A DNA stretch of 64,000 nt, taken from positions 706,001 through 770,000 of the forward strand of contig JASJDC010000002.1 of assembly GCA_030065235.1 (NCBI GenBank), read 5' to 3'. This DNA comes from Alphaproteobacteria bacterium (GTDB lineage Bacteria > Pseudomonadota > Alphaproteobacteria > UBA8366 > Aestuariispiraceae). Both the position numbers and the translations under genes were made by a program. Below, in pieces: positions 1 through 64,000 of this stretch; positions within the stretch are counted from its first letter, which is position 1; each line of letters opens with the position of its first letter. The notes below the pieces were generated by a model that was not told the origin of the DNA, ran no database searches, and saw nothing but the letters and a program-made list of their open reading frames with translations.

Positions 1-482
1 CGACTCTGGGATTCATCGTCCTGACGGCGGCGGTCGGCGCGCTGCTGGTGCGCGCCCAAGGCCTGCGGGTCTTGGCGCAGATTCAGGCGGAAGCCGAAGC
101 CGGCACGGCGCCCGTCGGCGCGTTGATCAGCGGCGCCTGCCTTTTGGTTGCAGGCCTATTGCTGCTGACGCCCGGATTCCTGACGGACGCGATTGGCTTC
201 GCGCTGCTGTTGCCGCCCGTGCAGGCGGCGCTTGGTCGATCCTTGGTCGGCGGAATCGCCGCACGCAGCGCCGCCTTCCGGTTTCGCACGGCCGGGACAT
301 CGACCCGGCGCGGGCCGGCGGGCCGGGCGGGCGCCGGCGGCTTTCGACGAGACCGGCGCGGCGTTGTTATCGATGGCGAGTTCCAGGAGATCGATCCGGA
401 AACAGCCGAGCCCGATCAGGACGCCTCCAGCCCGGCCGATGTGATCGAACCGCCGCGCGACAAGAAGGATCCACATCTGTGA
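1..482 (+). CDS. fxsA: FxsA family membrane protein (5' end outside window)
   Basis: The reading frame is open from base 3 to a TGA at 480-482, so the gene begins before the window; a GTG at 48 is internal. The visible protein has two hydrophobic segments (about residues 2-16 and 40-62 of the visible part) around the family motif TPGFLTDAIG, then an Arg/Gly-rich cytoplasmic tail with an acidic end. FxsA is a small inner-membrane protein, named in E. coli for relieving F-exclusion of phage T7; its cellular role is poorly known. The next gene starts inside its stop codon, so the two are probably co-translated. Confidence 0.85.
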   Translation, partial: TLGFIVLTAAVGALLVRAQGLRVLAQIQAEAEAGTAPVGALISGACLLVAGLLLLTPGFLTDAIGFALLLPPVQAALGRSLVGGIAARSAAFRFRTAGTSTRRGPAGRAGAGGFRRDRRGVVIDGEFQEIDPETAEPDQDASSPADVIEPPRDKKDPHL

Positions 483-1063
483 TCCTGATCCGCCATGCGC
501 AGTCCGAATTCAACGTGATCTACGCCAAAACCCGCATAGACCCGGGCATCCGCGACCCCAGGATCACCGATCATGGCCGCAATCAGGCGCACGCGGCGGC
601 GGAACGATTGGCCCGGTTGCGGGAATCGCGCCCCAATCGCGTCACCAGAATCGTCGCGAGCCCCTATTGGCGTACGCTCGAAACCGCTGAGATTGTCTCC
701 GCCGCTTTAGACCTGCCGGTTTCGGTCGACCCGCTGGTCGGCGAGCACGCCGCCTTCACGTCCGATCTCGGCTCGCCGGCGGCCGACTTGCGCGCGCAAT
801 GGCCGGAGATCGATTTCTCGCATATGGAGGAGGAATGGTGGCCGCAATCGCAGGAGGAAGAGCGCCATGTTCAGGATCGCGCCGCGCGCTTCCGCGACCA
901 GGCCCGAGACCTCGCCGACTACCGTGATGTGCTGATCGTCAGCCATTGGGGCTTCATCCGGGCGCTCACCGGCGTCGAGACGCCGAATTGCGGCATTCTG
1001 TCTTTCGACCCGCACGCGCCGCACCCGACCGGCGGGGAGCTGTTGCACGATGAGGCTGCATAG
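479..1063 (+). CDS. Histidine phosphatase (phosphoglycerate mutase-like) family protein
   Basis: The 194-residue product starts with the phosphohistidine motif LIRHAQSEFN (His6), followed by SPYWRTLETAE and, near residue 154, VSHWGFIRAL, which carries the second catalytic histidine. These are the hallmarks of the histidine phosphatase superfamily. The substrate cannot be read from sequence; it is shorter than true phosphoglycerate mutases, so a small-molecule phosphatase is likely. The GTG start at 479 overlaps the fxsA stop by four bases, which suggests translational coupling. Confidence 0.8.
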   Translation: MILIRHAQSEFNVIYAKTRIDPGIRDPRITDHGRNQAHAAAERLARLRESRPNRVTRIVASPYWRTLETAEIVSAALDLPVSVDPLVGEHAAFTSDLGSPAADLRAQWPEIDFSHMEEEWWPQSQEEERHVQDRAARFRDQARDLADYRDVLIVSHWGFIRALTGVETPNCGILSFDPHAPHPTGGELLHDEAA

Positions 1064-1128
1064 CCGGCGCGGCCTGAAGGCGCGTTGATCAGCCTGGACA
1101 TCAATCCTAAACCCCAGTGGAGCGACTC

Positions 1129-1434
1129 GTGAAGCTGCACCACACGACTGAAAAACTATCCGTCGACGACGCAGACCTCTCATCCTCTGTGTTCAACAAC
1201 GCGAACCTGTCCTCATCGAGCTACAATCAGATTGAGTGGTCAGGGGCGCGGATTAACGACAGCAACATGACCGGGTGGTTGATCAATGATGTGAACCTGG
1301 CTGGATCAAAGATCCAAAACGCCAATCTATCCGGGGTCGTATTCGAGAATTGCCGGCTGACCGGCGTGACAATCGATGGCGTCCCGCTTGACGACCTGTT
1401 CAAAGCGTACCGATCGAGCGGGAATTCAAGCTGA
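1129..1434 (+). CDS. Small pentapeptide-repeat protein
   Basis: About 101 residues containing repeats of the A(D/N)LSS type, for example DADLSSS, NANLSSS, NLAGS and NANLSGV, which build a right-handed beta-helix in pentapeptide-repeat proteins. The frame extends to a GTG at 1117, but GGAG at 1119-1122 lies six bases before the GTG at 1129, so I prefer the latter. Small proteins of this kind have no assigned biochemical function. No partner gene is evident; it lies between a phosphatase and secB, with about 65 bases on its 5' side. Confidence 0.7.
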   Translation: MKLHHTTEKLSVDDADLSSSVFNNANLSSSSYNQIEWSGARINDSNMTGWLINDVNLAGSKIQNANLSGVVFENCRLTGVTIDGVPLDDLFKAYRSSGNSS

Positions 1435-1571
1435 TGATCCGTCGCCCGCGCGCATGAATAGCGAACCGCTGGTCTTGATGTTTTGATCGTGCTAGCCACC
1501 CCTTCTTCAATCACACCCTTAAGGGCGAACGCGTATGTCAGGCAGCGACCGCGCGCCCACCGGAGATTTTT

Positions 1572-2165
1572 ATGAGCGACGAAACCACATCCGACGCGCC
1601 AACCGACGCCAAGCCGGAAGCGCCCGAGACCCCAGCGGGGGCGGAGGCCGCAGCCCCGGCAGGACCATCGGTGCAGATCCTGCACCAATATGTGAAGGAC
1701 CTGTCCTTCGAGAATCCATCGACGCCGCGGATCCAGCCGAAGCCGGAATCGACGGCGAATGTGAAAATCGACGTCACCGCGACGGCCTTGGCTGAGGGCG
1801 TGTTCGAGGTGGCGATCCACAGCGAGTTTCGCGCCGAACAGACGGTCGAAGACAAGAACGAGACGCTCTATATGGGCGAGTTGGTCTATGCCGGGCTGGT
1901 TCGGCTCGGCCAGGTGCGCCAGCAGGATCTCGAGCCGCTGTTGCTGATCGAGGCGCCGCGCACCCTGTTTCCCTTCGCTCGGGCGGTAATCTACAACGCG
2001 GTCCGCGATGGCGGCTTTCCGCCGATGCTGTTGGCGCCGTTCGACTTCGTAGACCTGTATCGCCGCCGACTGGCTGCGCGCGCCGAGGCGCAGAAGGCCA
2101 ATGCGGACGATGCTGGCGCCCCCGATACCGCAAAACCAACCACCGAAGAGACCGGGTCTGCCTAG
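1572..2165 (+). CDS. secB: Protein-export chaperone SecB
   Basis: SecB is the cytoplasmic tetrameric chaperone that holds preproteins unfolded and hands them to SecA. The conserved core runs from about residue 33 (VQILHQYVKDLSFENP) through LGQVRQQDLEPLLLIEAPRT-like helices to GFPPMLLAPFDFVDLY near residue 160. At 197 residues it is longer than the usual 150-165: there is a roughly 30-residue Pro/Ala/Glu-rich N-terminal extension and a 35-residue charged tail. GGAGA at 1562-1566 is a good ribosome-binding site for the ATG at 1572. It converges with dnaQ. Confidence 0.95.
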   Translation: MSDETTSDAPTDAKPEAPETPAGAEAAAPAGPSVQILHQYVKDLSFENPSTPRIQPKPESTANVKIDVTATALAEGVFEVAIHSEFRAEQTVEDKNETLYMGELVYAGLVRLGQVRQQDLEPLLLIEAPRTLFPFARAVIYNAVRDGGFPPMLLAPFDFVDLYRRRLAARAEAQKANADDAGAPDTAKPTTEETGSA

Positions 2166-2172
2166 GTTCGGG

Positions 2173-2856
2173 TCAGACGCCACGCCAAATCGGATTGTCC
2201 AACCGATCCAGCAGTGCGGTATGGGCTTCCAGTTCGCCGGCGCTGGGCGCATGCGGGCGCGGCGGTCGGAACGGTCGCTCGGCGCCGCCCGCCGGACCCG
2301 CGACAATCTCCGCGTCGCTCTGTCCGGCGAGGGCGAGACCAATCTGTTTGCCGCCAAGAAGCTCGATATAGACACCCGCCAGCAGCTCGGAATCAATCAA
2401 GGCCCCGTGTTTCGAGCGCGATGAATTGTCCACTCCGAACCGGCTGCACAACGCGTCGAGATTGACCTGTGCGCCGGGAAAGCGTTTGCGCGCCATCGCG
2501 ACCGTATCTACCGCCCGGCTCATCGGCAGAAGCGGTCGGCCCAGCCGCTCCAGCTCCGCATTGATGAAGCGCATGTCGAACTCAGCATTGTGGATCACAA
2601 GCTGCGCTTCGCCGATGAAAGTCAGAAACCGGTCGGCGACATCGGCGAAGACCGGATGGCCGGACAGAAACGCCTCGGACAGGCCATGAACGTTGAACGC
2701 CTCCTGCGGCATATCGCGTTCTGGATTGATATAGGCATGGAACTCTTTGCCGGTCGGCGCGTGGTGCAGCAGCTCGATACAGCCAATCTCGACGATGCGA
2801 TGGCCGGATTTCGGGTCGAGACCGGTGGTTTCCGTATCGAGGACGATTTCTCTCAT
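2173..2856 (-). CDS. dnaQ: DNA polymerase III epsilon subunit (3'-5' proofreading exonuclease)
   Basis: The 227-residue protein opens with the ExoI motif LDTETTGLD (Asp7, Glu9), followed by an ExoII motif in [11 protein letters not shown] and an ExoIII-like [14 protein letters not shown] with the catalytic His and Asp. This is the DEDDh exonuclease arrangement of DnaQ, which proofreads within the replicative polymerase core. The C-terminal tail after residue 180 is the low-conservation region that in the family contacts the alpha subunit. It is the last gene of the minus-strand origin-side run maf-aroE-coaE-dnaQ. Confidence 0.95.
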
Positions 2857-2893
2857 AGGCGTGTCTTTCTGGCGGATTTTCGTGTCGACCGAT

Positions 2894-3589
2894 CTAGGCG
2901 CGTGGGCCGAGCGGCAGCGGCTTTTTCAAATGACGGAGGATTATCGGCCGGTTCGAGCGTCGGCGCCATCCCCCCGCGCGCGGCGGCCAGTGCGCGCCCT
3001 TTCGCCCGGCGCATTCAGCGATCAGCGCCGCCAACCGCTCCCGCACCGGGCGTTTCCCTAGTCCGGTCTGCACCACCAGCGAGGCGAGCCGTCGTTTCGC
3101 AAAATCAGGCGTCTGGGCGTCGAGGATTGCAGCCAGACGGGCAGGGTCTTGACCCGACCGCACTAAGACGCGGGAGCGCTGAACGAATTCGGGCGCGGTC
3201 ATCAGCACGGTGATGTCGCATAGCGCGTCGCCGCCCGTCTCAAAAAGCAGCGGCACGTCCAGTACGACGGCGGAGGCGCGTCGGCGCGCGGCTTCACGCA
3301 GAAACCGATCCCGGTCGGCGGCGACCAGCGGATGCAGGATCGCTTCAAGCCTTCGCAGCGCCGGCGGATCTTCGAAAACGCGGGCGCCGAGCCGTTTCCG
3401 ATCGATTCCTCCGTTGCACAAGCAGTCGGGGAAGGCGGCTGCGACCCGCGCCACCGCTGCGCCGCCCGGACCGAGCAGGCGATGAACCGTCGCGTCGGCG
3501 TCATGCACGGGGACGCGAATCCGCCGCAGCATCTCGACGGCGGTCGATTTGCCCATACCGATCGATCCGGTCAGACCGATGACAATCAT
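2894..3589 (-). CDS. coaE: Dephospho-CoA kinase
   Basis: CoaE catalyses the last step of coenzyme A synthesis, phosphorylating the 3'-hydroxyl of dephospho-CoA. The P-loop GSIGMGKS sits at residues 8-15, followed by [12 protein letters not shown] and the [10 protein letters not shown] motif typical of the family. The length, 231 residues, exceeds the usual 195-205 because of a basic C-terminal tail rich in Arg and Lys. It lies 38 bases upstream of dnaQ and about 40 bases after aroE, in the same orientation. Confidence 0.95.
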
Positions 3590-3628
3590 GCCGGACCGCC
3601 TTTTTGGAAAAGGTCCCCGTGCATTGGA

Positions 3629-4501
3629 TCAGCCAGCGTCGAGCGCGAGTACGGCGTTGCGGAGCGCGTCGGTCACGGTCGGCTTCACCCCGAACCAACG
3701 CTCGAAACCCGGCGCCGCCTGATGCAGCAGCATGCCCAGCCCATCGACCGTCTGAACGCCGGTCGCCGCAGCGTCTTCCAGCAACGGCGTTTTGAGCGGC
3801 GTATAGACAATATCCGTCACCAGCGCATGGTGGGTCAGACCGTCGAGCGACAGGTCCAGGTGGGGTTTGCCGGTCATCCCCAGGCTGGTCGTGTTCACCA
3901 GCAGCGCAACGTCGGCCAGCAGCGCCGAAACACCCTTGAACGGGACGACAGAGACCCGATCGCCGAATGCGCTCTGAACCGCTTCCGCCCGATCGCGAGT
4001 CCGGTTCGCCAGGTAGATTTTCGGCGCGCCGGCGCGCAGCAGCCCGTCCAAGACCGCGCGCGCCGCTCCGCCAGCGCCAAGCACCACGGCCGGGCCGGAA
4101 GCGGCGGACCAAGTTGGCGCCGATTGCTGGAGGTTGGCGATAAAGCCATAGCTGTCTGTATTATCCGCCTGGATGCAGCCGTCCGGCTGGAAGGTCAGCG
4201 TGTTCGCAGCCCCGATCCGCCGGGCGGCGTCGCTGACTGTGTCGGCCAGCCGCAAGGCCTCTTCCTTATGCGGAATGGTGACGTTGACGCCGCGAAAGCC
4301 GGCCGCCTTGAGTCCCAGAAGCGCGGCATCGAGATCGCCTGGCGCAACCGGGAGCGGCACGTAGGCGCCGTCCAGGCCGTAATGGCGCAGCCAATAAGTG
4401 TGCAATGCAGGAGACTTGGAATGCGAAACAGGCCAGCCGATGACACCGGCGACACGGGCGGCGCCCGTCGGCAATGTGACCCGTTCCAACGGCGCGTTCA
4501 T
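3629..4501 (-). CDS. aroE: Shikimate dehydrogenase (NADP+)
   Basis: AroE reduces 3-dehydroshikimate to shikimate in aromatic amino-acid synthesis. Visible motifs are VSHSKSPALH (substrate-binding serines, residues about 26-35), GVNVTIPHKE with the catalytic lysine near residue 81, the NADP-binding GAGGAARAV loop and the C-terminal DGLGMLLHQA. The 290-residue length is normal. The ATG at 4501 lies 13 bases after the maf stop, so the two are probably one transcript with coaE and dnaQ. Confidence 0.95.
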   Translation of the reverse strand: MNAPLERVTLPTGAARVAGVIGWPVSHSKSPALHTYWLRHYGLDGAYVPLPVAPGDLDAALLGLKAAGFRGVNVTIPHKEEALRLADTVSDAARRIGAANTLTFQPDGCIQADNTDSYGFIANLQQSAPTWSAASGPAVVLGAGGAARAVLDGLLRAGAPKIYLANRTRDRAEAVQSAFGDRVSVVPFKGVSALLADVALLVNTTSLGMTGKPHLDLSLDGLTHHALVTDIVYTPLKTPLLEDAAATGVQTVDGLGMLLHQAAPGFERWFGVKPTVTDALRNAVLALDAG

Positions 4502-4514
4502 CGCTGGATCCCGC

Positions 4515-5120
4515 TCAGACCATCAACGCGCCGGTCTGGCGCAAGAATCCGAGCAAAGGCGTTAATGGCAATCCCAGTATTGTGAAATAGTCGCCCTCTA
4601 TCCGGTCAAAGAGCTGCGCGCCCGACCCCTCCAACCGATAACCGCCCACTGACTTTATCGCGTCTTCGCCATCTGCATCCAGATAGGCGGTTAGAAAATC
4701 ATCGCTGAACGGGCGCATGGTCAAGTCCGCGGTCTCGACATGTCCCCAGATACGAGAGCCGGCCAGCGCGACGCACGCGCCGCTATGGAGACGATGGGTC
4801 TTGCCGCGCAGCGCCGTCAGATGGGCGCGCAAATGATCCATGTCCGGCGCCTTATCGAACCAGACATCGCCACAAGTCAGGATCTGATCAGCGCCGATTA
4901 CCAACGCGTCGGGATGGCGTCCTGAAATCTTGGTCGCCTTCATCTCAGCCAGAAACACGGCCGCATCACTGGGGTCGGCCTGCTCGGCTTGGAGCGAATG
5001 TTTGGCCGAATCCTCATCGATCCCGGCCGGGATTGCGTCGACGGTGAGGCCGGCGTTTTGCAGCAATGCGAGACGGGCCGCGCTGGCGCTCGCCAACAGG
5101 ATCGGGCGTGTTTGGTTCAA
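4515..5120 (-). CDS. maf: Maf family nucleotide pyrophosphatase
   Basis: Maf proteins hydrolyse nucleoside triphosphates, including modified ones, to monophosphates. The N-terminal substrate motif reads LASASAARLALL instead of the usual LASxSPRR, and the later motif is VIGADQIL with the catalytic Asp region. The altered motif is seen in origin-linked alphaproteobacterial members, and makes it unsafe to copy the E. coli YhdE/YceF specificity. The start is TTG at 5120, sharing TTGA with the stop of the upstream gene; GAGG lies about seven bases before it. Confidence 0.88.
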   Translation of the reverse strand: MNQTRPILLASASAARLALLQNAGLTVDAIPAGIDEDSAKHSLQAEQADPSDAAVFLAEMKATKISGRHPDALVIGADQILTCGDVWFDKAPDMDHLRAHLTALRGKTHRLHSGACVALAGSRIWGHVETADLTMRPFSDDFLTAYLDADGEDAIKSVGGYRLEGSGAQLFDRIEGDYFTILGLPLTPLLGFLRQTGALMV

Positions 5121-5989
5121 GCGGGCGCCTCGCTCGCGGAGACGGGCGCCGCCTTGGCCGCCGGCCGCGCATGGTCGCGCGCCTCAAGATGCTGCAGGAT
5201 GGTCGCCGCCGTCTCTTCGATCGATCGCCGGGAGACATCGATCACCGGCCAACCCTGATCGGTGAACAGCCGCCGCGCCGCGGTCACTTCCGCCCGGACA
5301 GTCTGAAGATCGACATAGTCGGTGTCCTTGTCCTCGGCGATCATCCGCAGTCGGTTGCGGCGGACCTGCACCAATCGGGCCGGGTCCTTGGTCAATCCGA
5401 TCACCAAAGGCCCGGGATCGCCGCCCTTGAATTGCAGCAATTCGTCAGGCAGCGGCACGCCGGGCACGATCGGCACATTCGCAGCCTTGAGACCGCGATT
5501 GGCCAGATAGAGGCATGTCGGCGATTTCGAGGTCCGGCTAACGCCGGTCAGCACCACATCCGCGGAACCGAGATTCCAGAGCCCTTGCCCGTCATCATGG
5601 TTCAGGGCGAACTGCATCGCGTCGATCCGCTCGAAATATTCATCATCCAGCAAATGTTGGCGGCCCGGCATATTCCGGGTTTCGGCCCCGAAATGCTCCC
5701 GCAGAGTATTGATGATCGGGTCGAGCACCGAGATGGCCGGCACATTCATCGCCCGGCAAGCGGCGTCCAAGCGATCCCGGATTTCGCTGTTCACCAAAGT
5801 GTAAAAAACGACGCCCGGATTCTCGCGCAGGGTCTGAACGATCTTGTCGACCTGTCCCACGGTGCGGATCAACGGCCAGGTATGTTCCTGAATCTGCATT
5901 TCTTCGAATTGCACCAGACAGGCGCGCGCCAGATTATGGACGGTCTCTCCGGTGGAGTCCGAGACAAGATGAACATGGGTGACGGACAC
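5117..5989 (-). CDS. Pyruvate phosphate dikinase / PEP synthase regulatory protein (DUF299, kinase-pyrophosphorylase)
   Basis: Family members switch PPDK or PEP synthase off and on by ADP-dependent phosphorylation and phosphate-dependent dephosphorylation. The LVSDSTGETV motif near residue 9 and the P-loop-like GVSRTSKSPTCLYLANRG around residue 150 are diagnostic. The frame extends to a TTG at 6001, but GGAG six bases before the GTG at 5989 favours that start, giving 290 residues. In Caulobacter and Rickettsia the homologue (the RP001 family) borders the origin, as it does here. Confidence 0.92.
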   Translation of the reverse strand: MSVTHVHLVSDSTGETVHNLARACLVQFEEMQIQEHTWPLIRTVGQVDKIVQTLRENPGVVFYTLVNSEIRDRLDAACRAMNVPAISVLDPIINTLREHFGAETRNMPGRQHLLDDEYFERIDAMQFALNHDDGQGLWNLGSADVVLTGVSRTSKSPTCLYLANRGLKAANVPIVPGVPLPDELLQFKGGDPGPLVIGLTKDPARLVQVRRNRLRMIAEDKDTDYVDLQTVRAEVTAARRLFTDQGWPVIDVSRRSIEETAATILQHLEARDHARPAAKAAPVSASEAPA

Positions 5990-6599
5990 GGTGAACTCCA
6001 AATCAGTGAAGCCTGGTGACTCGGGTCAGACTTGCGCGGGACGACGGGTATCACCCGCTGGGCATGAAACCGTGGACAACAGCGTGCATTGCCTATGGAT
6101 CAGACCAAAACGCCAAAAGACGCCCAGGTTTCAACTCTTCTGCACCCGCTTTCGAACTAGACTATATCCAGCTTGTTCGACCCCGTATAGCAAGCCGACT
6201 TTCGGGGACAAGCGTTAGGCGGCCGTGTTACGCCCGCGACTCACAGACCGGTCCATTGCCCCGGTCTCGCGCCAATTGGTCCAAATTGTCGCACTCTTTT
6301 CACAGCTTGGCGCCCAGACTGCAAAGATAGGAAGGACCGGGGACCGAATCCGGGATCAAATTTAATCCCCGTTGTTCCCGCCGCCAAATACCACTTCCTC
6401 ATCCTTCTTTTTATCTTTTCTCTTTGTTGAATCTCCGATCGGCCAATCTCGCGCTTGTCTTGAAAAAGAACGGTCGATCAACGGGTTGAATAGGGTCTTT
6501 CGGTTGGATCATCGATTGACTAACACGGTCTCAAAGGCGATGACCGGGTAGGGCGTGTCGGGCGCGCCGATTGGGGTGGGCGCAGAGTTGGGGAGTTCG
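5990..6599. other. oriC: Predicted chromosomal replication origin (oriC) in the hemE upstream gap
   Basis: This 610-base gap between divergent genes has no credible coding frame. Its position between the DUF299 gene and hemE is that of the Caulobacter origin. It holds a pyrimidine-rich, AT-rich tract at 6394-6433; four GANTC (CcrM-type) sites at 6018, 6238, 6346 and 6429; and only weak DnaA-box candidates: CTTTTCACA at 6296-6304 (8 of 9 to TTWTNCACA), the reverse-strand site at 6071-6079 and TATGGATCA at 6094-6102 (7 of 9 each). No full CtrA site was seen. TTGACT at 6516-6521 could be a -35 for hemE. The call rests mainly on synteny. Confidence 0.75.
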
Positions 6600-7658
6600 A
6601 TGAACGGTAAGGGAAACAGCGCTGTTAGGGGCGCCGAGAAACCCTTCTTGAAGGCGTTGGCTGGTGAGGCTTCGGACCGTCCGCCGATGTGGCTGATGCG
6701 TCAGGCGGGCCGCTATTTGCCGGAATATCGCGCCATTCGCGCCACGGTCAGCGGCTTTCTGGAGCTTTGCTACACGCCCGAACTTGCGACCGAAGTGACG
6801 CTTCAACCCATCCGCCGCTATGGTTTCGACGCGGCGATCCTGTTTTCCGACATTCTCGTGGTGCCCGACGCTCTGGGCCAGGAGGTCACCTTTGTCGAAG
6901 GCGAGGGGCCGAAACTGGCGCCGATCCGGAGCGCGGCCGAAGCGCGCACGCTTTCCGCGGATTGGATTCGGCAACGACTGGCCCCAGTCTTTGAGACAGT
7001 CGAGTCGGTGCGGTCGAAGCTGCCCGACGAAACCGCCTTGATCGGTTTCGCCGGGGCGCCTTGGACGGTGGCCTGCTATATGGTGGAAGGCGGCGGCAGT
7101 CGCGACTTCACCGAAGTGAAACGCTTCGCCTATCAGGATCCGAAAAGCTTTCAGGACGTGATCGATGTGCTGGTCGACGGCACGATCGATTATCTTTGCG
7201 CCCAGGTCGAGGCTGGTGCCGACGCGCTGCAACTGTTCGACACCTGGGCCGGCGTGCTCCCGGACGACGCCTTCGCCGCGTATGTGACTGAGCCGGCGCG
7301 GAAAATCGTCGCTGGCGTTCGCGCTAAACATCCAGACATCCCGATGATCGGTTTTCCACGCGGGGCCGGCGTCGGCTATGCGCGCTACTTGGATCAGACC
7401 GGCGTTAACGGCGTCTCGATCGATGTCGCGGTCGATCTAGACTGGGCGGCCAAGACCTTGCAGCCGAAAGGCGCGGTGCAAGGGAATCTTGACCCACAGC
7501 GTCTGTTGGTCGGCGGCGATGGTCTGAACGCGGCGGCGGACCGTATTCTGACTGCTTTCTCCGACGGCCCTTTCATCTTCAATTTGGGTCACGGCGTGAT
7601 CAAGGAAACGCCTCCAGAGCATGTTGAGGCTCTGGTTGAGCGGGTGCGCGGTCGGTAA
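6600..7658 (+). CDS. hemE: Uroporphyrinogen decarboxylase
   Basis: HemE decarboxylates the four acetate side chains of uroporphyrinogen III to give coproporphyrinogen III. The family signature PPMWLMRQAGRYLPEY is at residues 28-43, and ILFSDILVVPDALG holds the catalytic Asp region. GGGAG at 6591-6595 lies just before the ATG at 6600; this start gives the usual 352 residues, whereas the GTG at 6555 would add 15 unlikely ones. It is the first gene right of the predicted origin and heads the heme cluster hemE-hemH-hemJ. Confidence 0.96.
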   Translation: MNGKGNSAVRGAEKPFLKALAGEASDRPPMWLMRQAGRYLPEYRAIRATVSGFLELCYTPELATEVTLQPIRRYGFDAAILFSDILVVPDALGQEVTFVEGEGPKLAPIRSAAEARTLSADWIRQRLAPVFETVESVRSKLPDETALIGFAGAPWTVACYMVEGGGSRDFTEVKRFAYQDPKSFQDVIDVLVDGTIDYLCAQVEAGADALQLFDTWAGVLPDDAFAAYVTEPARKIVAGVRAKHPDIPMIGFPRGAGVGYARYLDQTGVNGVSIDVAVDLDWAAKTLQPKGAVQGNLDPQRLLVGGDGLNAAADRILTAFSDGPFIFNLGHGVIKETPPEHVEALVERVRGR

Positions 7659-7745
7659 CCGGCGTCGGTTGATTCACCTATTAGAAGCGGGCCGAGCATC
7701 TGGATTTGATCCGGAACGGGCCGAAAAAGACTCGGAGCGATTTCG

Positions 7746-8792
7746 GTGAAGACAGCCGTTTTGCTATTCAATCTGGGAGGACCGGATTCGCCCGAAGCGG
7801 TGCAGCCGTTTTTGTTTAATCTGTTCAACGATCCGGCGATTATTGGCGTGCCGACTCCGATCCGTTGGCTGTTGGCGAAACTGATTTCCGCCCGCCGTGC
7901 GCCGATCGCCAAGGAAATCTACGCCCATCTGGGCGGCGCATCGCCGCTCTTGCCCAATACTGAGGCGCAGGCCGACGCCTTGCGAAAGGCTTTGGACGGC
8001 GATCCGGATTTGGGCGAGGTGCGATGCTTCCCCGTCATGCGTTACTGGCATCCCTTTGCGTTGGACACGGCGCGTGAGGTCAAGGCTTGGGGTCCGGACC
8101 GTGAGGTTCTCCTGCCGCTCTATCCGCAATTCTCGACGGCGACCTCGGAATCCTCAATTCAGGATTGGGAGCGCGCGCGTAAGAAAGCGGGTCTGACCAG
8201 CGAGACGGTGACGGTGTGCTGCTATCCCGAAGAGCCGGGATTTGTCGCAGCCGGCGCCGCACTGCTCAAAGAGGCGGTGGCTGAGGTGCGCGCCGCGACC
8301 GGCGAAAACCCGCGGGTCTTTTTCTCCGCGCACGGTCTGCCGAAGAAAGTGGTCGATGGCGGCGACCCGTATCAGTGGCAGGTTGAGCGTAGTTCGGAGG
8401 CGATGGCGAAGGCGGTGGACGATCCTGACCTGGATTGGCGCGTCACTTATCAGAGCCGCGTGGGACCGCTGGAATGGGTCAAACCCTATACCGAAGAAGA
8501 AATACGCCAGGCCGGGGCCGACAAGGTTCCGCTGATCATCGTGCCGGTCGCCTTCGTGTCGGAACATTCGGAAACCCTCGTCGAACTGGACATCGAATAT
8601 GGCGAACTGGCCGAGGAGGTCGGGGTGCCGCATTACCGCCGTGTGCCGACGGTGTCGGTCGAGCAGCCTTTTATTGACGGTCTCGCCTCTGTGGTGCGCG
8701 GCGCGGTGGCGCGCGGACACAAGTTGGACAGCGGCGCTGGTGGACGCGTGTGTCCCGGCGTCTGTCGACGCTGTCCGATGAAGGCCGCCTAA
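7746..8792 (+). CDS. hemH: Ferrochelatase with cysteine-rich C terminus
   Basis: HemH inserts ferrous iron into protoporphyrin IX. The 348-residue protein has the N-terminal LFNLGGPDSPEAVQPFL signature and the catalytic-histidine motif FFSAHGLPKK near residue 195; AFVSEHSETLVELD is also conserved. The last 20 residues contain three cysteines in a CPGVCRRC pattern. Several bacterial ferrochelatases, including that of Caulobacter, carry a [2Fe-2S] cluster, and these residues could be ligands, though that is inference. The start is GTG after a GGAGCG sequence. Confidence 0.95.
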   Translation: MKTAVLLFNLGGPDSPEAVQPFLFNLFNDPAIIGVPTPIRWLLAKLISARRAPIAKEIYAHLGGASPLLPNTEAQADALRKALDGDPDLGEVRCFPVMRYWHPFALDTAREVKAWGPDREVLLPLYPQFSTATSESSIQDWERARKKAGLTSETVTVCCYPEEPGFVAAGAALLKEAVAEVRAATGENPRVFFSAHGLPKKVVDGGDPYQWQVERSSEAMAKAVDDPDLDWRVTYQSRVGPLEWVKPYTEEEIRQAGADKVPLIIVPVAFVSEHSETLVELDIEYGELAEEVGVPHYRRVPTVSVEQPFIDGLASVVRGAVARGHKLDSGAGGRVCPGVCRRCPMKAA

Positions 8793-8837
8793 CGTTACAG
8801 CGCCAAATTCAAGCGCTGTCAGGGGGAGGGGAACATC

Positions 8838-9260
8838 ATGTATGAGTGGATCAAGGCCCTGCATGTCATCGCCATCATCGCCTGGATGGCGGGGCTCCTC
8901 TATCTGCCGCGGCTGTATGTTTACCACTGTGGCGCCGAGCCCGGATCGTCGCTGGATGAGACGCTAAAAGTGATGGAGCGGCGGTTGCTTCGAGCGATTA
9001 TGAACCCGTCGATGCTGGTCAGTTGGGTGTTGGGCCTTTGGGCCGCCTATGAGCTTAACGCTTGGGCGGACGGTTGGTTTCACATCAAGCTGACCCTCGT
9101 TGTCGGCCTGACGATTTCGCACATGGTGATGGCGTCCCATCGGAAGCGTTTTCTGGCCGGTGAAAATCTGAAGTCGGATCGATATTTCCGCGTGCTGAAT
9201 GAGATCCCGACCGTCTTGATGATCGCAATCGTGATTCTGGTGATTGTGAAGCCGTTCTAG
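8838..9260 (+). CDS. hemJ: Protoporphyrinogen IX oxidase HemJ
   Basis: HemJ is the integral-membrane enzyme that oxidises protoporphyrinogen IX to protoporphyrin IX in bacteria lacking HemG or HemY. The 140-residue protein has about four membrane segments and the family motifs ALHVIAIIAWMAGLLYLPRLYVYH at the N terminus and LKLTLVVGLTISHM-like residues in the third segment. The AGGGGGAGGGG tract ending at 8831 is a strong ribosome-binding site. Together with hemE and hemH it completes a late heme synthesis cluster; no hemN, hemF, hemG or hemY is in the window. Confidence 0.93.
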   Translation: MYEWIKALHVIAIIAWMAGLLYLPRLYVYHCGAEPGSSLDETLKVMERRLLRAIMNPSMLVSWVLGLWAAYELNAWADGWFHIKLTLVVGLTISHMVMASHRKRFLAGENLKSDRYFRVLNEIPTVLMIAIVILVIVKPF

Positions 9261-9384
9261 CACGTGCTTCACTCGGCGCTGGCTACAAAGAATGAGCCGG
9301 GCGTGCGCGCTGCGCTGGCTTTTTGATCGCGGTCCGGCTACGGTTTGGATTGTCGATGGGATCGGTCCGGGAGGGGACGGAAAC

Positions 9385-10248
9385 ATGCGGTTTTTGGTTA
9401 TTGCGCTAGCGGCGGCGATCGGCCTTCAGGTCTCGGCCGCCACGGCGGCTGACCTTGCGGGCACGTTGAAACGGATCAGCGATACCGGGCAAATCAATCT
9501 CGGCTATCGGGCCTCTCAACCGCCGATGTCTTTCCAGGACGAGACCGGCAAACCGGTCGGCTATTCTATCGACCTCTGTGATCGCATCGCCGTCGCGGTG
9601 AAGCAGAGGCTGGACCGCAGCGACATCACGGTGAATTACATACCCGTGACGGCGGAGAACCGGTTCGATTCCATTATCGCCGGCGATATCGACTTGCTGT
9701 GTGGCGCGACGACCAAGACTCTAGGGCGGTCCGAACGTGTTGGCTTCACTCAACTGACGTTTGTGACCGGCGGCGCGCTGCTGAGCCGAGATGACAACCG
9801 GGTGCTTGGCGTGGATGCGTTGAACGGTCGGCGCGTCGGCGTTGTGTCGAACACGACAACCATTGTGGCTTTGGATAACGCCATCAGTGAAATGTTGGTC
9901 GATGCGGAGATTGTGCCTTTGGAATCCTCGGTTCAGGGCATGGAAATGCTCGACGCCGGCGAAATAGACGCGTTCTCTGCCGACCAGGTCGTACTGGTCG
10001 GGCAGGTTGTTTCCCGCAACACCGACTCAAAATATTTCCTTGCGGAAGAGCTGTTCTCGTTCGAGCCCTTTGCGTTGGCGCTGGCCCGTGGGGACCCGGA
10101 TTTTGAGCTTGTGGCCAATAGCGCCCTGGCGCAGCTCAGCCGCACCGGCCAGATTCGGGCGATTTATCAGAGATGGTTCGGCAGCTTCAAGCAAAGCGCG
10201 CCGGCGGCGCTTCAGGCTCTGTATCAGCTTGGCGCGACGCCGGAATAG
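9385..10248 (+). CDS. ABC transporter periplasmic binding protein, amino-acid type (family 3), orphan
   Basis: The 287-residue product has a signal peptide (MRFLVIALAAAIGLQVSAATA, cleavage near residue 22) and a full type-3 solute-binding domain: GYSIDLCDRIA, the RFDSIIAGDIDLLCGATTKT-like core and the closing IYQRWFGS. Proteins of this family bind polar amino acids in the periplasm and pass them to an ABC permease. The ATG at 9385 follows GGGAGGGG; a longer frame to 9292 would bury the signal peptide. No permease or ATPase lies beside it, so its partner must be elsewhere or it acts as a sensor or scavenger. Confidence 0.85.
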   Translation: MRFLVIALAAAIGLQVSAATAADLAGTLKRISDTGQINLGYRASQPPMSFQDETGKPVGYSIDLCDRIAVAVKQRLDRSDITVNYIPVTAENRFDSIIAGDIDLLCGATTKTLGRSERVGFTQLTFVTGGALLSRDDNRVLGVDALNGRRVGVVSNTTTIVALDNAISEMLVDAEIVPLESSVQGMEMLDAGEIDAFSADQVVLVGQVVSRNTDSKYFLAEELFSFEPFALALARGDPDFELVANSALAQLSRTGQIRAIYQRWFGSFKQSAPAALQALYQLGATPE

Positions 10249-10351
10249 CGCGTTTATGCGCCGCGGCGTCGCCCTAAGCCGCGTCCATAGCGCCTTTGGA
10301 TGATGTGAACGGGCGTGCGACTGTTTTGAGCCCGCGCGACGTAATCGTCGT

Positions 10352-10380
10352 TTGACAGTAAAACCGCCTTCCGTTACTTA
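10352..10380 (+). promoter_or_regulatory. Candidate rho promoter
   Basis: A consensus -35 hexamer TTGACA is at 10352-10357, with a weak -10 around 10374-10380 (TTACTTA). A short palindrome CGACG-TAAT-CGTCG at 10337-10350 abuts the -35 and could be an operator. The remaining ~130 bases before the rho ATG have no coding frame, consistent with the long leader used for rho autoregulation in other bacteria. The -10 match is poor, so this is tentative. Confidence 0.35.
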
Positions 10381-10512
10381 AGTTCTACTCCCGGTCGGGA
10401 GATTTCCCGTTATCGCGATTCCCGTTTTTCGAGCCACGTCCGTTGGTTCGCGCCTGCGATACCCCAACCTCTTGAAAATCTGTGATTTTCCATCCTCATT
10501 TGAGCGCCCGCC

Positions 10513-11775
10513 ATGCATCTTAAAGAGTTGAAGACCAAGTCGCCGCCGGAACTGCTGTCCTTCGCGGAAGAGCTGGAGATCGAGAACGCCAGCACCATGC
10601 GGAAGCAGGAACTGATGTTCGCCTGCCTCAAGCAACTGGCGAATAATAACGTGGCGATCTATGGCGAAGGCGTTTTGGAGGTGCTGCAGGACGGCTTCGG
10701 TTTCCTGCGCTCGCCGGAGGCCAACTATCTTGCCGGACCGGACGACATCTATGTCAGCCCCAGCCAGATCCGGCGCTTCGGACTGCGCACCGGCGACACG
10801 GTCGAGGGCCAGATCCGCGCGCCGAAGGATGGCGAGCGGTACTTCGCGCTTCTGAAAGTGAATACGGTCAATTTTGACGAGCCCGAACGCGTCCGCCATC
10901 GGATCAATTTCGACAATTTGACGCCGCTCTATCCGGACGAGAAACTGAATCTCGAGGTCGAGACGACGGACGGCAAAGTCTCGGATCGCTCGACGCGTGT
11001 GATCGATTTGATCTCGCCGCTGGGTAAGGGCCAGCGTGCATTGATCGTCGCCCCGCCGCGCACCGGTAAGACCATGCTGATGCAGCATATCGCGCACGCC
11101 ATCTCGCACAGTCACCCGGAGGCTTATCTTTTGGTTCTGCTGATCGACGAGCGGCCGGAAGAAGTCACCGACATGCAGCGCTCGGTGAATGGCGAGGTCG
11201 TCAGCTCGACTTTCGACGAACCGGCCAACCGGCATGTGCAGGTCGCGGAAATGGTGATCGAAAAGGCCAAGCGCCTGGTCGAGCACAAGCGCGATGTGGT
11301 GATCCTGCTCGATTCCATTACGCGTCTGGCGCGCGCCTATAACACAGTCGTTCCGAGCTCCGGCAAGGTGCTGACCGGCGGTGTGGACGCCAACGCCCTG
11401 CAGCGCCCGAAACGCTTTTTCGGCGCGGCGCGGAATATCGAGGAAGGCGGTTCGCTGACCATCATCTCGACCGCGCTGATCGATACCGGCAGCCGGATGG
11501 ATGAGGTGATCTTCGAAGAGTTCAAAGGCACCGGCAATTCCGAGATCATCCTCGACCGCAAACTCAGCGACAAGCGGACCTTCCCGGCGATCGACATTAC
11601 GAAGTCCGGCACCCGGAAAGAGGAGTTGCTGGTCGACAAAGCGGTCTTGAGCAAAATGTGGGTGCTGCGCCGTATCCTGATGCCGATGGGCGTCGTCGAT
11701 GCGATGGAGTTCCTGCTCGACAAGCTGAAGGACACGAAGAACAACAACGACTTCTTCGATTCCATGAACCAGTGA
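10513..11775 (+). CDS. rho: Transcription termination factor Rho
   Basis: Rho is the hexameric RNA-dependent ATPase/helicase that ends transcription at C-rich untranslated RNA. The 420-residue protein begins with the N-terminal helical domain ([21 protein letters not shown]), then the cold-shock-like RNA-binding fold including DGFGFLRSP, and the ATPase domain with Walker [10 protein letters not shown] near residues 180-188 and Walker [18 protein letters not shown]-terminal RKEELL and the length are standard. Tandem stop codons TGA TAA close the gene. Confidence 0.97.
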
Positions 11776-11883
11776 TAAGATCACTTTGAACCTGCGCCGT
11801 GTCATCTGGCGGAGCCGGTTCGAGGGTGAGAGCCTCAATGCCGATCAACGGCTCAAGGCGACATGTAATTGTATCGTCAGAAG

Positions 11884-13044
11884 CTAGTGAATCGGGCCGA
11901 AAACGTAGTGCGTCCAGCTCGTCATACGCAGAAGAATTCTGCGCAAGAGTGAGATTTCATGGATCAGGAATGTGTCGTCGTTATACACGGCGACCTCCGC
12001 CGAAACGCCGGTCGGTAGTGACAATGCGCGGTTTCCCGCGTCAAGCAGAATGCCAACAGGCACGCGGCCTTGCGAGACATCGCCGAATCCAACCAAGGCG
12101 CCGGTCGCCTGTATTTCGCCCTGGGCGAGAACAGGCTGAATGAAGTCAACCTTGCCTTTGAAGACGCGGCCTGGAATCGACGGAAAGATTACCTCGGCGT
12201 CGTTTCCCGGCTCTATTCGCTTCAGCGAATTTTGCAGGAAGGACCCAATAAGGCGGGTTTGCTCGTCGTGGACAAAGACCATAGTCGGCCGTAGCACCAT
12301 GGGAACGGCAATCATGCCTGGCCGTAGGAGAAGTTGTGTGACCTGACCGTCAGTCGGGGCGTGCATCACGGTCTGTTCGAGATCGAACTTGGCGGCGCTC
12401 AACCTGGCCTTGGCCTGTGCGATTACGGTGTTGACGCCGCCTATTTCTGAGTCGAGCCTTAACCTGGCGCTCTGCGAATCGGCGGTTGCAACCCTGAGAT
12501 TGGCCTCCGCGGCTTCGTAGGTTTCCCTGGCCTCGACCACCCGGGCCTCCGGAAATGGCAAGGCGCGGCCTTCCGTTCTGGCGTTTTCATTCGCTGTGGC
12601 CAGGCGATCGTACCGGTCTTTCGCGCGGTCCCGCTCAGCCCGCTCGTTCTCCACCTCGGCCTGAGTTTCGGCGAACTCCTGCTGCAATATCTTCACCGCT
12701 TTTTTCGCCTGCGCCAGGTTGGCTTCCTGCTCGTCAACCTCGGCCTGATACGGTGTTGGATCGATCTTGAACAGGACATCGCCTTGCTTCAGCGGCGTGT
12801 TCGGCGTGATTGGAACCTCGATAACGCGCCCATTCACGAGCGGTACGATCGGCGTCGTCACGGTCACAGTCCGCGCAACGTTCGTGAAAGGGTGGTGGTA
12901 GTTCATCACGATGATCAGACCGCCAATCATGAAAACCGCGCCGAGGATCGCGGTTGGCACCGTGAAACTGTTGAGCGGAATTCTGAATATCTTGAAGATT
13001 ACGCAGGCGATCGCGGCGTATGTCAGGAGCAACATCAGTTCCAT
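11884..13044 (-). CDS. HlyD/EmrA-type membrane fusion protein, YiaV-like
   Basis: The 386-residue protein has two N-terminal hydrophobic segments (about residues 3-20 and 28-48), a biotinyl-lipoyl-like half around residues 70-100 (LVNGRVIEVPITPNTPLKQGDVLFKIDP region), a long helical hairpin to about residue 230, and the return half with MHAPTDGQVTQLLLRPG. This is the periplasmic adaptor architecture. AAGGAG nine bases before the ATG at 13044 fixes the start. It follows a DUF3302 gene exactly as yiaV follows yiaW in E. coli. No MFS, RND or ABC pump gene is adjacent, so the exporter role is unproven. Confidence 0.85.
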   Translation of the reverse strand: MELMLLLTYAAIACVIFKIFRIPLNSFTVPTAILGAVFMIGGLIIVMNYHHPFTNVARTVTVTTPIVPLVNGRVIEVPITPNTPLKQGDVLFKIDPTPYQAEVDEQEANLAQAKKAVKILQQEFAETQAEVENERAERDRAKDRYDRLATANENARTEGRALPFPEARVVEARETYEAAEANLRVATADSQSARLRLDSEIGGVNTVIAQAKARLSAAKFDLEQTVMHAPTDGQVTQLLLRPGMIAVPMVLRPTMVFVHDEQTRLIGSFLQNSLKRIEPGNDAEVIFPSIPGRVFKGKVDFIQPVLAQGEIQATGALVGFGDVSQGRVPVGILLDAGNRALSLPTGVSAEVAVYNDDTFLIHEISLLRRILLRMTSWTHYVFGPIH

Positions 13045-13057
13045 GACGTTAGACTCC

Positions 13058-13435
13058 TTACGACGTCGGTGCTTCTCCGGACACCGACTGCTTCGATGAT
13101 TTGTCGGTCTGGCCGCTCTCAAACGCCGCTACGCGCTTCTCGAGAGCGGCCAATTTATCGAGCATCTGTTGGTTGCTGGCGCTCGATTCAGAGGAGAACT
13201 GATAGCCGCGGTCAGCGTCGTAGAGCGTCGCCCAGATCCAAAGAAATGGCCAGATGGCGTGCAGCGTGAACATGCTCACCCAGCCGCCATAGTGGATCGC
13301 TTCCTGATGCGGATGATTGCGCTTCTGCGCGATCTTATAGGGAATGTCGTGGATGAAGATGATGGCGTAGATCAGAAACAGCGCGACGAATACGATCAAG
13401 CCCAACGCGACGTATTCTAGAGGTCCCCGGTCCAT
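13058..13435 (-). CDS. DUF3302 small membrane protein, YiaW-like
   Basis: The 125-residue protein has an N-terminal membrane segment (residues 7-28), the strongly conserved HDIPYKIAQKRNHPHQEAIH block and a second segment HAIWPFLWIWATLYD, all matching the DUF3302/YiaW family. The Ser/Glu-rich tail includes a short coiled coil. It lies 13 bases upstream of the membrane fusion protein and is surely its operon partner. The biochemical role of the pair is not established. A perfect 10-bp inverted repeat (13111-13120 with 13142-13151) lies within its coding sequence. Confidence 0.85.
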   Translation of the reverse strand: MDRGPLEYVALGLIVFVALFLIYAIIFIHDIPYKIAQKRNHPHQEAIHYGGWVSMFTLHAIWPFLWIWATLYDADRGYQFSSESSASNQQMLDKLAALEKRVAAFESGQTDKSSKQSVSGEAPTS

Positions 13436-13565
13436 TACTATCTCCTACCAATAGGCTAGCATGTCCCATTTTTGAGCTTTCACAGTGCGCTCCTTTGACG
13501 CGCTGATCAAGTTCGGTGCGCCCTTGTTGGGGTGCTGGATGCTCGACTTTTTGCGCCGACGAGGC

Positions 13566-14534
13566 CTATGGGATGAGGATGGTCGAGCCTGTGGTTTTGC
13601 GGGCTTCCAGATCGGCATGCGCTTGGGCCGCCTCGGTCAGCGGGTAGGTCTGGTTCACTTCGATTTTCAGACCTTTCTGAACCGCCTCGAAGAGCGAGGA
13701 GGCCGATAGGGTGAGGTCGGCGCGGGTCGCCGTATAGCTCATCAAGGTCGGTCGCGTGACATAGAGCGAACCTTTCTGCGAGAGCACACCCAGATTGACC
13801 GGCGGAACGGGTCCGGAAGCGTTGCCGAAACTGACGAGCATGCCCCGCGGTCTCAGACAATCGAGCGACAGATCCCAAGTGGCGGCGCCGACCCCGTCAT
13901 AGGCAACGGGAACCCCGGCGCCGTCGGTGAGGTCTTTCACCGCCCCGATCACGTCATCGTCGTAGTGAAGTACATGATCACAGCCATGCGCCTTGGCCAG
14001 GTCCGCCTTCTCCGGCGATCCGGCCGTGCCGATCACGGTCGCGCCGATCTGTTTCAGCCATTGGCAGGCGATCAGGCCGACGCCGCCCGCGGCTGCGTGA
14101 AACAGCACGACATCGCCGGGCTGCACCGCATAGGTGCGACGGATCAGATATTCCACGGTCATGCCTTTCAGCATCATTCCGGCGGCTTGGCGCGTGTCGA
14201 TCCCATCGGGCAGCTTCACCGCTTTCTCCGCTGGCATGACCCGTGCCTCGGCATAGGCGCCGATCGGACCGACTCCATAGGCGATCCTGTCGCCGGGCTG
14301 AAAGTCGCTTACCGAGGGGCCGACAGCGTCGACAACGCCCGCCGCCTCCAGGCCGATGCCGGAGGGCAAGGGGAGCGGATACAGGCCGCTGCGGTGATAG
14401 GTGTCGATATAATTCAGTCCAACCGCGTCATGGGTCACGCGGATCTCGCCGGGGCCCGGATTGCCGATCTCGGCCTCTTGGACGGTCAGGACTTCTGGTC
14501 CGCCGGTTTCTGCGAATTGAATCACGGTCGCCAT
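13566..14534 (-). CDS. Zinc-independent quinone oxidoreductase (MDR family)
   Basis: The 322-residue protein matches NADPH:quinone reductases of the medium-chain dehydrogenase superfamily: VTHDAVGLNYIDTYHRSGLYP near residue 40, GLEAAGVVDAVG, and the nucleotide-binding AAAGGVGLIACQWLKQIGA near residue 150. The zinc-ligand cysteines of alcohol dehydrogenases are absent, as expected for Qor. It probably reduces quinones by single electrons using NADPH. GGGAGAG six bases before the ATG supports the start. Confidence 0.9.
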   Translation of the reverse strand: MATVIQFAETGGPEVLTVQEAEIGNPGPGEIRVTHDAVGLNYIDTYHRSGLYPLPLPSGIGLEAAGVVDAVGPSVSDFQPGDRIAYGVGPIGAYAEARVMPAEKAVKLPDGIDTRQAAGMMLKGMTVEYLIRRTYAVQPGDVVLFHAAAGGVGLIACQWLKQIGATVIGTAGSPEKADLAKAHGCDHVLHYDDDVIGAVKDLTDGAGVPVAYDGVGAATWDLSLDCLRPRGMLVSFGNASGPVPPVNLGVLSQKGSLYVTRPTLMSYTATRADLTLSASSLFEAVQKGLKIEVNQTYPLTEAAQAHADLEARKTTGSTILIP

Positions 14535-14618
14535 GTCTTCTCTCCCTTATCGTCGTAGTCAGCACCGTATCAGCGTAGGGTCGTCACTATAGCCGCGACC
14601 CGAATTCGGACTGCTTCT

Positions 14619-16682
14619 TTATTGAAATAACTGTTCTTCCAGCTCGCCGGGATCGCTGATCGGCAGCGAGCATGTCCCGGCGCGGCAAATGAATAGGGCT
14701 GCCGGAGAACCGGCCGCGCGGCTGGCGAGTTGCGCCTGAGCGGGATGGTCCTCTGGCAGCTCGGCGTTGGCGGGCAGCCGGGTGAGGACGGCGTTGCGCA
14801 AGGGCGCGGTTCGCGCCAGGCGCCAAAGGTCTTCAGCGGCGCGCGCATCGGCGCCTTCATGCAGCACGAGTTGCACCGGGTCGCTTAGGAAATCGGCCGC
14901 GGCCAGCAGCGTTGCATAGGGGAAGAAATTGCGCTGAAGTTCGCCGGCGAACGCCATAATCACCGCTTCCGCACGCTGACGATAGGTATCGTCGCCGGTC
15001 AAAAGCCAGAGGCGCACGCAGGTTTCAGCCGCCATCCCGTTCCCGGCCGGCTCCGCCGTATCGGTCGCCGTTCTCAACCGCAGCAGAAGGTCCGAAGCGT
15101 CGTCCGCCGTGTTGTGATAGCCGCCGCTGTCGGCGTCGAGAAAATGACGATCCAAGACCGCGATCCAGGTTGCGGCTTGAGAAAGATAGGCGCCATCGCC
15201 CGTCGCTTCGTGAAGCGTCATGGCGGCGCGCGCCATGGCGGCGTAGTCCGCCAGCATACCGGCATGCTGCGCCCGGCCGCGGGCCCAGGAATGAAACAAT
15301 CGGCCATCCGGGCCAGCGAGGGAGTCTTGGATGAAGGCGAAGGCGGCGCGGGCGCTTTCGAGCCAGTCCGACCGATCGAACGCGGCGGCGGCCTTGGCGA
15401 TGGCGTGGATGGCCAGACCGTTCCAATCGGCCAGCACTTTTGTGTCCTTCTCCGGCGGCGGTCGTTTGGCGCGGGCCTCAAGCAAGACCGACCGGCAACG
15501 CGCCAATATCGCCTCATCCTCGGGCGCCAGTATCGTGTCCAGGGAGTTCAGCCTGTTGAGGATGGTCACGCCTTCCCAATTGCCCCCGTCTGTGACGCCA
15601 TAGACCGCATTGAAGAGCGCGGCGTCCTCCCCAAGCAGCGCATCCACGTCGGACTTGGTCCAGACATAGAATTTGCCTTCGACGCCTTCGGAGTCGGCGT
15701 CTCGGGCGCTGGCGAAGGCGGGCTGGTCGGCGGCGAGATCCGAGACCACCCAACCGATCGTCTCCTCGATCCGCCGCGCCAGCAGGTCGCGGAACTGCGC
15801 ATCGGGCGTGGTCGCCTCCGCCTTCCAGACATCGACCGCCAGATCGACCAATTGGGCGTTGTCATAGAGCATTTTCTCGAAATGCGGCACGAGCCAGTGC
15901 TGGTCGACGGAATAGCGCGCCATGCCGCCGCCCAGATGGTCGTAAATCCCGCCCTGGCAGATATGCAGCAGGGTCTTGCGTATCGCGTCGGCGAGGCGGT
16001 TGTGTCGCAAAGTCGGGTCGGCGCGCTGCGCCGCGCGCCAGACCAGGGCCAGGGTTGGGCCTTGCGGGAATTTCGGCGCGCCGCCGATGCCGCCGTCGAT
16101 GGGGTCGAATTCCTGCAACAGGCGTTCGGCGATACGGTCCTGAAGTTCGGGTCCTGGAACCGCGCCCGGTTCGCTCTGCTCCAGGCGGCGCAGGCCTTTG
16201 CGCAAGGCGTCGGCGTTGCTGCGCACACCACTCGGATTCTTACGGTAGGTCTCGGCGATGCTCTGTAGAACGTCAGGAAAGCCCGGCCGTCCGTAACGCG
16301 GTTCGGGCGGGTAGTAGGTGCCGCCCCAGAAAGGTTCGCCGGCGGGGGTGAGAAACATGGTCAGCGGCCAGCCGCCTTGTTCGCCCATCATGGCCAAGGC
16401 GGATTGATAGATTGCGTCGATATCCGGGCGTTCCTCGCGATCGACCTTGATGTTGATGAACAGGTCGTTCATCAGCGCGGCGATATCGGCGTTTTCGAAA
16501 CTCTCATGCGCCATGACATGGCACCAGTGACAGGCGGCGTAGCCGACCGAGAGCAGGATAGGCCGGCCGCTATCGCGCGCTTCGGCGAGGGCCGTGTCGC
16601 CCCAGGGCCGCCAATGGACGGGATTGTCCTTGTGCTGGAGCAGATAAGGGCTTGTTTCCCGGTGCAAGATGTTTTCTGTCAC
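14619..16682 (-). CDS. Thioredoxin-domain-containing protein, DUF255/YyaL (spermatogenesis-associated protein 20-like)
   Basis: This 687-residue protein begins with the family signature NILHRETSPYLLQHKDNPVHW, a thioredoxin-like domain with the CHWC active-site pair (GYAACHWCHVMAHESFEN) and QGGWPLTMFLTPAGEPFWGGTYYPP, followed by an alpha/alpha-barrel like those of sugar epimerases from about residue 200. Function is unknown in bacteria. The frame opens at 16886, but the GTG at 16682 begins exactly where family members begin; the 68 upstream residues lack homology signals. Confidence 0.9.
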   Translation of the reverse strand: MTENILHRETSPYLLQHKDNPVHWRPWGDTALAEARDSGRPILLSVGYAACHWCHVMAHESFENADIAALMNDLFINIKVDREERPDIDAIYQSALAMMGEQGGWPLTMFLTPAGEPFWGGTYYPPEPRYGRPGFPDVLQSIAETYRKNPSGVRSNADALRKGLRRLEQSEPGAVPGPELQDRIAERLLQEFDPIDGGIGGAPKFPQGPTLALVWRAAQRADPTLRHNRLADAIRKTLLHICQGGIYDHLGGGMARYSVDQHWLVPHFEKMLYDNAQLVDLAVDVWKAEATTPDAQFRDLLARRIEETIGWVVSDLAADQPAFASARDADSEGVEGKFYVWTKSDVDALLGEDAALFNAVYGVTDGGNWEGVTILNRLNSLDTILAPEDEAILARCRSVLLEARAKRPPPEKDTKVLADWNGLAIHAIAKAAAAFDRSDWLESARAAFAFIQDSLAGPDGRLFHSWARGRAQHAGMLADYAAMARAAMTLHEATGDGAYLSQAATWIAVLDRHFLDADSGGYHNTADDASDLLLRLRTATDTAEPAGNGMAAETCVRLWLLTGDDTYRQRAEAVIMAFAGELQRNFFPYATLLAAADFLSDPVQLVLHEGADARAAEDLWRLARTAPLRNAVLTRLPANAELPEDHPAQAQLASRAAGSPAALFICRAGTCSLPISDPGELEEQLFQ

Positions 16683-16901
16683 GGCGCGTCTTCTGGCTGG
16701 CAGGATTGGATTGGCGGAAGTCGGGGGCGCGCGCTGAGTTATAAGGGCGCCGGGCGTTCTGTCATCCTCGAAACGGTCCGTGGCTTCCACCGCTCTTGCA
16801 AAGTGGTGCGTGTTGTGGCGGGGCAGTCGTTTTGAGACGTTATCGATCTCTGGATTTAGAGGCCGCTTGGGTTCGAAACTCAACATGTTGAGGTGAATGG
16901 G

Positions 16902-18221
16902 ATGAGCGCCGGCGATACGATCTTCGCCTTGTCCAGTCCGCCCGGCCGTGGCGGGGTGGCGGTGTTCCGCGTTTCAGGTCCGGACGCGCGGACCGCGTTT
17001 GGCTTGTTTCACGTGAAACAGCCGGCGCCGCGGGTCGCGTCGCGGGCCACGTTGCGCACTGATGTGCGTGAGCCGATCGACGATGCGCTGGTCTTGTGGT
17101 TTCCCGGCCCGAAGAGTTTTACCGGCGAAGACAGCGTCGAACTCCACACCCATAGCGGTCTGGCGGTGATCCAGGCGGTGTTGGACGCGCTGGGGGCTGC
17201 GTCAGGATTTCGGCTGGCTGAGCCTGGGGAGTTCGCGCGTCGCGCCTTCGATCATGGCAAAATCGATTTGGTCGAGGCGGAGGGGCTGCTTGACCTGATC
17301 GATGCGGAAACCCAGGCCCAACGGCGTCAGGCTTTGCGCCAATATGGCGGCGCGCTCAGCGCGCTCTATGAGGCTTGGCAGCACCGGATCGCGGATTGGT
17401 TGGCTCAGCTGGAGGCGGAAATCGATTTTGGCGATGAGGGGGATGTCGTCGAGACCCTCCGGAGCCTCGATGGTGCGGCGATTGAAGCGCTAATCGATGA
17501 GATGGATCGGCATCTGGCGGATAGCCGGCAAGGTGAAATTCTTCGAACCGGTCTGCGGGTGGCTATTGTGGGCGCGCCGAATGTCGGCAAATCGAGCCTG
17601 TTGAACTCTCTGGCCAAACGGGATGCGGCGATTGTGTCGGAGTTCGCCGGCACCACGCGCGATCGGATTGAGGTGGCGCTCGATATTGCCGGATTCCCGG
17701 TGCATTTGGTTGATACGGCTGGCCTCCGCGAGACGGCGGATCCGGTGGAGCAAGAGGGTGTTCGACGGTCCCTACGGTCTGCTCAAGAGGCGGACCTGGT
17801 TCTAGATGTCCGCGCTGTTGGATCTGACCCGCTGGGCGCGGGGTTTGACCATAATGCGCCAATACTAAGGGTGTTGAACAAAGGGGATCTGTTGCCCGAG
17901 CAAAAGCTGGATTTAACGGAGGATATTGATCTAGTCGTCTCGGCGCATACCGGTGCTGGTATTGATCGGTTGGAGGCGGCTTTGGCGGAGAAGGTTGGCG
18001 CGCTTTCCGCATCGGAGACGCCGGTGATTACGCGGGAACGTCATCGGTTGGCGGTTACGTCAGCGCAGGATGGGTTGAAAGCGGTATTGCTGGAGCAGGA
18101 TCCGGTTCTGGCTGCAGAAAGGCTGCGGAGATCGCTGACGGACCTCGCCCGCGTCGTTGGACGGCTTGATGTGGAGCAGCTCTTAGATCGGATCTTCTCG
18201 CAATTCTGCATTGGCAAATAG
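16902..18221 (+). CDS. mnmE: tRNA uridine-5-carboxymethylaminomethyl(34) synthesis GTPase MnmE
   Basis: MnmE acts with MnmG to install the carboxymethylaminomethyl group at wobble uridine 34 of tRNAs. The N terminus TIFALSSPPGRGGVAVFRVSG, the FTGEDSVELHTHSG folate-binding region, the G1 loop GAPNVGKSS, G3 DTAGLRE and the terminal Cys-Ile-Gly-Lys are all present. GAGG eight bases ahead favours the ATG at 16902 over a GTG at 16893, giving 439 residues. Codons for Leu-Phe-His-Val-Lys-Gln near residue 37 contain a perfect parS site. Confidence 0.96.
   Translation: MSAGDTIFALSSPPGRGGVAVFRVSGPDARTAFGLFHVKQPAPRVASRATLRTDVREPIDDALVLWFPGPKSFTGEDSVELHTHSGLAVIQAVLDALGAASGFRLAEPGEFARRAFDHGKIDLVEAEGLLDLIDAETQAQRRQALRQYGGALSALYEAWQHRIADWLAQLEAEIDFGDEGDVVETLRSLDGAAIEALIDEMDRHLADSRQGEILRTGLRVAIVGAPNVGKSSLLNSLAKRDAAIVSEFAGTTRDRIEVALDIAGFPVHLVDTAGLRETADPVEQEGVRRSLRSAQEADLVLDVRAVGSDPLGAGFDHNAPILRVLNKGDLLPEQKLDLTEDIDLVVSAHTGAGIDRLEAALAEKVGALSASETPVITRERHRLAVTSAQDGLKAVLLEQDPVLAAERLRRSLTDLARVVGRLDVEQLLDRIFSQFCIGK
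17005..17020. other. parS: parS centromere site 1 (inside mnmE)
   Basis: The 16-bp perfect palindrome TGTTTCACGTGAAACA equals the conserved chromosomal parS consensus bound by ParB. It overlaps the coding frame of mnmE. The parA-parB genes are about 4 kb downstream and two more identical sites follow, which makes the identification very secure. Confidence 0.95.
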
Positions 18222-18241
18222 CGGCGCCGTTCGCATATCGG

Positions 18242-18257
18242 TGTTTCACGTGAAACA
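18242..18257. other. parS: parS centromere site 2 (mnmE-mnmG gap)
   Basis: A second copy of TGTTTCACGTGAAACA, identical to sites 1 and 3, lies 20 bases after the mnmE stop in the intergenic gap. This is the only one of the three not constrained by a protein-coding frame. Confidence 0.95.
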
Positions 18258-18371
18258 TCGAGACCGTCGGGGCCGGGCAAACTTCAAACAGAGTTTGCGC
18301 CAGCGTCTGATGAGCGGCTGAGATCGTATGCCGACCATCGTTGGACATTGAGAAAGGAGGGGCGGGGCCTT

Positions 18372-20285
18372 ATGGTCGCGCCCATGACCGACATGACGAA
18401 AAGCTGGGACGTGATTGTCGTGGGCGGCGGCCATGCGGGCTGCGAAGCGGCGGCCGCTGCGGCGCGGATCGGCGCGCGTACGGCTTTGGTCACCCATAAG
18501 CTGGAGACGATCGGCGAGATGTCCTGCAACCCGGCGATCGGCGGGTTGGGCAAAGGTCATCTGGTGCGCGAGATCGACGCGCTGGACGGCGTGATGGGGC
18601 GGGTCATCGATCAGTCCGGCATCCAGTTCAAAATGCTGAATCGCAGCAAAGGCCCGGCCGTTCAGGGTCCGCGCGCCCAGGCGGACCGGGCCCTGTACCG
18701 GGCCGCCATGCAGCGTGAGTTGGCGGAGACGGCGAACCTGGAAATCCTGGCGGGCGCGGTTGAAGACTTGCTCATCGATCCGGGAGATCGGGTCGGCGGC
18801 GTTGTCCTGTCCGACGGCGCAGTGTTGCGCGCAGGCTCGGTCGTTCTGACGACAGGCACCTTCCTCGGCGGCGTCATTCATATCGGCGAGAAAACGGCGG
18901 CGGCCGGCCGGGTGGGCGATGCGGCGTCCTATGGACTGTCGGCGACTCTCGATCGATATGGCTTTGCGCTCGGTCGTTTGAAGACGGGCACGCCGCCAAG
19001 GCTGGATGGCCGGACCATCGATTGGACCGGCCTGGAATCGCAAGACGCGGACCCTGTGCCGGAGCCTTTTTCGAGCCTTACCGACGCGATCACGGTGCCG
19101 CAAATCCGCTGCTTCATGACCTACACCAATGCGGATACGCATCGGATCATCGAAGAGAATCTCGGCAGCTCCGCCATGTATGCGGGGCGGATCGAAGGCC
19201 GCGGCCCGCGCTATTGCCCCTCGATCGAGGATAAGGTGGTGCGTTTCGCTGACCGGCCGCGCCACCAGATCTTCCTGGAACCGGAAGGTCTGGAGGATGA
19301 CACGGTTTATCCCAATGGGATTTCGACCTCGCTCAGCGAGGCCGCGCAGCACGCTTTTCTCAAGACCATACCCGGCCTTGAGAAGGCGCGGGTGATTCGG
19401 CCCGGTTATGCGATTGAATATGATTATGTCGATCCGAGGCAGGTGAAGCATAGTCTGGAAACCAAGAAACTGAGCGGTCTCTATCTGGCGGGCCAAATTA
19501 ACGGCACGACCGGTTATGAGGAGGCGGCGGCGCAAGGTCTGATCGCGGGAGCGAACGCGGCGCTGCGGGCGGCGAGCGCAGGGGCCGACAGCTCCGGCGA
19601 TGCGTCGGAATCTGTCTTCCTGCCGGATCGGGCCGACGGATATCTTGGAGTCTTGATTGACGATCTTGTCACGCGCGGAGCTGACGAGCCCTATCGCATG
19701 TTCACGTCACGGGCCGAATATCGCATTCGCCTTCGCGCTGACAACGCCGATGAGCGGCTGACGGATCTGGGCGCGTCGGTCGGGCTCGCAAGTACGCGGC
19801 GCCGCGCGCATTGGCGCGCCAAGTCAACGCAGTTGGAGAAGGCGCGCGCCTTGCTCCAGACCAGCGCCGAGTCGCCGAACGCCTTGGCCGCGCATGGCGT
19901 CGCCTTAACGAGAGATGGGGTTCGTCGGACCGCTCATGATCTTTTGGCGCAACGGCGCGCCGATTGGGACACTCTGATGCGCATCTGGCCCGAATTGCGG
20001 GCCGTACCGGCTGCGCTGCATGAACGGCTGGCCACCGATGCGGTCTATGAGGCCTACGCCAAACGCCAGGAAGCGGATATCGCCGCCTATCGCCGAGACG
20101 AAGGCCTGTCGCTCCCAGTCGACTTGGACTACGCCGAGATTGGCGGCCTGTCCGCCGAGGCGCGGCAGAAGTTCCAAGATGCGGCGCCGGAGACGATTGG
20201 GGCTGCAAGCCGTATCCAGGGTGTGACGCCCGCTGCGGTCATGGCGCTGCTGCGCTTCGTCAAAAAGCGCGCTAAGGCCGCTTAG
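18372..20285 (+). CDS. mnmG: tRNA uridine-5-carboxymethylaminomethyl(34) synthesis enzyme MnmG (FAD-dependent)
   Basis: MnmG is the FAD/NADH-dependent partner of MnmE in wobble-uridine modification. The dinucleotide-binding [19 protein letters not shown] is near residue 17, followed by [24 protein letters not shown] and the [10 protein letters not shown] motif with its conserved cysteine, and C-terminal [21 protein letters not shown] at 18356-18360 lies 11 bases before the ATG at 18372, giving 637 residues; ATGs at 18384 and 18393 are alternatives. Length is normal. Confidence 0.96.
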
Positions 20286-20297
20286 GCGGCATTCTGA

Positions 20298-20948
20298 ATG
20301 GACGGCGCTTCGGAAATCCCAGGCCCAGTCCTCGAGCAAATCCAAGCCTGGACCCCTGTTTCACGTGAAACATCGGCGCGTCTGGCCGCCTACGCTGCGC
20401 TTCTGCGCCGGTGGAATGGGGCGATCAATCTGGTCAGCCCCAAGAGTCTCGATGATATGGCGCGCCGACATTTTCTCGATTCCGCGCAACTTATCCGATA
20501 TCTGCCGCGCGGCGACCACCTCAACGCCCTGCATATTGTCGATCTCGGATCGGGCGCCGGGTTTCCAGGACTTGTCCTTGGCGTTCTCACCCCGTGTCGT
20601 GTGACTTTGATCGAGTCCGATCGGCGAAAGTGTGAATTTCTGCGGCAGGTGGCTCGCGAGACCGCGTGCAAGCATGTGTCTGTCCTGACGGAACGTATCG
20701 AAAGCGCCGCGCCTGACGGCGCCGATATCGTCACCGCCCGCGCCCTCGCGCCGGTTTCACAGCTCTTAAGCTTCGCCGAGAACATCTTAAAGCCGGATGG
20801 CTTCTGCCTTTTCCTAAAAGGAAATACGCTTGGCGCCGAATTGACGGAAGCCAAAAAGGTGTGGCATATAGATTCGCAGGAACTTCAAAGCGTAACCCAT
20901 CCGGATGGCCGGGTGTTGCGCATCGATCGGTTCGACCGAATACGCTAA
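20298..20948 (+). CDS. rsmG: 16S rRNA (guanine(527)-N7)-methyltransferase RsmG
   Basis: RsmG methylates G527 of 16S rRNA, using SAM; loss confers low-level streptomycin resistance in other bacteria. The 216-residue protein has RWNGAINLVSPKSLDDMARRHFLDSAQL, the SAM-binding VDLGSGAGFPGLVLG near residue 92 and ARALAPVSQLL. It begins 12 bases after mnmG stops. The codons for Val-Ser-Arg-Glu-Thr (residues 21-25) form the third parS site. Confidence 0.95.
   Translation: MDGASEIPGPVLEQIQAWTPVSRETSARLAAYAALLRRWNGAINLVSPKSLDDMARRHFLDSAQLIRYLPRGDHLNALHIVDLGSGAGFPGLVLGVLTPCRVTLIESDRRKCEFLRQVARETACKHVSVLTERIESAAPDGADIVTARALAPVSQLLSFAENILKPDGFCLFLKGNTLGAELTEAKKVWHIDSQELQSVTHPDGRVLRIDRFDRIR
20357..20372. 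other. parS: parS centromere site 3 (inside rsmG)
   Basis: The third perfect copy of TGTTTCACGTGAAACA lies within the start of rsmG, about 630 bases upstream of parA. Sites 1 to 3 span only 3.4 kb, the usual clustered arrangement near the origin; the predicted oriC is 10-14 kb away. Confidence 0.95.
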
Positions 20949-20989
20949 GGCCTGCGTTTCGTCGACCTCTTCGACCTAGAGGATGCCTG

Positions 20990-21913
20990 ATGAGCACTGA
21001 TCTCGACCCCGACCGCCATGCCGCCCCCGCCAAGACCGCTATCTTGTCGGGGGCGGGGCGGGTCATCGCCATCGCGAACCAGAAAGGGGGCGTCGGCAAG
21101 ACCACGACCGCGATCAACCTAGCGACGGGCCTGGCGGCGTGCGGAAAGTCGGTGTTGATCATCGATATCGACGCCCAAGGCAACGCCAGCACGGGTCTTG
21201 GGATCGATCGCCGCGCCCGCGCCGTGTCCGCCTATGACGTGCTGATCGACCGGCGCACCATCGAGGAGGCGGCCATGGCCACGGCCGTCCCGCGGCTTGA
21301 TATTGTGCCGTCCGCGATCGATCTTGCCGGCGCGGAGATTGAACTGATCGATTTGGATCGGCGAGAGTTTCGCCTGCGCGACGCGCTTCGCCGTATGTCC
21401 GCCCATTACGACTACGTATTGATTGATTGTCCGCCTTCTTTGCAATTGCTGACCTTGAACGCGCTCTGCGCCGCCGACTCGATCCTCGTGCCGCTACAGT
21501 GCGAGTTCTACGCGCTCGAAGGTCTCAGCCTGCTGACAAAGACGATCGAACGGGTGCGCAAAGCGTTCAATCCAAGCCTCGAAATACAAGGTGTTGTGTT
21601 AACCATGTATGACAAACGCAACAACTTGTCCGATATGGTCGCCACGGATGTCCGCGAGCATTTCGGCGACAAGGTCTATGACACAATCATCCCGCGCAAT
21701 GTTCGCGTTTCGGAAGCGCCGTCTCACGGTTTGCCGGTGCTGATCTATGACATGCATTGTCGAGGCTCAAAGGCCTATATCACGCTGGCGGGCGAGGTTT
21801 TGCGTCGCGAGCGGGAGAACGACCTTGCGGCTTCCGCCGTTGCGCCCGGCCTCGCAGACGCCGCCGCCCGCATCACGGAGACGTCCGATCGTTCCGCTCC
21901 CGGTCCCAATTAA
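20990..21913 (+). CDS. parA: Chromosome-partitioning ATPase ParA
   Basis: ParA is the Walker-type ATPase that drives movement of ParB-parS complexes during chromosome segregation. The deviant Walker A motif NQKGGVGKTTT is near residues 29-39, with IIDIDAQGNASTGLG and LIDCPPSLQLLTLNAL following, as in chromosomal ParA/Soj. GAGG seven bases before the ATG at 20990 sets the start at 307 residues; the frame extends further upstream, but into rsmG. It is followed 72 bases later by parB. Confidence 0.96.
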   Translation: MSTDLDPDRHAAPAKTAILSGAGRVIAIANQKGGVGKTTTAINLATGLAACGKSVLIIDIDAQGNASTGLGIDRRARAVSAYDVLIDRRTIEEAAMATAVPRLDIVPSAIDLAGAEIELIDLDRREFRLRDALRRMSAHYDYVLIDCPPSLQLLTLNALCAADSILVPLQCEFYALEGLSLLTKTIERVRKAFNPSLEIQGVVLTMYDKRNNLSDMVATDVREHFGDKVYDTIIPRNVRVSEAPSHGLPVLIYDMHCRGSKAYITLAGEVLRRERENDLAASAVAPGLADAAARITETSDRSAPGPN

Positions 21914-21985
21914 GGTTCGGGGTTTGCCGATCGCAACTCGGTTTTTAGCCTTCTCATCATCACGACAGACAGCGCGGTAGCCGCC

Positions 21986-22867
21986 ATGGATAGCAAAAAA
22001 AAGAACCTGGGTCGCGGTTTGTCGGCTCTTCTTGGCGACGAGCCGCAGATGGCGCCGGCTGCGGAACCTGGACGCGGAGGCAAGACCGTGCCGATCGAGT
22101 TCGTGAGTCCTAATCCAGCTCAACCGCGCAAACGGTTCGATGAGGCCGCGATCGACGGGCTCGTCGATTCCATCCGGGAAAAAGGGGTGCTGCAGCCGAT
22201 CCTCGTGCGGCCGCATCCGGACGATCCGAACAGTTATCAGATTGTCGCCGGGGAACGCCGCTGGCGCGCCGCCCAGCGCGCAAAACTCTATGAAGTGCCT
22301 GTTTTAATTAAGGATTTAGGCGATCGAGATACGCTCGAAATCGCCCTGATCGAAAATATCCATCGTGAAGACCTGACTCCGTTGGAAGAGGCGGAAGGCT
22401 ATCAGAACCTGATGGATGATTTTAATTACACTCAGGAAGCCCTCGCCAACGCCATTGGTAAGAGCCGCAGCCATATCGCCAATATGCTGCGGCTGCTGAC
22501 GCTACCGGAAGAGGTCAAGAGCATGGTCGATGACGGGCTGATTTCAGCCGGCCATGCCCGCGCCTTGATCGGCGCCAACGATCCGGGCGAGTTGGCGCAT
22601 CAGGTGATCAAAAAAGACCTGACCGTGCGCGAGACCGAACGTCTGGCGCAGGAAGCAAAGAAATCAACGGTCGGCGTGACGGTTGAGAGGATCGGACGCG
22701 CAGTTGATCAGCGTGATCCGGACACGATCGCCTTGGAGCGCAGCCTGTCAGACAGGCTGGGCCTGACCGTACAACTGAAATCGAAAGGCGAGGCCGGCAG
22801 CGTCACGATTCAATATAAGACGCTGGATCAACTGGACGCGCTCCTGGCGCGTCTGAACACGGAATAG
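21986..22867 (+). CDS. parB: Chromosome-partitioning protein ParB (parS-binding CTPase)
   Basis: ParB binds parS and spreads along DNA as a CTP-dependent clamp. The N terminus KKKNLGRGLSALLGDE, the catalytic-box PNPAQPRKRFDE and GERRWRAA motifs, the IENIHREDLTPLEEAEGY region and the helix-turn-helix GKSRSHIANMLRLLTLP are all present, with a C-terminal dimerisation domain ending near residue 293. The cognate parS sites are at 17005, 18242 and 20357. Confidence 0.96.
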   Translation: MDSKKKNLGRGLSALLGDEPQMAPAAEPGRGGKTVPIEFVSPNPAQPRKRFDEAAIDGLVDSIREKGVLQPILVRPHPDDPNSYQIVAGERRWRAAQRAKLYEVPVLIKDLGDRDTLEIALIENIHREDLTPLEEAEGYQNLMDDFNYTQEALANAIGKSRSHIANMLRLLTLPEEVKSMVDDGLISAGHARALIGANDPGELAHQVIKKDLTVRETERLAQEAKKSTVGVTVERIGRAVDQRDPDTIALERSLSDRLGLTVQLKSKGEAGSVTIQYKTLDQLDALLARLNTE

Positions 22868-22889
22868 TGTCTCCGCTGGGTGGCGTGGA

Positions 22890-23930
22890 TTAGCGCGCGG
22901 TTCTCTGCGCCCGTTGGGCGATGACGGCGGTCTGAAGCACCGCACGTTGGATCAGGGCGGTTTCCGATGCGCCGGTTGTCTTCAGCGCGCTTTCCACCCG
23001 GGCGAATTCAAGCAGCTGCGTTTCGATCATCGACGCGCGCCAAAGCCGGATTTGCCGGCGCATGGCGTCTGTGCGCTTGAAAAAAATCGGCGGCCGAGCG
23101 CGCTTGATCACGTCCTCCAACGGCTCCCCGGCATCGACCCGCCGGCGCAGCGACAGCAAGCGGGTGAAATGGCCGATCAGCACCCGGATGATGGCGACGC
23201 CGGAAATATCCTCCCGCGCAGCCCGCTCCAGATCCAGGTCCGCCGCTCCGACCAGACCTGAGGCGGCGTCAAAGGCCAGATCGTCGAGCCCGACAGCGCC
23301 TTGCGCATCCAGCGCCGCGCGCGTGTCGTCGAGGGAAAGGCGTGCGCCCGGCGTTGCGTAAAGCGCCAGTTTCCGAGCTTCGCTGCGGGCGACGCCGCGA
23401 TCGACGCTGAGCGCTTCCGCCGCCCAGTCGAGCGCTTCGGCCTCGATCGTGACATCCCGCTTTTTCAATTCGGAGAGAATGACGCCCTCCCGGTCGCTCG
23501 CGCTATCCTCATAGCAGGCGATGGCGGCTGCGGCCGGATCCTTTTCGCAGAGCTTCACCAGGCTGCTTCGGTTCCGCGCCAGGGCGCCGGCGCACAGCAC
23601 GATTGTGCATTCCGGATTCGGCGCGCTTAGGTAGCTTTCGATATGTTTCGTGATCTTGTCGCTTGCCCCCGTCACACGCAGGCCACGCGGCCCGCCTATC
23701 AAGGACCGCGCCAGGGCGGCTTCGAAAAACTGTTCGGGCTCAGCGTTTACGAGGTCGTTCGTCAGATCGTCATGTTGGAACGCGTCGCCGATCTGAACGC
23801 CGCGCGCCTTCAGGATTGTCTCGGCGCGCTCGCGCACCAGACTGTCATCGCCGCCATAAATCAACATCACCCGACATTCGGCGTCAGGCGCCTCGAGAAA
23901 TCGGGACACGGCGCGTGGCTGAACACGCAT
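22890..23930 (-). CDS. holA: DNA polymerase III delta subunit
   Basis: The delta subunit opens the sliding-clamp ring within the clamp loader. The 346-residue protein has the N-terminal VMLIYGGDDSLVRERAETIL and later GGPRGLRVTGASDKITKHIESYL typical of alphaproteobacterial HolA, and the C-terminal helical collar domain. It converges with parB and is the last gene of leuS-lptE-holA on the minus strand, an arrangement conserved in many Gram-negative bacteria. Confidence 0.92.
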   Translation of the reverse strand: MRVQPRAVSRFLEAPDAECRVMLIYGGDDSLVRERAETILKARGVQIGDAFQHDDLTNDLVNAEPEQFFEAALARSLIGGPRGLRVTGASDKITKHIESYLSAPNPECTIVLCAGALARNRSSLVKLCEKDPAAAAIACYEDSASDREGVILSELKKRDVTIEAEALDWAAEALSVDRGVARSEARKLALYATPGARLSLDDTRAALDAQGAVGLDDLAFDAASGLVGAADLDLERAAREDISGVAIIRVLIGHFTRLLSLRRRVDAGEPLEDVIKRARPPIFFKRTDAMRRQIRLWRASMIETQLLEFARVESALKTTGASETALIQRAVLQTAVIAQRAQRTAR

Positions 23931-23938
23931 GCCGCCCT

Positions 23939-24427
23939 CTACACGTTAAAGCGGCGTTTGAGAATGGCGGCGATGCGTTGCCGGGCCGCATCGGCGACGT
24001 CACGCAAACTACGGCGCACCGCGTCCTCGCGCGCGACCAGCGACGCGTAGTCGGATTGCACCGTGCTGAAGCTCGACGCGCTGCGCTCGGTGAATCGATA
24101 GGTCTCTTCGCCGATGGAGAGCGTGAAATTCGCGGTAACCGACACGCGCGAGCGGGTGGTCGTGCTGTCGGCGGCCGTCCCGAGGTCTCTTTGAGAGATC
24201 GACATGCTGGTGGTCAGATCGAAATTTCCGGAGCGTCCGCCGCCCAACCGGTCGAGGAGGAAATTATGCAGAATCTGACCTTCGCGATCCGGGATCCGCC
24301 GCACGGAAACCTGCGAGAGGAGGGCGGTGACATCGGGCTCGTCCACCGCGTTTGTCGATCCGTAAAGCGGACGAAATTCACAGGCCGTGAGCGTCAGCAG
24401 AGCAATCGCCAGGATCAGCCGCGCCAT
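23939..24427 (-). CDS. lptE: LPS-assembly lipoprotein LptE
   Basis: LptE plugs the LptD barrel that places lipopolysaccharide in the outer membrane. The 162-residue precursor has a lipoprotein signal with the lipobox LTLTAC (Cys near residue 16) followed by FRPLYG, the family's N-terminal signature. It starts three bases after the leuS stop and ends eight bases before holA, so leuS, lptE and holA are one operon. Confidence 0.92.
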   Translation of the reverse strand: MARLILAIALLTLTACEFRPLYGSTNAVDEPDVTALLSQVSVRRIPDREGQILHNFLLDRLGGGRSGNFDLTTSMSISQRDLGTAADSTTTRSRVSVTANFTLSIGEETYRFTERSASSFSTVQSDYASLVAREDAVRRSLRDVADAARQRIAAILKRRFNV

Positions 24428-24430
24428 GGT

Positions 24431-27031
24431 CTATACCACCACATTGACGATGCGGTTGGGCACGACGATCACTTTCTTCGCTTCCGAGCCCCCCATGGCC
24501 TTCGCCACATTGTTCTCTGCAAAAGCCGCCGCCTGTACATCCTCATTGGCTGCGTCGCGCGGCATCTGGATTTTGCCGCGCATCTTGCCATTCACTTGGA
24601 CCGCGATCGTGACCAGCTCGTCCTGCAGCAGCGCGGGGTCCGCCGTCGGCCAGGGCGCGGTCACCAGCAGCCCTTCACCGCCTTGGAGCGACCAAACCTC
24701 TTCCGCGAAATGTGGGGTCATCGGGCCGAGCAATTGGGTGAGACTCCGAACCGCCTCGCCCAACGCCCAGCGATCTCCGGAGTTCTTTGCCTCGAACTCG
24801 CTGATATGATTGGACAATTCGCGCACCCGAGCAACTGCCCGGTTAAAGTGAAATCGCTCTATATCGCGGCTGACGCCATCGATTGTCTGATGCACGCGCC
24901 GGCGCAGCGCTGACGCCGCCTTAGACATTTCCGCCGGCGGCGTGTCCGGAGAGTAGTCCGATCCAACTTCATCCAGCGCCGACTGGATCAAGCGCCACAT
25001 CCGGTTCAGGTAACGCCAAGCGCCCTCAACGCCGGCTTCGGTCCACTCCAAGTCGCGATCCGGCGGGCTATCGGACAGCATGAACAGGCGCGCCGTATCA
25101 GCGCCATAACTCGCCACGATATGCTCCGGGTCGACGACATTTTTCTTCGACTTACTCATCTTTTCCGAGCGGCCGATCGTGACGGGCCCGCCTGTCGCGC
25201 GTTCAATCGCATGATCGGGTCCCCGTTTTTCGACAGCGCTCGGCTCGAGCCATCGTCCATTCTCGGCGCGGTAGGTCTCGTGGCAAACCATGCCTTGCGT
25301 GAACAGCCCATCGAACGGTTCCGCCAGGTCCAGATAGCCGCATTGGCTTAAGGCGCGGGTGAAGAAACGCGAATAGAGCAGATGCAGAACCGCATGCTCA
25401 ATCCCGCCGATATATTGGTCGACCGGCAACCAGTGTTCAGCCACGTCTTTATCGAAGCCGCGCACAGCATTGTGCGGGTCGGCGAAACGCGCGAAGTACC
25501 AGGACGATTCGAAAAACGTGTCGAATGTATCGGTTTCGCGCACGGCCGGCCCGCCGCAAACCGGGCAGGTCGTGTGCTTCCAGGTGGGATGTCGCTCCAG
25601 CGGGTTGCCGCCGCCGTCCAAATCGACATCTTCCGGCAAGAGCACCGGCAGGTCTTCTTCTTTTACGGGTACGACACCGCAGGACTCGCAATGAACCATG
25701 GGGATCGGACAGCCCCAATAGCGTTGCCGGCTGACGCCCCAATCGCGCAGTCGGAACGTGACTTCGCCAGAGCCGCATCCCAGCGTTTCGAGCCGTTCGA
25801 TCGCCTTCCGTTTCCCGTTTTCGACGCTCAATCCGTCCAGAAAACCGGAGTTGTAGACCTTCCCCGGCCCGACATAGGCCTCCGCAACGATCTCGAAAAC
25901 CGCCGCATCTGCATCATCCGGCAGGATCACCGGCGTCACGGAAAGATTGTATTTCCGAGCGAAATCCAAGTCGCGCTGGTCGTGCGCCGGGCAACCGAAG
26001 ATGGCCCCGGTTCCATAATCCATCAGCACGAAATTCGCCGCGAAGACCGGCAGTTCGATGGTGCCGTCGAACGGATGGGTCACGGTAAGGCCCGTATCGA
26101 AACCGAGCTTCTCTGCGCGCTCAATCTCTTCTTCGCTGGTTCCCATCCGGTCGCATTCGGCGATGAAATCCGCTAAACCCGCATTGTCTTTCGCCAGCGC
26201 CGCAACGATCGGGTGATGGGCGGACAACGCGCAGAAAGAGGCGCCGAACAATGTGTCCGGGCGCGTGGTGAAGACATCGAAAGACGGCGCCGGCGCATCC
26301 GCCTGCGCAGATTCAGAGAAATGGAAATCGATTCGCGCGCCCTCGGATCGGTTGATCCAGTTCGTCTGCATCAGGCGAACCTTGTCCGGCCAACGTTCGA
26401 GCCCCGCGATCGCGTCCAGCAGCGCGTCCGCGTAGGCCGTGATCTTCAGGAACCACTGCGCCAATTTGCGTTTTTCAACCGGCGCGCCGGACCGCCACCC
26501 CTTGCCGTCAACGACCTGTTCATTCGCTAAAACCGTATTCTCGACCGGGTCCCAGTTCACCCAGGATTCCCGGCGATAGGCCAGGTCCGCCTTTACAAAA
26601 TCGATGAACATCTTCTGTTCGTGGCGGTAATAGTCCGGCTCGCATGTCGCGATCTCGCGCGACCAGTCGAGTGACAGGCCCAGCGTTTTCAATTGCCTGC
26701 GCATCGTTGCGATATTCTCGCGCGTCCATTTCGCCGGATGGGTCTTGTTCTCAATCGCGGCGTTTTCGGCCGGCAGCCCGAACGCGTCCCAACCCATCGG
26801 GTGCAGCACATTATAGCCCTGGGACTTCCGGTACCGGGCGACGACATCGCCCAGCGTATAGTTCCGCACATGGCCCATGTGGATGCGACCGGACGGGTAG
26901 GGGAACATTTCCAGCACGTAGAATTTTGGCTTATCGCCGCCAGTCTCCGCCTCAAAAACGCGCGCTTCATCCCACCGCGCGCGCCAGCGCGTCTCGACTT
27001 CGGCGAAATTGTAGCGATCGGTTTCTGTCAT
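24431..27031 (-). CDS. leuS: Leucyl-tRNA synthetase
   Basis: The 866-residue class-I synthetase charges tRNA-Leu. The HIGH-type motif is [15 protein letters not shown] near residue 48 and the KMSKS loop is [10 protein letters not shown] near residue 625. Between them is the CP1 editing domain with [14 protein letters not shown] after it and a CPVCGG zinc-like site. The length is normal. It heads the leuS-lptE-holA operon. Confidence 0.97.
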
Positions 27032-27102
27032 ATCCTGCTCACAGGGTCATCCGGAACGCCGGCGCTGATCAGCGCCGTTACCGCCGAGGGCTGAAGCCCG
27101 CC

Positions 27103-27624
27103 TTAGTCCGGCTGCGCAAGAGAACTGATGCGGATTTCGCGGGCCCGGGTCAAGATTGCGTTCTCGAGCGAGACGACCGTGTCGTTGGCGATCGGGGTGT
27201 CCACCCATTCGCCGCGCGCGTTGCGCTCTTGCTTGAAGGCGCTGACCCGAAGACCGTCCGCGCGCAGCTGACGCCCCAGAATGAAGACGTTCAATTTGAA
27301 CCGGCTGTTGGGTGTCTCCGGCGGCGTATACCAATCGGTGATGATCACCCCGCCGAACGGATCCGCCTGGGTAAGCGGAAAGAAGGAAATCGTGTCCAAC
27401 GAGGCGCGCCAGAGGAAACCGTTCACGGCGACGCCGCCGCCGCTGGTATCCGCTCCACCGTCACCGTCACCGCCGAATTCTAGGAAATCATCGCCGAAGA
27501 GTTGCCCGATTTCGTCACGTTCACGCTCTTCTCTGTCTTGGATCGTGCTCTCCGTTCCGCTTGTGCAGGCGGCGAGGAACAGGCTCAAGAATGCGGCGGG
27601 TGCGAGAATTCGGGCGATGAGCAT
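27103..27624 (-). CDS. DUF3576 domain lipoprotein
   Basis: The 173-residue protein starts MLIARILAPAAFLSLFLAAC, a lipoprotein signal with Cys20, then a charged linker and the DUF3576 core (GGGVAVNGFLWRASLDTISFFPL, DPFGGVIITDW). This family is found next to leuS in many alphaproteobacteria; its function is unknown, but an envelope role is likely from the lipidation signal. The frame runs up to 27756, yet the ATG at 27624 places the signal peptide correctly. Confidence 0.88.
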   Translation of the reverse strand: MLIARILAPAAFLSLFLAACTSGTESTIQDREERERDEIGQLFGDDFLEFGGDGDGGADTSGGGVAVNGFLWRASLDTISFFPLTQADPFGGVIITDWYTPPETPNSRFKLNVFILGRQLRADGLRVSAFKQERNARGEWVDTPIANDTVVSLENAILTRAREIRISSLAQPD

Positions 27625-27730
27625 AGCGACTAAACGCCATCCAAATGTCGGCTGATCTAAGACAGCCGCAAAATCGGCCAATCCAGCGGCTGGAACAAGA
27701 CTAAAGTTCGTCCTTTTCTGAACGATCGTG

Positions 27731-27764
27731 CGCAAAGAAAAAGGGGGAAGGCGCACCTTCCCCC
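27731..27764 (-). terminator. Rho-independent terminator after the porin gene
   Basis: A nine-base-pair stem GGGGGAAGG / CCTTCCCCC with a four-base loop occupies 27743-27764 and is followed, on the minus strand, by TTTTTCTTT at 27742-27734. It lies 28 bases past the porin stop codon and is the clearest intrinsic terminator in the window. Confidence 0.9.
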
Positions 27765-27791
27765 AAATTCATACGACATGTTGGTCGAAGA

Positions 27792-28931
27792 TTAGAAGCT
27801 GATCTTCGTACCGACCAGGATGCCGGTGTTGTCGACTTTGGAGCCTCTGTCAACACCGTCACTGTTCGTGTTGAGCCCGTCATTGTCAAACTCGCCATAG
27901 TTCAGTTCGGCGAACGCCGCCAAACCTTCCGCCAGGGTGTACTGGCTGGTCAACGAGTAAATGATGGTTTCGTGCGTGGCGCTCCCGGCAGTCGTTTCAC
28001 CATCCGCTTCCGAGTAGAAGACACCGGCGCCCACAGCGAGCGGGCCCGCAGAATAGCCGACAGCGAAATCCATATAGTACTTGTCGTCGATTTTCGCATC
28101 ACCGGCGTCGATCAGGTTTTCGTTCGACCCGCTGTCGCCTTCCCAGCCGAAGCCGGCGCCGACCGTGAAGCCGCCGAAACCGACGGTGCCGCCCGTTTCA
28201 AACGCGCCCAGGTCTTCCTGGTTTTCGCCGCCTTCCGCGTAGCGCGCGCCAGCGGTCAGTTTCACCGCGACATTGTCGCCGAAGGTGCCGCCCCACTGAA
28301 CGCCGACATCAACTTGGTTGTCGTAGCCGCCCGGGTTTGTGGTGGAGGTGAATTCCGAGTCATCCGGCGTGAAGGACGCACCGAACTCGAAGCCGCTGAA
28401 ATTCGGCGAGTAGTAAACGATCCGCGATTCATCGTCGGCCAGACCGCCGGTGCCGGGGCCCGTGCGCGACACCAAACCGTTGGTGTCCCAATAGCGGGTC
28501 GCGTCACCGTCATAACCGCCGGTCGCCGTCAACGCGGCGTAACCGCCGATCACGGCGTTGTCCGAGTAGGTGTCGTCATCACCGATATGGACACGGCCCC
28601 AGCCGCCGGTGAAGTAGATGTACGCTTCGTCAGCCGTGGTGCTGCCGCCGTTGATCATCCGCATGTCGTAACGGCCGCCATAGGTGAGGCCGTTGTCAGC
28701 GGTCGCCGAGAAGTCGAACTGAATTTCGGAGGACGAGTTGTCAGCCGAGAGCGCATGACCGTTCCCGTTCTTCTGCACATCGCTGCCGGCGTCCGTCGTG
28801 TTCACATCAAAGAAGTGGTACTGATATTCCAGCGAGCCCGTAATCGACAGTTCCGGGCTGGCGGCGTGAGCGGCTGTCGCGAAGAGCGAGGCGCCGGCGA
28901 TGGCCGAAGTGGCCAAAAGCGTTTTTCTCAT
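27792..28931 (-). CDS. Outer-membrane porin
   Basis: The 379-residue precursor has a signal peptide MRKTLLATSAIAGASLFATAAHA, then a Gly/Asp/aromatic-rich beta-barrel with the Gram-negative porin pattern (GSLEYQYHFF, YGGRYDMRM, GWGRVHIGDDD) and a C-terminal phenylalanine (GTKISF), the outer-membrane insertion signal. It is probably a trimeric general diffusion porin. GGAGA about eight bases before the ATG at 28931 supports this start, five residues inside the open frame. Its own terminator follows. Confidence 0.92.
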   Translation of the reverse strand: MRKTLLATSAIAGASLFATAAHAASPELSITGSLEYQYHFFDVNTTDAGSDVQKNGNGHALSADNSSSEIQFDFSATADNGLTYGGRYDMRMINGGSTTADEAYIYFTGGWGRVHIGDDDTYSDNAVIGGYAALTATGGYDGDATRYWDTNGLVSRTGPGTGGLADDESRIVYYSPNFSGFEFGASFTPDDSEFTSTTNPGGYDNQVDVGVQWGGTFGDNVAVKLTAGARYAEGGENQEDLGAFETGGTVGFGGFTVGAGFGWEGDSGSNENLIDAGDAKIDDKYYMDFAVGYSAGPLAVGAGVFYSEADGETTAGSATHETIIYSLTSQYTLAEGLAAFAELNYGEFDNDGLNTNSDGVDRGSKVDNTGILVGTKISF

Positions 28932-29236
28932 AACCGTGATCTCCAAGAGAGGTTCTTAATAAATCGGACACTAGGACCCCTACGGCGCCTTCCGACCGAT
29001 GCATTTGTGTAGCGAGAGCAGCCGCTATGCAGCAAGAATGATCGGTCTTTCGCATGATCTTTCGTGCGAGCGCGTTGCCGAAATGCAACAAATGACGATT
29101 CTGAGGGACTTTTCGGGCGTTTGTTGGGCGTCTCAGAGCGGACGCGATGGCCGGAAATTCGCTGGACCCGACAGGTCTGGCGGCCAATTTACTGGATGGT
29201 CGGCTGTTGAGGCTTCATCCAAAATGTGGAGCGACC
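28932..29236. other. Intergenic gap between porin and yggS
   Basis: About 305 bases separate these divergent genes. I see no coding frame with a convincing start and no clear sigma-70 promoter or operator, although a strong porin promoter must lie here. Confidence 0.5.
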
Positions 29237-29899
29237 ATGACCCTACCGGATAATTTAGCTTCTGTCCGCGCTGCGATAGGTCAGGCCGAAGCGGAGGCAG
29301 GCCGTCCAGCGGGCTCGGCGCGCCTCATCGCCGTCAGCAAGACCTTCGACGCGGACGCAATCCGCCCCGCGATTGCGGCCGGCCAGCGGCATTTCGGCGA
29401 GAACCGCGTCCAGGAATCGCTGGAAAAATGGCCGTCGCTCAAGGCCGAGCACCCGGATGTCGTACTGCATCTCATCGGCCCGCTTCAGACCAACAAGGTC
29501 AATCAGGCGGTCGGTCTGTTTGATGTCTTTCACACGGTCGACCGAGAAAAACTCGCCCGGGCTTTGGCGCGCGCGTTTACGGCGCGGCAGGTCAATCCGG
29601 CCTGTTATATCCAGGTGAATATCGGCGAAGAACCGCAAAAGGCCGGCGTGGCGCCGTCTGAGACCGATGCGTTGGCCGCCTTGTGCCGGGACGAGTTGAA
29701 CCTGAATCTTGTCGGGCTGATGTGCATTCCGCCCGCCGAAGAGCCGCCGGCCCCGTACTTCGCGCTTCTGGCCAAGATCGCCGCGCGCAATAATCTGCCG
29801 CGCCTGAGCATGGGTATGAGCGGCGATTACGAAACGGCGGTGCGGATGGGCGCGACCGATATCCGCGTCGGCTCCGCCATATTCGGCGCTCGACGCTAA
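29237..29899 (+). CDS. YggS/PLPBP family pyridoxal phosphate homeostasis protein
   Basis: The 220-residue single-domain PLP-binding protein has LIAVSKTFDADAIRPAI with the cofactor lysine near residue 35, GENRVQESLEKW, LHLIGPLQTNK and the closing SMGMSGDYETAVRMGATDIRVGSAIFG. Family members buffer free PLP and influence amino-acid pools without known enzymatic activity. GGAGCG a few bases before the ATG at 29237 supports the start over an upstream ATG at 29147. Its last four bases overlap the convergent transpeptidase gene. Confidence 0.93.
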   Translation: MTLPDNLASVRAAIGQAEAEAGRPAGSARLIAVSKTFDADAIRPAIAAGQRHFGENRVQESLEKWPSLKAEHPDVVLHLIGPLQTNKVNQAVGLFDVFHTVDREKLARALARAFTARQVNPACYIQVNIGEEPQKAGVAPSETDALAALCRDELNLNLVGLMCIPPAEEPPAPYFALLAKIAARNNLPRLSMGMSGDYETAVRMGATDIRVGSAIFGARR

Positions 29900-30402
29900 G
29901 CGTCATCGACCGCCTCGACCGCGTCGCCCGGTTGAAACGCGGAGACCAGAGCGGTTAGCACGGGCAGGGAAACGGCGAGGCAGCCCTCTGTGGGAGCGAA
30001 GTCCGCGCGCGCGACATGCAGGAAGATGGCGCTTCCGGCGCCGGGTCTTGGCGGATCGTCATTATAACCAAGCGGCGCGATCAGATCATAGACCCCGTCC
30101 TCGCGCCATAAGACCTCATGCCCGCCGGAAAAGGGCAGGGCGACGCGCCGGTTGTAAGAGCCTTCCCGCGGATCGTCGCACCAACCCATATCCGGGCTTA
30201 GGGCCGTGACCTTCAGCCGCGACGCCGGCCGAGCGATCCGATCGGGTCGATAGAAGACTTCGCGCAACGGCCAACGCCCGATCGGTGTGGCGCCGTCGCC
30301 TTCTCTCTTATCGGTGCGCAGACCACCCTTGCCGCTGGCGCAGCGGTGGCGTGCGCCGTCCGGTGTTATCAGCCAGGGCTTTTCAAACCGATAGAGCGCC
30401 AT
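29896..30402 (-). CDS. L,D-transpeptidase (YkuD/ErfK-like) family protein
   Basis: The 168-residue protein matches short L,D-transpeptidases: GKGGLRTDKREGDGATPIGRWPL near the N terminus, DDPPRPGAGSAIFLHVAR with the catalytic His, and TEGCLAVSL with the catalytic Cys near residue 148. Such enzymes cross-link or trim peptidoglycan stem peptides, but no signal peptide is evident here, so its location is uncertain. The motif is a minimal form of the usual HGC.R pattern, as seen in this subfamily. Confidence 0.83.
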   Translation of the reverse strand: MALYRFEKPWLITPDGARHRCASGKGGLRTDKREGDGATPIGRWPLREVFYRPDRIARPASRLKVTALSPDMGWCDDPREGSYNRRVALPFSGGHEVLWREDGVYDLIAPLGYNDDPPRPGAGSAIFLHVARADFAPTEGCLAVSLPVLTALVSAFQPGDAVEAVDDA

Positions 30403-30410
30403 CGGTATGC

Positions 30411-31823
30411 TCAGCCAGCCTCGGCCTTCAACGCGTCATAGCGTTCAAGCGCCGAAATCATGGCGTCCGGAATGGCGTGCAGCGGCGCCGCGGCCAGGCC
30501 TGGGCGGGTCGTCTGGGCGTTCTGGCCGCTCTGGGGAATCGCCTGGGCCGTCGCAATGGACCGCGCCGGCTGGACAGGACGTTCGGCGCTGGAAGCGGTC
30601 GCGGCGGCCGACGCCGCATAGGCGCGCGCCGCTTGGGCGACCACAGCAGGATTGGCGGTCGCGATTGCGCCGGACGCCGCCGCCGACATGGACGGTTCAG
30701 GCGCCAAATCGGCGCGCGCTGTCTCTATGCCCGCCGGCTGTTCGACGTCGACGCTTTCTATCCGACCAGCGCTACGGCTGTAATTGCTCTTTGCGATCTG
30801 AATCGCCTCCTCGACTAACGGCGAGGTCGCGATATCAACCCGGCGCCCGCTTGTCTGATACGCAACGAACGGGTTTTCCATAGTCGGCGTCCCGTCCATC
30901 CGGTCCGGCAAACGCGCGGGCGTCGTCGCCGCGCCGACTGCTGTTGTGTTGGCGCGCGTCGCGCCGCTGGTGAATCGGTCGGCGGCCAACAGCACACGAT
31001 CAAGCGTACTTGGCGCCGCCTGATTCTCCGCCAGCGCGTCGAGCAGGCGCGCCGTTTCCGGCGCGACCCGGCGTCGTGGCGGTGCAGAAAAGCTTGAGAA
31101 AATCTCAGCGTCTGACGGTTCTTGCGATTTAGTGTCAAGCGTCGCGCTTGTGAGCCGCGCGGTCGTTTGATTTCCGTCAACCTGCGCGGCGGCTACGCTC
31201 GGCGGGCCGAGGGTTGCGGCGCTCACGGGTCCCGCCGCAAAAGGCGGAAGGGTCTCTGTGGATTCATCAGACGCCGACCATGAGGCGCCGCCGGCCAGCA
31301 CCGTCGGTCCGCTGTCGGTGCTGTCGAATTCTGGATCGTCGATTCCTGGTTCGTCGCTTTCCGGACTGTCTTCGATGAGAAAGGCGGTGACATGCTCGCC
31401 GACATCGCGGCCGCTATGATCTTTCAGGATGACGTTCCCAAGAGCGCTGCCAAAACCGACCGGACCGCCGAAAACCGCGCCGCCGATCAACCGCGCCCCA
31501 TGCTCGATTTGGTCTCCTGTGATGGCCCGATACAGGTGACTGACGACCGGCAAATGCTGCAGCGGGTTGACGATATCGAGGAAGTCGTCGAAGCCGAAAC
31601 CGTCCGATCCGAAAAACGCCGGGTCGTCGGACCGCGCGATCCTCATCTCATCCGCCAACGCCTCGTCGCCTCCGTTGCGCAAGGCGACGCGCGCGTCGTC
31701 CGAAAGACGCTCCGGCCGGCTCGAATCGGATGTGACGCGGGCGCGGGCGGCGTCGGGAACCATGAGCGACCATGGCGCAAATCGGGGACCTGGGCCCGCC
31801 GCCGATCCGGAATCCGGCATCAT
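30411..31823 (-). CDS. Hypothetical protein with a conserved DDFLDIVNPLQHLPVV segment
   Basis: About 470 residues from the ATG at 31823, which has GGAG seven bases ahead; the frame runs further upstream but there it only mirrors the gap before the response regulator. Residues 60-125 hold a conserved block (FDDFLDIVNPLQHLPVVSHLY, then a Gly-rich RLIGGAVFGGPVGFGSALG helix that may insert in membranes). The rest is low-complexity and alanine-rich, likely disordered. I recall similar blocks in unnamed alphaproteobacterial proteins but no function is known to me. Confidence 0.65.
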   Translation of the reverse strand: MMPDSGSAAGPGPRFAPWSLMVPDAARARVTSDSSRPERLSDDARVALRNGGDEALADEMRIARSDDPAFFGSDGFGFDDFLDIVNPLQHLPVVSHLYRAITGDQIEHGARLIGGAVFGGPVGFGSALGNVILKDHSGRDVGEHVTAFLIEDSPESDEPGIDDPEFDSTDSGPTVLAGGASWSASDESTETLPPFAAGPVSAATLGPPSVAAAQVDGNQTTARLTSATLDTKSQEPSDAEIFSSFSAPPRRRVAPETARLLDALAENQAAPSTLDRVLLAADRFTSGATRANTTAVGAATTPARLPDRMDGTPTMENPFVAYQTSGRRVDIATSPLVEEAIQIAKSNYSRSAGRIESVDVEQPAGIETARADLAPEPSMSAAASGAIATANPAVVAQAARAYAASAAATASSAERPVQPARSIATAQAIPQSGQNAQTTRPGLAAAPLHAIPDAMISALERYDALKAEAG

Positions 31824-32038
31824 CCTCTTACTCCTCTCACTCTCCTCCATCGTTGTAGCAGGAATGGCGCCAGACTCCGTCGGCCGCCACGGCGCGCGGC
31901 CGCAGCCGAGCGACTCGCTTGCGATTCGTTGCAGACTGGGCCGCGCTTGGGTTAGACATCGGGGCGCGCACGCACCCGTAGGAAGCGGCTCGGCCGCCAG
32001 TTGGCGCCAAAATCGCGGGGCGAACGAGAGGAGTGGGC

Positions 32039-32725
32039 ATGGTTGGCAAGAAGATTCTGCTGGTCGACGACGATGGTGAATTGCGCAGCTCCTTGCAGGA
32101 ACAATTGCAGGTCCACGGCGAATTCCAGACCGTCGGCGTTGGTGACGCCGCGGCGGCGTTGGAAGCGGCCAAAACAGACCACTATGATGCAATTCTGTTG
32201 GATGTCGGTCTGCCGGATATGGATGGACGCGAAGGGTGCCGGCTCCTGCGGCGCAACGGCGTGACTTGTCCGATCATCATGCTCACCGCGCATGACACCG
32301 ATTCCGACACGATTCTGGGCCTCGACGCTGGGGCCAACGACTATGTCACCAAGCCCTTTCGCCTGAATGTGCTGTTGGCGCGGCTGCGCGCCCAGCTGCG
32401 ACAGCATGAGCAGAGCGAAGACGCGATCTTCACGATCGGCCGGTTCACCTTCAAACCCTCGGCCAAAATCCTGCTGGACGAGGCGGCGAACGCCAAGGTG
32501 CGCTTGACCGAAAAAGAGACCTCCATCCTGAAATATCTTTATCGCGCCGGCGACAAGGTCATCGCGCGGGACACGCTGCTCGGTGAGGTTTGGGGTTATA
32601 ACGCTGGCGTAACGACACACACGCTGGAGACTCATGTCTACCGGCTGCGGCAAAAAATTGAGAAAGACCCCTCTAACGCCGAACTACTCGTGACAGAACC
32701 GGGCGGGTATCGTTTAGTTCCCTGA
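32039..32725 (+). CDS. OmpR-family response regulator, CenR-like
   Basis: The 228-residue protein has a receiver domain (ILLVDDDGE, phospho-acceptor in AILLDVGLPDMDG near residue 53, TKPF lysine) and an OmpR-type winged-helix domain (VRLTEKETSILKYLY, TTHTLETHVYRLRQKIE). The C-terminal wording resembles Caulobacter CenR, an essential envelope regulator, but the assignment is by resemblance. AGAGGAG five bases before the ATG at 32039 fixes the start. No histidine kinase gene is nearby, so it is an orphan regulator here. Confidence 0.85.
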   Translation: MVGKKILLVDDDGELRSSLQEQLQVHGEFQTVGVGDAAAALEAAKTDHYDAILLDVGLPDMDGREGCRLLRRNGVTCPIIMLTAHDTDSDTILGLDAGANDYVTKPFRLNVLLARLRAQLRQHEQSEDAIFTIGRFTFKPSAKILLDEAANAKVRLTEKETSILKYLYRAGDKVIARDTLLGEVWGYNAGVTTHTLETHVYRLRQKIEKDPSNAELLVTEPGGYRLVP

Positions 32726-32804
32726 TCGGGTTTGGTTCGGGTCGTGCGTTGGGGGCCGGTCGAACCGGAACAGGGGAAATCGGATATCGGGTGGCGCCCA
32801 GATC

Positions 32805-33692
32805 GTGGCCAATCAGTCCAAATTTTCGATTCGATTCTGGGGAACGCGCGGGAGCATCGCCTGCGCGGGACCGGATACTGTCCGATATGGCGGCAACACC
32901 TCCTGTGTCGAAATCATGTGCGGCGCCTACCGCATGGTGTTCGACGCCGGATCCGGTTTGCCCATGCTCGGTCGCCACATCATGCGGCAGGTCGCCAATG
33001 GCGACGAGCCCGGCGCGGAAGAGGTTTCGCCGGAGACCGCCTCGCCCACAGACACCGACATTTTTTTGACCCATACCCATCTCGACCATATTATCGGCCT
33101 GCCCTTTTTCGCCTTGTTTCACATACCCGGCCTGCCGATCACGATGCATGCCGGTCATCTCAAGGCGCAGGGCGAGGCGCTGCACAATGTCCTATCGGCG
33201 ATGATGAAGGCGCCGTTATTCCCGGTGCCGCCGGAGGTCTTCGCGGCGAATGTCGATTTCGTCGATTTTGAGGCGGGCGAGACCCTCACGCCGCGCGAGG
33301 GCGTCACTTTGCGCACCGCGCCGTTGCATCATCCGAACAGCGCGACAGGATACCGGATCGACTATGGCGGCAAGTCGATCTGCTACATCACCGATACCGA
33401 GCACTATCCGGACCGTCTGGATGAGCAGGTGGTGTCTTTGGTGCGCGGGGCCGACATCATGGTCTATGACGCCACCTATACCGACGAGGAGTATCCGCGC
33501 TTCGTCGGGTTCGGGCATTCGACCTGGCAGGAAGCGATCAAGGTCGCCGACGCCGCCGAGGTCGATACGTTGGTTCTGTTTCATCACGATCCCAGCCACA
33601 ATGACGAGGCGATGGACGTCATTGCCGAAGAAGCCTCGGCCGCACGCCCCGGCACGCTCGTGGCGCGCGAAGGCATGACGCTGACGCCCTGA
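32805..33692 (+). CDS. Metallo-beta-lactamase-fold hydrolase
   Basis: The 295-residue protein begins FSIRFWGTRGSIACAGPDT, then VFDAGSGL and the zinc-binding THTHLDHIIGLPFF near residue 87, with further histidines in HHPNSATGYRIDYGG, CYITDTEH and the LFHHDPSH segment. This resembles RNase Z- and cyclic-phosphodiesterase-like members of the superfamily; the substrate is unknown. GTG at 32805 is the start that preserves the whole first strand, though the ribosome-binding site is weak. Confidence 0.85.
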   Translation: MANQSKFSIRFWGTRGSIACAGPDTVRYGGNTSCVEIMCGAYRMVFDAGSGLPMLGRHIMRQVANGDEPGAEEVSPETASPTDTDIFLTHTHLDHIIGLPFFALFHIPGLPITMHAGHLKAQGEALHNVLSAMMKAPLFPVPPEVFAANVDFVDFEAGETLTPREGVTLRTAPLHHPNSATGYRIDYGGKSICYITDTEHYPDRLDEQVVSLVRGADIMVYDATYTDEEYPRFVGFGHSTWQEAIKVADAAEVDTLVLFHHDPSHNDEAMDVIAEEASAARPGTLVAREGMTLTP

Positions 33693-33714
33693 CGCGGGCG
33701 CGCGGCCGACCCGG

Positions 33715-34605
33715 ATGACGGAAGTTCCGGAAAAGACCGGCCTGCCATGGCGGCTGCGCTGGCGCCGCGCGAGGCTGGGGCTCCAAACTCTTTTCGGGGC
33801 CGCGCCCGCCGGCTACTTCATTCCCTATCGCTACGCCGCGCAGATCCGGCCTTATGATCCGGCCGCCGTCGCGTATCCGGAATTGGCGGCGGCGTTCGAC
33901 GCCGCCAATGACGCGATGGCGGCGCATCGGGCTGAAATTGATCGGCATCGCGCAACGCTGCAGCAGATCGAAATCGACGCTTCGCCCCCGGAGCCGCGTT
34001 GGGCTCAAGACTGGTTTCCGCGCCTCGATGGCGCCGCCGGCTACGCCATGGTCCGCCGGTTCGAACCGCGCCGGCTGGTCGAGATTGGTTCCGGCCATTC
34101 AACCCGGTTCTATCGCCGCGCCGTATTGGATGGCGGCCTGCCGACCCGGATCACGGCGATCGATCCGGCGCCGCGCGCTGATCTGTCCGGCCTCGACGGC
34201 GTCTCCCTGGTGCGTTCGGTCGTTCAGAGTGCAGACTTGGCGCTGTTCGACGCGCTGGGCCGCGGGGATTTTCTCTGTATCGACAGCAGCCACATCCTGA
34301 TGCCGGCCAGCGATGTAGACCTGCTGCTCAACTCGATTTTGCCGCGCCTGCCGAGCGGCGTCGTCCTGCATATCCACGATATGTTTCTGCCCTGGGACTA
34401 TCCGGCCGCTTGGGCCTGGCGCGGCTATAATGAGCAGTCGGGCGTGGCGGCGCTGCTGTCCGGCGGCCTCTATGAGATTCTTTGGTCCAGCCAGTGGGCG
34501 TTGCGCAAAGGCTTGGTCGCAGCCGAGGGCGGCGGCGATTGGATTTCTGACATCGTCATGCCCAAGGGCGGCTTTGAATCCAGCCTGTGGCTGCGGAAAC
34601 GCTGA
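33715..34605 (+). CDS. Class I SAM-dependent methyltransferase-like protein
   Basis: The 296-residue protein contains the Rossmann-type motif RLVEIGSGHSTRFY near residue 123, an acidic second strand TAIDPAP and DFLCIDSSHIL, which fits the Methyltransf_24-type fold. The N-terminal 100 residues are a family-specific helical region. The substrate is not evident. It starts 22 bases after the hydrolase gene and converges with the ABC transporter operon. Confidence 0.75.
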   Translation: MTEVPEKTGLPWRLRWRRARLGLQTLFGAAPAGYFIPYRYAAQIRPYDPAAVAYPELAAAFDAANDAMAAHRAEIDRHRATLQQIEIDASPPEPRWAQDWFPRLDGAAGYAMVRRFEPRRLVEIGSGHSTRFYRRAVLDGGLPTRITAIDPAPRADLSGLDGVSLVRSVVQSADLALFDALGRGDFLCIDSSHILMPASDVDLLLNSILPRLPSGVVLHIHDMFLPWDYPAAWAWRGYNEQSGVAALLSGGLYEILWSSQWALRKGLVAAEGGGDWISDIVMPKGGFESSLWLRKR

Positions 34606-34614
34606 GCTTGCGCG

Positions 34615-35868
34615 TTATTTGTACGGGTCCGCCGCGTCCCGCAGCCCGTCGCCGAGGAATTGGAAGGCCAACACCACCATAATCACCGGGATGGCCGGAT
34701 AGAGCAGCCAGGGATAGAGCGCGACAGCGTTAAAGTTCTGCGCTTCGTTCAGCAGCACGCCCCAACTGGTGATCGGCGGCCGCAGGCCAAGGCCGAGGAA
34801 ACTGAGCGCCGTCTCGCCGAGGATCATGCTGGGGATCGCCAGGGTAGCCGAGGCGATTAGGTGGCTCATGAAGCTCGGCATCAGGTGGCGTCCGATGATC
34901 CGTTTCGGTTTCGCCCCCATCAATTGCGCCGCAACGGCGAAATCCTCCTCGCGCAGCGCCAGAAGTTTAGATCGGACCGCGCGCGCCAGTCCCGGCCAAT
35001 CCAGCAGTCCGAGAATAACCGTGATCCCCATGAAGACGAGGATCGGCGACCAGGTTACCGGCATCGCGGCGCTCAACGCCATCCAAAGAGGTAAGGCGGG
35101 GAAGGATCGGATGACCTCGATCACCCTCTGGACGATCGAATCCACCCAGCCTCCGTAGTAGCCGGCGACCCCGCCGATCACCATGCCCAGTACGAAACTG
35201 ATGATCACCCCCACCAAGCCGACGGTAAGCGAGATGCGCGCGCCCTGGATGATCCGTGACTGGATGTCTCGTCCCAGCCGGTCTGTGCCGAGATAGAAGA
35301 AATGACTGTTTTGCGCGGGGCACACGATCCGGAAATTGGCGTCCCAAACGCCCCAGAATTTGTAATCCGATCCAGCATAGTCGCTGGTCGTGCAGAAGAA
35401 CCGCAGCGGCCTCGGCTCCGACCGGTCCTCGGTATATTCAGACCGCAAGAACTCCATGTTCAGGGTGACTTCATAGTCATAGACAAACGGCCCGACGAAC
35501 GATCCTTCGTGGAACCAATAGACCTCCTGCGGCGGCGCGTAGAGAAAATCGGTATGGCGATGGCTGAAATTATATGGCGCCAGAATCTCCGAAATGGCGA
35601 TGGAGAGATAGACCAGGACCAGATAGACGCCGCTGATGACCGCCAGCTTGTGGCGCTTGAACTTCATCCACATCAGCACCCATTGCGAGGCGAGGTAATA
35701 CTCTTCCTGCTCCGGCGTCAGGGTGACCGCGGCGTTCGGGTCGAATGGGCCTTTGTTGACGTAATGCTTCAGAGGTTCCGACGCTCGCGTGGTTTCGGAG
35801 GCTTCAGACGCGGTCTGGGACGCGCCCGGTCGGGCCGCGTCAGGTTGCGATTGCGTCGTGTCGACCAT
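34615..35868 (-). CDS. Peptide-type ABC transporter permease (OppC/DppC-like) with enlarged periplasmic loop
   Basis: The 417-residue permease ends the transporter operon. The binding-protein-dependent transport signature is visible from FFYLGTDRLGRDIQSRIIQGARISL through LREEDFAVAAQLMGAKPKRIIGRHLMP, the EAA loop contacting the ATPase. It is longer than typical OppC (about 300): a soluble N-terminal stretch of 70 residues precedes the first membrane segment, and about 100 residues lie between segment one and the core. Confidence 0.92.
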   Translation of the reverse strand: MVDTTQSQPDAARPGASQTASEASETTRASEPLKHYVNKGPFDPNAAVTLTPEQEEYYLASQWVLMWMKFKRHKLAVISGVYLVLVYLSIAISEILAPYNFSHRHTDFLYAPPQEVYWFHEGSFVGPFVYDYEVTLNMEFLRSEYTEDRSEPRPLRFFCTTSDYAGSDYKFWGVWDANFRIVCPAQNSHFFYLGTDRLGRDIQSRIIQGARISLTVGLVGVIISFVLGMVIGGVAGYYGGWVDSIVQRVIEVIRSFPALPLWMALSAAMPVTWSPILVFMGITVILGLLDWPGLARAVRSKLLALREEDFAVAAQLMGAKPKRIIGRHLMPSFMSHLIASATLAIPSMILGETALSFLGLGLRPPITSWGVLLNEAQNFNAVALYPWLLYPAIPVIMVVLAFQFLGDGLRDAADPYK

Positions 35869-35889
35869 CGGCTCCCTCCCGCCTCGACC

Positions 35890-36888
35890 CTATTTCGCCA
35901 CTTCCGCGCCGAGGCGGATACGCGGGTCCAGAACGGCGAGCGCCAGATCGGAAATCAAGGTGCCGATCACCGTCAACATCGCCAGAAACATCAGGAAGCT
36001 GCCGGCCAGGAACATGTCCTGGCTCTGCAGAGACCGGAGCAGCATGGGGCCGGTCGTCTCCAGGCTCAGGACGATCGAGACGATGGCCGAGCCGGAAATG
36101 ATTTCCGGCAAGAGGTTGCCGATATCGGCGATGAACGGGTTCAGCGCCATGCGCAGCGGGTATTTGATCAGCGCCTTTTTCGGCGGCACGCCCTTAGCGC
36201 GGGCGGTGACGACATATTGCTTGTGCAGTTCGTCCAGCAGGTTCGCGCGCAGCCGCCGGATCATCCCCGCCGTGCCGGACGTGCCGATGACGACGACCGG
36301 CACCCAGAGATTCTCCAGTACATTCAGGAACTTGTCCCAGGACATGGGCGCGTTGCGGAACTCGTCATCAACCAGCCCGCCGATCGAGGTCCCGAAATAG
36401 ACGTTGGCCAGATACATCAGGATCAGGGCCAGCAAGAAGTTTGGCGTCGCCAGACCGATGAATCCCAGAAAGGTCAGGGCGTAATCGCCGGGACTGTATT
36501 GCCGCACCGCCGAGTAGACGCCGATCGGGAAGGCGACGATATAGACAAACACGATTGTGCTGAAAGAGACGACAATCGTGAGGAAGGCGCGGTCGCCGAT
36601 CACGTCCGAGACCGGCAACTCGTATTCGAAGGAATAGCCGAGATTGCCTTGCAGCAAACCGGCGAGCCAGACGAAATACTGTTTCACCAGCGGCTCGCCG
36701 ATGCCGAATTCGCGGCGCAGATATTCGAGTCTCTCGCGGCTGATCTCCTCGCCCTGGGACTGCAGCTCGGCGACCATCGTCGTTAGATAGTCGCCGGGCG
36801 GCAGCTGAATGATGATGAAGACGAAAACGCTGATCACCAGCAGCGTCGGTATCATCACCAGCAGTCGATGGATGATATAGCCCAGCAT
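35890..36888 (-). CDS. Peptide-type ABC transporter permease (OppB/DppB-like)
   Basis: The 332-residue protein starts MLGYIIHRLLVMIPTLLVIS, a standard OppB first membrane segment, and has the EAA-loop equivalent QYVVTARAKGVPPKKALIKYPLRMALNPF. About six membrane segments are visible. Together with the OppC-like gene 21 bases downstream it forms the channel. Confidence 0.93.
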   Translation of the reverse strand: MLGYIIHRLLVMIPTLLVISVFVFIIIQLPPGDYLTTMVAELQSQGEEISRERLEYLRREFGIGEPLVKQYFVWLAGLLQGNLGYSFEYELPVSDVIGDRAFLTIVVSFSTIVFVYIVAFPIGVYSAVRQYSPGDYALTFLGFIGLATPNFLLALILMYLANVYFGTSIGGLVDDEFRNAPMSWDKFLNVLENLWVPVVVIGTSGTAGMIRRLRANLLDELHKQYVVTARAKGVPPKKALIKYPLRMALNPFIADIGNLLPEIISGSAIVSIVLSLETTGPMLLRSLQSQDMFLAGSFLMFLAMLTVIGTLISDLALAVLDPRIRLGAEVAK

Positions 36889-36950
36889 CGTTCGCTAAAC
36901 CCGTCTCCCCAGACCCAGACCGCGTCCCCGACTCGCGCGCGAGCCCGCGG

Positions 36951-38885
36951 CTAGAGGTCCCACCAAAGCGTATCGATCCCGTAAAGGCCGAAATGCGCGC
37001 CCGGATCCCAGTTCCACAAACCCTCTTTCGGCATGTTCCGTAGCCCGTTCTTGACCACGACCGGCTGTGAGACCCCGGCGATGAGGCCGATGACGAAGAC
37101 CTGATCGCTATGGATCGCCAGCATTTCATCCCAGGCCCGCTTGCGCGCCTCATGATCCGGTGCGCCGTACCATTCGTTCAGCAGGTCTTTCAGACGCTGA
37201 GCTTCCGGCAGATCAATCGGTTCGCCGGCGTTGCCGTTGGTCTCGAAATACTGGCCCCACATCGGCCATTGATACTGGATCTGCGCGGTGGGCGCGAGTT
37301 CACGCGGCGACATGTCCGCCGTCGCCAGACCGTTCTCCCACCCCGGCGCGATCACGAACTGACTTTCTCCCGCAAAGACCCGATTCCGAAGATTCTCGGT
37401 GCTGAGCGGCTTGATGAACGTGCTGACGCCGATTTCCCGCCAGGTGTCGGTGATCAGTTGCAGGACGTCCGTTTCCTCTGTCGTGGCGCCGCCGGTCTCG
37501 ACAATGATCTCCAACTTCTCGCCGTTCGGCAGCCGCCGCACGCCGTCCAGCAGACCGCGTTCCAGGCCCAACCCGTCCAGCAGCGCATTGGCTTTCTCGA
37601 CATCGAATGTCGCCCAATTCTCGCGCAGATCGGCAGCGTACAGCGGCGAGCCGGGCAGCATTGTGTTCTGCCCCTCCGTCGCCAGACCGAAATAGATCGC
37701 CCGATTGATCTCGTACCGGTTGACCCCGAGGGACAGGGCGCGGCGGAAATCAGGCTCGCGCATCAAGTCGCGCCAGACCGGATCGATCTGGTTCATATTG
37801 GGGTAAAGCGCCAGATGCGCGCCCTTGGCGATTTTCCAGAGATGGGTCTGGTAGCCCTCTTTCTGCTCATTCTGCTTCAACAGGGTGAAATCGTCGAACC
37901 GAAGATAACGCGCTTGAAGATCCACTTCGCCGGTCGCCGTCTTGGCGGCGATCAGCTTCTTCTCGGAGATATTGACAATCACCCGGTCGAGATAAGGCAG
38001 TTGCAGCCCGTTCGGATCGACCCTGTGGAAAAAGGGGTTCCGTTCGAAAACAAACCGCTCCGACGGGGATTCGGTCTCGACATGGAAAGGCTGCAGGACC
38101 GGGAGATCCGGATTGTCGTTGCGATAGAGCCTTCCCTTGTTGGTGTGCAGCGAGCCCCAATTGCGTCGGCCTTCCGCCTCGACCAAGGCCGCCAGCGCCT
38201 CGGCGTCTGCATAGTTCTCATGGAACTGGCGCAGATAGTGGGACGGGGCGTAGATGTATCGCGGCGAGGCCTGCGCCAGGCCCGGCAGGAAATCCGGGTG
38301 CGGGACCGGCCAGGAATAGCGGATTGTATGGGCGTCAAGGATCTCGACCGAAGGATACGAGCCGCCGGCCTTCATGTAGGCGGGCGGACCGACCGGGAAG
38401 AGCGCTTCATTGTTCGCGACATCCTCCCACCAATAGCGGAAATCCTCGGTCGTGAAGTCATCGCCGTCCGACCATTTGTGGCCCGGCCGCAAATGCAGCG
38501 TGAATTGCCTTCCGCCATCCTCGACATCCACTTTTTCAAGAATGTCGGGAACGATTTCCAAGGACTCGCTGTAACGCACCAGCCGCGCATAGCCATACAC
38601 CGTCATTTGGCGCGTATCTTTGGCGCGCCGCATCAGCATCTTGATTTGGCCGCCATGCGTGCCCGCGGACTTGTAATCCTGGTCGAAACTGACGATCAGC
38701 GGGCGTTCCGGCACGCGTTCGGCGGCCGGCGGCAGGTCCCCGCTGGCCACGGCCGCGTCAAGCGACGGCGCGCCGGTGATGTCCAGCGCCGTCGCCGAGC
38801 CGCTTGCGAGCCCAGTCATCGCCAGCGCAACCAGCGCTGCGCGCAAACATCCAGGGACAGGGCGGCGGCGGAGTGTAACGGTCAT
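36951..38885 (-). CDS. Peptide/opine-type ABC transporter solute-binding protein (family 5)
   Basis: The 644-residue precursor has a signal peptide (RRRPVPGCLRAALVALAMTG, then SATA near residue 34) and the family-5 pattern: LEKVDVEDGGRQFTLHLRPGHKWSDGDDFTTEDFRYWWED, RALSLGVNRYEINRAI, and WARM-like C-terminal lobe. It binds the substrate, probably a peptide or opine-like compound, in the periplasm. I chose the ATG at 38885; another in frame at 38897 is equally possible. It is larger than DppA/OppA (about 540). Confidence 0.88.
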   Translation of the reverse strand: MTVTLRRRPVPGCLRAALVALAMTGLASGSATALDITGAPSLDAAVASGDLPPAAERVPERPLIVSFDQDYKSAGTHGGQIKMLMRRAKDTRQMTVYGYARLVRYSESLEIVPDILEKVDVEDGGRQFTLHLRPGHKWSDGDDFTTEDFRYWWEDVANNEALFPVGPPAYMKAGGSYPSVEILDAHTIRYSWPVPHPDFLPGLAQASPRYIYAPSHYLRQFHENYADAEALAALVEAEGRRNWGSLHTNKGRLYRNDNPDLPVLQPFHVETESPSERFVFERNPFFHRVDPNGLQLPYLDRVIVNISEKKLIAAKTATGEVDLQARYLRFDDFTLLKQNEQKEGYQTHLWKIAKGAHLALYPNMNQIDPVWRDLMREPDFRRALSLGVNRYEINRAIYFGLATEGQNTMLPGSPLYAADLRENWATFDVEKANALLDGLGLERGLLDGVRRLPNGEKLEIIVETGGATTEETDVLQLITDTWREIGVSTFIKPLSTENLRNRVFAGESQFVIAPGWENGLATADMSPRELAPTAQIQYQWPMWGQYFETNGNAGEPIDLPEAQRLKDLLNEWYGAPDHEARKRAWDEMLAIHSDQVFVIGLIAGVSQPVVVKNGLRNMPKEGLWNWDPGAHFGLYGIDTLWWDL

Positions 38886-38950
38886 TTCTGTTTCCATCCT
38901 CGTGAATTCCAAACTCAATCTATTGGTCAGTCTATGGGTTGGGCTCTCGG

Positions 38951-40843
38951 TCAGGCGGCGGCTTCGGTCAGCGGGGCGTCCGGCATCGCACGCACGAAAT
39001 GACCGTCGCCAAGATCGCGCAGAACAGGGCGGATCCCATCGCGTTCGGCGAACGGCTCGGGCCAGAGGGTCGGGTCCGACGCCTTTTCAGACATCAGATG
39101 CGCAAAGTTCAGGGGTCGATTTGGATTCGGTTCCGGCACCGCGGTCAGCAACCCCTTGGTGTAGGGATGCATCGGATTGCGAAACAGCATGTCGCGCGGG
39201 GCCAATTCGACCAGCCGGCCGCGGCACATAACCATGATCCGGTCGGCGATATAATCGACCACCGCCAAATTGTGCGAAATAAAAATATAGGTCAGGCCCA
39301 ACTGGTCCTTCAGATCCTTCAATAGGTTCAGGATCTGCGCCTGGATCGAGACGTCGAGCGCAGAGACCGGCTCGTCGCATATCAGCAGCTCGGGGCGCAA
39401 CGCCAGCGCGCGGGCGATGCCGATCCGCTGCCGCTGCCCGCCGGAGAAAGAATGCGGATAGCGTTTCAGGTGCCGGATATCCAGGCCGACAAGCTCCATC
39501 AGTTCTTTGACCAACTCCTGCCGATCATGATGCGTGCCTTTCGCGTGGATCTCCAAAGGTTCGGAGATCAGATCCAGCACCGTCATCCGCGGGTTCAGGG
39601 ACGAAAACGGGTCCTGGAAGATGAACTGCATCTTCTTGCGGAATTCCAGCAACGCGTCGCCCTCAAGGCCTAAGACGTCGATATCCTCGCCTTGGTCGTT
39701 GAACGTGACAGAGCCTTCGTCCGGGCTTAGCGCGCGCATCAGGATTTTGCTCAAGGTCGTCTTGCCGCAGCCGGACTCGCCGACCAGGCCGAGGCATTCG
39801 CCGCGCCGCACGTCGAAATTGACCCGATCGACCGCTACGATCTGGTTCTCCGTCCGGGCCCCGAAAAAGCTCCCTTTCCTGATCGTGAAGGATTTGGTGA
39901 CATTTTCCACTGTGAGGATCGGCGCGCCGCCGCCGCCATTCTGCGGGATTGAACGCGGTTTGATCAGTTGTCCGTCCAAACGCGGCTTGATCTCGCGGAT
40001 CGGCACCAAGCGTTCGCCCGGCTCCATATCGAACCGCGGCACCGCTTTCAGAAGCGCTTGCAGATAAGGATGTCCAGGCCGGTCGTAAATGTCACTCAAG
40101 ACGCCCGACTCCATGACTTCGCCGTGATACATGACCACGACTTCGTCGGCCATATTCGCGACGACGCCCAGATCGTGGGTGATCATCAGGATCGCCATGC
40201 CGAGATCGTCTTGCAGGTCGCGGCAGAGTTTCAGGATTTGCGCCTGGATCGTGACATCCAGGGCCGTTGTCGGCTCGTCGGCGATCAACAGCGCCGGATT
40301 GCAGACCAGCGCCATGGCGATCATCGCGCGCTGCCGCAGCCCGCCGGAAAGTTCGAACGGATAGGTGCGGATCGCCCTGGCCGGGTCCGGAAAGCCGACG
40401 CGGTCAAGCATTTCTTCGGCCATGGCCGTCGCTTCGGGCCCCTTGACCGCGCGATGCAGCTCCAGCGCCTCGCAGATCTGATTGCCGACCGTGTGGAGCG
40501 GCGACAGCGACGTCATCGGCTCCTGGAAGATAATTGACATGCGGCCGCCGCGCAGCTTGCGCATATGCGCCCCGTCGCGGTCCAAGGCTGCGATATCGAC
40601 CACCGTTCCCGGGGCCGCTGGGTCGCGGAACAGGATTTCACCGCTCGGGATCGACCCAACCTTGGGCAAGATGCCCATGATCGCCTGACTAATGACCGAT
40701 TTGCCGGAGCCGGACTCGCCGACCAAAGCGACGGTTTTGCCTTCGGGAATCCTGAACGACACGCCCTTGACCGCGTCGATATGACCTTCGGGGAGGGTGA
40801 AGCGAACCTTTAGGTCGCGCACATCGATCAAATTGCCGGTCAC
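38951..40843 (-). CDS. Fused double ATPase of the peptide-type ABC transporter (OppD-OppF fusion)
   Basis: This 630-residue protein has two complete ABC ATPase modules. The first has Walker [10 protein letters not shown], signature ELSGGLRQR and Walker [14 protein letters not shown]; the second has [17 protein letters not shown] and [13 protein letters not shown]. Each is followed by the oligopeptide-transporter C-terminal extension. The GTG at 40843, with GAGG ahead, begins at the first beta strand. It is first in an operon with the binding protein and both permeases. Confidence 0.93.
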
Positions 40844-41119
40844 TGATCCGCGTCCCTCTGGCGGCGCGGCCCTCGCCGCGGCGTGCAACCCGGCATCGCG
40901 TGCGCCTTGAGCTGCACTGAGGGACCCTTCGTCAGACCGCCATACATGAAAACCGACTCTCCCTGGAACCCGACTAAACCGCGATGGCGCCGTTCTTCGC
41001 CCGCCGCCTAAGAACGATGGGCCGCGGCGCTTTCTCACTCGTTTGGCGAACTATAGCGCCTTTGACCCGGGCGGCGAGGCCTTTTTTCCACCGCATCGGG
41101 GCTGTCCGCGCCGCCGGGA

Positions 41120-41641
41120 TCAAGTCTGCTCGATCAGGCGAACCCCGACCTCTAAAAAATTCTCGCGCGTCGGCGTGTCGAGCGGCAGGTCCCGCCGCCC
41201 GGCGACGGTTCCGGCGGTCTTGGCGATCGCCGCGAACCCGTCCAGCGTCGATTCCAGCTTCACCGTCGTGGCGCCGTCCTTCAGGGTCAGTTGCATCCAG
41301 CCTTCGCGCGACTTTCGTTTGGTCGCGTAAAAGCGCAGCTTGACCGTCTGCAAGTCCTCCCATTGGATCGAATTGCGGATAGAGAGCGGGCCGAGATCCA
41401 CAACCGCCTGAAGGCCGTCCGCGTCGGCGGCGATCCGCGTCCTGTCTTTCGCCAAGGTCTGCAGCAGAAAGGCGGCGAACAGGCCGAGTCCCGCCATTAG
41501 CGGCCAGGCCACCCAGGCGATCGGATCGAGGAACAGGAGAATCCCCGCGCAGAGGACAAGGCCGATCATGGCGCGCGCGTAATCCGCCAATAAGGCGCCG
41601 CGATCGTAGCGTAATGGTGCTGGGCTGGGTTCAGGCGTCAT
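41120..41641 (-). CDS. Two-segment membrane protein with PH-like domain
   Basis: The 173-residue product has two membrane segments (about residues 24-60), then an all-beta region (AVVDLGPLSIRNSIQWEDLQTVKLRFYATKRK) that resembles bacterial pleckstrin-homology domains. The ATG at 41641 lies inside the stop region of the upstream deacetylase-like gene (an 11-base overlap), so it belongs to the glycan operon. The function is unknown; a membrane-tethering role is a guess. Confidence 0.6.
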   Translation of the reverse strand: MTPEPSPAPLRYDRGALLADYARAMIGLVLCAGILLFLDPIAWVAWPLMAGLGLFAAFLLQTLAKDRTRIAADADGLQAVVDLGPLSIRNSIQWEDLQTVKLRFYATKRKSREGWMQLTLKDGATTVKLESTLDGFAAIAKTAGTVAGRRDLPLDTPTRENFLEVGVRLIEQT

Positions 41642-42443
41642 GAAGGCTCTCGGCGGCGCGGGCCTCTGTGGTGTCAGCGGCCGGGTGAAAAGGATTGACC
41701 CAGACCGCACCTGGATCGTCGCGCGTTTGCTCGAACAGCCGTTCCAGAAATCGCCAGGCGGTTTCGTCATGAACGAGATGGTGCGTCATGACGCCGACGG
41801 GGATGGCGGGGTCGTTTTTGCGCGCCCAAGCCAGCTTAGCGACAATCTCGCCGACAAGCGCCGTCGCCGGCTTGCCGCCGCGGCCGCCGCGCCAATCGAT
41901 GATATCGATATCGACATCAATCCGCGTCAGGCCCGGCGCGCCGTTCGGCCGCTGCGCCGGCGCCGCATGAAAGCGGCTCAGGCCCGCAATCCCCGCTTCC
42001 GGCAGGCGCGCCGCCAGTTTGTCGCTCAGGCGATTCCAAGGCGGCGCCAGAATCGGTTGGAACTGCGCGCCGAACAGCGCTTCCAGCTTTTCACGGCCGC
42101 GGCGCAGCGCGGCGACGCCTTCGGCCGGATCGCGCGAGGGCGGAAATTCGCTTTTCTTTTCGCCGTCTCGGGCGTCCATCCGGTGGAGCCAGCCATGCTG
42201 GATCACCGATACGGACGGCGTCCGCCTCAAGCGCGCCGCCAAAGCCTCGGTAGCCTGCTCCGGAATGACCGCCAGGAGGATGGGCTGAGACGCGGTGATC
42301 CGCAGCAGGCGATCGAGCGCCGAGCTTGGCCGTGTCGCGTCGTCGTCCCGCAGCCACAACCGCGCGCGTCGGCCGGCCGTCCGCCAAAGCGCCAGTTCGG
42401 CCTGCAGCGAGGCCCATTCATCCTGCGTCGGCGCGCTGCTCAA
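41631..42443 (-). CDS. Polysaccharide-deacetylase-like protein
   Basis: The 270-residue protein has LWLRDDDA (a NodB-type Asp pair) near residue 31, IQHGWLHR with candidate zinc histidine, LAPPWNRL and a late HHLVHD, the pattern of carbohydrate-esterase-4-like deacetylases, although the catalytic constellation is divergent. I take the start as TTG at 42443 because it overlaps the previous stop as TTGA and GGAGGAG sits eight bases ahead. No signal peptide is seen, so it may act in the cytoplasm on a precursor. Confidence 0.7.
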   Translation of the reverse strand: MSSAPTQDEWASLQAELALWRTAGRRARLWLRDDDATRPSSALDRLLRITASQPILLAVIPEQATEALAARLRRTPSVSVIQHGWLHRMDARDGEKKSEFPPSRDPAEGVAALRRGREKLEALFGAQFQPILAPPWNRLSDKLAARLPEAGIAGLSRFHAAPAQRPNGAPGLTRIDVDIDIIDWRGGRGGKPATALVGEIVAKLAWARKNDPAIPVGVMTHHLVHDETAWRFLERLFEQTRDDPGAVWVNPFHPAADTTEARAAESLHDA

Positions 42444-43588
42444 CGACGGCGCTCCTCCGAGGCGATGCGCGCGATCGCGGCCACGCTCCGCGCGATCCCG
42501 TCGCGCGGGATCGTACTCCGCGCCGGCGCGTCGGCGGCGAGTATTTGCTTCAGCGCGGCAATCAATTTGTCCGGCGTCAGGTCGCATTCGCGCAGCACGC
42601 GCCATAGGCCTAAAGGTTCGAAACACTCGGCGCGCATCAGCTGCTCCCGCTCGCCGCCGCCTTCAAACGGAATGACCAGGGCGGGCGGCGCAACCGCCAT
42701 CAGGTCCACCGCCGTATTGTAGCCGCAAAGGCTGACCGACGCCTGGGCGGTGGTCAGAACTGTCCGGAAGTCCGAACGCGCCGCTTCGACAATACAATTT
42801 TCCGACGCAGACTGACGCAGTTCCTCGGCGATCTGCGGGTCGAGGTCCGCGCCGAGAAGCACGCGCCATCGCCAACCGGGACTACGATCGGCGCTCGCGA
42901 CCGCGGCTCGATAAATCGTCGCGCCGATGGCGCCGGCGCCGGCGGACACGACGATTTCCCCCGCTCCGCTTCGATCCTCGTCGCGCGCCGGTTCGACCCA
43001 GTCGGGATTGTCGACATAGCCTGTGTAGATGAGCGGCGGCGCGATCGCGTCCGCCAATGGAAACGACATCGAGAGGGGGGTCAGGGATTCCTCGCCATGC
43101 ACCAGGATGGCGTCGAAATCGGCGTTCGCCCAGGCAAGGCTGCGCTCCCGTCGCTCGGGCTTGGGAATCGGCTGAAGAATGTCCCGGATCGAACATAAGA
43201 GCGCGGTTCCCGCGTCTTTAGACGCGGCGATCAGCGGCGTCAGTTCGTTGACGAACCGGCTCCGGGCGAAGGGATAGCCTTCGATTACCAGAACATCCGG
43301 CTTCAACTCGTTGAAAGCCTGGAGTAATTGGGTCCGGCGTCGGCTCCAGACGGCGTCATCCGCCGGCGCGCCGCCGTCGGTGACATAGCGCTTGAATTGG
43401 GCGTCGCGCGTTCGAACGATATCGAGAGCGCAATGCGGAATCGTCGGCCCCAGCGCGCCTTGTTTTTCGCCGGTTGCGACAAGGACCGTCATGCCGGCCG
43501 CCTCGCAGCCGCGCGCCAACGCCTGGATGCGCTTGGTATGGCCGCCGCCCAGCACCGATTGCACATGAAACATAACTTTGACGGTCAT
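42440..43588 (-). CDS. Glycosyltransferase, MurG/family-28-like
   Basis: The 382-residue protein starts VMFHVQSVLGGGHTKRIQALARG, matching the GxGGHTxR entry of MurG-type GT-B enzymes. Near the C terminus, GYNTAVDLMAVAPPALVIPFEGGGEREQLMRAECFE is the nucleotide-sugar site. The substrate is not evident. Its start overlaps the upstream phosphatase stop and its stop overlaps the next start, so it is translationally coupled on both sides. Confidence 0.82.
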   Translation of the reverse strand: MTVKVMFHVQSVLGGGHTKRIQALARGCEAAGMTVLVATGEKQGALGPTIPHCALDIVRTRDAQFKRYVTDGGAPADDAVWSRRRTQLLQAFNELKPDVLVIEGYPFARSRFVNELTPLIAASKDAGTALLCSIRDILQPIPKPERRERSLAWANADFDAILVHGEESLTPLSMSFPLADAIAPPLIYTGYVDNPDWVEPARDEDRSGAGEIVVSAGAGAIGATIYRAAVASADRSPGWRWRVLLGADLDPQIAEELRQSASENCIVEAARSDFRTVLTTAQASVSLCGYNTAVDLMAVAPPALVIPFEGGGEREQLMRAECFEPLGLWRVLRECDLTPDKLIAALKQILAADAPARSTIPRDGIARSVAAIARIASEERRR

Positions 43589-44238
43589 CGGCGTTTGTCC
43601 TCGTCGCCCCCGAACGTGAGCGCGATATTCAGCGTCTCAAGCGCCGCAGCGCCATTTGCGAAGGCGGTGAACAGATGCCCGACGCCGTCGCGAAGCCTCT
43701 CGGGCGGGTCCTGTTTCATATCCCATCCAGTCGCTAGGGCAAGCAGAGCGCGCAGCACGCCCTTGTGGGCAATGATTACAGCCGGCGCCCCGCGTCGGCC
43801 GCAGTCCGCCAGGAAGGGCCGCAGCCGGTCCTGCAGCTCGCGTGGCGTCTCGCCGCCCTCCGGCCGCATATCCAGGCCGCGGGCTTCGTTCGTTCGAAAA
43901 GACTCGCCGTGTTCGGCGGCGAGCTCCGCGATCGTGCGGCCTTCCCACCCGCCGAAATCCAGTTCGATCAAACGAGGGTCCGTCTCCATCGGCGGTGGGT
44001 CTGACCGCGCCTTTCGCATGATCTCCGCGGTTTCCGTCGCCCGGCTCAGCGGCGAGGAAATCCAGCGGGCGTTCTGGAATTCGATGGGAACCCGCCAGGT
44101 CGCCACCGTCCGCCGGCCTTCTGGGGAAAGCGGGATGTCGGCCCGTCCCTGCAAGCGCTTCTTGGCGGTCCAGGCCGTCGGCCCATGACGCAAACAAAAG
44201 AGCGCCGCCGAAGCGCCGGTCACGGGGTCCCCCGTCAT
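43585..44238 (-). CDS. Histidine phosphatase family protein of the glycan cluster
   Basis: The 217-residue protein has the phosphohistidine motif CLRHGPTAWTAKKRLQGRAD near residue 17, then SPLSRATETAEI, ELDFGGWEGRTIAEL and IIAHKGVLRALLAL with the second catalytic histidine. This is the CobC/GpmB-like branch. In a glycosyltransferase cluster it could remove phosphate from a sugar or lipid carrier, but that is inference. Both ends overlap its neighbours by four bases. Confidence 0.85.
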   Translation of the reverse strand: MTGDPVTGASAALFCLRHGPTAWTAKKRLQGRADIPLSPEGRRTVATWRVPIEFQNARWISSPLSRATETAEIMRKARSDPPPMETDPRLIELDFGGWEGRTIAELAAEHGESFRTNEARGLDMRPEGGETPRELQDRLRPFLADCGRRGAPAVIIAHKGVLRALLALATGWDMKQDPPERLRDGVGHLFTAFANGAAALETLNIALTFGGDEDKRR

Positions 44239-45398
44239 TGAAGCGCGCCTTCATCCCGGCCGCGCACAGCATGGAACCGCGTCAGACAGTCCCGGAGCGC
44301 GTCGTCCAGCCGCCTCGAAGCGGCGGCGAGGCCGTGCTTTGCGGCCACATGGGCCCGCGCCGCCTCGCCCATCGCCGCACGGCGGCCTGGATCGGCGATC
44401 AGTCTCGCCAACCCGTCCGCCAGAGCTTCCGCGTCGCCCGGCGGGGTCAGCAGACCGGTCTCGCCATGCATGACCATATTGGCGACGCCTTGATTCTCGC
44501 CGGAAACCACCGGCAGGCCGGCGGCCTGCGCTTCGAGAAGGCCAAGTCCGAAGGCCTCGTCGATACTCGGCCAGACCGCTGCGTCGCAGGCGGACAGGGT
44601 TTCGATCAGCCCCTCCGGCGCCAAGGCGCCGAGGAACCGGACCCTGGGATCGCCGGCGAACTCTTGCTCGATCGACTCCCGATCCGGTCCGTCGCCGATC
44701 AACAGAAGTCGAAAATCCGCTATCTCGACGCGCTTCAGCGCCTTCGCCAAAACCGCATAGGAGGCGCGCTTGGCGCCTGGCCGCATCATACCGACCGCCG
44801 CCAGCCAGCATTGTCCAGGATCGATCTCAAGGCGATCTGCGAGCGCGTGTCGGACCCGCGCCGCGGTTCTCCGCGCGGCCAGGAACGGCGCCAAGTCCAG
44901 AAATGGCTTCAGATCGATGCATGGGCATCCCGGTTTCAAAACCGGCGTCACGCAAGCGTGGTCGTTCGGATTGAGGAAAAAGACCGAGTCGCAGCGCTTC
45001 AGAGCTTTCTGAACCTGGTCATGCCCCTCGGCCCAGGGCCCGGCCGCCTGTTTCGGGGCGAAGCTGGCTTCGGCGACGCAATAGGGGATGGATCGCGCGT
45101 CCGCGATGGTCGGTCCGATCCAATCCGGCGCCTTGTGATAGAGATGATAGGTGAACCAAAGATCCGGCGTCGGACCCCGCGCATAGGCCTCTTGCAGCAG
45201 GCCGATTTCTCGCGCCGCGGCGTCTGCGACGGAGCGCCCCGTATCGGGTTCGGCGCGCCAACTGCGCAAAGACGAGGCGAGATCAACCGTATGTTCCGCG
45301 TCGCGCAGCGCCTGCATGAGCAGACGGGCCATGCGCCGGTCGCCGGATGGCGTCGGGTGGTGGGGCGGCTTCATCGGCGCGTAGAAAGCGATCCGCAT
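44235..45398 (-). CDS. Glycosyltransferase family 4
   Basis: The 387-residue GT-B enzyme has the C-terminal family-4 signature EGLIETLSACDAAVWPSIDEAFGLGLLEAQAAGLPVVSGENQGVANMV, with the paired Glu residues that bind nucleotide sugars. The N-terminal acceptor half begins MRIAFYAPMKPPHHPTPSGDRRMARLL. Its stop overlaps the downstream phosphatase. The linkage made cannot be inferred. Confidence 0.88.
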   Translation of the reverse strand: MRIAFYAPMKPPHHPTPSGDRRMARLLMQALRDAEHTVDLASSLRSWRAEPDTGRSVADAAAREIGLLQEAYARGPTPDLWFTYHLYHKAPDWIGPTIADARSIPYCVAEASFAPKQAAGPWAEGHDQVQKALKRCDSVFFLNPNDHACVTPVLKPGCPCIDLKPFLDLAPFLAARRTAARVRHALADRLEIDPGQCWLAAVGMMRPGAKRASYAVLAKALKRVEIADFRLLLIGDGPDRESIEQEFAGDPRVRFLGALAPEGLIETLSACDAAVWPSIDEAFGLGLLEAQAAGLPVVSGENQGVANMVMHGETGLLTPPGDAEALADGLARLIADPGRRAAMGEAARAHVAAKHGLAAASRRLDDALRDCLTRFHAVRGRDEGALQ

Positions 45399-45417
45399 CG
45401 GCGTCCGCGACCTGACC

Positions 45418-46683
45418 TTATCCGGCGCGTTTCTGGGCCGGCGCCGCGTCCGCTGGAAGCCCGAAGCGCTGCGCCAGACCCGCGATGCAGGCGTCGACGG
45501 TGAAACGCCCGCGCACCCGCGTAGCCCCGGCCGCGCCGAGGCGGCGACGGCGTTCCGAGTCTTGCGCCAGGGACTCGATCGCGTTGGCGAGGGCGGCCGG
45601 GTCGCCGGGCGGGACCAACAGGCCGGTTTCGCCGTCCAGGATCAGTTCCGGCGTCGCCGAAACCCGCGTCGCGATCACTGGCAAAGATTGGCTTTGCGCC
45701 TCCATCAACACATTCGGCAGGCCGTCGCGATCGCCGTCCGACGCGATCTTGTTGGACAAGACGAAAAGATCGGACTGGCGCAGCGCTTTGAGGACTGCGC
45801 CTTGCGGCAGCGCGCCGCGCCATTCGATCCGATCGGTCAGCCCAAGCCCGCCGGCCTGCCGTTTCAGAGCCTTGGTCAGCGCGCCGCCGCCAATATGAAT
45901 GAAGCGCCAATTCAACGTTTCGGGCAGCAGCGAAAGGGCGGTCAGCAGGTCGTCATAGCCTTTCTTCTCGACCGCCCGGCCGACTGACAGGATCTGTAGG
46001 ATATCGCTGGGGGCGCGCGTTGGGTCGGCCGGAAATCGCGAGAAATCCAAGCCATGATAGTCGAGATGTACCTTGTGCGCCGTCATCCCGTCATTCAGGG
46101 CGTGCAGATAGGCGGCGCCGGCCCTGGTGCAGGTGGTCAGCCAGTCGATGTCCCGCAGTTTCTCCGCCTTTTCCCAATCGGGGATCGTGTAAATGTCCTT
46201 CGCATGAGCGGATCCGGAGAAAGGGATTTCCCGCATCAGCGCCGCATAGCGCGTGACCGACGCCGGCGTGTGCAGGAAATGGAAATGCAGCCGCCGGATC
46301 GACGCCGGCAGTTCCGCCGCCAGCACCATGGCCTGGCCGAACCGGCGTATCCGGTTCGGCGTTGGGTCCCGCAGCAGATCGCGGCGCCATTGCTGAAACG
46401 CCCTGTCATAGCCGTCGAGCCGCCGCGCGACCCGCCAGCCGCGCCAAACCCGCCCGGGCTCGTCATGCAGATATTCCGGCAGATAGGTCACCGGCGCCGC
46501 AATCTCATCGTGGATCGGATGGCGCGCCTTGTCGGTCGGGTGGCGCAGCGAGAAAATTTGGATTCTGAGGCCGCGCTGCTCGAGCGCGTGGATTTCCTGA
46601 GCAATGAAGGTCTCCGACAGGCGTGGATAGCCTTTCAGGACGAAGCCGACAGGGCCGGAAAAGGGGGTGTTGGGGTCGGCCAT
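45418..46683 (-). CDS. Glycosyltransferase family 4 (second copy in cluster)
   Basis: The 421-residue protein has GFVLKGYPRLSETFIAQEIHALEQRGL at the N terminus, typical of exopolysaccharide family-4 transferases, and a C-terminal VGRAVEKKGYDDLLTALSLLP plus SNKIASDGDRDGLPNVLMEAQSQSLPVIATRVS donor site. Thus it probably adds a hexose to a lipid-linked or surface glycan. It ends 19 bases before the next GT4 starts. Confidence 0.9.
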   Translation of the reverse strand: MADPNTPFSGPVGFVLKGYPRLSETFIAQEIHALEQRGLRIQIFSLRHPTDKARHPIHDEIAAPVTYLPEYLHDEPGRVWRGWRVARRLDGYDRAFQQWRRDLLRDPTPNRIRRFGQAMVLAAELPASIRRLHFHFLHTPASVTRYAALMREIPFSGSAHAKDIYTIPDWEKAEKLRDIDWLTTCTRAGAAYLHALNDGMTAHKVHLDYHGLDFSRFPADPTRAPSDILQILSVGRAVEKKGYDDLLTALSLLPETLNWRFIHIGGGALTKALKRQAGGLGLTDRIEWRGALPQGAVLKALRQSDLFVLSNKIASDGDRDGLPNVLMEAQSQSLPVIATRVSATPELILDGETGLLVPPGDPAALANAIESLAQDSERRRRLGAAGATRVRGRFTVDACIAGLAQRFGLPADAAPAQKRAG

Positions 46684-46711
46684 GCGGGAAGCGGCGGCGG
46701 AGCGTCCAAGC

Positions 46712-47935
46712 CTATGGATGCGCCGAGGCCAGCCGCACGGACGGTCTGGGCTGATCGATCAGGCGCCGGGCCAGACGGTTGACATTCTCCAGCCCGCTCA
46801 AAAGGCCGGGGATCACAATGTCGGACGGCGGGTTCTGTTGCGCCAGAGTGCGCAAGGCGGTCGCCATCGCGCCCACATCGGCCCCGTCCACCGGATCCAG
46901 CATCCGCACAAGCCCGAGTTCTTGCGCCCGGCGGGTTCGGATCAACTGTTCGCGGCGTGGAAAACGGCGCGGGATGATCAGCGACGGTTTGTCGAAGGAC
47001 AAGATCTCACAGAATGTGTTGTAGCCGCCCATGGCCACAACGCCGACCGCGTCGCTAAACAGCGTTTCCAGATGCGCGTCGAAGGTCAGGATCTCGACAT
47101 TCTCGAGACCTTCGGCGCGCGCCCGGAACGCCGCCTGGCTTTCGCCCTGCATGAAAGGACCCGTAACGATCAGGGCGGGATAGGGCATAGCGCAGTTCGT
47201 CTCATAGGCGCGCAGCACCCAATCGACGACTTCGTCGCCGTCGCCCCCGCCCCCGGCGGTCACCAGGACATACGGTCCGTCGATTTTTTGCGGAATGAAC
47301 CAGCCGGTTGGTTCCTCCAACTCGGCGCGCCGCAAATAGCCGGTATAAACCATCTTCCGTCGGATGGCCGGGCTGATTTGCAGGCCCTCGAGCGGATCGT
47401 GGAATTGCGGCAGGCCATAGACCCAGATCTGATCGTAGTATTTCTCCAGCGCCGGCAGGACCTGCTTTCGTTCCCATTCCGGCTCCAGCAGGGCCGGCTC
47501 GTCCATCACGTCGCGCAGCCCCAGAACGCAGGGCACGCCAAGCTCGGTGAGATAGTCGAGCGTGCTTTCCACCTCGCCATGCAGGCCGAGCGGCTCCTTG
47601 TCGACGATGAAGAGGTCCGGATCGAACGCTTCGGCCGTGTGGCGGATGATCGAGGCGCGGATCGCCAGCGTGTCCTCGATATTCATATGCAGCTTCAACG
47701 GTGTGTAATCGCCGTTTCTCAGCTTGATGACGCCTGGGACGCGGACGAAATCGACGCGGGTCTTGAAGTCGAAATTCCCGATAATCGATGAGCCGGTCAG
47801 GATCAGAACGGATACGTCTTTGTTAGCCTCGACCAAGGCGTGCGCGATGGCGCGGGTGCGCCGAAGATGGCCCAACCCGAACGTGTCATGACTATACATC
47901 AAGACACGGAACTGTCCTGATCGATCCGCTTTCAT
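46712..47935 (-). CDS. Predicted glycosyltransferase, COG4671-like
   Basis: The 407-residue protein begins RVLMYSHDTFGLGHLRRTRAIAHAL, the entry motif of the COG4671 group of MurG-related transferases, and has VTAGGGGDGDEVVDWVL and GGYNTFCEILSFDKPSLIIPRRFPRREQLIRTRRAQELGL as the donor region. Experimental function for this group is scarce. It is the first gene of the glycan operon, with a long gap upstream. Confidence 0.82.
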   Translation of the reverse strand: MKADRSGQFRVLMYSHDTFGLGHLRRTRAIAHALVEANKDVSVLILTGSSIIGNFDFKTRVDFVRVPGVIKLRNGDYTPLKLHMNIEDTLAIRASIIRHTAEAFDPDLFIVDKEPLGLHGEVESTLDYLTELGVPCVLGLRDVMDEPALLEPEWERKQVLPALEKYYDQIWVYGLPQFHDPLEGLQISPAIRRKMVYTGYLRRAELEEPTGWFIPQKIDGPYVLVTAGGGGDGDEVVDWVLRAYETNCAMPYPALIVTGPFMQGESQAAFRARAEGLENVEILTFDAHLETLFSDAVGVVAMGGYNTFCEILSFDKPSLIIPRRFPRREQLIRTRRAQELGLVRMLDPVDGADVGAMATALRTLAQQNPPSDIVIPGLLSGLENVNRLARRLIDQPRPSVRLASAHP

Positions 47936-48394
47936 CGGCCCCTACTGAAACGCCCCCTAAAAAGCCCTCTTATAAAACGCCGCTAAATTAAGGCGCCCGG
48001 CCTAACGCCCGCCAATTTCGGGTCCAAAGGGCGACCAAACCGATCGGACCGGCGGCAAATAGGGCCGAAAGCAGCGTCGGCCCCGAACCCATTCCAGCGC
48101 CGCTTGCTTGGCCGATCGGCCGCGCGCGCCGCTTCAATCATCAAACGCGACCTGTCTGCGCCAAACAACAAAAAACCGCCGTTCTACTGAGGAAATCCTG
48201 CGCCCCTGTCGGCAAATCGCTGAAACTGTTTACCTTTTCGAAGCAAAAAACTGATAGTCAAGGATGAGTCGCGGACTGTGTGCGTCCGTCGCGCGATTGC
48301 GCTTAGGGGCGCTCTCGGTTCTCTTCCAGCAGGTATGGAGCGCCGCGGCATTGACCGGTGCGCTGGTATGCGCCGCCTCGAACGGAGATGATGG
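47936..48394. other. Divergent intergenic gap upstream of the glycan cluster
   Basis: This 459-base gap separates the glycosyltransferase operon from the cyclic-nucleotide-binding gene. It must contain promoters in both directions. A TTTATAAGAG on the minus strand (around 47970-47975) could be a -10, but no convincing -35 accompanies it, and the small open frames here lack ribosome-binding sites and family features. I see no repeat or RNA gene. Confidence 0.5.
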
Positions 48395-48862
48395 GTGAGC
48401 TTATTCGATGAAGTGGATGTGTTGCGGCGGCTGCCCCTGTTCAGCCGGATCGACGCGGCGCAGCTGAAACTGATCGCCTTCACCAGCGAAAGACTGACCT
48501 TCAATGACGGTCAGACGCTCTGCGTAGAGGGCGAGCCGGGCGACTCCGCCTTCGTCCTGCTATCGGGCGCGGCGGATGTCGTCGTGGACACGCCGGACGG
48601 CGCAATGCATGTTTCGACACTGGGACCGGGCGAGAGCGTTGGTGAAATCGCCATCCTCTGCGATGTGCCCCGGACCGCGACCGTTCGCGCCGTCGGCGAG
48701 GTCGAAGCGTTGCGGATCGGCAAGGACCGCTTTCTTCAGCTCTTGCGCGAACTCCCCGATCTGGCGGCGGCGCTGGTGGCTGAATTGGCGCGGCGTTTGG
48801 CGGCGACCACCGGAAAGCTACGCGAGGCGACCGCCTCGGCGAACGACAAGGACCCATCATGA
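48395..48862 (+). CDS. Cyclic-nucleotide-binding domain protein
   Basis: The 155-residue protein is a single CNB domain: LRRLPLFSRIDAAQLKLIAF, FNDGQTLCVEGEPGDSAFVLLSGAADVVV and the phosphate-binding cassette GPGESVGEIAILCDVPRTATVRA. It lacks the helix-turn-helix of CRP/FNR regulators, so it probably senses cAMP or a related ligand as a protein partner. GGAG seven bases before the GTG at 48395 fixes the start. It shares ATGA with the methyltransferase gene downstream. Confidence 0.85.
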   Translation: MSLFDEVDVLRRLPLFSRIDAAQLKLIAFTSERLTFNDGQTLCVEGEPGDSAFVLLSGAADVVVDTPDGAMHVSTLGPGESVGEIAILCDVPRTATVRAVGEVEALRIGKDRFLQLLRELPDLAAALVAELARRLAATTGKLREATASANDKDPS

Positions 48863-49350
48863 CACGGCTCGATTCGGCGATCCGCCGTCTGCAGGCGCAG
48901 CGGGCCTGTTTGGACTATGCCTGCCGCCTGATCGCCGATCGGCCGGGGCCGGTGATCGAACTGGGTCTCGGAAATGGCCGCACCTACGATCATCTGCGCG
49001 CGCGTTTGCCGGGTCGAGACATCTACGCCTTCGACCGTCAGATCGCGGCCCATCCCGACTGTATCCCGGACGAGGCGCATATGTTCTTAGGGGACTTTAC
49101 GACGACCTTGCCCGAAGCGGCGCGAAGTCTGGGACCCACCGCGGTCTTGGCCCATTGCGATGTTGGGTCGGGTGATGCGGACGCAAACGCGGCGCTCGCC
49201 GATATGCTATCAAGATTGCTGCCCGGCCTGTTAGGGCCGGGCGCAGTCATGATCTGTGATCAGGATATTCGCATTTCGGGCGCAACGGACATGTCTTTGC
49301 CCGACGGCGTCAGCCCAGGACGGTATTTCTTACGAACCGCGCCCCACTAG
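48859..49350 (+). CDS. Small class I SAM-dependent methyltransferase
   Basis: The 163-residue protein has the SAM motif PVIELGLGNGRTYDHL near residue 31, an acidic strand IYAFDRQI and a later AHCDVGSGDADAN. It resembles the short Methyltransf_17-type proteins. The substrate is unknown. Overlap with the CNB-domain gene by four bases suggests they form a functional pair. Confidence 0.78.
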   Translation: MTRLDSAIRRLQAQRACLDYACRLIADRPGPVIELGLGNGRTYDHLRARLPGRDIYAFDRQIAAHPDCIPDEAHMFLGDFTTTLPEAARSLGPTAVLAHCDVGSGDADANAALADMLSRLLPGLLGPGAVMICDQDIRISGATDMSLPDGVSPGRYFLRTAPH

Positions 49351-49361
49351 GCGAGCCGCGC

Positions 49362-50168
49362 CTAGAACCGGTATGCGGCGATGATGCCCGCGAAATATTG
49401 GTTCTCGTCACCACGGTCGTCGGTGACAGGGCTGTCTTTGGCGTCCGAAAACAGGCGTTTGTACGCAACTGTCCCGGTGGTGCTCCAATTCTGAGTGAAT
49501 TTGTAGGTCGCCGCCAAATTGATTCCCGCGTCCAGGAAGCCGGACTCTGCGTCATACTCTCTCAACCCGCTGCGGGCCGAGTCGGCCGCATCGATGCTGA
49601 AGAACTCGTCCATATATTCGGTGCTGGCGTAGGTCGCCTCGAGCCCGCCAGAAATCGTCCAGGTTTCGTTGATCGGCCGCATATAGTTCACCCGACCCGT
49701 CGCGAGCCCGCCGATATCATCATTGACGTCCCAGCGTGGGTCGAATTCGAAGCCCAACACGGTGTCGTCGGAGAGTTGGAAATCGTAACCCAACAGAACG
49801 CCGACCAAGACCCCGTCGTCGGTGTTGCTCAACCGATCGACCGCGTCATCATCCGGATCGTCCCGTTTCGGCACATACTGACCGGAGACGCCGACCCGGA
49901 AATTCTCATGCGCCAGGAAATTCGAGCTTAGGCGCAGACCTTCGATCGCGACGTAGGTGCTCGGATCATACAGATCGTCGGCGCGGAGCAGCCAGAGCGG
50001 CACGGCCTCATAATCATCAGAACCCTGATAATCCGGCGCGACGCCAACGCCCAGCCCGATCGTGAAATCGGTCGCAAAGACCGGAGAGCTCAAAAGCGTC
50101 GTGGCGAGGGCCACGCTCGCGACTTTCAAGCTACGCTTACCACCGAACGCGAATTTTCTCGGTTGCAT
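49362..50168 (-). CDS. MipA/OmpV family outer-membrane protein
   Basis: The 268-residue precursor has a signal peptide (KVASVALATTLLSSPVFA) and a beta-barrel with the family hallmarks GVGVAPDYQGSDDYEAVPLW near the N terminus and a C-terminal Tyr-Arg-Phe. MipA in E. coli bridges murein synthases; other members are outer-membrane proteins of unclear role. AGGATCC precedes the ATG. Confidence 0.9.
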   Translation of the reverse strand: MQPRKFAFGGKRSLKVASVALATTLLSSPVFATDFTIGLGVGVAPDYQGSDDYEAVPLWLLRADDLYDPSTYVAIEGLRLSSNFLAHENFRVGVSGQYVPKRDDPDDDAVDRLSNTDDGVLVGVLLGYDFQLSDDTVLGFEFDPRWDVNDDIGGLATGRVNYMRPINETWTISGGLEATYASTEYMDEFFSIDAADSARSGLREYDAESGFLDAGINLAATYKFTQNWSTTGTVAYKRLFSDAKDSPVTDDRGDENQYFAGIIAAYRF

Positions 50169-50331
50169 CTCAAGGATCCTGTCTAACCTTTTGTTATGAT
50201 GGTTCTACACAGTGTTTCGCGCGCCGCGCAAGGGGCTCGTTCACCATCAGCGGCGTGCGCCGTGAAGTTTCCATGACCTGTTGCACTAAAGCATCACTAC
50301 GCGCGCCCTATCGACGACGCGGCGGCGGCGG

Positions 50332-51123
50332 TCAGAGGTCCAAATCGACCATGACCGGGGCGTGATCCGACGGTTTTTCCCAGCCGCGCGCGTCCTTCAC
50401 CACCCGCGCCGCCTTGATTCCGGCCTTGAGCGGCGGGGTGACCCAGACATGGTCCAGGCGGCGGCCTTTGTCAGACGCCGCCCAGTCGCGCGCCCGGTAG
50501 CTCCACCAGCTATAGAGTTTCTCGGGCTCCGGGATGAGGTGGCGCACGGCGTCGACCCACCCGACCGCGCCATAGGCTTGGCCGAGCTTTTCGGTCTCAA
50601 CCGGCGTATGGCTGACGATTTTCAAGAGCTGCTTGTGCGACCAGACATCATGCTCGAGCGGCGCGATATTCAGATCGCCGACCAGCACCATCGGGTCCTC
50701 GGCGCGCCGGTTTTCGCCGAACCAGGCGGTCATTTCGTCAACAAAACGAAGCTTGTGATCGAATTTCTCATTCAAAGCGGGGTCCGGCTCGTCGCCGCCC
50801 GCCGGGACGTAGAAATTATGAACCTCAACCCCGCCATCGACCTGCGCCGCGATGTGGCGGCAATCCTGCTTGCCGACCCAGTCGCGGCTGTCGGTTTCCG
50901 TCAAAGGCAGCCGAGACAGCACGGCGACGCCATTATAACTCTTCATGCCGCGGAAGATCTGATGCGGCAGGCCGGCGGCGGCCAGCGCCTCGGCCGGGAA
51001 CTTGTCGTCCGGCGATTTTGTTTCCTGCAGGCAGAGCACGTCCGGGCTGTATTCCGCGATGAAACGCTCGACGATCGGCAGGCGCAGGCGGACCGAGTTG
51101 ATATTCCAGGTGACGATTCGCAT
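50332..51123 (-). CDS. xthA: Exodeoxyribonuclease III (AP endonuclease)
   Basis: XthA removes abasic sites and 3' blocks in base-excision repair. The 263-residue protein has IVTWNINSVRLRLP, LCLQETKSPDDKFP (metal-binding Glu), GDLNIAP and the closing SDHAPVMVDLDL. Length and motif order are standard. It is 10 bases downstream of the amidotransferase-like gene. Confidence 0.95.
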   Translation of the reverse strand: MRIVTWNINSVRLRLPIVERFIAEYSPDVLCLQETKSPDDKFPAEALAAAGLPHQIFRGMKSYNGVAVLSRLPLTETDSRDWVGKQDCRHIAAQVDGGVEVHNFYVPAGGDEPDPALNEKFDHKLRFVDEMTAWFGENRRAEDPMVLVGDLNIAPLEHDVWSHKQLLKIVSHTPVETEKLGQAYGAVGWVDAVRHLIPEPEKLYSWWSYRARDWAASDKGRRLDHVWVTPPLKAGIKAARVVKDARGWEKPSDHAPVMVDLDL

Positions 51124-51133
51124 CCCAGGCTCC

Positions 51134-51934
51134 TTAGGCGGCGGTGTCTGTCCGAGTCGCTGCGGCTCGCATCGCGGCGGCCGGCGCCTTGGACGCGTTT
51201 CGGCAGGCCCGGCCGAAGGCTTGGAACATCGCCTGGCTCAGGGGCCAATTCAGCGCCATGGGGTGTTCGGGATGCCATTGCACGCCCAGCACGAAACCCG
51301 GCGCGCCGGGCATGCTGACCGCCTCGATCACCCCGTCGTCGCTGACCGCCTCGACGCTCAGGCCCTCGGCAGGCGCATCGATGGCCTGGGCGTGTAGGGA
51401 ATTCACCATCACCGCGCCCGCCCCGCCGTTCAGGCCGGCCAGCAAACCCCCCTCGCTCAACTGAACAGAATGCCGCTGATCATACTGGTCGTTGTAGTCC
51501 AGCGCTTTATCGGCGCGATGGTCGCGCTTGCCGTGAAGCTCCTGCACCATCTGATGCAAAGTCCCGCCCAAGGCGACATTCAGTTCCTGATGCCCTCGGC
51601 AGACGGCGAAGACCGGCGTTCCACGGTCGATGGCGCGCCGGATCAGCGGCAGCGTCGTGCTGTCGCGATAAGGGTCGCGCGGGTCTTCAGGCCCGTGGAC
51701 ATCCGTGTTGTAGTGGGTCGGATGGATGTTGGAAGGGCTGCCGGTCAGGAACAGGCCGTCGATCCTGTCCAGCAACGCGTCCGCATCCAGGCGGGCGCCG
51801 ATCGGCGGGATCATCACCGGCGTCGCGCCAATCGCGTCGGCCAATGAGTGAATATATTTATCCCCGACCGTATAGGTGACCCGGCCGGTGTCGTCTTCGC
51901 GTGCGCAGCCCGATACGCCAATAAAGGGTCTCAT
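51134..51934 (-). CDS. Gamma-glutamyl-gamma-aminobutyrate hydrolase-like, class I glutamine amidotransferase fold
   Basis: The 266-residue protein is a peptidase-C26 member: PIGVSGCAREDD-like start, FLTGSPSNIHPTHY, the nucleophile motif VFAVCRGHQELNVALGG near residue 108 and LGVQWHPEHP with the catalytic His and Glu. PuuD-type enzymes hydrolyse gamma-glutamyl-GABA in putrescine breakdown; no other puu gene is adjacent, so the substrate may differ. Confidence 0.88.
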   Translation of the reverse strand: MRPFIGVSGCAREDDTGRVTYTVGDKYIHSLADAIGATPVMIPPIGARLDADALLDRIDGLFLTGSPSNIHPTHYNTDVHGPEDPRDPYRDSTTLPLIRRAIDRGTPVFAVCRGHQELNVALGGTLHQMVQELHGKRDHRADKALDYNDQYDQRHSVQLSEGGLLAGLNGGAGAVMVNSLHAQAIDAPAEGLSVEAVSDDGVIEAVSMPGAPGFVLGVQWHPEHPMALNWPLSQAMFQAFGRACRNASKAPAAAMRAAATRTDTAA

Positions 51935-52094
51935 CCTGGGTTTCCCATGGTTGGCGCCTTAGCCGCGGCCTGCGCGCCTGTCTTTTGCGTCCATGCGCCG
52001 CTTGGCGGGCGCGTCTTAACCGACTATCTGACAGTCGAGCGTATTTTCCAATCCGGTCACGGGGCGGCCGGCGCTTCGAGGGGTCAGGTGACGA

Positions 52095-52904
52095 ATGGAG
52101 CCTTGGGTCGAACAGGTGTTGGCGCTGAAGGTCGGCGTGATTGGCGGCTGGCTTGTCCTCTGGCTGATCTGGGAGCGTGTCGCTCCGCGTGCAACGCGCC
52201 GGTTTGAGGCCGGCGCCGCCTGGGGACGCTGGGCGAAGAATCTCGGACTTTTCGCGATAAACACCCTCGCTTCGCCGTTGATGGTCGTGCCTCTGACCGC
52301 TTGGGCCGCGAGCCATGGGCTCGGATGGCGACCGGATTGGTGGTCGGGGGCCATAGGTTTGGCGATCGATTTGATCATTCTGGATTGTTTCATCTATTGG
52401 TGGCACCGCGCCAACCACGAGGTTCCGTTTCTCTGGCGTTTTCATCGGGCGCATCATTGGGATCAGGACTTGGACGTCACCACCGCCGTGCGTTTTCATA
52501 TCGGCGAGGTCTTGCTGTCGGCGTTGGTGCGGGGCGGGTTCATGATCCTGATCGACGTTCCGCTCAGTTCGGTCTTGGTCTTTGAAATCGTCCTCTTGGC
52601 TTCCAGCCTGTTCCATCATTCCAACGCGCGTCTGCCGGTTCGGGTCGAGGCGGCCCTGTCGCGTCTGATCATCACCCCGTCGATTCATTGGGTCCATCAC
52701 CACGCGTTGCGCGCCGATACGGATTCGAACTACGGATCGTTTTTCAGCTTCTGGGATGTTCTGTTCGGCAGCCGGTCACGGACGCAACGCTGGGATGCGA
52801 TGCCGATCGGTGTCGAAGGCGAGGAAGACAGGAACTTCGCGCGGATCCTGGCCGGCCCTTTCGAGCCGGGCGAAACCCCGAACGCGCTTAATCGCGACGC
52901 CTAA
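52095..52904 (+). CDS. Sterol desaturase / fatty-acid hydroxylase superfamily membrane protein
   Basis: The 269-residue membrane protein carries the di-iron histidine clusters WWHRANHEV, FHRAHHWD and HWVHHH, plus an earlier DCFIYWWH, and about four membrane segments. The family hydroxylates or desaturates lipids. The lipid target cannot be deduced; in bacteria such enzymes can act on hopanoids, fatty acids or alkylglycerols. Its 3' end overlaps that of the convergent lolA gene by 17 bases. Confidence 0.88.
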   Translation: MEPWVEQVLALKVGVIGGWLVLWLIWERVAPRATRRFEAGAAWGRWAKNLGLFAINTLASPLMVVPLTAWAASHGLGWRPDWWSGAIGLAIDLIILDCFIYWWHRANHEVPFLWRFHRAHHWDQDLDVTTAVRFHIGEVLLSALVRGGFMILIDVPLSSVLVFEIVLLASSLFHHSNARLPVRVEAALSRLIITPSIHWVHHHALRADTDSNYGSFFSFWDVLFGSRSRTQRWDAMPIGVEGEEDRNFARILAGPFEPGETPNALNRDA

Positions 52905-53577
52905 ACCTATTGGTGTCGAAGAAGAACAGGTTGCGCGCCAGTTCATGGCCGAACCGGGTTTCGGTGAAGGTCACCCGCGTTTGCAGGCCTTGCGCGTCCG
53001 TGATGGTCCATTGCGTCAATTCAAACGGCTGGTCGTTGAAGACAAGCTGAACCGAGCCCAGGCCCGGCTCTTCGCGATTGATGATCTCGGCGACCACCAG
53101 CCCGTTCGCCTGCGACAGCGCGATGACGGTATATTCCTCGCCGAAGGTCAGTTCTTCATCCAGCAGGAAAGAGGCGGGCGTGCTGCCCAGCGGGATGTGC
53201 GTCGCCTGCTCCAACTGCTGGTCGACATAGATGAACCAGAACCCGTCCGCCACCAGCAGGATCGGGTTCGGCGGGTCGAATTGGAAACGCATCTTGCCGG
53301 GCCGGCTGAGATACATGTCGCCTTCGGAAAACTCGCCGTTCGGGTCAAGCTGAACGAAGCGCGCTTGCATTGTGGTGATGTCGTTCAGATAGGCCTCGAT
53401 CCGGTTGATCGCGGCGACTTCCTCGGGCGAACGAAGCTCGAAACCGGGCGATTGCGCGCACGCCGAGGTCAGCTGAGCGGCCGCGACCATGATTGCGATC
53501 GTCAATGTGAGTGCGAAACAGGCGAGAGCGCGGCTAACGGCTGTGGTCGCCGACCAGAACTTCCCGTTTCCCGACAT
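52888..53577 (-). CDS. lolA: Outer-membrane lipoprotein carrier protein LolA-like
   Basis: LolA ferries lipoproteins across the periplasm. The 229-residue precursor has a signal peptide ending near TSACA (residue 42), then the carrier fold: [39 protein letters not shown] and a [16 protein letters not shown] strand. The best ATG (53577) lies 44 bases inside the end of ftsK; without it no full signal peptide is possible. The Ser-Ala-Cys-Ala end of the signal could mimic a lipobox, but Gln after it fits signal peptidase I. Confidence 0.85.
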
Positions 53578-55990
53578 GGTTGGCTGTGCTGACAACGCCT
53601 TCTTTCTCCATCCGCTCGATGATCCGCGCCGCGCGGTTATAGCCGATCTGAAGATGGCGTTGCACGAAACTTGTTGACGCTTTTCCTTCGCGTGCGACCA
53701 GGGCCACCGCCTGATCGTAGAGCGCGTCTTCCGCCGAGCCGCCCTCGCCCGGCAAGCCGTCGCCGAAACCCGTCGCGCCGCTGACATCGGTGTCGAAACC
53801 GCCGGACATGTCGGTCTCGTCGGTCACCGCCTCGACATAGTCCGGGGCCGCTTGCTCGCGCAGGAAGTCGCAGACCGCTTCGACCTCGGAATCGTCGACG
53901 AAGGGCCCGTGCAGCCGCTTGATCCGGCCGCCGCCGGCCATGAACAGCATGTCGCCCTTGCCGAGCAACTGCTCCGCCCCCTGCTCGCCCAGGATCGTGC
54001 GGCTGTCGATCTTCGAGGTCACCATGAAGCTGATCCGCACCGGGAAATTGGCCTTGATCGTGCCGGTGATCACATCAACCGAGGGGCGCTGCGTCGCCAT
54101 GATGATGTGGATGCCGGCGGCGCGCGCCATCTGGGCCAGGCGCTGGATGCTGGCTTCGATCTCTTTGCCGGCGACCAGCATCAGATCGGCCATCTCGTCG
54201 ACCACGACGACGATATAGGGGAAGGGGGTGAGGTCGAGCGGCTCTTCCTCGAAGATCGGCCGGCCGGTCTCGGAATCGAAGCCGGTCTGCACCCGCCGGG
54301 TGATTTCCTCGCCGCGCCGCGCCGCCTCCGAGACCCGCTTGTTGTAGCCTTCGATATTGCGCACACCCAGCTTGGACATCGCGCGGTAGCGGTCCTCCAT
54401 CTCGCGAACCGCCCATTTCAGCGCCACGACCGCCTTTTTCGGGTCGGTCACGACGGGCGAGAGCAAATGCGGAATGTCGTCATAGACCGACAGTTCCAGC
54501 ATTTTCGGGTCGATCATGATGAATTTGCAGCGTTCCGGCGGCAGCCGATAGAGAAGCGACAGGATCATCGCGTTCAGCCCGACCGATTTGCCCGAACCCG
54601 TGGTGCCGGCGATCAACAGATGCGGCATGGTGGCCAGATCGGCGATTTCCGGCGCGCCGCTGATATCCTTGCCCAGGATCATCGGCAGTTTCGCCTTGGC
54701 GTCCGCGAAGGCCGGCGCCGCGACCAGATCGCGGAACCCGACCACTTCGCGCGACGCGTTCGGCAACTCGATCCCGATGACGTTGCGGCCGGGGACGGTC
54801 GCGATTCGCACCGAAATCGCGCTCATTGAGCGGGCGATATCGTCGGCCAGGCCGATGACGCGGCTGCTCTTGGTGCCCGGCGCCGGCTCCAGTTCATAAA
54901 GCGTGACGACGGGGCCGGGGCGCACTTTGACAATCTCGCCATTGACCCCGAAATCCTCCAGCACGCCTTCCAGCAGCCGTGCGTTCTGCTCGAGCGCGTC
55001 TTGGTTCTGATGCGCCGCGCCAGTCGTCGGTCTCTGGTCGAGCAGAGACAGGGTCGGCAGGTGGAAGGCGCCGTCGACTGAGGACAGGTCGAGCGCGATC
55101 TGCCGCGCTTTCTTCGGACGCGCCTTGGGGTCGTTCTTATCCGCGCGTTCCGCGACCCGGCCCGGCCGCGACGGGCGCGTCGGGTCCGGCGTTTCGCGCG
55201 GCGGACCTTCCGGTTTGACGCGGGGGATCAGCACCGGCTCGGCGCGGCCGCCCCAGGCGCCGGGCAAATGCTCGGCGATCGGGCTGTCCGCGACGGCTCG
55301 TTTGGCCTTGGCGACGGCGCCGCGCAGCGTGTCCGGGTCGGCCGCTCGCCGCGCCGCGCCGGCGGACGCGCGCACCGTCAAGAAGGCGGTGACCCATTCG
55401 CCCCAGGTGAAGCCCAGCACCGGGATCCCCAACAACGCGGCGGCCAGGCCAAAGCCCGCGACCAGGACCCAATCGCCCGGCGCGGCGATTGAAAGCGCTG
55501 CCAGACCCGACTGGAGCGCGCCCAAGAGCGTTTCGCCCAGCAGCCCGCCCAGTCCGACATCAAACGGCCAGCCCGGCGCCGGGGTCAGCCCGGCCAAGGC
55601 GCCCGAGGCCAGCACCAGCACCACGATCGCGCTGATCAGGCGCACGGCCCGATGCCGCAGGGTATGATCGACCAGGATGCGCCAGCCCCAGGCCGCCAGG
55701 ATCGGCGCTGCGAGGAAGGCCGAGGCCCCGACCGATTGCAGCGCCGCATCGGCGAAGGCGGCGCCGGCGCCGCCCAACAGGTTGCTGGGCGTACGGTTGA
55801 TCGCGGTGTTGAGCGAGGGATCGTTCGGATCGAAGGAGAAAAGGGCGGCGAAAATCGCCAAGGCCAGCAGGATTAGGCCGATCCCCAAGCCCTCGATCGC
55901 TCGCTGACGGATCAGAGCGCTCATCCAATCGGGCAGCAGCGGCCGTCGGCCCCCAGCCTTCATTGTCGGTCCGGCCGTTCGGGCGTTCAT
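53534..55990 (-). CDS. ftsK: DNA translocase FtsK
   Basis: FtsK couples division to chromosome segregation by pumping DNA to dif and stimulating XerCD. The 818-residue protein has four N-terminal membrane segments (residues about 25-180), a short linker (rich in Ala, Pro, Arg), the alpha-beta motor with Walker [13 protein letters not shown] near residue 470 and Walker [11 protein letters not shown], and a C-terminal winged-helix gamma domain that reads KOPS sites. AGGAG eight bases before the ATG at 55990 sets the start. Confidence 0.95.
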
Positions 55991-56015
55991 GCGCACATCT
56001 CCTGAAAAACGTCCG

Positions 56016-57260
56016 TCATGCTTGATCCTCCAGAACTCGGCGCACCCGGCGCAGAGCGTCCCGGGTCACGTCGGGCGCATGCACCAAAGCGATGCGGATA
56101 TAGCGGTCGCTGGGCGTCTCAGTTCCGCCGGCGTCGGGATGGGACATGAAGGCGCCGGGCAGCGCCTTGACCCCGGCTTCGGCCCAGAGCCGCCGGGCCG
56201 CCGCCACGCCGTCGCCGACATCCAGCCACAGGAAGAACCCCGCCGCCGGCCTGGTATAGCCGGGATAGCCGCCGAGCTCTTCGTCAGCGATCTTGAACAG
56301 CGCCTGATAGAGGGCGCGGTTCTTCTCGACATGGGTTTCGCTGCGCCACAGTTCGGTCGCCGCCGGCGCCAGCGGATCGGGAATCTGCGAACCGCCATAG
56401 CCGCTCAGCATGATCAGCTTCTCGATCAGTTCAGGGTCGCCGGCGACGAACCCCGCCCGCAGGCCGGGCGCGCCAGACCGTTTCGAGAGGGAATTGAAAA
56501 TCAGGATGTTGCGGAACGGATCGCCTGCATCAGCACTATCGTGGGCCGCTTGCAGAACCGCGTCGGCCCCGCCCGGCGGCGGCGTCTCGTTGTAGATTTC
56601 CGAATAGCATTCATCCAAGGCCAGGACATAGCCGTGCCGCCGGGCGCTGGCCAATTCCAGCGCGATCTGGTCCAGCGTGGCGACGCCGCCGGTCGGGTTT
56701 GACGGCGTGCAGTAATAGGCGATCGCCATCCGCGCCAGGGTCGGTTCCGGCAAGGCCGCGTAATGCGGCAGGAAGTTGGTCTCGGGACTGGCGGCGGGAA
56801 CCGGCAGCGGCTCCGCCTCGGCCATCAAGGCCGCGCCGTAATAGACGTGATAGGCAGGGTTCGGCAGGCCGACGATGGGCTTGTCCGACAGCGGCGACCG
56901 CGCACGCTTTTTCGAGACCGCGATCAGGCCGGCCATGAACAGTTGCTCGCGCGTGCCCGGCGCCGGGGCGATATGGCGGTCCGGATCGACCATGCCGTCC
57001 GGCAGGCCGTAGCGCTTTGTCAGCCAATCCGCCACGGCCCGCCGATAGTCCGCCTTGCCTTTCGGGCTGGGGTATTTCGACCAGCCGCCGGCGTTTTCGG
57101 CGATCAGCGAGGGTACGAAATCCGGCGGCGCGCCCTGCGGCTCGCCGATATGGGTCAGGATCGGCGCGCCGAACCGGTCGCCCGGCTTCGTCGCGTCCAG
57201 CAGATCGGCCAGCCGGCGGTACGGATAGTTGAACAGCTTGTCAGCGCCGCTCTCGCGCAT
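56016..57260 (-). CDS. PLP-dependent class I/II aminotransferase (DapC-like)
   Basis: The 414-residue protein has the fold-type-I pattern: [40 protein letters not shown] and the PLP lysine in [22 protein letters not shown] near residue 245. Members adjacent to ftsK in alphaproteobacteria are often labelled succinyldiaminopimelate transaminase, but specificity is unproven. GAGG six bases before the ATG at 57260 supports the start; 25 bases separate it from ftsK. Confidence 0.88.
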
Positions 57261-57384
57261 TCCGAGCCTCGTCAAGTAGAGATCAAGTCAAAGTCAAATA
57301 AAACAAATAATATCCACTCTTTACTATTGTACACAGAGCGCTCGCAAAATAAAGGCGTCACGACCCGTCGTCTGGCGTCCGGAC

Positions 57385-57414
57385 AAAAAAAGACCCGGAG
57401 GGATGCTCCGGGTC
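57385..57414 (-). terminator. Rho-independent terminator after amtB
   Basis: Nine-base-pair stem GACCCGGAG / CTCCGGGTC around a five-base loop (57392-57414), followed on the minus strand by TTTTTTT at 57391-57385. It lies about 150 bases past the amtB stop in the 304-base gap before the aminotransferase gene and would isolate the glnK-amtB transcript. Nothing else was recognised in this gap (57261-57564). Confidence 0.85.
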
Positions 57415-57564
57415 AGTTTAGCGGGTGGAAACGACGCGCGCCGAAAAAACAACAAAAGGCGGCGCCGTGGAGGTCCTCCCGCCGACCCTCAGGATGTGAA
57501 GGCCGGCGGGCGGAACAACGCTGTCGCTATGGTTTCTGCATCTCTCGTCCGTTTTCCGGATCGC

Positions 57565-58923
57565 TTAGATGCGCTGCGAACCGCTGCCGAATTCGGGATA
57601 GGCTTCCAGCCCGAGCTCGGATTTGTCCAAACCGTCGACTTCGGCTTCTTCATCGGCGCGGATGCCGATGGAGACTTTCAGGATCAGCCAGACCACAAGG
57701 CTGGCGATGACGGTGAAGGCGCCGACTGCGACGATGCCGATCACTTGGACCACGAAGTCAGCGCCGCCGAAGATCGCGACTGCAAGCGTGCCCCAGATGC
57801 CTGCGACAAGGTGGGCCGAGATGGCGCCGACCACGTCGTCGATTTTCAGCTTGTCGAGCAGCGGCACCGCCAGGACGACAAGCACGCCGCCGATCGCGCC
57901 GACGATGATCGACATGAAGTGGTTGGTCAGGTCCGGACCCGCCGTGATGGAGACCAGGCCAGCGATCGCGCCGTTCAGCGCCATCGTCAGATCGATCTTG
58001 CCGTACATGATCTGGGTCAGGATCACCGCCGCCACGACGCCGCCGGCCGCAGCCAGGTTGGTGTTCGTGTAGACGATGGCCATCCAGGTGGCGTCCGCCG
58101 CGCTGCCCAAGGCCAGCACAGAACCGCCGTTGAAGCCGAACCAGCCGAGCCACAGGATGAAGGTGCCCAGCGTGGCGAGCGGCAGGTTCGCGCCCGGGAT
58201 CGGGTTCACGGAGCCGTCCGCGGCGTATTTGCCTTTCCGCGGACCCAGCAGGATGGCGCCGACAAGCGCGGCCCAACCGCCGACCGAGTGCACGATGGTC
58301 GACCCGGCGAAGTCCGAGAAGCCCATTTCGGCCAACCAGCCGCCGCCCCAGGTCCAGGAGCCCTGGATCGGGTAGATGATGCCGGTCAGGATGACGGTGA
58401 AGATGATGAACGGCCAGAACTTGATGCGCTCGGCGACCGTGCCGGAAACGATCGAGGCCGCGGTGGCGACAAAGACCATCTGGAAGAACCAGTCCGACGC
58501 GACCGAATAGCCGTTGCCGACCACTTCGGCGACCATCTCGTCGGTCGCTTCATCCGCGCCCAAGAGCGCCAGTTCGGCTTCCGACGGATTGTAGAAGGCG
58601 CCCGCCAGCGAACCGATATAGCCGCTGACGTCGGTGTACATCAGACCGTAGCCGATCAGGTAATACATGATGCCGGCGGTGGAATAGAGCGTGATGTTCT
58701 TTAGGCAGATCGTCGCCGTGTTCTTGGTCCGGACCAGCCCGCTTTCCAGCATGGCGAAGCCGGCGGCCATCCACATAACCAGGAAGCCGCTGACCAAGAA
58801 CGAGAACGTGTTGAAGACGTAGGCGGTCTCGTCGCTGACCGCCGCGGCCGCGGGGCCGACGGTGGCGATGCCCAACGCGCCAAGGACCGCTCCCACAAAG
58901 AGGGATTTTGTTCCGAGTTTCAT
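57565..58923 (-). CDS. amtB: Ammonium transporter AmtB
   Basis: The 452-residue channel protein has a cleavable-type signal (MKLGTKSLFVGAVLGALG to AAAA near residue 28) and about 11 membrane segments. Conserved elements are FLVSGFLVMWMAAGFAMLE, the first pore histidine in GSTIVHSVGGWAALVG, and the second in ISAHLVAGIWGTLAV. The protein moves ammonia across the inner membrane and is shut by GlnK, encoded 14 bases upstream. AAGGAG precedes the ATG. Confidence 0.95.
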   Translation of the reverse strand: MKLGTKSLFVGAVLGALGIATVGPAAAAVSDETAYVFNTFSFLVSGFLVMWMAAGFAMLESGLVRTKNTATICLKNITLYSTAGIMYYLIGYGLMYTDVSGYIGSLAGAFYNPSEAELALLGADEATDEMVAEVVGNGYSVASDWFFQMVFVATAASIVSGTVAERIKFWPFIIFTVILTGIIYPIQGSWTWGGGWLAEMGFSDFAGSTIVHSVGGWAALVGAILLGPRKGKYAADGSVNPIPGANLPLATLGTFILWLGWFGFNGGSVLALGSAADATWMAIVYTNTNLAAAGGVVAAVILTQIMYGKIDLTMALNGAIAGLVSITAGPDLTNHFMSIIVGAIGGVLVVLAVPLLDKLKIDDVVGAISAHLVAGIWGTLAVAIFGGADFVVQVIGIVAVGAFTVIASLVVWLILKVSIGIRADEEAEVDGLDKSELGLEAYPEFGSGSQRI

Positions 58924-58937
58924 TGTGCTGATGCTCC

Positions 58938-59276
58938 TTAAAGCGCTTCGTCGCCGGATTCGCCGGTGCGGATGCGCACGGCTTTCGCGATGTCCAGAAC
59001 GAAGATCTTGCCGTCGCCGATCCGGCCGGTCGCACCGGACTTCTGGATCGCTTCGACAACGCCGTCCGCCTGATCGTCGGAGACGGCAACCTCAATTTTC
59101 ACTTTTGGCAGAAAGCTCACCGAGTACTCGGCGCCGCGGTAGACTTCCGTCTGCCCTTTCTGTCGACCAAACCCCTTCACTTCGGAAATCGTCAAACCCT
59201 GCACGCCTAACCCCGTGAGAGCTTCTCTGACCTCGTCCAGCTTGAAGGGTTTCACAATAGCCATAACGAGTTTCAT
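58938..59276 (-). CDS. glnK: P-II nitrogen regulatory protein
   Basis: The 112-residue trimer-forming protein senses 2-oxoglutarate, ATP and ADP and, in its unmodified form, blocks AmtB. MKLVMAIVKPFKLDEVREAL opens it, and the T-loop GFGRQKGQTEVYRGAEYSVSFLPK includes Tyr51, the uridylylation site. The B-loop TGRIGDGKIFV follows. Linkage to amtB supports the glnK name over glnB. GGAGG precedes the ATG at 59276, 14 residues inside the open frame. Confidence 0.94.
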   Translation of the reverse strand: MKLVMAIVKPFKLDEVREALTGLGVQGLTISEVKGFGRQKGQTEVYRGAEYSVSFLPKVKIEVAVSDDQADGVVEAIQKSGATGRIGDGKIFVLDIAKAVRIRTGESGDEAL

Positions 59277-59335
59277 CGTCGGCTCCCTCCTGTTGTGTCC
59301 GCAGGCACGCATGTGCACTGCACCGAACCGGGGAT

Positions 59336-59351
59336 AACAAGAAGCGTGCCG
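59336..59351 (-). promoter_or_regulatory. Candidate sigma-54 (RpoN) promoter of glnK-amtB
   Basis: The minus strand reads CGGCACGCTTCTTGTT, which fits the -24/-12 consensus TGGCACG-N4-TTGCW at all but two conserved positions and keeps GG and the -12 dinucleotide ten bases apart. It lies about 60 bases before the glnK ATG, the expected place for nitrogen-starvation control by NtrC. No clear NtrC site is seen, but an inverted repeat TGCAGA-N9-TCTGCA is upstream at 59403-59423. Confidence 0.65.
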
Positions 59352-59358
59352 GAATCGC

Positions 59359-59423
59359 TTTTTCGCGAAAAACTAATAAAAACCAATATATTACAGTGAT
59401 GTTGCAGATGCGAAATGTCTGCA
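59359..59423. repeat. Palindromes upstream of the glnK promoter
   Basis: Two short symmetrical elements lie within 75 bases upstream of the sigma-54 site: TTTTTCGCGAAAAA at 59359-59372 and TGCAGA-N9-TCTGCA at 59403-59423. Position suggests binding sites for an activator or bending protein. Neither matches the textbook NtrC motif exactly. The rest of the 324-base gap to the hydroxylase gene has no coding frame. Confidence 0.5.
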
Positions 59424-59600
59424 TCGCCCAAATTTTGGCGCCGTAAATTTAAACAAGAAGGGCGAATTGCACATAATTTAGGCGCCCTCAATTCGGACAG
59501 GTGACGCGTCGAGCGGCCGTTCGGCGCATGGACTTCGCGCCTGGGCTTGGCCACAGTGCGGCCGTCGCCGAGCGGCGGCGGTCATGGATCGGGAGCGCGT

Positions 59601-60848
59601 ATGGAACAGGCGGATGTCATCATTGTCGGCGGCGGCATGGTCGGCGGCGCATTGGCCGCGGCTTTGGCGAAAGGCGGCCTGTCGGTCGCCGTCATCGATC
59701 GCGAGAGGCCCGCCGATCAGACCCTGCCGCAGTATGACGGCCGCGCCTCAGCCATTGCGCATGGCTCGAAACAGGCGCTGGCCGGCGTCGGGCTCTGGGA
59801 CGGGCCGGATGGGCTGGCGCCGCACGCCTCGCCGATTTGGGATATTCGTGTCGCGGACGGCCACATCCTCGACGGCGTCTCGCCGCTGTTCCTGCATTAC
59901 GATCATCGCGAGATCGGCGCGGACCCGTTCGGCTATATCGTCGAAAACCGGCGCACGCGGATCACGCTGGGGGCCGCGATGGCGCGGGACGACCGGATCG
60001 CCCTGTATGCGCCGTACGCCGCCACCGACCTGAAGACCGAGGCTGGTTATACCGAACTGACGGCAGCGCACACGGAGTCGGGTGAGGCGCTGACCCTGCG
60101 CGCGCCGCTCTGCCTGGCGGCGGATGGTAAGTTCTCGACGCTGCGCGACTGGGCCGGAATCAAACTGACGGGCTGGGCCTATGATCAGACCTCGCTTGTC
60201 TGCACCGTGCGGCATGAAGAGCCGCATCACGGCGTCGCGGTCGAGCTGTTTCTGCGCGGCGGGCCCTTCGCCATGCTGCCGATGACCGAGAACCGCTCCA
60301 ACGTCGTCTGGTCGGAGCGGTCAGACTTGGCGCGCGGCTACGCCGACCTGGCGGACGGGGCCTTTCTCGCCGAGCTCCAGACGCGGTTCGGCGATTGGTT
60401 GGGCGAGATCGAATTGGTGGGGCCGCGCTTCTCCTATCCGCTGTCGCTGCAGCATGCGGAGACTTATATCGGCGACCGTCTGGCCCTGGTTGGCGACGCG
60501 GGCCACGCGATCCATCCGATCGCCGGCCAAGGGCTGAATATGGGGCTGCGAGACGTCGCCGCCTTGGCCGAGGTGCTGGTCGACGCTAAGCGGTTGGGCC
60601 TCGATATCGGCGCGCCGACCGTTCTGCGGCACTATGAGCAATGGCGGCGCTTCGACAATATCCTGCTGGCGGGGGTCACGGACGGCCTCACCCGTCTGTT
60701 CTCCAATGATATCCCACCGCTGCGCCTGGCCCGCGATCTCGGCCTCGCCGCCGTCGACCGAATGCCGCCGGTCAAGAAGCTCTTGATGCGCCACGCGATG
60801 GGCGTCGTCGGCGACCTCCCCCGCCTAATCCGCGGCGAGGCGTTGTAG
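59601..60848 (+). CDS. UbiH/UbiF/COQ6 family FAD-dependent hydroxylase
   Basis: The 415-residue flavoprotein has the FAD-binding GGGMVGGALAAALAKGG at residues 10-26, and the ribose-binding LVGDAGHAIHPIAGQGLNMGLRDVAAL near residue 295. It belongs to ubiquinone-ring monooxygenases; which ring carbon it hydroxylates (C1, C5 or C6) cannot be told from this window. GGAG six bases before the ATG at 59601 supports the start. Confidence 0.93.
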   Translation: MEQADVIIVGGGMVGGALAAALAKGGLSVAVIDRERPADQTLPQYDGRASAIAHGSKQALAGVGLWDGPDGLAPHASPIWDIRVADGHILDGVSPLFLHYDHREIGADPFGYIVENRRTRITLGAAMARDDRIALYAPYAATDLKTEAGYTELTAAHTESGEALTLRAPLCLAADGKFSTLRDWAGIKLTGWAYDQTSLVCTVRHEEPHHGVAVELFLRGGPFAMLPMTENRSNVVWSERSDLARGYADLADGAFLAELQTRFGDWLGEIELVGPRFSYPLSLQHAETYIGDRLALVGDAGHAIHPIAGQGLNMGLRDVAALAEVLVDAKRLGLDIGAPTVLRHYEQWRRFDNILLAGVTDGLTRLFSNDIPPLRLARDLGLAAVDRMPPVKKLLMRHAMGVVGDLPRLIRGEAL

Positions 60849-60895
60849 CTGCGCGCCCTCCCTAATTGGGATACGCGGTAACATCATGCCTAACC

Positions 60896-60965
60896 GTCAC
60901 GCCGGACTTTGATCCGGCGTCCATCGGGCGGAGACATGGGCCCCGGATCAGGTCCGGGGCGACGG
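60896..60965. repeat. REP-like double-hairpin intergenic palindrome
   Basis: Two hairpins sit in tandem: GCCGGA-N6-TCCGGC at 60901-60918 and CCCCGGA-N5-TCCGGGG at 60941-60959, with near-complementary outer arms CGTCAC and GCGACG. The pattern (CGTC..CCGG..TGATCCGG..CCCCGGATC..TCCGGGG..GACG) is that of mobile or repeated extragenic palindromes common in alphaproteobacterial genomes. Only one copy was noticed in the window. Confidence 0.75.
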
Positions 60966-61073
60966 ATTTGCAAGTCACGCCCGGATTCTTCCTAACCCGA
61001 CATCCCTGGCGCCGGCCGGGTGCGACGCTTTCCGCCTTGCCGCGTGAGGCGCGGCGCTTATCTCTCTGGAACC

Positions 61074-61328
61074 ATGCAGAGACGGCGCGCCAAAAACGAC
61101 ACACGGCTGATCCGAGTCCTGACGGTGAACGCGGTCTCCGGCGCGGCGCTGGGCTGCGTCTGCGCGGCCGTGATCCTGAAGCTCGATATCGGCGGGCTGG
61201 GCGGCTTGTTGCTGGCGAGCGAGGAATCGTTGGCCGCCGCCATCCTGTTCTTCACCGGTTTCGCGACGACCTTCGGTTCCTGCGCCGTCGGCTCGGCCAT
61301 TATGGGTATTGGCCGCGACGACAGTTAG
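61074..61328 (+). CDS. Small hypothetical membrane protein
   Basis: The 84-residue protein has a basic N terminus (MQRRRAKND) and two hydrophobic segments (about residues 15-37 and 48-78) ending in a Gly-rich ATTFGSCAVGSAIMGIG. GGAACC just before the ATG at 61074 is a weak ribosome-binding site; the frame extends upstream to 61020. No family was recognised. Confidence 0.5.
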   Translation: MQRRRAKNDTRLIRVLTVNAVSGAALGCVCAAVILKLDIGGLGGLLLASEESLAAAILFFTGFATTFGSCAVGSAIMGIGRDDS

Positions 61329-61334
61329 CCCTCC

Positions 61335-61721
61335 CTAGGGATCGCGGCTCAGGCCTTCGCGGGCGAGGGCGTCGAGATAGGCGGCCCAGCGCGACTCCTG
61401 TTCCTGGCCAAGCTGGTATAGATAGCGCCAGGTATAGATCCCGGTGTCATGCAGGTCGTCGAAATCGATGCGGATCGCGTAATGGCCGACCGTCTCGACG
61501 CCGATGATCCCGACATGGCGTCGACCGGGCACGGTCTTTTTCTCGGAAGGCGCGTGGCCCTGCACTTCGGCCGACGGGCTCTCGACCCGGAGATATTCCG
61601 CCGGCAGATCGAAGACCGCGCCGTCGTCAAAACTGACGATCAGGCGCTTTTCAGCCTTCTTCAGTTTGATCTCGGTCGGCCAATGTTGGGTCGAGTGGCG
61701 ATCGTCGGACGAGTCGGTCAT
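61335..61721 (-). CDS. DUF971 domain protein
   Basis: The 128-residue protein matches DUF971 (the N-terminal domain of gamma-butyrobetaine hydroxylase): HWPTEIKLKKAEKRLIVSFDDG, VFDLPAEYLRVESPSAEVQGH and VGHYAIRIDFDDLHDTGIYTWRYLY. Stand-alone members are widespread in proteobacteria and have been suggested to work in iron-sulfur assembly. It follows Trm112 by 21 bases. Confidence 0.9.
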   Translation of the reverse strand: MTDSSDDRHSTQHWPTEIKLKKAEKRLIVSFDDGAVFDLPAEYLRVESPSAEVQGHAPSEKKTVPGRRHVGIIGVETVGHYAIRIDFDDLHDTGIYTWRYLYQLGQEQESRWAAYLDALAREGLSRDP

Positions 61722-61742
61722 CAGAGAAGCATGTGCGCCGGG

Positions 61743-61979
61743 TCAGGAACCCAGCTCCCGCGCCTCATAGGCCAGCATGATCGGGATGCCGTCGCGGATC
61801 GGATAGGCCAGGCCGGCCTGCTCGCTGATCAGCTCCTGCGCGGCGCGATCGTATTTCAGCGGCCCATGGGTCACTGGGCAGACGAGGAATTCCAGTAGTT
61901 TCGGATCGACCTGCCGTCCGGGGTCTTTCGATTGTTTGCTCTCGGGCGCCGCGCCGGCTTCTTCCGAACCATCGCTCAT
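61743..61979 (-). CDS. Trm112 family protein
   Basis: The 78-residue protein has the Trm112 pattern [42 protein letters not shown]. Short Trm112-like proteins act as stabilising partners of methyltransferases in archaea and eukaryotes; the bacterial role is unsettled. Its start overlaps the LON-domain stop by four bases. Confidence 0.9.
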
Positions 61980-62704
61980 TGCCGTCCATGCTCCTCGTGG
62001 CTGGTCTCCAGAACCGCCATCTCAATCAGCGAGGTCAGAACATCCAACCGGTCCGAAAGAGTCGCCGCTTCCAGCAGCGCCTGTTTCTCCGACGCTTCAA
62101 ACGGGCAGATCATCGACAGCGAATTCACCAGGCGGCCGCCCGGCGTGTCGTTGACCACGTCCCAGTTGGCTTCGATGCCGCGGCCGGTGAAATAAGGGCG
62201 CAGGGATTTCAGCAAGCGCTCCTTGCTCAGTTCGGCGCCGTCATCTTCCCGCAAATCGGCCTCGAAGCCGGACCAATCCGGGCGCACGCGGCGGAAACCG
62301 TCCTTAAGCGCCAACTCGTCGCCGACCCGAAATCGCGCCACGCCTTTCAGATTGATCAGATAGCGGCCGTCATCGGTTTCCTCGAACCGAACAATCCGCC
62401 CGGCGCAGCCGATGTCGAACAGGTCGGGCTGCCCAGCCTCCTCATCCGCGTCGTCGGAGTCGTCGTCTCCGCTGTCAGACATTTGGTCATTGTCGTTCGA
62501 CGGGGCGGCGGTCTCCACGCGCGGGCGAGGCTGGATCATGCCGATCAAGCGTTCGCCGCTCAACGCGTCGGCGGTCATGTTCAGATAGCGGGTCTCGAAA
62601 ATATTCAGAGGCAGCATGCCGTGCGGCAGCAACAGCGCGCCCGATAGGGGGAAGACCGGCAGGATCGCCGGTAGATCGTCGAAGCTGGGGTCGAAGATGC
62701 TCAT
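61976..62704 (-). CDS. LON substrate-binding domain protein
   Basis: The 242-residue protein has [33 protein letters not shown] and the IGMIQPRP turn, then [28 protein letters not shown], the Lon N-terminal substrate-recognition fold without ATPase or protease. An acidic insertion of about 25 residues (rich in Asp, Ser and Glu, residues 70-95) interrupts it. It forms an operon with thioredoxin, Trm112 and DUF971 genes. Confidence 0.9.
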
Positions 62705-62720
62705 CCGCCGCGCCGCCCGA

Positions 62721-63638
62721 TCAAGAGAACATGATCGATGACATCCGGCGCCGGCCGTCCTGGGCCAAAGGATCGCTGAAGCCCAAGGCCTCGAAAATCT
62801 TCAGAAGCTGCAGCCGCGCCGCCTCCTCGTTCCAGTTCCGATCTTTCTTGAAGATCGTCAGCAGGTTCTCGATCGCCGGTTCGTTGTCGCCGGTCGCCGA
62901 TTGGGCGACGGCCAGGTCGTAGAGCGCGTGAAGGTTGTCCGGCTCGGCGTCCGCCCGGGCCTGCAGCGCCGCCAGTTCATTGCGCGCCTGATCGCCTTGC
63001 GCCGCGAGTTCGAGCGCCGCCAGGACCGAGACCATCTCCTGGCTCTTTGTCACCTCGTCCGGGAGCTGTTCGATGAAGGCCTGGGCGTCGTCGGTCTGGC
63101 CGATCTTGATCAGCGCCGTTGCGAACCCGGCCAAGGCCTTCACATCGGTCGGATCGTGATCGATCAATTGTCGGAAGATGTCGGCCGCGGCCGCGTGGTC
63201 GCCCGCCTCCGCCAATTCGGCCGCCTGGGCGTGCGCCGCTTCGATCGGGTTCTCACCCGCGGCGCCGCCGGCCGCCGCCAAGACGCGGTCGACGAAGCTC
63301 TTGATCTGGCTTTCCGGCAAGGCCCCGACGAAGCCGTCGACCGGGCGGCCCTGATGGAAGGCATAGACCGCCGGAATCGATTGGATCCGCATCTGCTGCG
63401 CGATCTCCGGGCTCTGGTCGATATCGATCTTGACCAGCTTCACCGCACCGCCGGCGTTCTTGACCACCCGCTCGATCGCTGGGCCGAGCGTCTTGCAGGG
63501 TCCGCACCAGGGGGCCCAAAAATCGACGATGATCGGCGTCTGCATGCTGGCGTCGATCACGTCGACCGCGAATTGGGCGGTGCTCGAATCCTTGATCAAA
63601 GTCTCGGCGCCGGGCGCGGCGGAGAGGTTCAATTCCAT
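62721..63638 (-). CDS. Thioredoxin-TPR co-chaperone, YbbN/CnoX-like
   Basis: The 305-residue protein has an N-terminal thioredoxin domain with the full WAPWCGPCKTLGPAIERV active site near residue 45, and a C-terminal tetratricopeptide array (residues 130-290). In E. coli the homologue lacks the second cysteine and acts as a chaperone holding proteins for GroEL and DnaK; here both cysteines remain, so it could be redox-active, as in Caulobacter CnoX. It precedes the LON-domain gene. Confidence 0.9.
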   Translation of the reverse strand: MELNLSAAPGAETLIKDSSTAQFAVDVIDASMQTPIIVDFWAPWCGPCKTLGPAIERVVKNAGGAVKLVKIDIDQSPEIAQQMRIQSIPAVYAFHQGRPVDGFVGALPESQIKSFVDRVLAAAGGAAGENPIEAAHAQAAELAEAGDHAAAADIFRQLIDHDPTDVKALAGFATALIKIGQTDDAQAFIEQLPDEVTKSQEMVSVLAALELAAQGDQARNELAALQARADAEPDNLHALYDLAVAQSATGDNEPAIENLLTIFKKDRNWNEEAARLQLLKIFEALGFSDPLAQDGRRRMSSIMFS

Positions 63639-63775
63639 CGGGGCGGGTTCCTAGTCTCTGGCGTCTCTGGCGCGGTCGGTCCCTGCCGCGCTGGCGCGTC
63701 GCTTGCGGTCAACGGCTGTTATGTGGCCGTTCGCGCTGAAGATGGCAAGGTGCTAGAGGCGCACGGCCGGGCCGA

Positions 63776-64000
63776 TCAGCCGGCCGCCTCGGTCGCTCCC
63801 AACGGCTTTAGCGCATCGAAATCCAGGATCGTCGGGTCCTTGCCTTCGGCTTTCAAGAAGGTCAACAGGTCGGCGCAAGCGATTTGGGTGGTGCGGTCGT
63901 TGCGCAGCGGGTGCGCGTTGACTTCGGACTGATCGAAAATCGCTTTGTCCAGCACAACGGCGATCCGGTTCTCACGATCGTTGATCACGCCGAAGGGCGT
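63776..64000 (-). CDS. YbaK/ProX-type aminoacyl-tRNA deacylase (5' end outside window)
   Basis: The 74 visible C-terminal residues TPFGVINDRENRIAVVLDKAIF, NAHPLRNDRTTQIACADLLTFL match the YbaK/prolyl-tRNA-editing domain. The frame is open to the window edge, where Thr-Pro-Phe-Gly continues, so the start is beyond base 64000. Such proteins free-standing hydrolyse mischarged Ala- or Cys-tRNA(Pro). Confidence 0.85.
   Translation of the reverse strand, partial: TPFGVINDRENRIAVVLDKAIFDQSEVNAHPLRNDRTTQIACADLLTFLKAEGKDPTILDFDALKPLGATEAAG

Follow-up and report, generated by a model that had tools for sequence, protein, structure and literature searches.

The ppsR–hemE gap of an Aestuariispiraceae genome: a very likely chromosomal origin with weak DnaA boxes and a candidate variant DnaA-trio region

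The intergenic gap between the divergent genes ppsR (DUF299) and hemE is very likely the chromosomal origin of replication (oriC) of this alphaproteobacterium, its location being supported by skew, gene context, parS sites and a single genome-wide match to a profile of related origins (R1). The type of location is ordinary and already known, as gaps between hemE and COG1806 genes are described as alphaproteobacterial origins in the available text of PMC1914354. The reading favoured here, to which a probability of about 0.82 is assigned, is that the gap is an origin at which DnaA would open an AT-rich tract from weak boxes via adjacent triplets. The analysed stretch (the window, 64 kb) corresponds to G000:C2:706001-770000 of a 19-contig, 4.18-Mb draft assembly.

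Position and gene context of the gap

5117–6001, minus strand: ppsR/DUF299 (COG1806) regulatory gene, left boundary (ORF)
6002–6599, no strand: intergenic gap between ppsR (DUF299) and hemE, putative oriC (conserved neighbourhood; skew minima at 6126, 6404 and 6450)
6600–7658, plus strand: hemE, right boundary (ORF)
17005–17020, plus strand: perfect parS TGTTTCACGTGAAACA (motif search)
18242–18257, plus strand: perfect parS (motif search)
20357–20372, plus strand: perfect parS (motif search)

The preliminary description of this DNA regarded the gap as a likely chromosomal origin with a DUF299 gene and hemE diverging from it, and both points hold, the ORF list placing ppsR on the minus and hemE on the plus strand around 6002-6599. 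Gene names, including these two, are presumptive: they come from recognition, except where a family hit is given, and the flanks were identified by eye and through matches in relatives. The G+C content of the gap is 0.55 against ~0.64 in its surroundings, so that A+T lies above the genome level. Matches to the hemE protein were obtained in 50 of the 59 genomes searched (own genome included). Among the best 30 hemE loci, one of which is that of the window, a divergent ppsR precedes hemE in 28 of 29 loci of relatives, the remaining one (L010) being cut by its own contig end; in 20 more distant hemE loci, ppsR is upstream in 10 and not in the other 10 (two of these short). Three perfect copies of parS TGTTTCACGTGAAACA are situated 10.6-14.0 kb from the conserved core described below, in and beside a mnmE-gidA-parAB stretch; they are the only sites returned by a search allowing up to two mismatches, where 0.04 were expected. 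The genome also carries genes for CtrA (NF045991, 388.2 bits, cut-off 350), for a GcrA-family protein and for a methyltransferase matching Pfam PF01555, which we take to be CcrM-like.

The skew of contig C2 (1.13 Mb; 75% sampled, the remainder interpolated) points to the same place. The contig-wide minimum of cumulative GC+TA skew falls at C2:712404 (window 6404) and that of TA skew at C2:712126 (window 6126), while the GC-only minimum within 228-932 kb falls at C2:712450 (window 6450). A skew minimum far from the gap had been named as grounds for abandoning the origin; the contig-wide TA and GC+TA minima are instead inside it. Over the whole contig, the GC-only minimum is located near the contig start (C2:9335), because C2:1-228 kb is mostly of opposite polarity. 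The skew is weak, with a mean GC+TA per base of -0.018 on the left (520-712 kb) and +0.022 on the right (712-932 kb). The opposite polarity of G000:C2:1-228000 relative to 230-712 kb may reflect an inversion, an island effect or a misassembly; separately, 20 kb at G000:C2:199501-219500 (L056) have a G+C content of 0.467 against ~0.64 around them and are probably a genomic island.

The closed genome G001, from the same family, switches at the corresponding place: its sampled GC skew stays below zero from 3.1 Mb, past coordinate zero, to 620 kb and above zero from there to 2.76 Mb. The fine minimum, 627537, falls ~50 bp into ppsR (gene start extrapolated from the alignment), at the ppsR/hemE gap of that genome. 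A second relative, G011, gives -0.043 at 1.756-1.776 Mb, -0.004 at 1.776-1.796 Mb and +0.011 at 1.796-1.816 Mb; its gap is near 1.7765 Mb, from which the fine minima, 1.7818 and 1.7983 Mb, are ~5 and 22 kb distant. The skew scan of a third (G016) displayed no clear switch. KOPS polarity, assessed with what we presume to be the form of the motif, was set aside as origin evidence: sites were too few in the own genome, with more polarity in G001.

Known motifs in the gap

6071–6079, minus strand: degenerate DnaA box TTGTCCACG near ppsR (motif scan), near the CTGTGG-like block that family members have in the alignment
6094–6102, minus strand: G-box-like TGATCCATA, 8 of 9 positions to TGATCCACA (motif scan)
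6203–6208, minus strand: W-box-like TCCCCG (motif scan)
6338–6343, minus strand: W-box-like TCCCCG (motif scan)
6589–6594, minus strand: W-box TCCCCA, the sole exact one (motif scan)

As the preliminary description had stated, the gap lacks a consensus DnaA box: there is no site within one mismatch of TTATCCACA, and two sites with two mismatches compare with 1.06 expected in shuffles. The whole 64-kb window contains four sites within one mismatch, at a chance mean of 3.94. The DnaA boxes of alphaproteobacterial origins, TTATNCACA, are likewise absent from the gap within one mismatch. The best box had been put at 8 of 9 positions, which agrees with TGATCCATA at 6094-6102 (minus strand) set against the Caulobacter G-box TGATCCACA. 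PMC4285127 and PMC4468827 describe both types of site, W-boxes (TCCCCA) and G-boxes, in Caulobacter, and TCCCCR occurs four times in the gap against 1.22 expected (P 0.015).

Other motifs are less informative. A full CtrA site had been reported missing, and TTAA-N7-TTAA is indeed absent from the gap, with one place at two mismatches. The four GANTC sites (6018, 6238, 6346, 6429) are present as described but form a weak argument alone, their enrichment not being significant (Poisson P 0.07 against window density; 0.375 against gap shuffles). Similarly, the pyrimidine tract at 6394-6433 is real (68% A+T, 85% pyrimidine) but is weak evidence alone and not unusual in the genome: no 40-base stretch starting at 6301-6499 has as many as 36 pyrimidines (or purines), while ~84 places in 856 kb do. 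IHF-like sites are represented by no exact copy and two copies at one mismatch to WATCAANNNNTTR, one form of the site. The scans for CtrA and IHF sites gave nothing convincing. For IHF, the form published for hemE/COG1806 origins is WATCAN5WTR, and not all elements are required in alphaproteobacterial origins (PMC1914354, available text). Of the two options initially offered, weak boxes or an origin elsewhere, the first has stood and the second has not.

Architecture of the conserved core

6352–6413, plus strand: conserved unwinding core, match to the leave-window-out profile R1 (only genome match at E<=10, 33.3 bits)
6363–6371, plus strand: candidate DnaA box 1, TAATCCCCG, three mismatches to TTATCCACA, containing the W-box-like TCCCCG (position matrix and relatives' alignment)
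6372–6380, plus strand: weak DnaA box 2, TTGTTCCCG, in tandem, four mismatches, at the same place as the relatives' TTATTCACC-like box 2
6381–6384, plus strand: G+C spacer CCGC
6385–6399, minus strand: candidate DnaA-trio region, read in the phase of the relatives: CAA ATA CCA CTT CCT on the top strand and 3'-GTT TAT GGT GAA GGA-5' on the trio strand (spacer 13, shared with 10 of 11 family members)
6395–6418, minus strand: eight consecutive canonical 3'-NAN-5' triplets that begin 14 nt past box 2, in the AT/pyrimidine tract (alternative trio array)

The core at 6352-6413 becomes visible only by comparison with relatives and was therefore beyond the reach of the first description. Judged by sequence, it has the layout of the basal unwinding system (BUS), i.e., two putative weak DnaA boxes in tandem, a G+C spacer, candidate triplets and AT-rich DNA. 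The published BUS rule, as given in the available text of PMC8287927, calls for a main box with at most two mismatches to TTATCCACA and at least three 3'-NAN-5' triplets within 16 nt; both window boxes (three and four mismatches) are outside the main-box limit.

The gaps of the family share a block, AATTTAATCCCC(A/G) or near it; in the alignment, DNA rich in C, in CAA/CCA and in A+T follows it. In cores from nine other families and from 20 loci of sphingomonads and three unplaced alphaproteobacteria, box 1 is TAATCC[C/A]C[A/G] or a variant, after which come an adjoining box 2 (alignment majority TTATTCACC), approximately four G+C-rich bases and the triplets. The relatives' main box TAATCCCCA has two mismatches to TTATCCACA, one fewer than TAATCCCCG of the window, and an exact TAATCCCCR is expected 0.01 times in gap shuffles. 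Box 1 was taken as the DnaA-box position because in two small-genome relatives, G043 and G040 (L227, L229), it is a perfect TTATCCACA with triplet repeats after it. As a separate observation, the 93%-complete G043 genome, with its perfect TTATCCACA box and CAA repeats beside hemE, gave no DnaA match.

The 57 anchored cores (56 without the window) were drawn from 63 gap entries after dropping L029 (two candidates), L032 (no match), L093/L094 (duplicates of L005/L004) and L109/L112 (no adjacent hemE). Since the anchors were set with an ordered list of relaxed patterns, and in six cases by eye (L031, L098, L100, L113, L114, L118), the 57 cores provide no prevalence figure.

Triplets adjoining the boxes

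The triplets of the relatives follow a regular pattern. In the 25 cores from outside the family (nine families), C occupies +24, +27, +30, +33 and +36 from box 1 in 80-96%, and the third positions (+23, 26, 29, 32, 35) are A in 84, 56, 84, 92 and 60%, respectively. The middle positions (+25, 28, 31, 34; top strand) are A in 48-72%, T in 16-36% and C in 12-20%, so that the trio strand of the relatives reads 3'-G-[T>A>G]-T-5'. The lag-3 autocorrelation of C reaches a z of 12.5 in these cores, 3.1 in the 20 of the sphingomonad set and 2.0 in the 11 family members. The triplet phase used alongside it was picked to favour C first; the position matrix picks no phase. The window alone yields 0.3 at lag 3 and 2.7 at lag 6; its own triplets are irregular, and the period of three is significant in the relatives only.

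The principal alternative accepts an origin here but supposes that the C-first triplets are not read by DnaA: opening would proceed by the NAN triplets at 6395-6418 or by an E. coli-like loop-back, and the repeat would serve another role (bendability, another protein). In the window, NAN triplets form a run of two from box 1 and a run of eight starting 14 nt past box 2 (four mismatches), and due to the latter, two readings of the trio array remain. This run is the longest among the 57 cores (the next being four; shuffle P 0.007; 5 of 9129 background positions). Counted from box 2, at least three NAN triplets also occur in 9/25 non-family and 5/20 sphingomonad-set cores, figures that have no shuffle baseline. 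Moreover, in B. subtilis, replacement of the middle A by C is tolerated while T or G is harmful to opening (PMC10721633, available text). Against this alternative, at least three NAN triplets within 16 nt of box 1 are found in 2/25 non-family cores (8.3 expected by shuffle), 0/11 family members (4.6) and 1/20 of the sphingomonad set (4.0), and the family count is again 0/11 from box 2. Furthermore, the C-first period of three in the relatives is strong and lies at the BUS spacing. Opening without the C-first triplets is thus considered unlikely, albeit deserving of real weight.

A control search for canonical trios in non-alphaproteobacteria whose DnaA bears Asn187 gave one clear array in seven loci (L220: CTA CTA CTA ATT TTT TTA); the other six may not hold origins. 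The canonical array of L220, opening with CTA CTA CTA, begins 10 nt after TTGTTCACA.

The DnaA reader residue

The reference for comparison was B. subtilis DnaA on BUS (structure 8btg), in which Asn187 reads the middle A, while Glu228 and Arg202 read the first G. In the own DnaA, Asn187 is replaced by Tyr, Arg202 by Lys, Ile193 by Leu and Asn196 by Lys; Glu228, Glu183 and Ile190 are kept. Position 187 is Tyr in 43, Phe in 2, Leu in 1 and Arg in 1 of 47 alphaproteobacterial DnaAs (own included; best-scoring loci). Where identity is ~65% or more, Tyr is found in 42/43, and the four divergent proteins (53% identity or less; L188-L190, L222) have Phe, Leu, Arg and Tyr. Among 24 other Pseudomonadota DnaAs, the residue is Ala in 7, Thr in 7, Asn in 7 and Gln in 3, with Tyr in 0/24. 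The DnaAs read were the best-scoring ones, namely 24/44 from non-alphaproteobacteria and 5/14 further alphaproteobacterial ones (own and G046 aside), leaving out nine divergent alphaproteobacterial and 20 non-alphaproteobacterial proteins.

A coupling between residue and triplets is offered as a hypothesis, because Asn187 is not universal outside Alphaproteobacteria either. Families f28 and f35, in which no clear core was seen, are among those with divergent DnaAs, which would fit such a coupling. Two further observations concern DnaA itself: in the non-alphaproteobacterial family f40 (L209, L214, L217-L220, L223), 7/7 DnaAs have Asn187 and Arg202 as in B. subtilis, and G002:C15, G007:C17 and G039:C7 and C11 hold extra matches to the DnaA DNA-binding domain alone.

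Distribution of the core

Searches with R1, a sequence profile built from 35 cores of 34 genomes (G029 gave two) with the window left out, are less biased tests than the anchored cores. Over the own 4.18-Mb genome, R1 gave one match at E<=10, at C2:712352-712413 (window 6352-6413; 33.3 bits), and the window core was again the sole match in a search over 858 kb. At E<=1e-3, R1 matched 11/39 alphaproteobacterial genomes, four of which (G036, G042, G044, G050) had fed the profile, and 0/28 other Pseudomonadota. The latter rise to 1/28 at E<=0.01 and to 6/28 at E<=0.1 (best E 0.003), where alphaproteobacterial matches number 17/39; under these strict filters, 22/39 alphaproteobacterial genomes gave no match at E<=0.1.

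The presence of the core varies with the locus. Of 11 ppsR-adjacent hemE loci inspected by eye, four are core-like (L292, L293, L299, L306) and seven (families f28, f35) have no clear core, offering repeats without a clear box or nothing clear. In 13 genomes where hemE lacks an upstream ppsR, the core is present in four (G040, G043, G054, G057) and was not seen by eye in seven (G039, G041, G045, G056, G092, G096, G104); G047 has CAA repeats with no clear box, and G053 could not be judged. Among genomes whose hemE has neither ppsR nor core, the core is shown to sit elsewhere for G056 only. A weak R1 match in a non-alphaproteobacterium (L245 of G068, E 0.067) comes with a perfect TTATCCACA and lies ~165 bp upstream of hemE, dnaA being ~15 kb away; this is perhaps a hemE-side origin outside the class, or chance.

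Alternatively, the conserved block might belong to the promoter or leader of hemE (or of ppsR) and be no origin element. Its distance upstream of hemE is 39-160 bp in relatives (ambiguous L029 aside), and 10 of the 11 alphaproteobacterial R1 matches at E<=1e-3 are at or just upstream of this gene. Nevertheless, the window core is 237 bp from hemE and coincides with the skew minimum, and two genomes carry the core inside the same gene cluster although neither hemE nor ppsR adjoins it. The G037 match (E 3.4e-5) separates rho from maf, in a genome that is 81% complete and gave no hemE match; the weaker one in G056 (E 0.005, no better than the best non-alphaproteobacterial 0.003) is flanked by maf and hemJ-rho, and hemE, located on a different contig, has no core seen upstream of it. 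A promoter element is accordingly judged very improbable. An origin elsewhere, for instance beside dnaA (C2 ~496 kb, 215 kb from the gap), is scarcely credible: although dnaA is away from the gap and the 19-contig draft has weak skew, no sustained negative-to-positive skew switch occurs near dnaA on the own contig, R1 has no second match in the genome, and the dnaA of G001 is 0.29 Mb from its skew minimum.

Proposed mechanism and implications

On the favoured reading of a triplet-assisted origin, DnaA binding and unwinding at the core are inferred. The weak distal sites would help DnaA to dock on the two tandem weak boxes (6363-6380), from which a DnaA filament would grow along the triplets next to them (6385-6418), on their minus strand; by stretching the AT-rich tract, the filament would open it and permit helicase loading. 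The candidate opening element appears BUS-like yet fails the formal box-mismatch rule, and in the relatives the triplets appear to break the central-adenine rule, alongside an altered reader residue. It can be inferred that the DnaA of this clade reads 3'-G-N-T-5' triplets (middle mostly T) with Tyr at the place of B. subtilis Asn187. Extended to a large part of Alphaproteobacteria, this would amount to a shifted DnaA-trio code of BUS-type 3'-G-N-T-5' triplets (T being the commonest middle base) with Tyr for Asn187 and, in many lineages, a W-box-like trio-proximal box of the TAATCCCC type, the family of the window being an extreme case, with weak boxes and, in 11 relatives, a middle A in no more than 13 of 55 triplets and never three in a row; such a generalisation is tentative, at somewhat less than even odds.

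There is apparently no earlier report of such a changed code. The accessible literature on DnaA-trios with alphaproteobacteria or Caulobacter (most subscription papers and all supplements being beyond scope) holds no account of trios without a middle adenine, and the available text of a 2021 survey records its authors' suspicion of deviant trios of this kind (PMC8287927). Adenine-less triplets at the expected place in several alphaproteobacterial families, along with a replaced reader residue, make this suspicion directly testable. The core profile additionally serves as a sequence handle for origins in alphaproteobacteria with weak skew and unrecognisable DnaA boxes.

Comparison with known systems

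With the Cori of Caulobacter crescentus and other hemE/COG1806 origins, the gap shares its boundary genes, a skew shift and raised A+T (PMC1914354, PMC4468827; available texts). Weak putative DnaA sites are a further resemblance, the gap having the G-box-like TGATCCATA and TCCCCR sites similar to the W-box TCCCCA. Box 1 contains TCCCCG, and one exact TCCCCA is at 6589-6594. In contrast to Cori, the gap lacks both a CtrA site, despite the CtrA gene, and any sequence within one mismatch of TTATCCACA. The resemblance to Caulobacter suggested at the outset is retained for position and weak W-box-like sites but not for CtrA sites.

Compared with the E. coli oriC DUE, the 5'-TTG-3' repeats on the relatives' trio strand resemble the single-stranded DNA motif 5'-TTGT-3' (PMC10797057, available text). 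The gene context is different, however, the window has no exact IHF-like site and two at one mismatch, and the box-to-triplet spacing is that of BUS.

With the BUS of B. subtilis and others, the core has in common its tandem boxes, a distance of 10-13 nt from the main box, G-first triplets and AT-rich DNA beyond them (PMC8287927, PMC6669920, PMC10721633; available texts). It differs in that the main box is TAATCC[C/A]C[A/G] instead of TTATCCACA, the middle base in relatives is mostly T and not the 'obligatory' A, DnaA carries Tyr and Lys in place of Asn187 and Arg202, respectively, and the array of the window is irregular.
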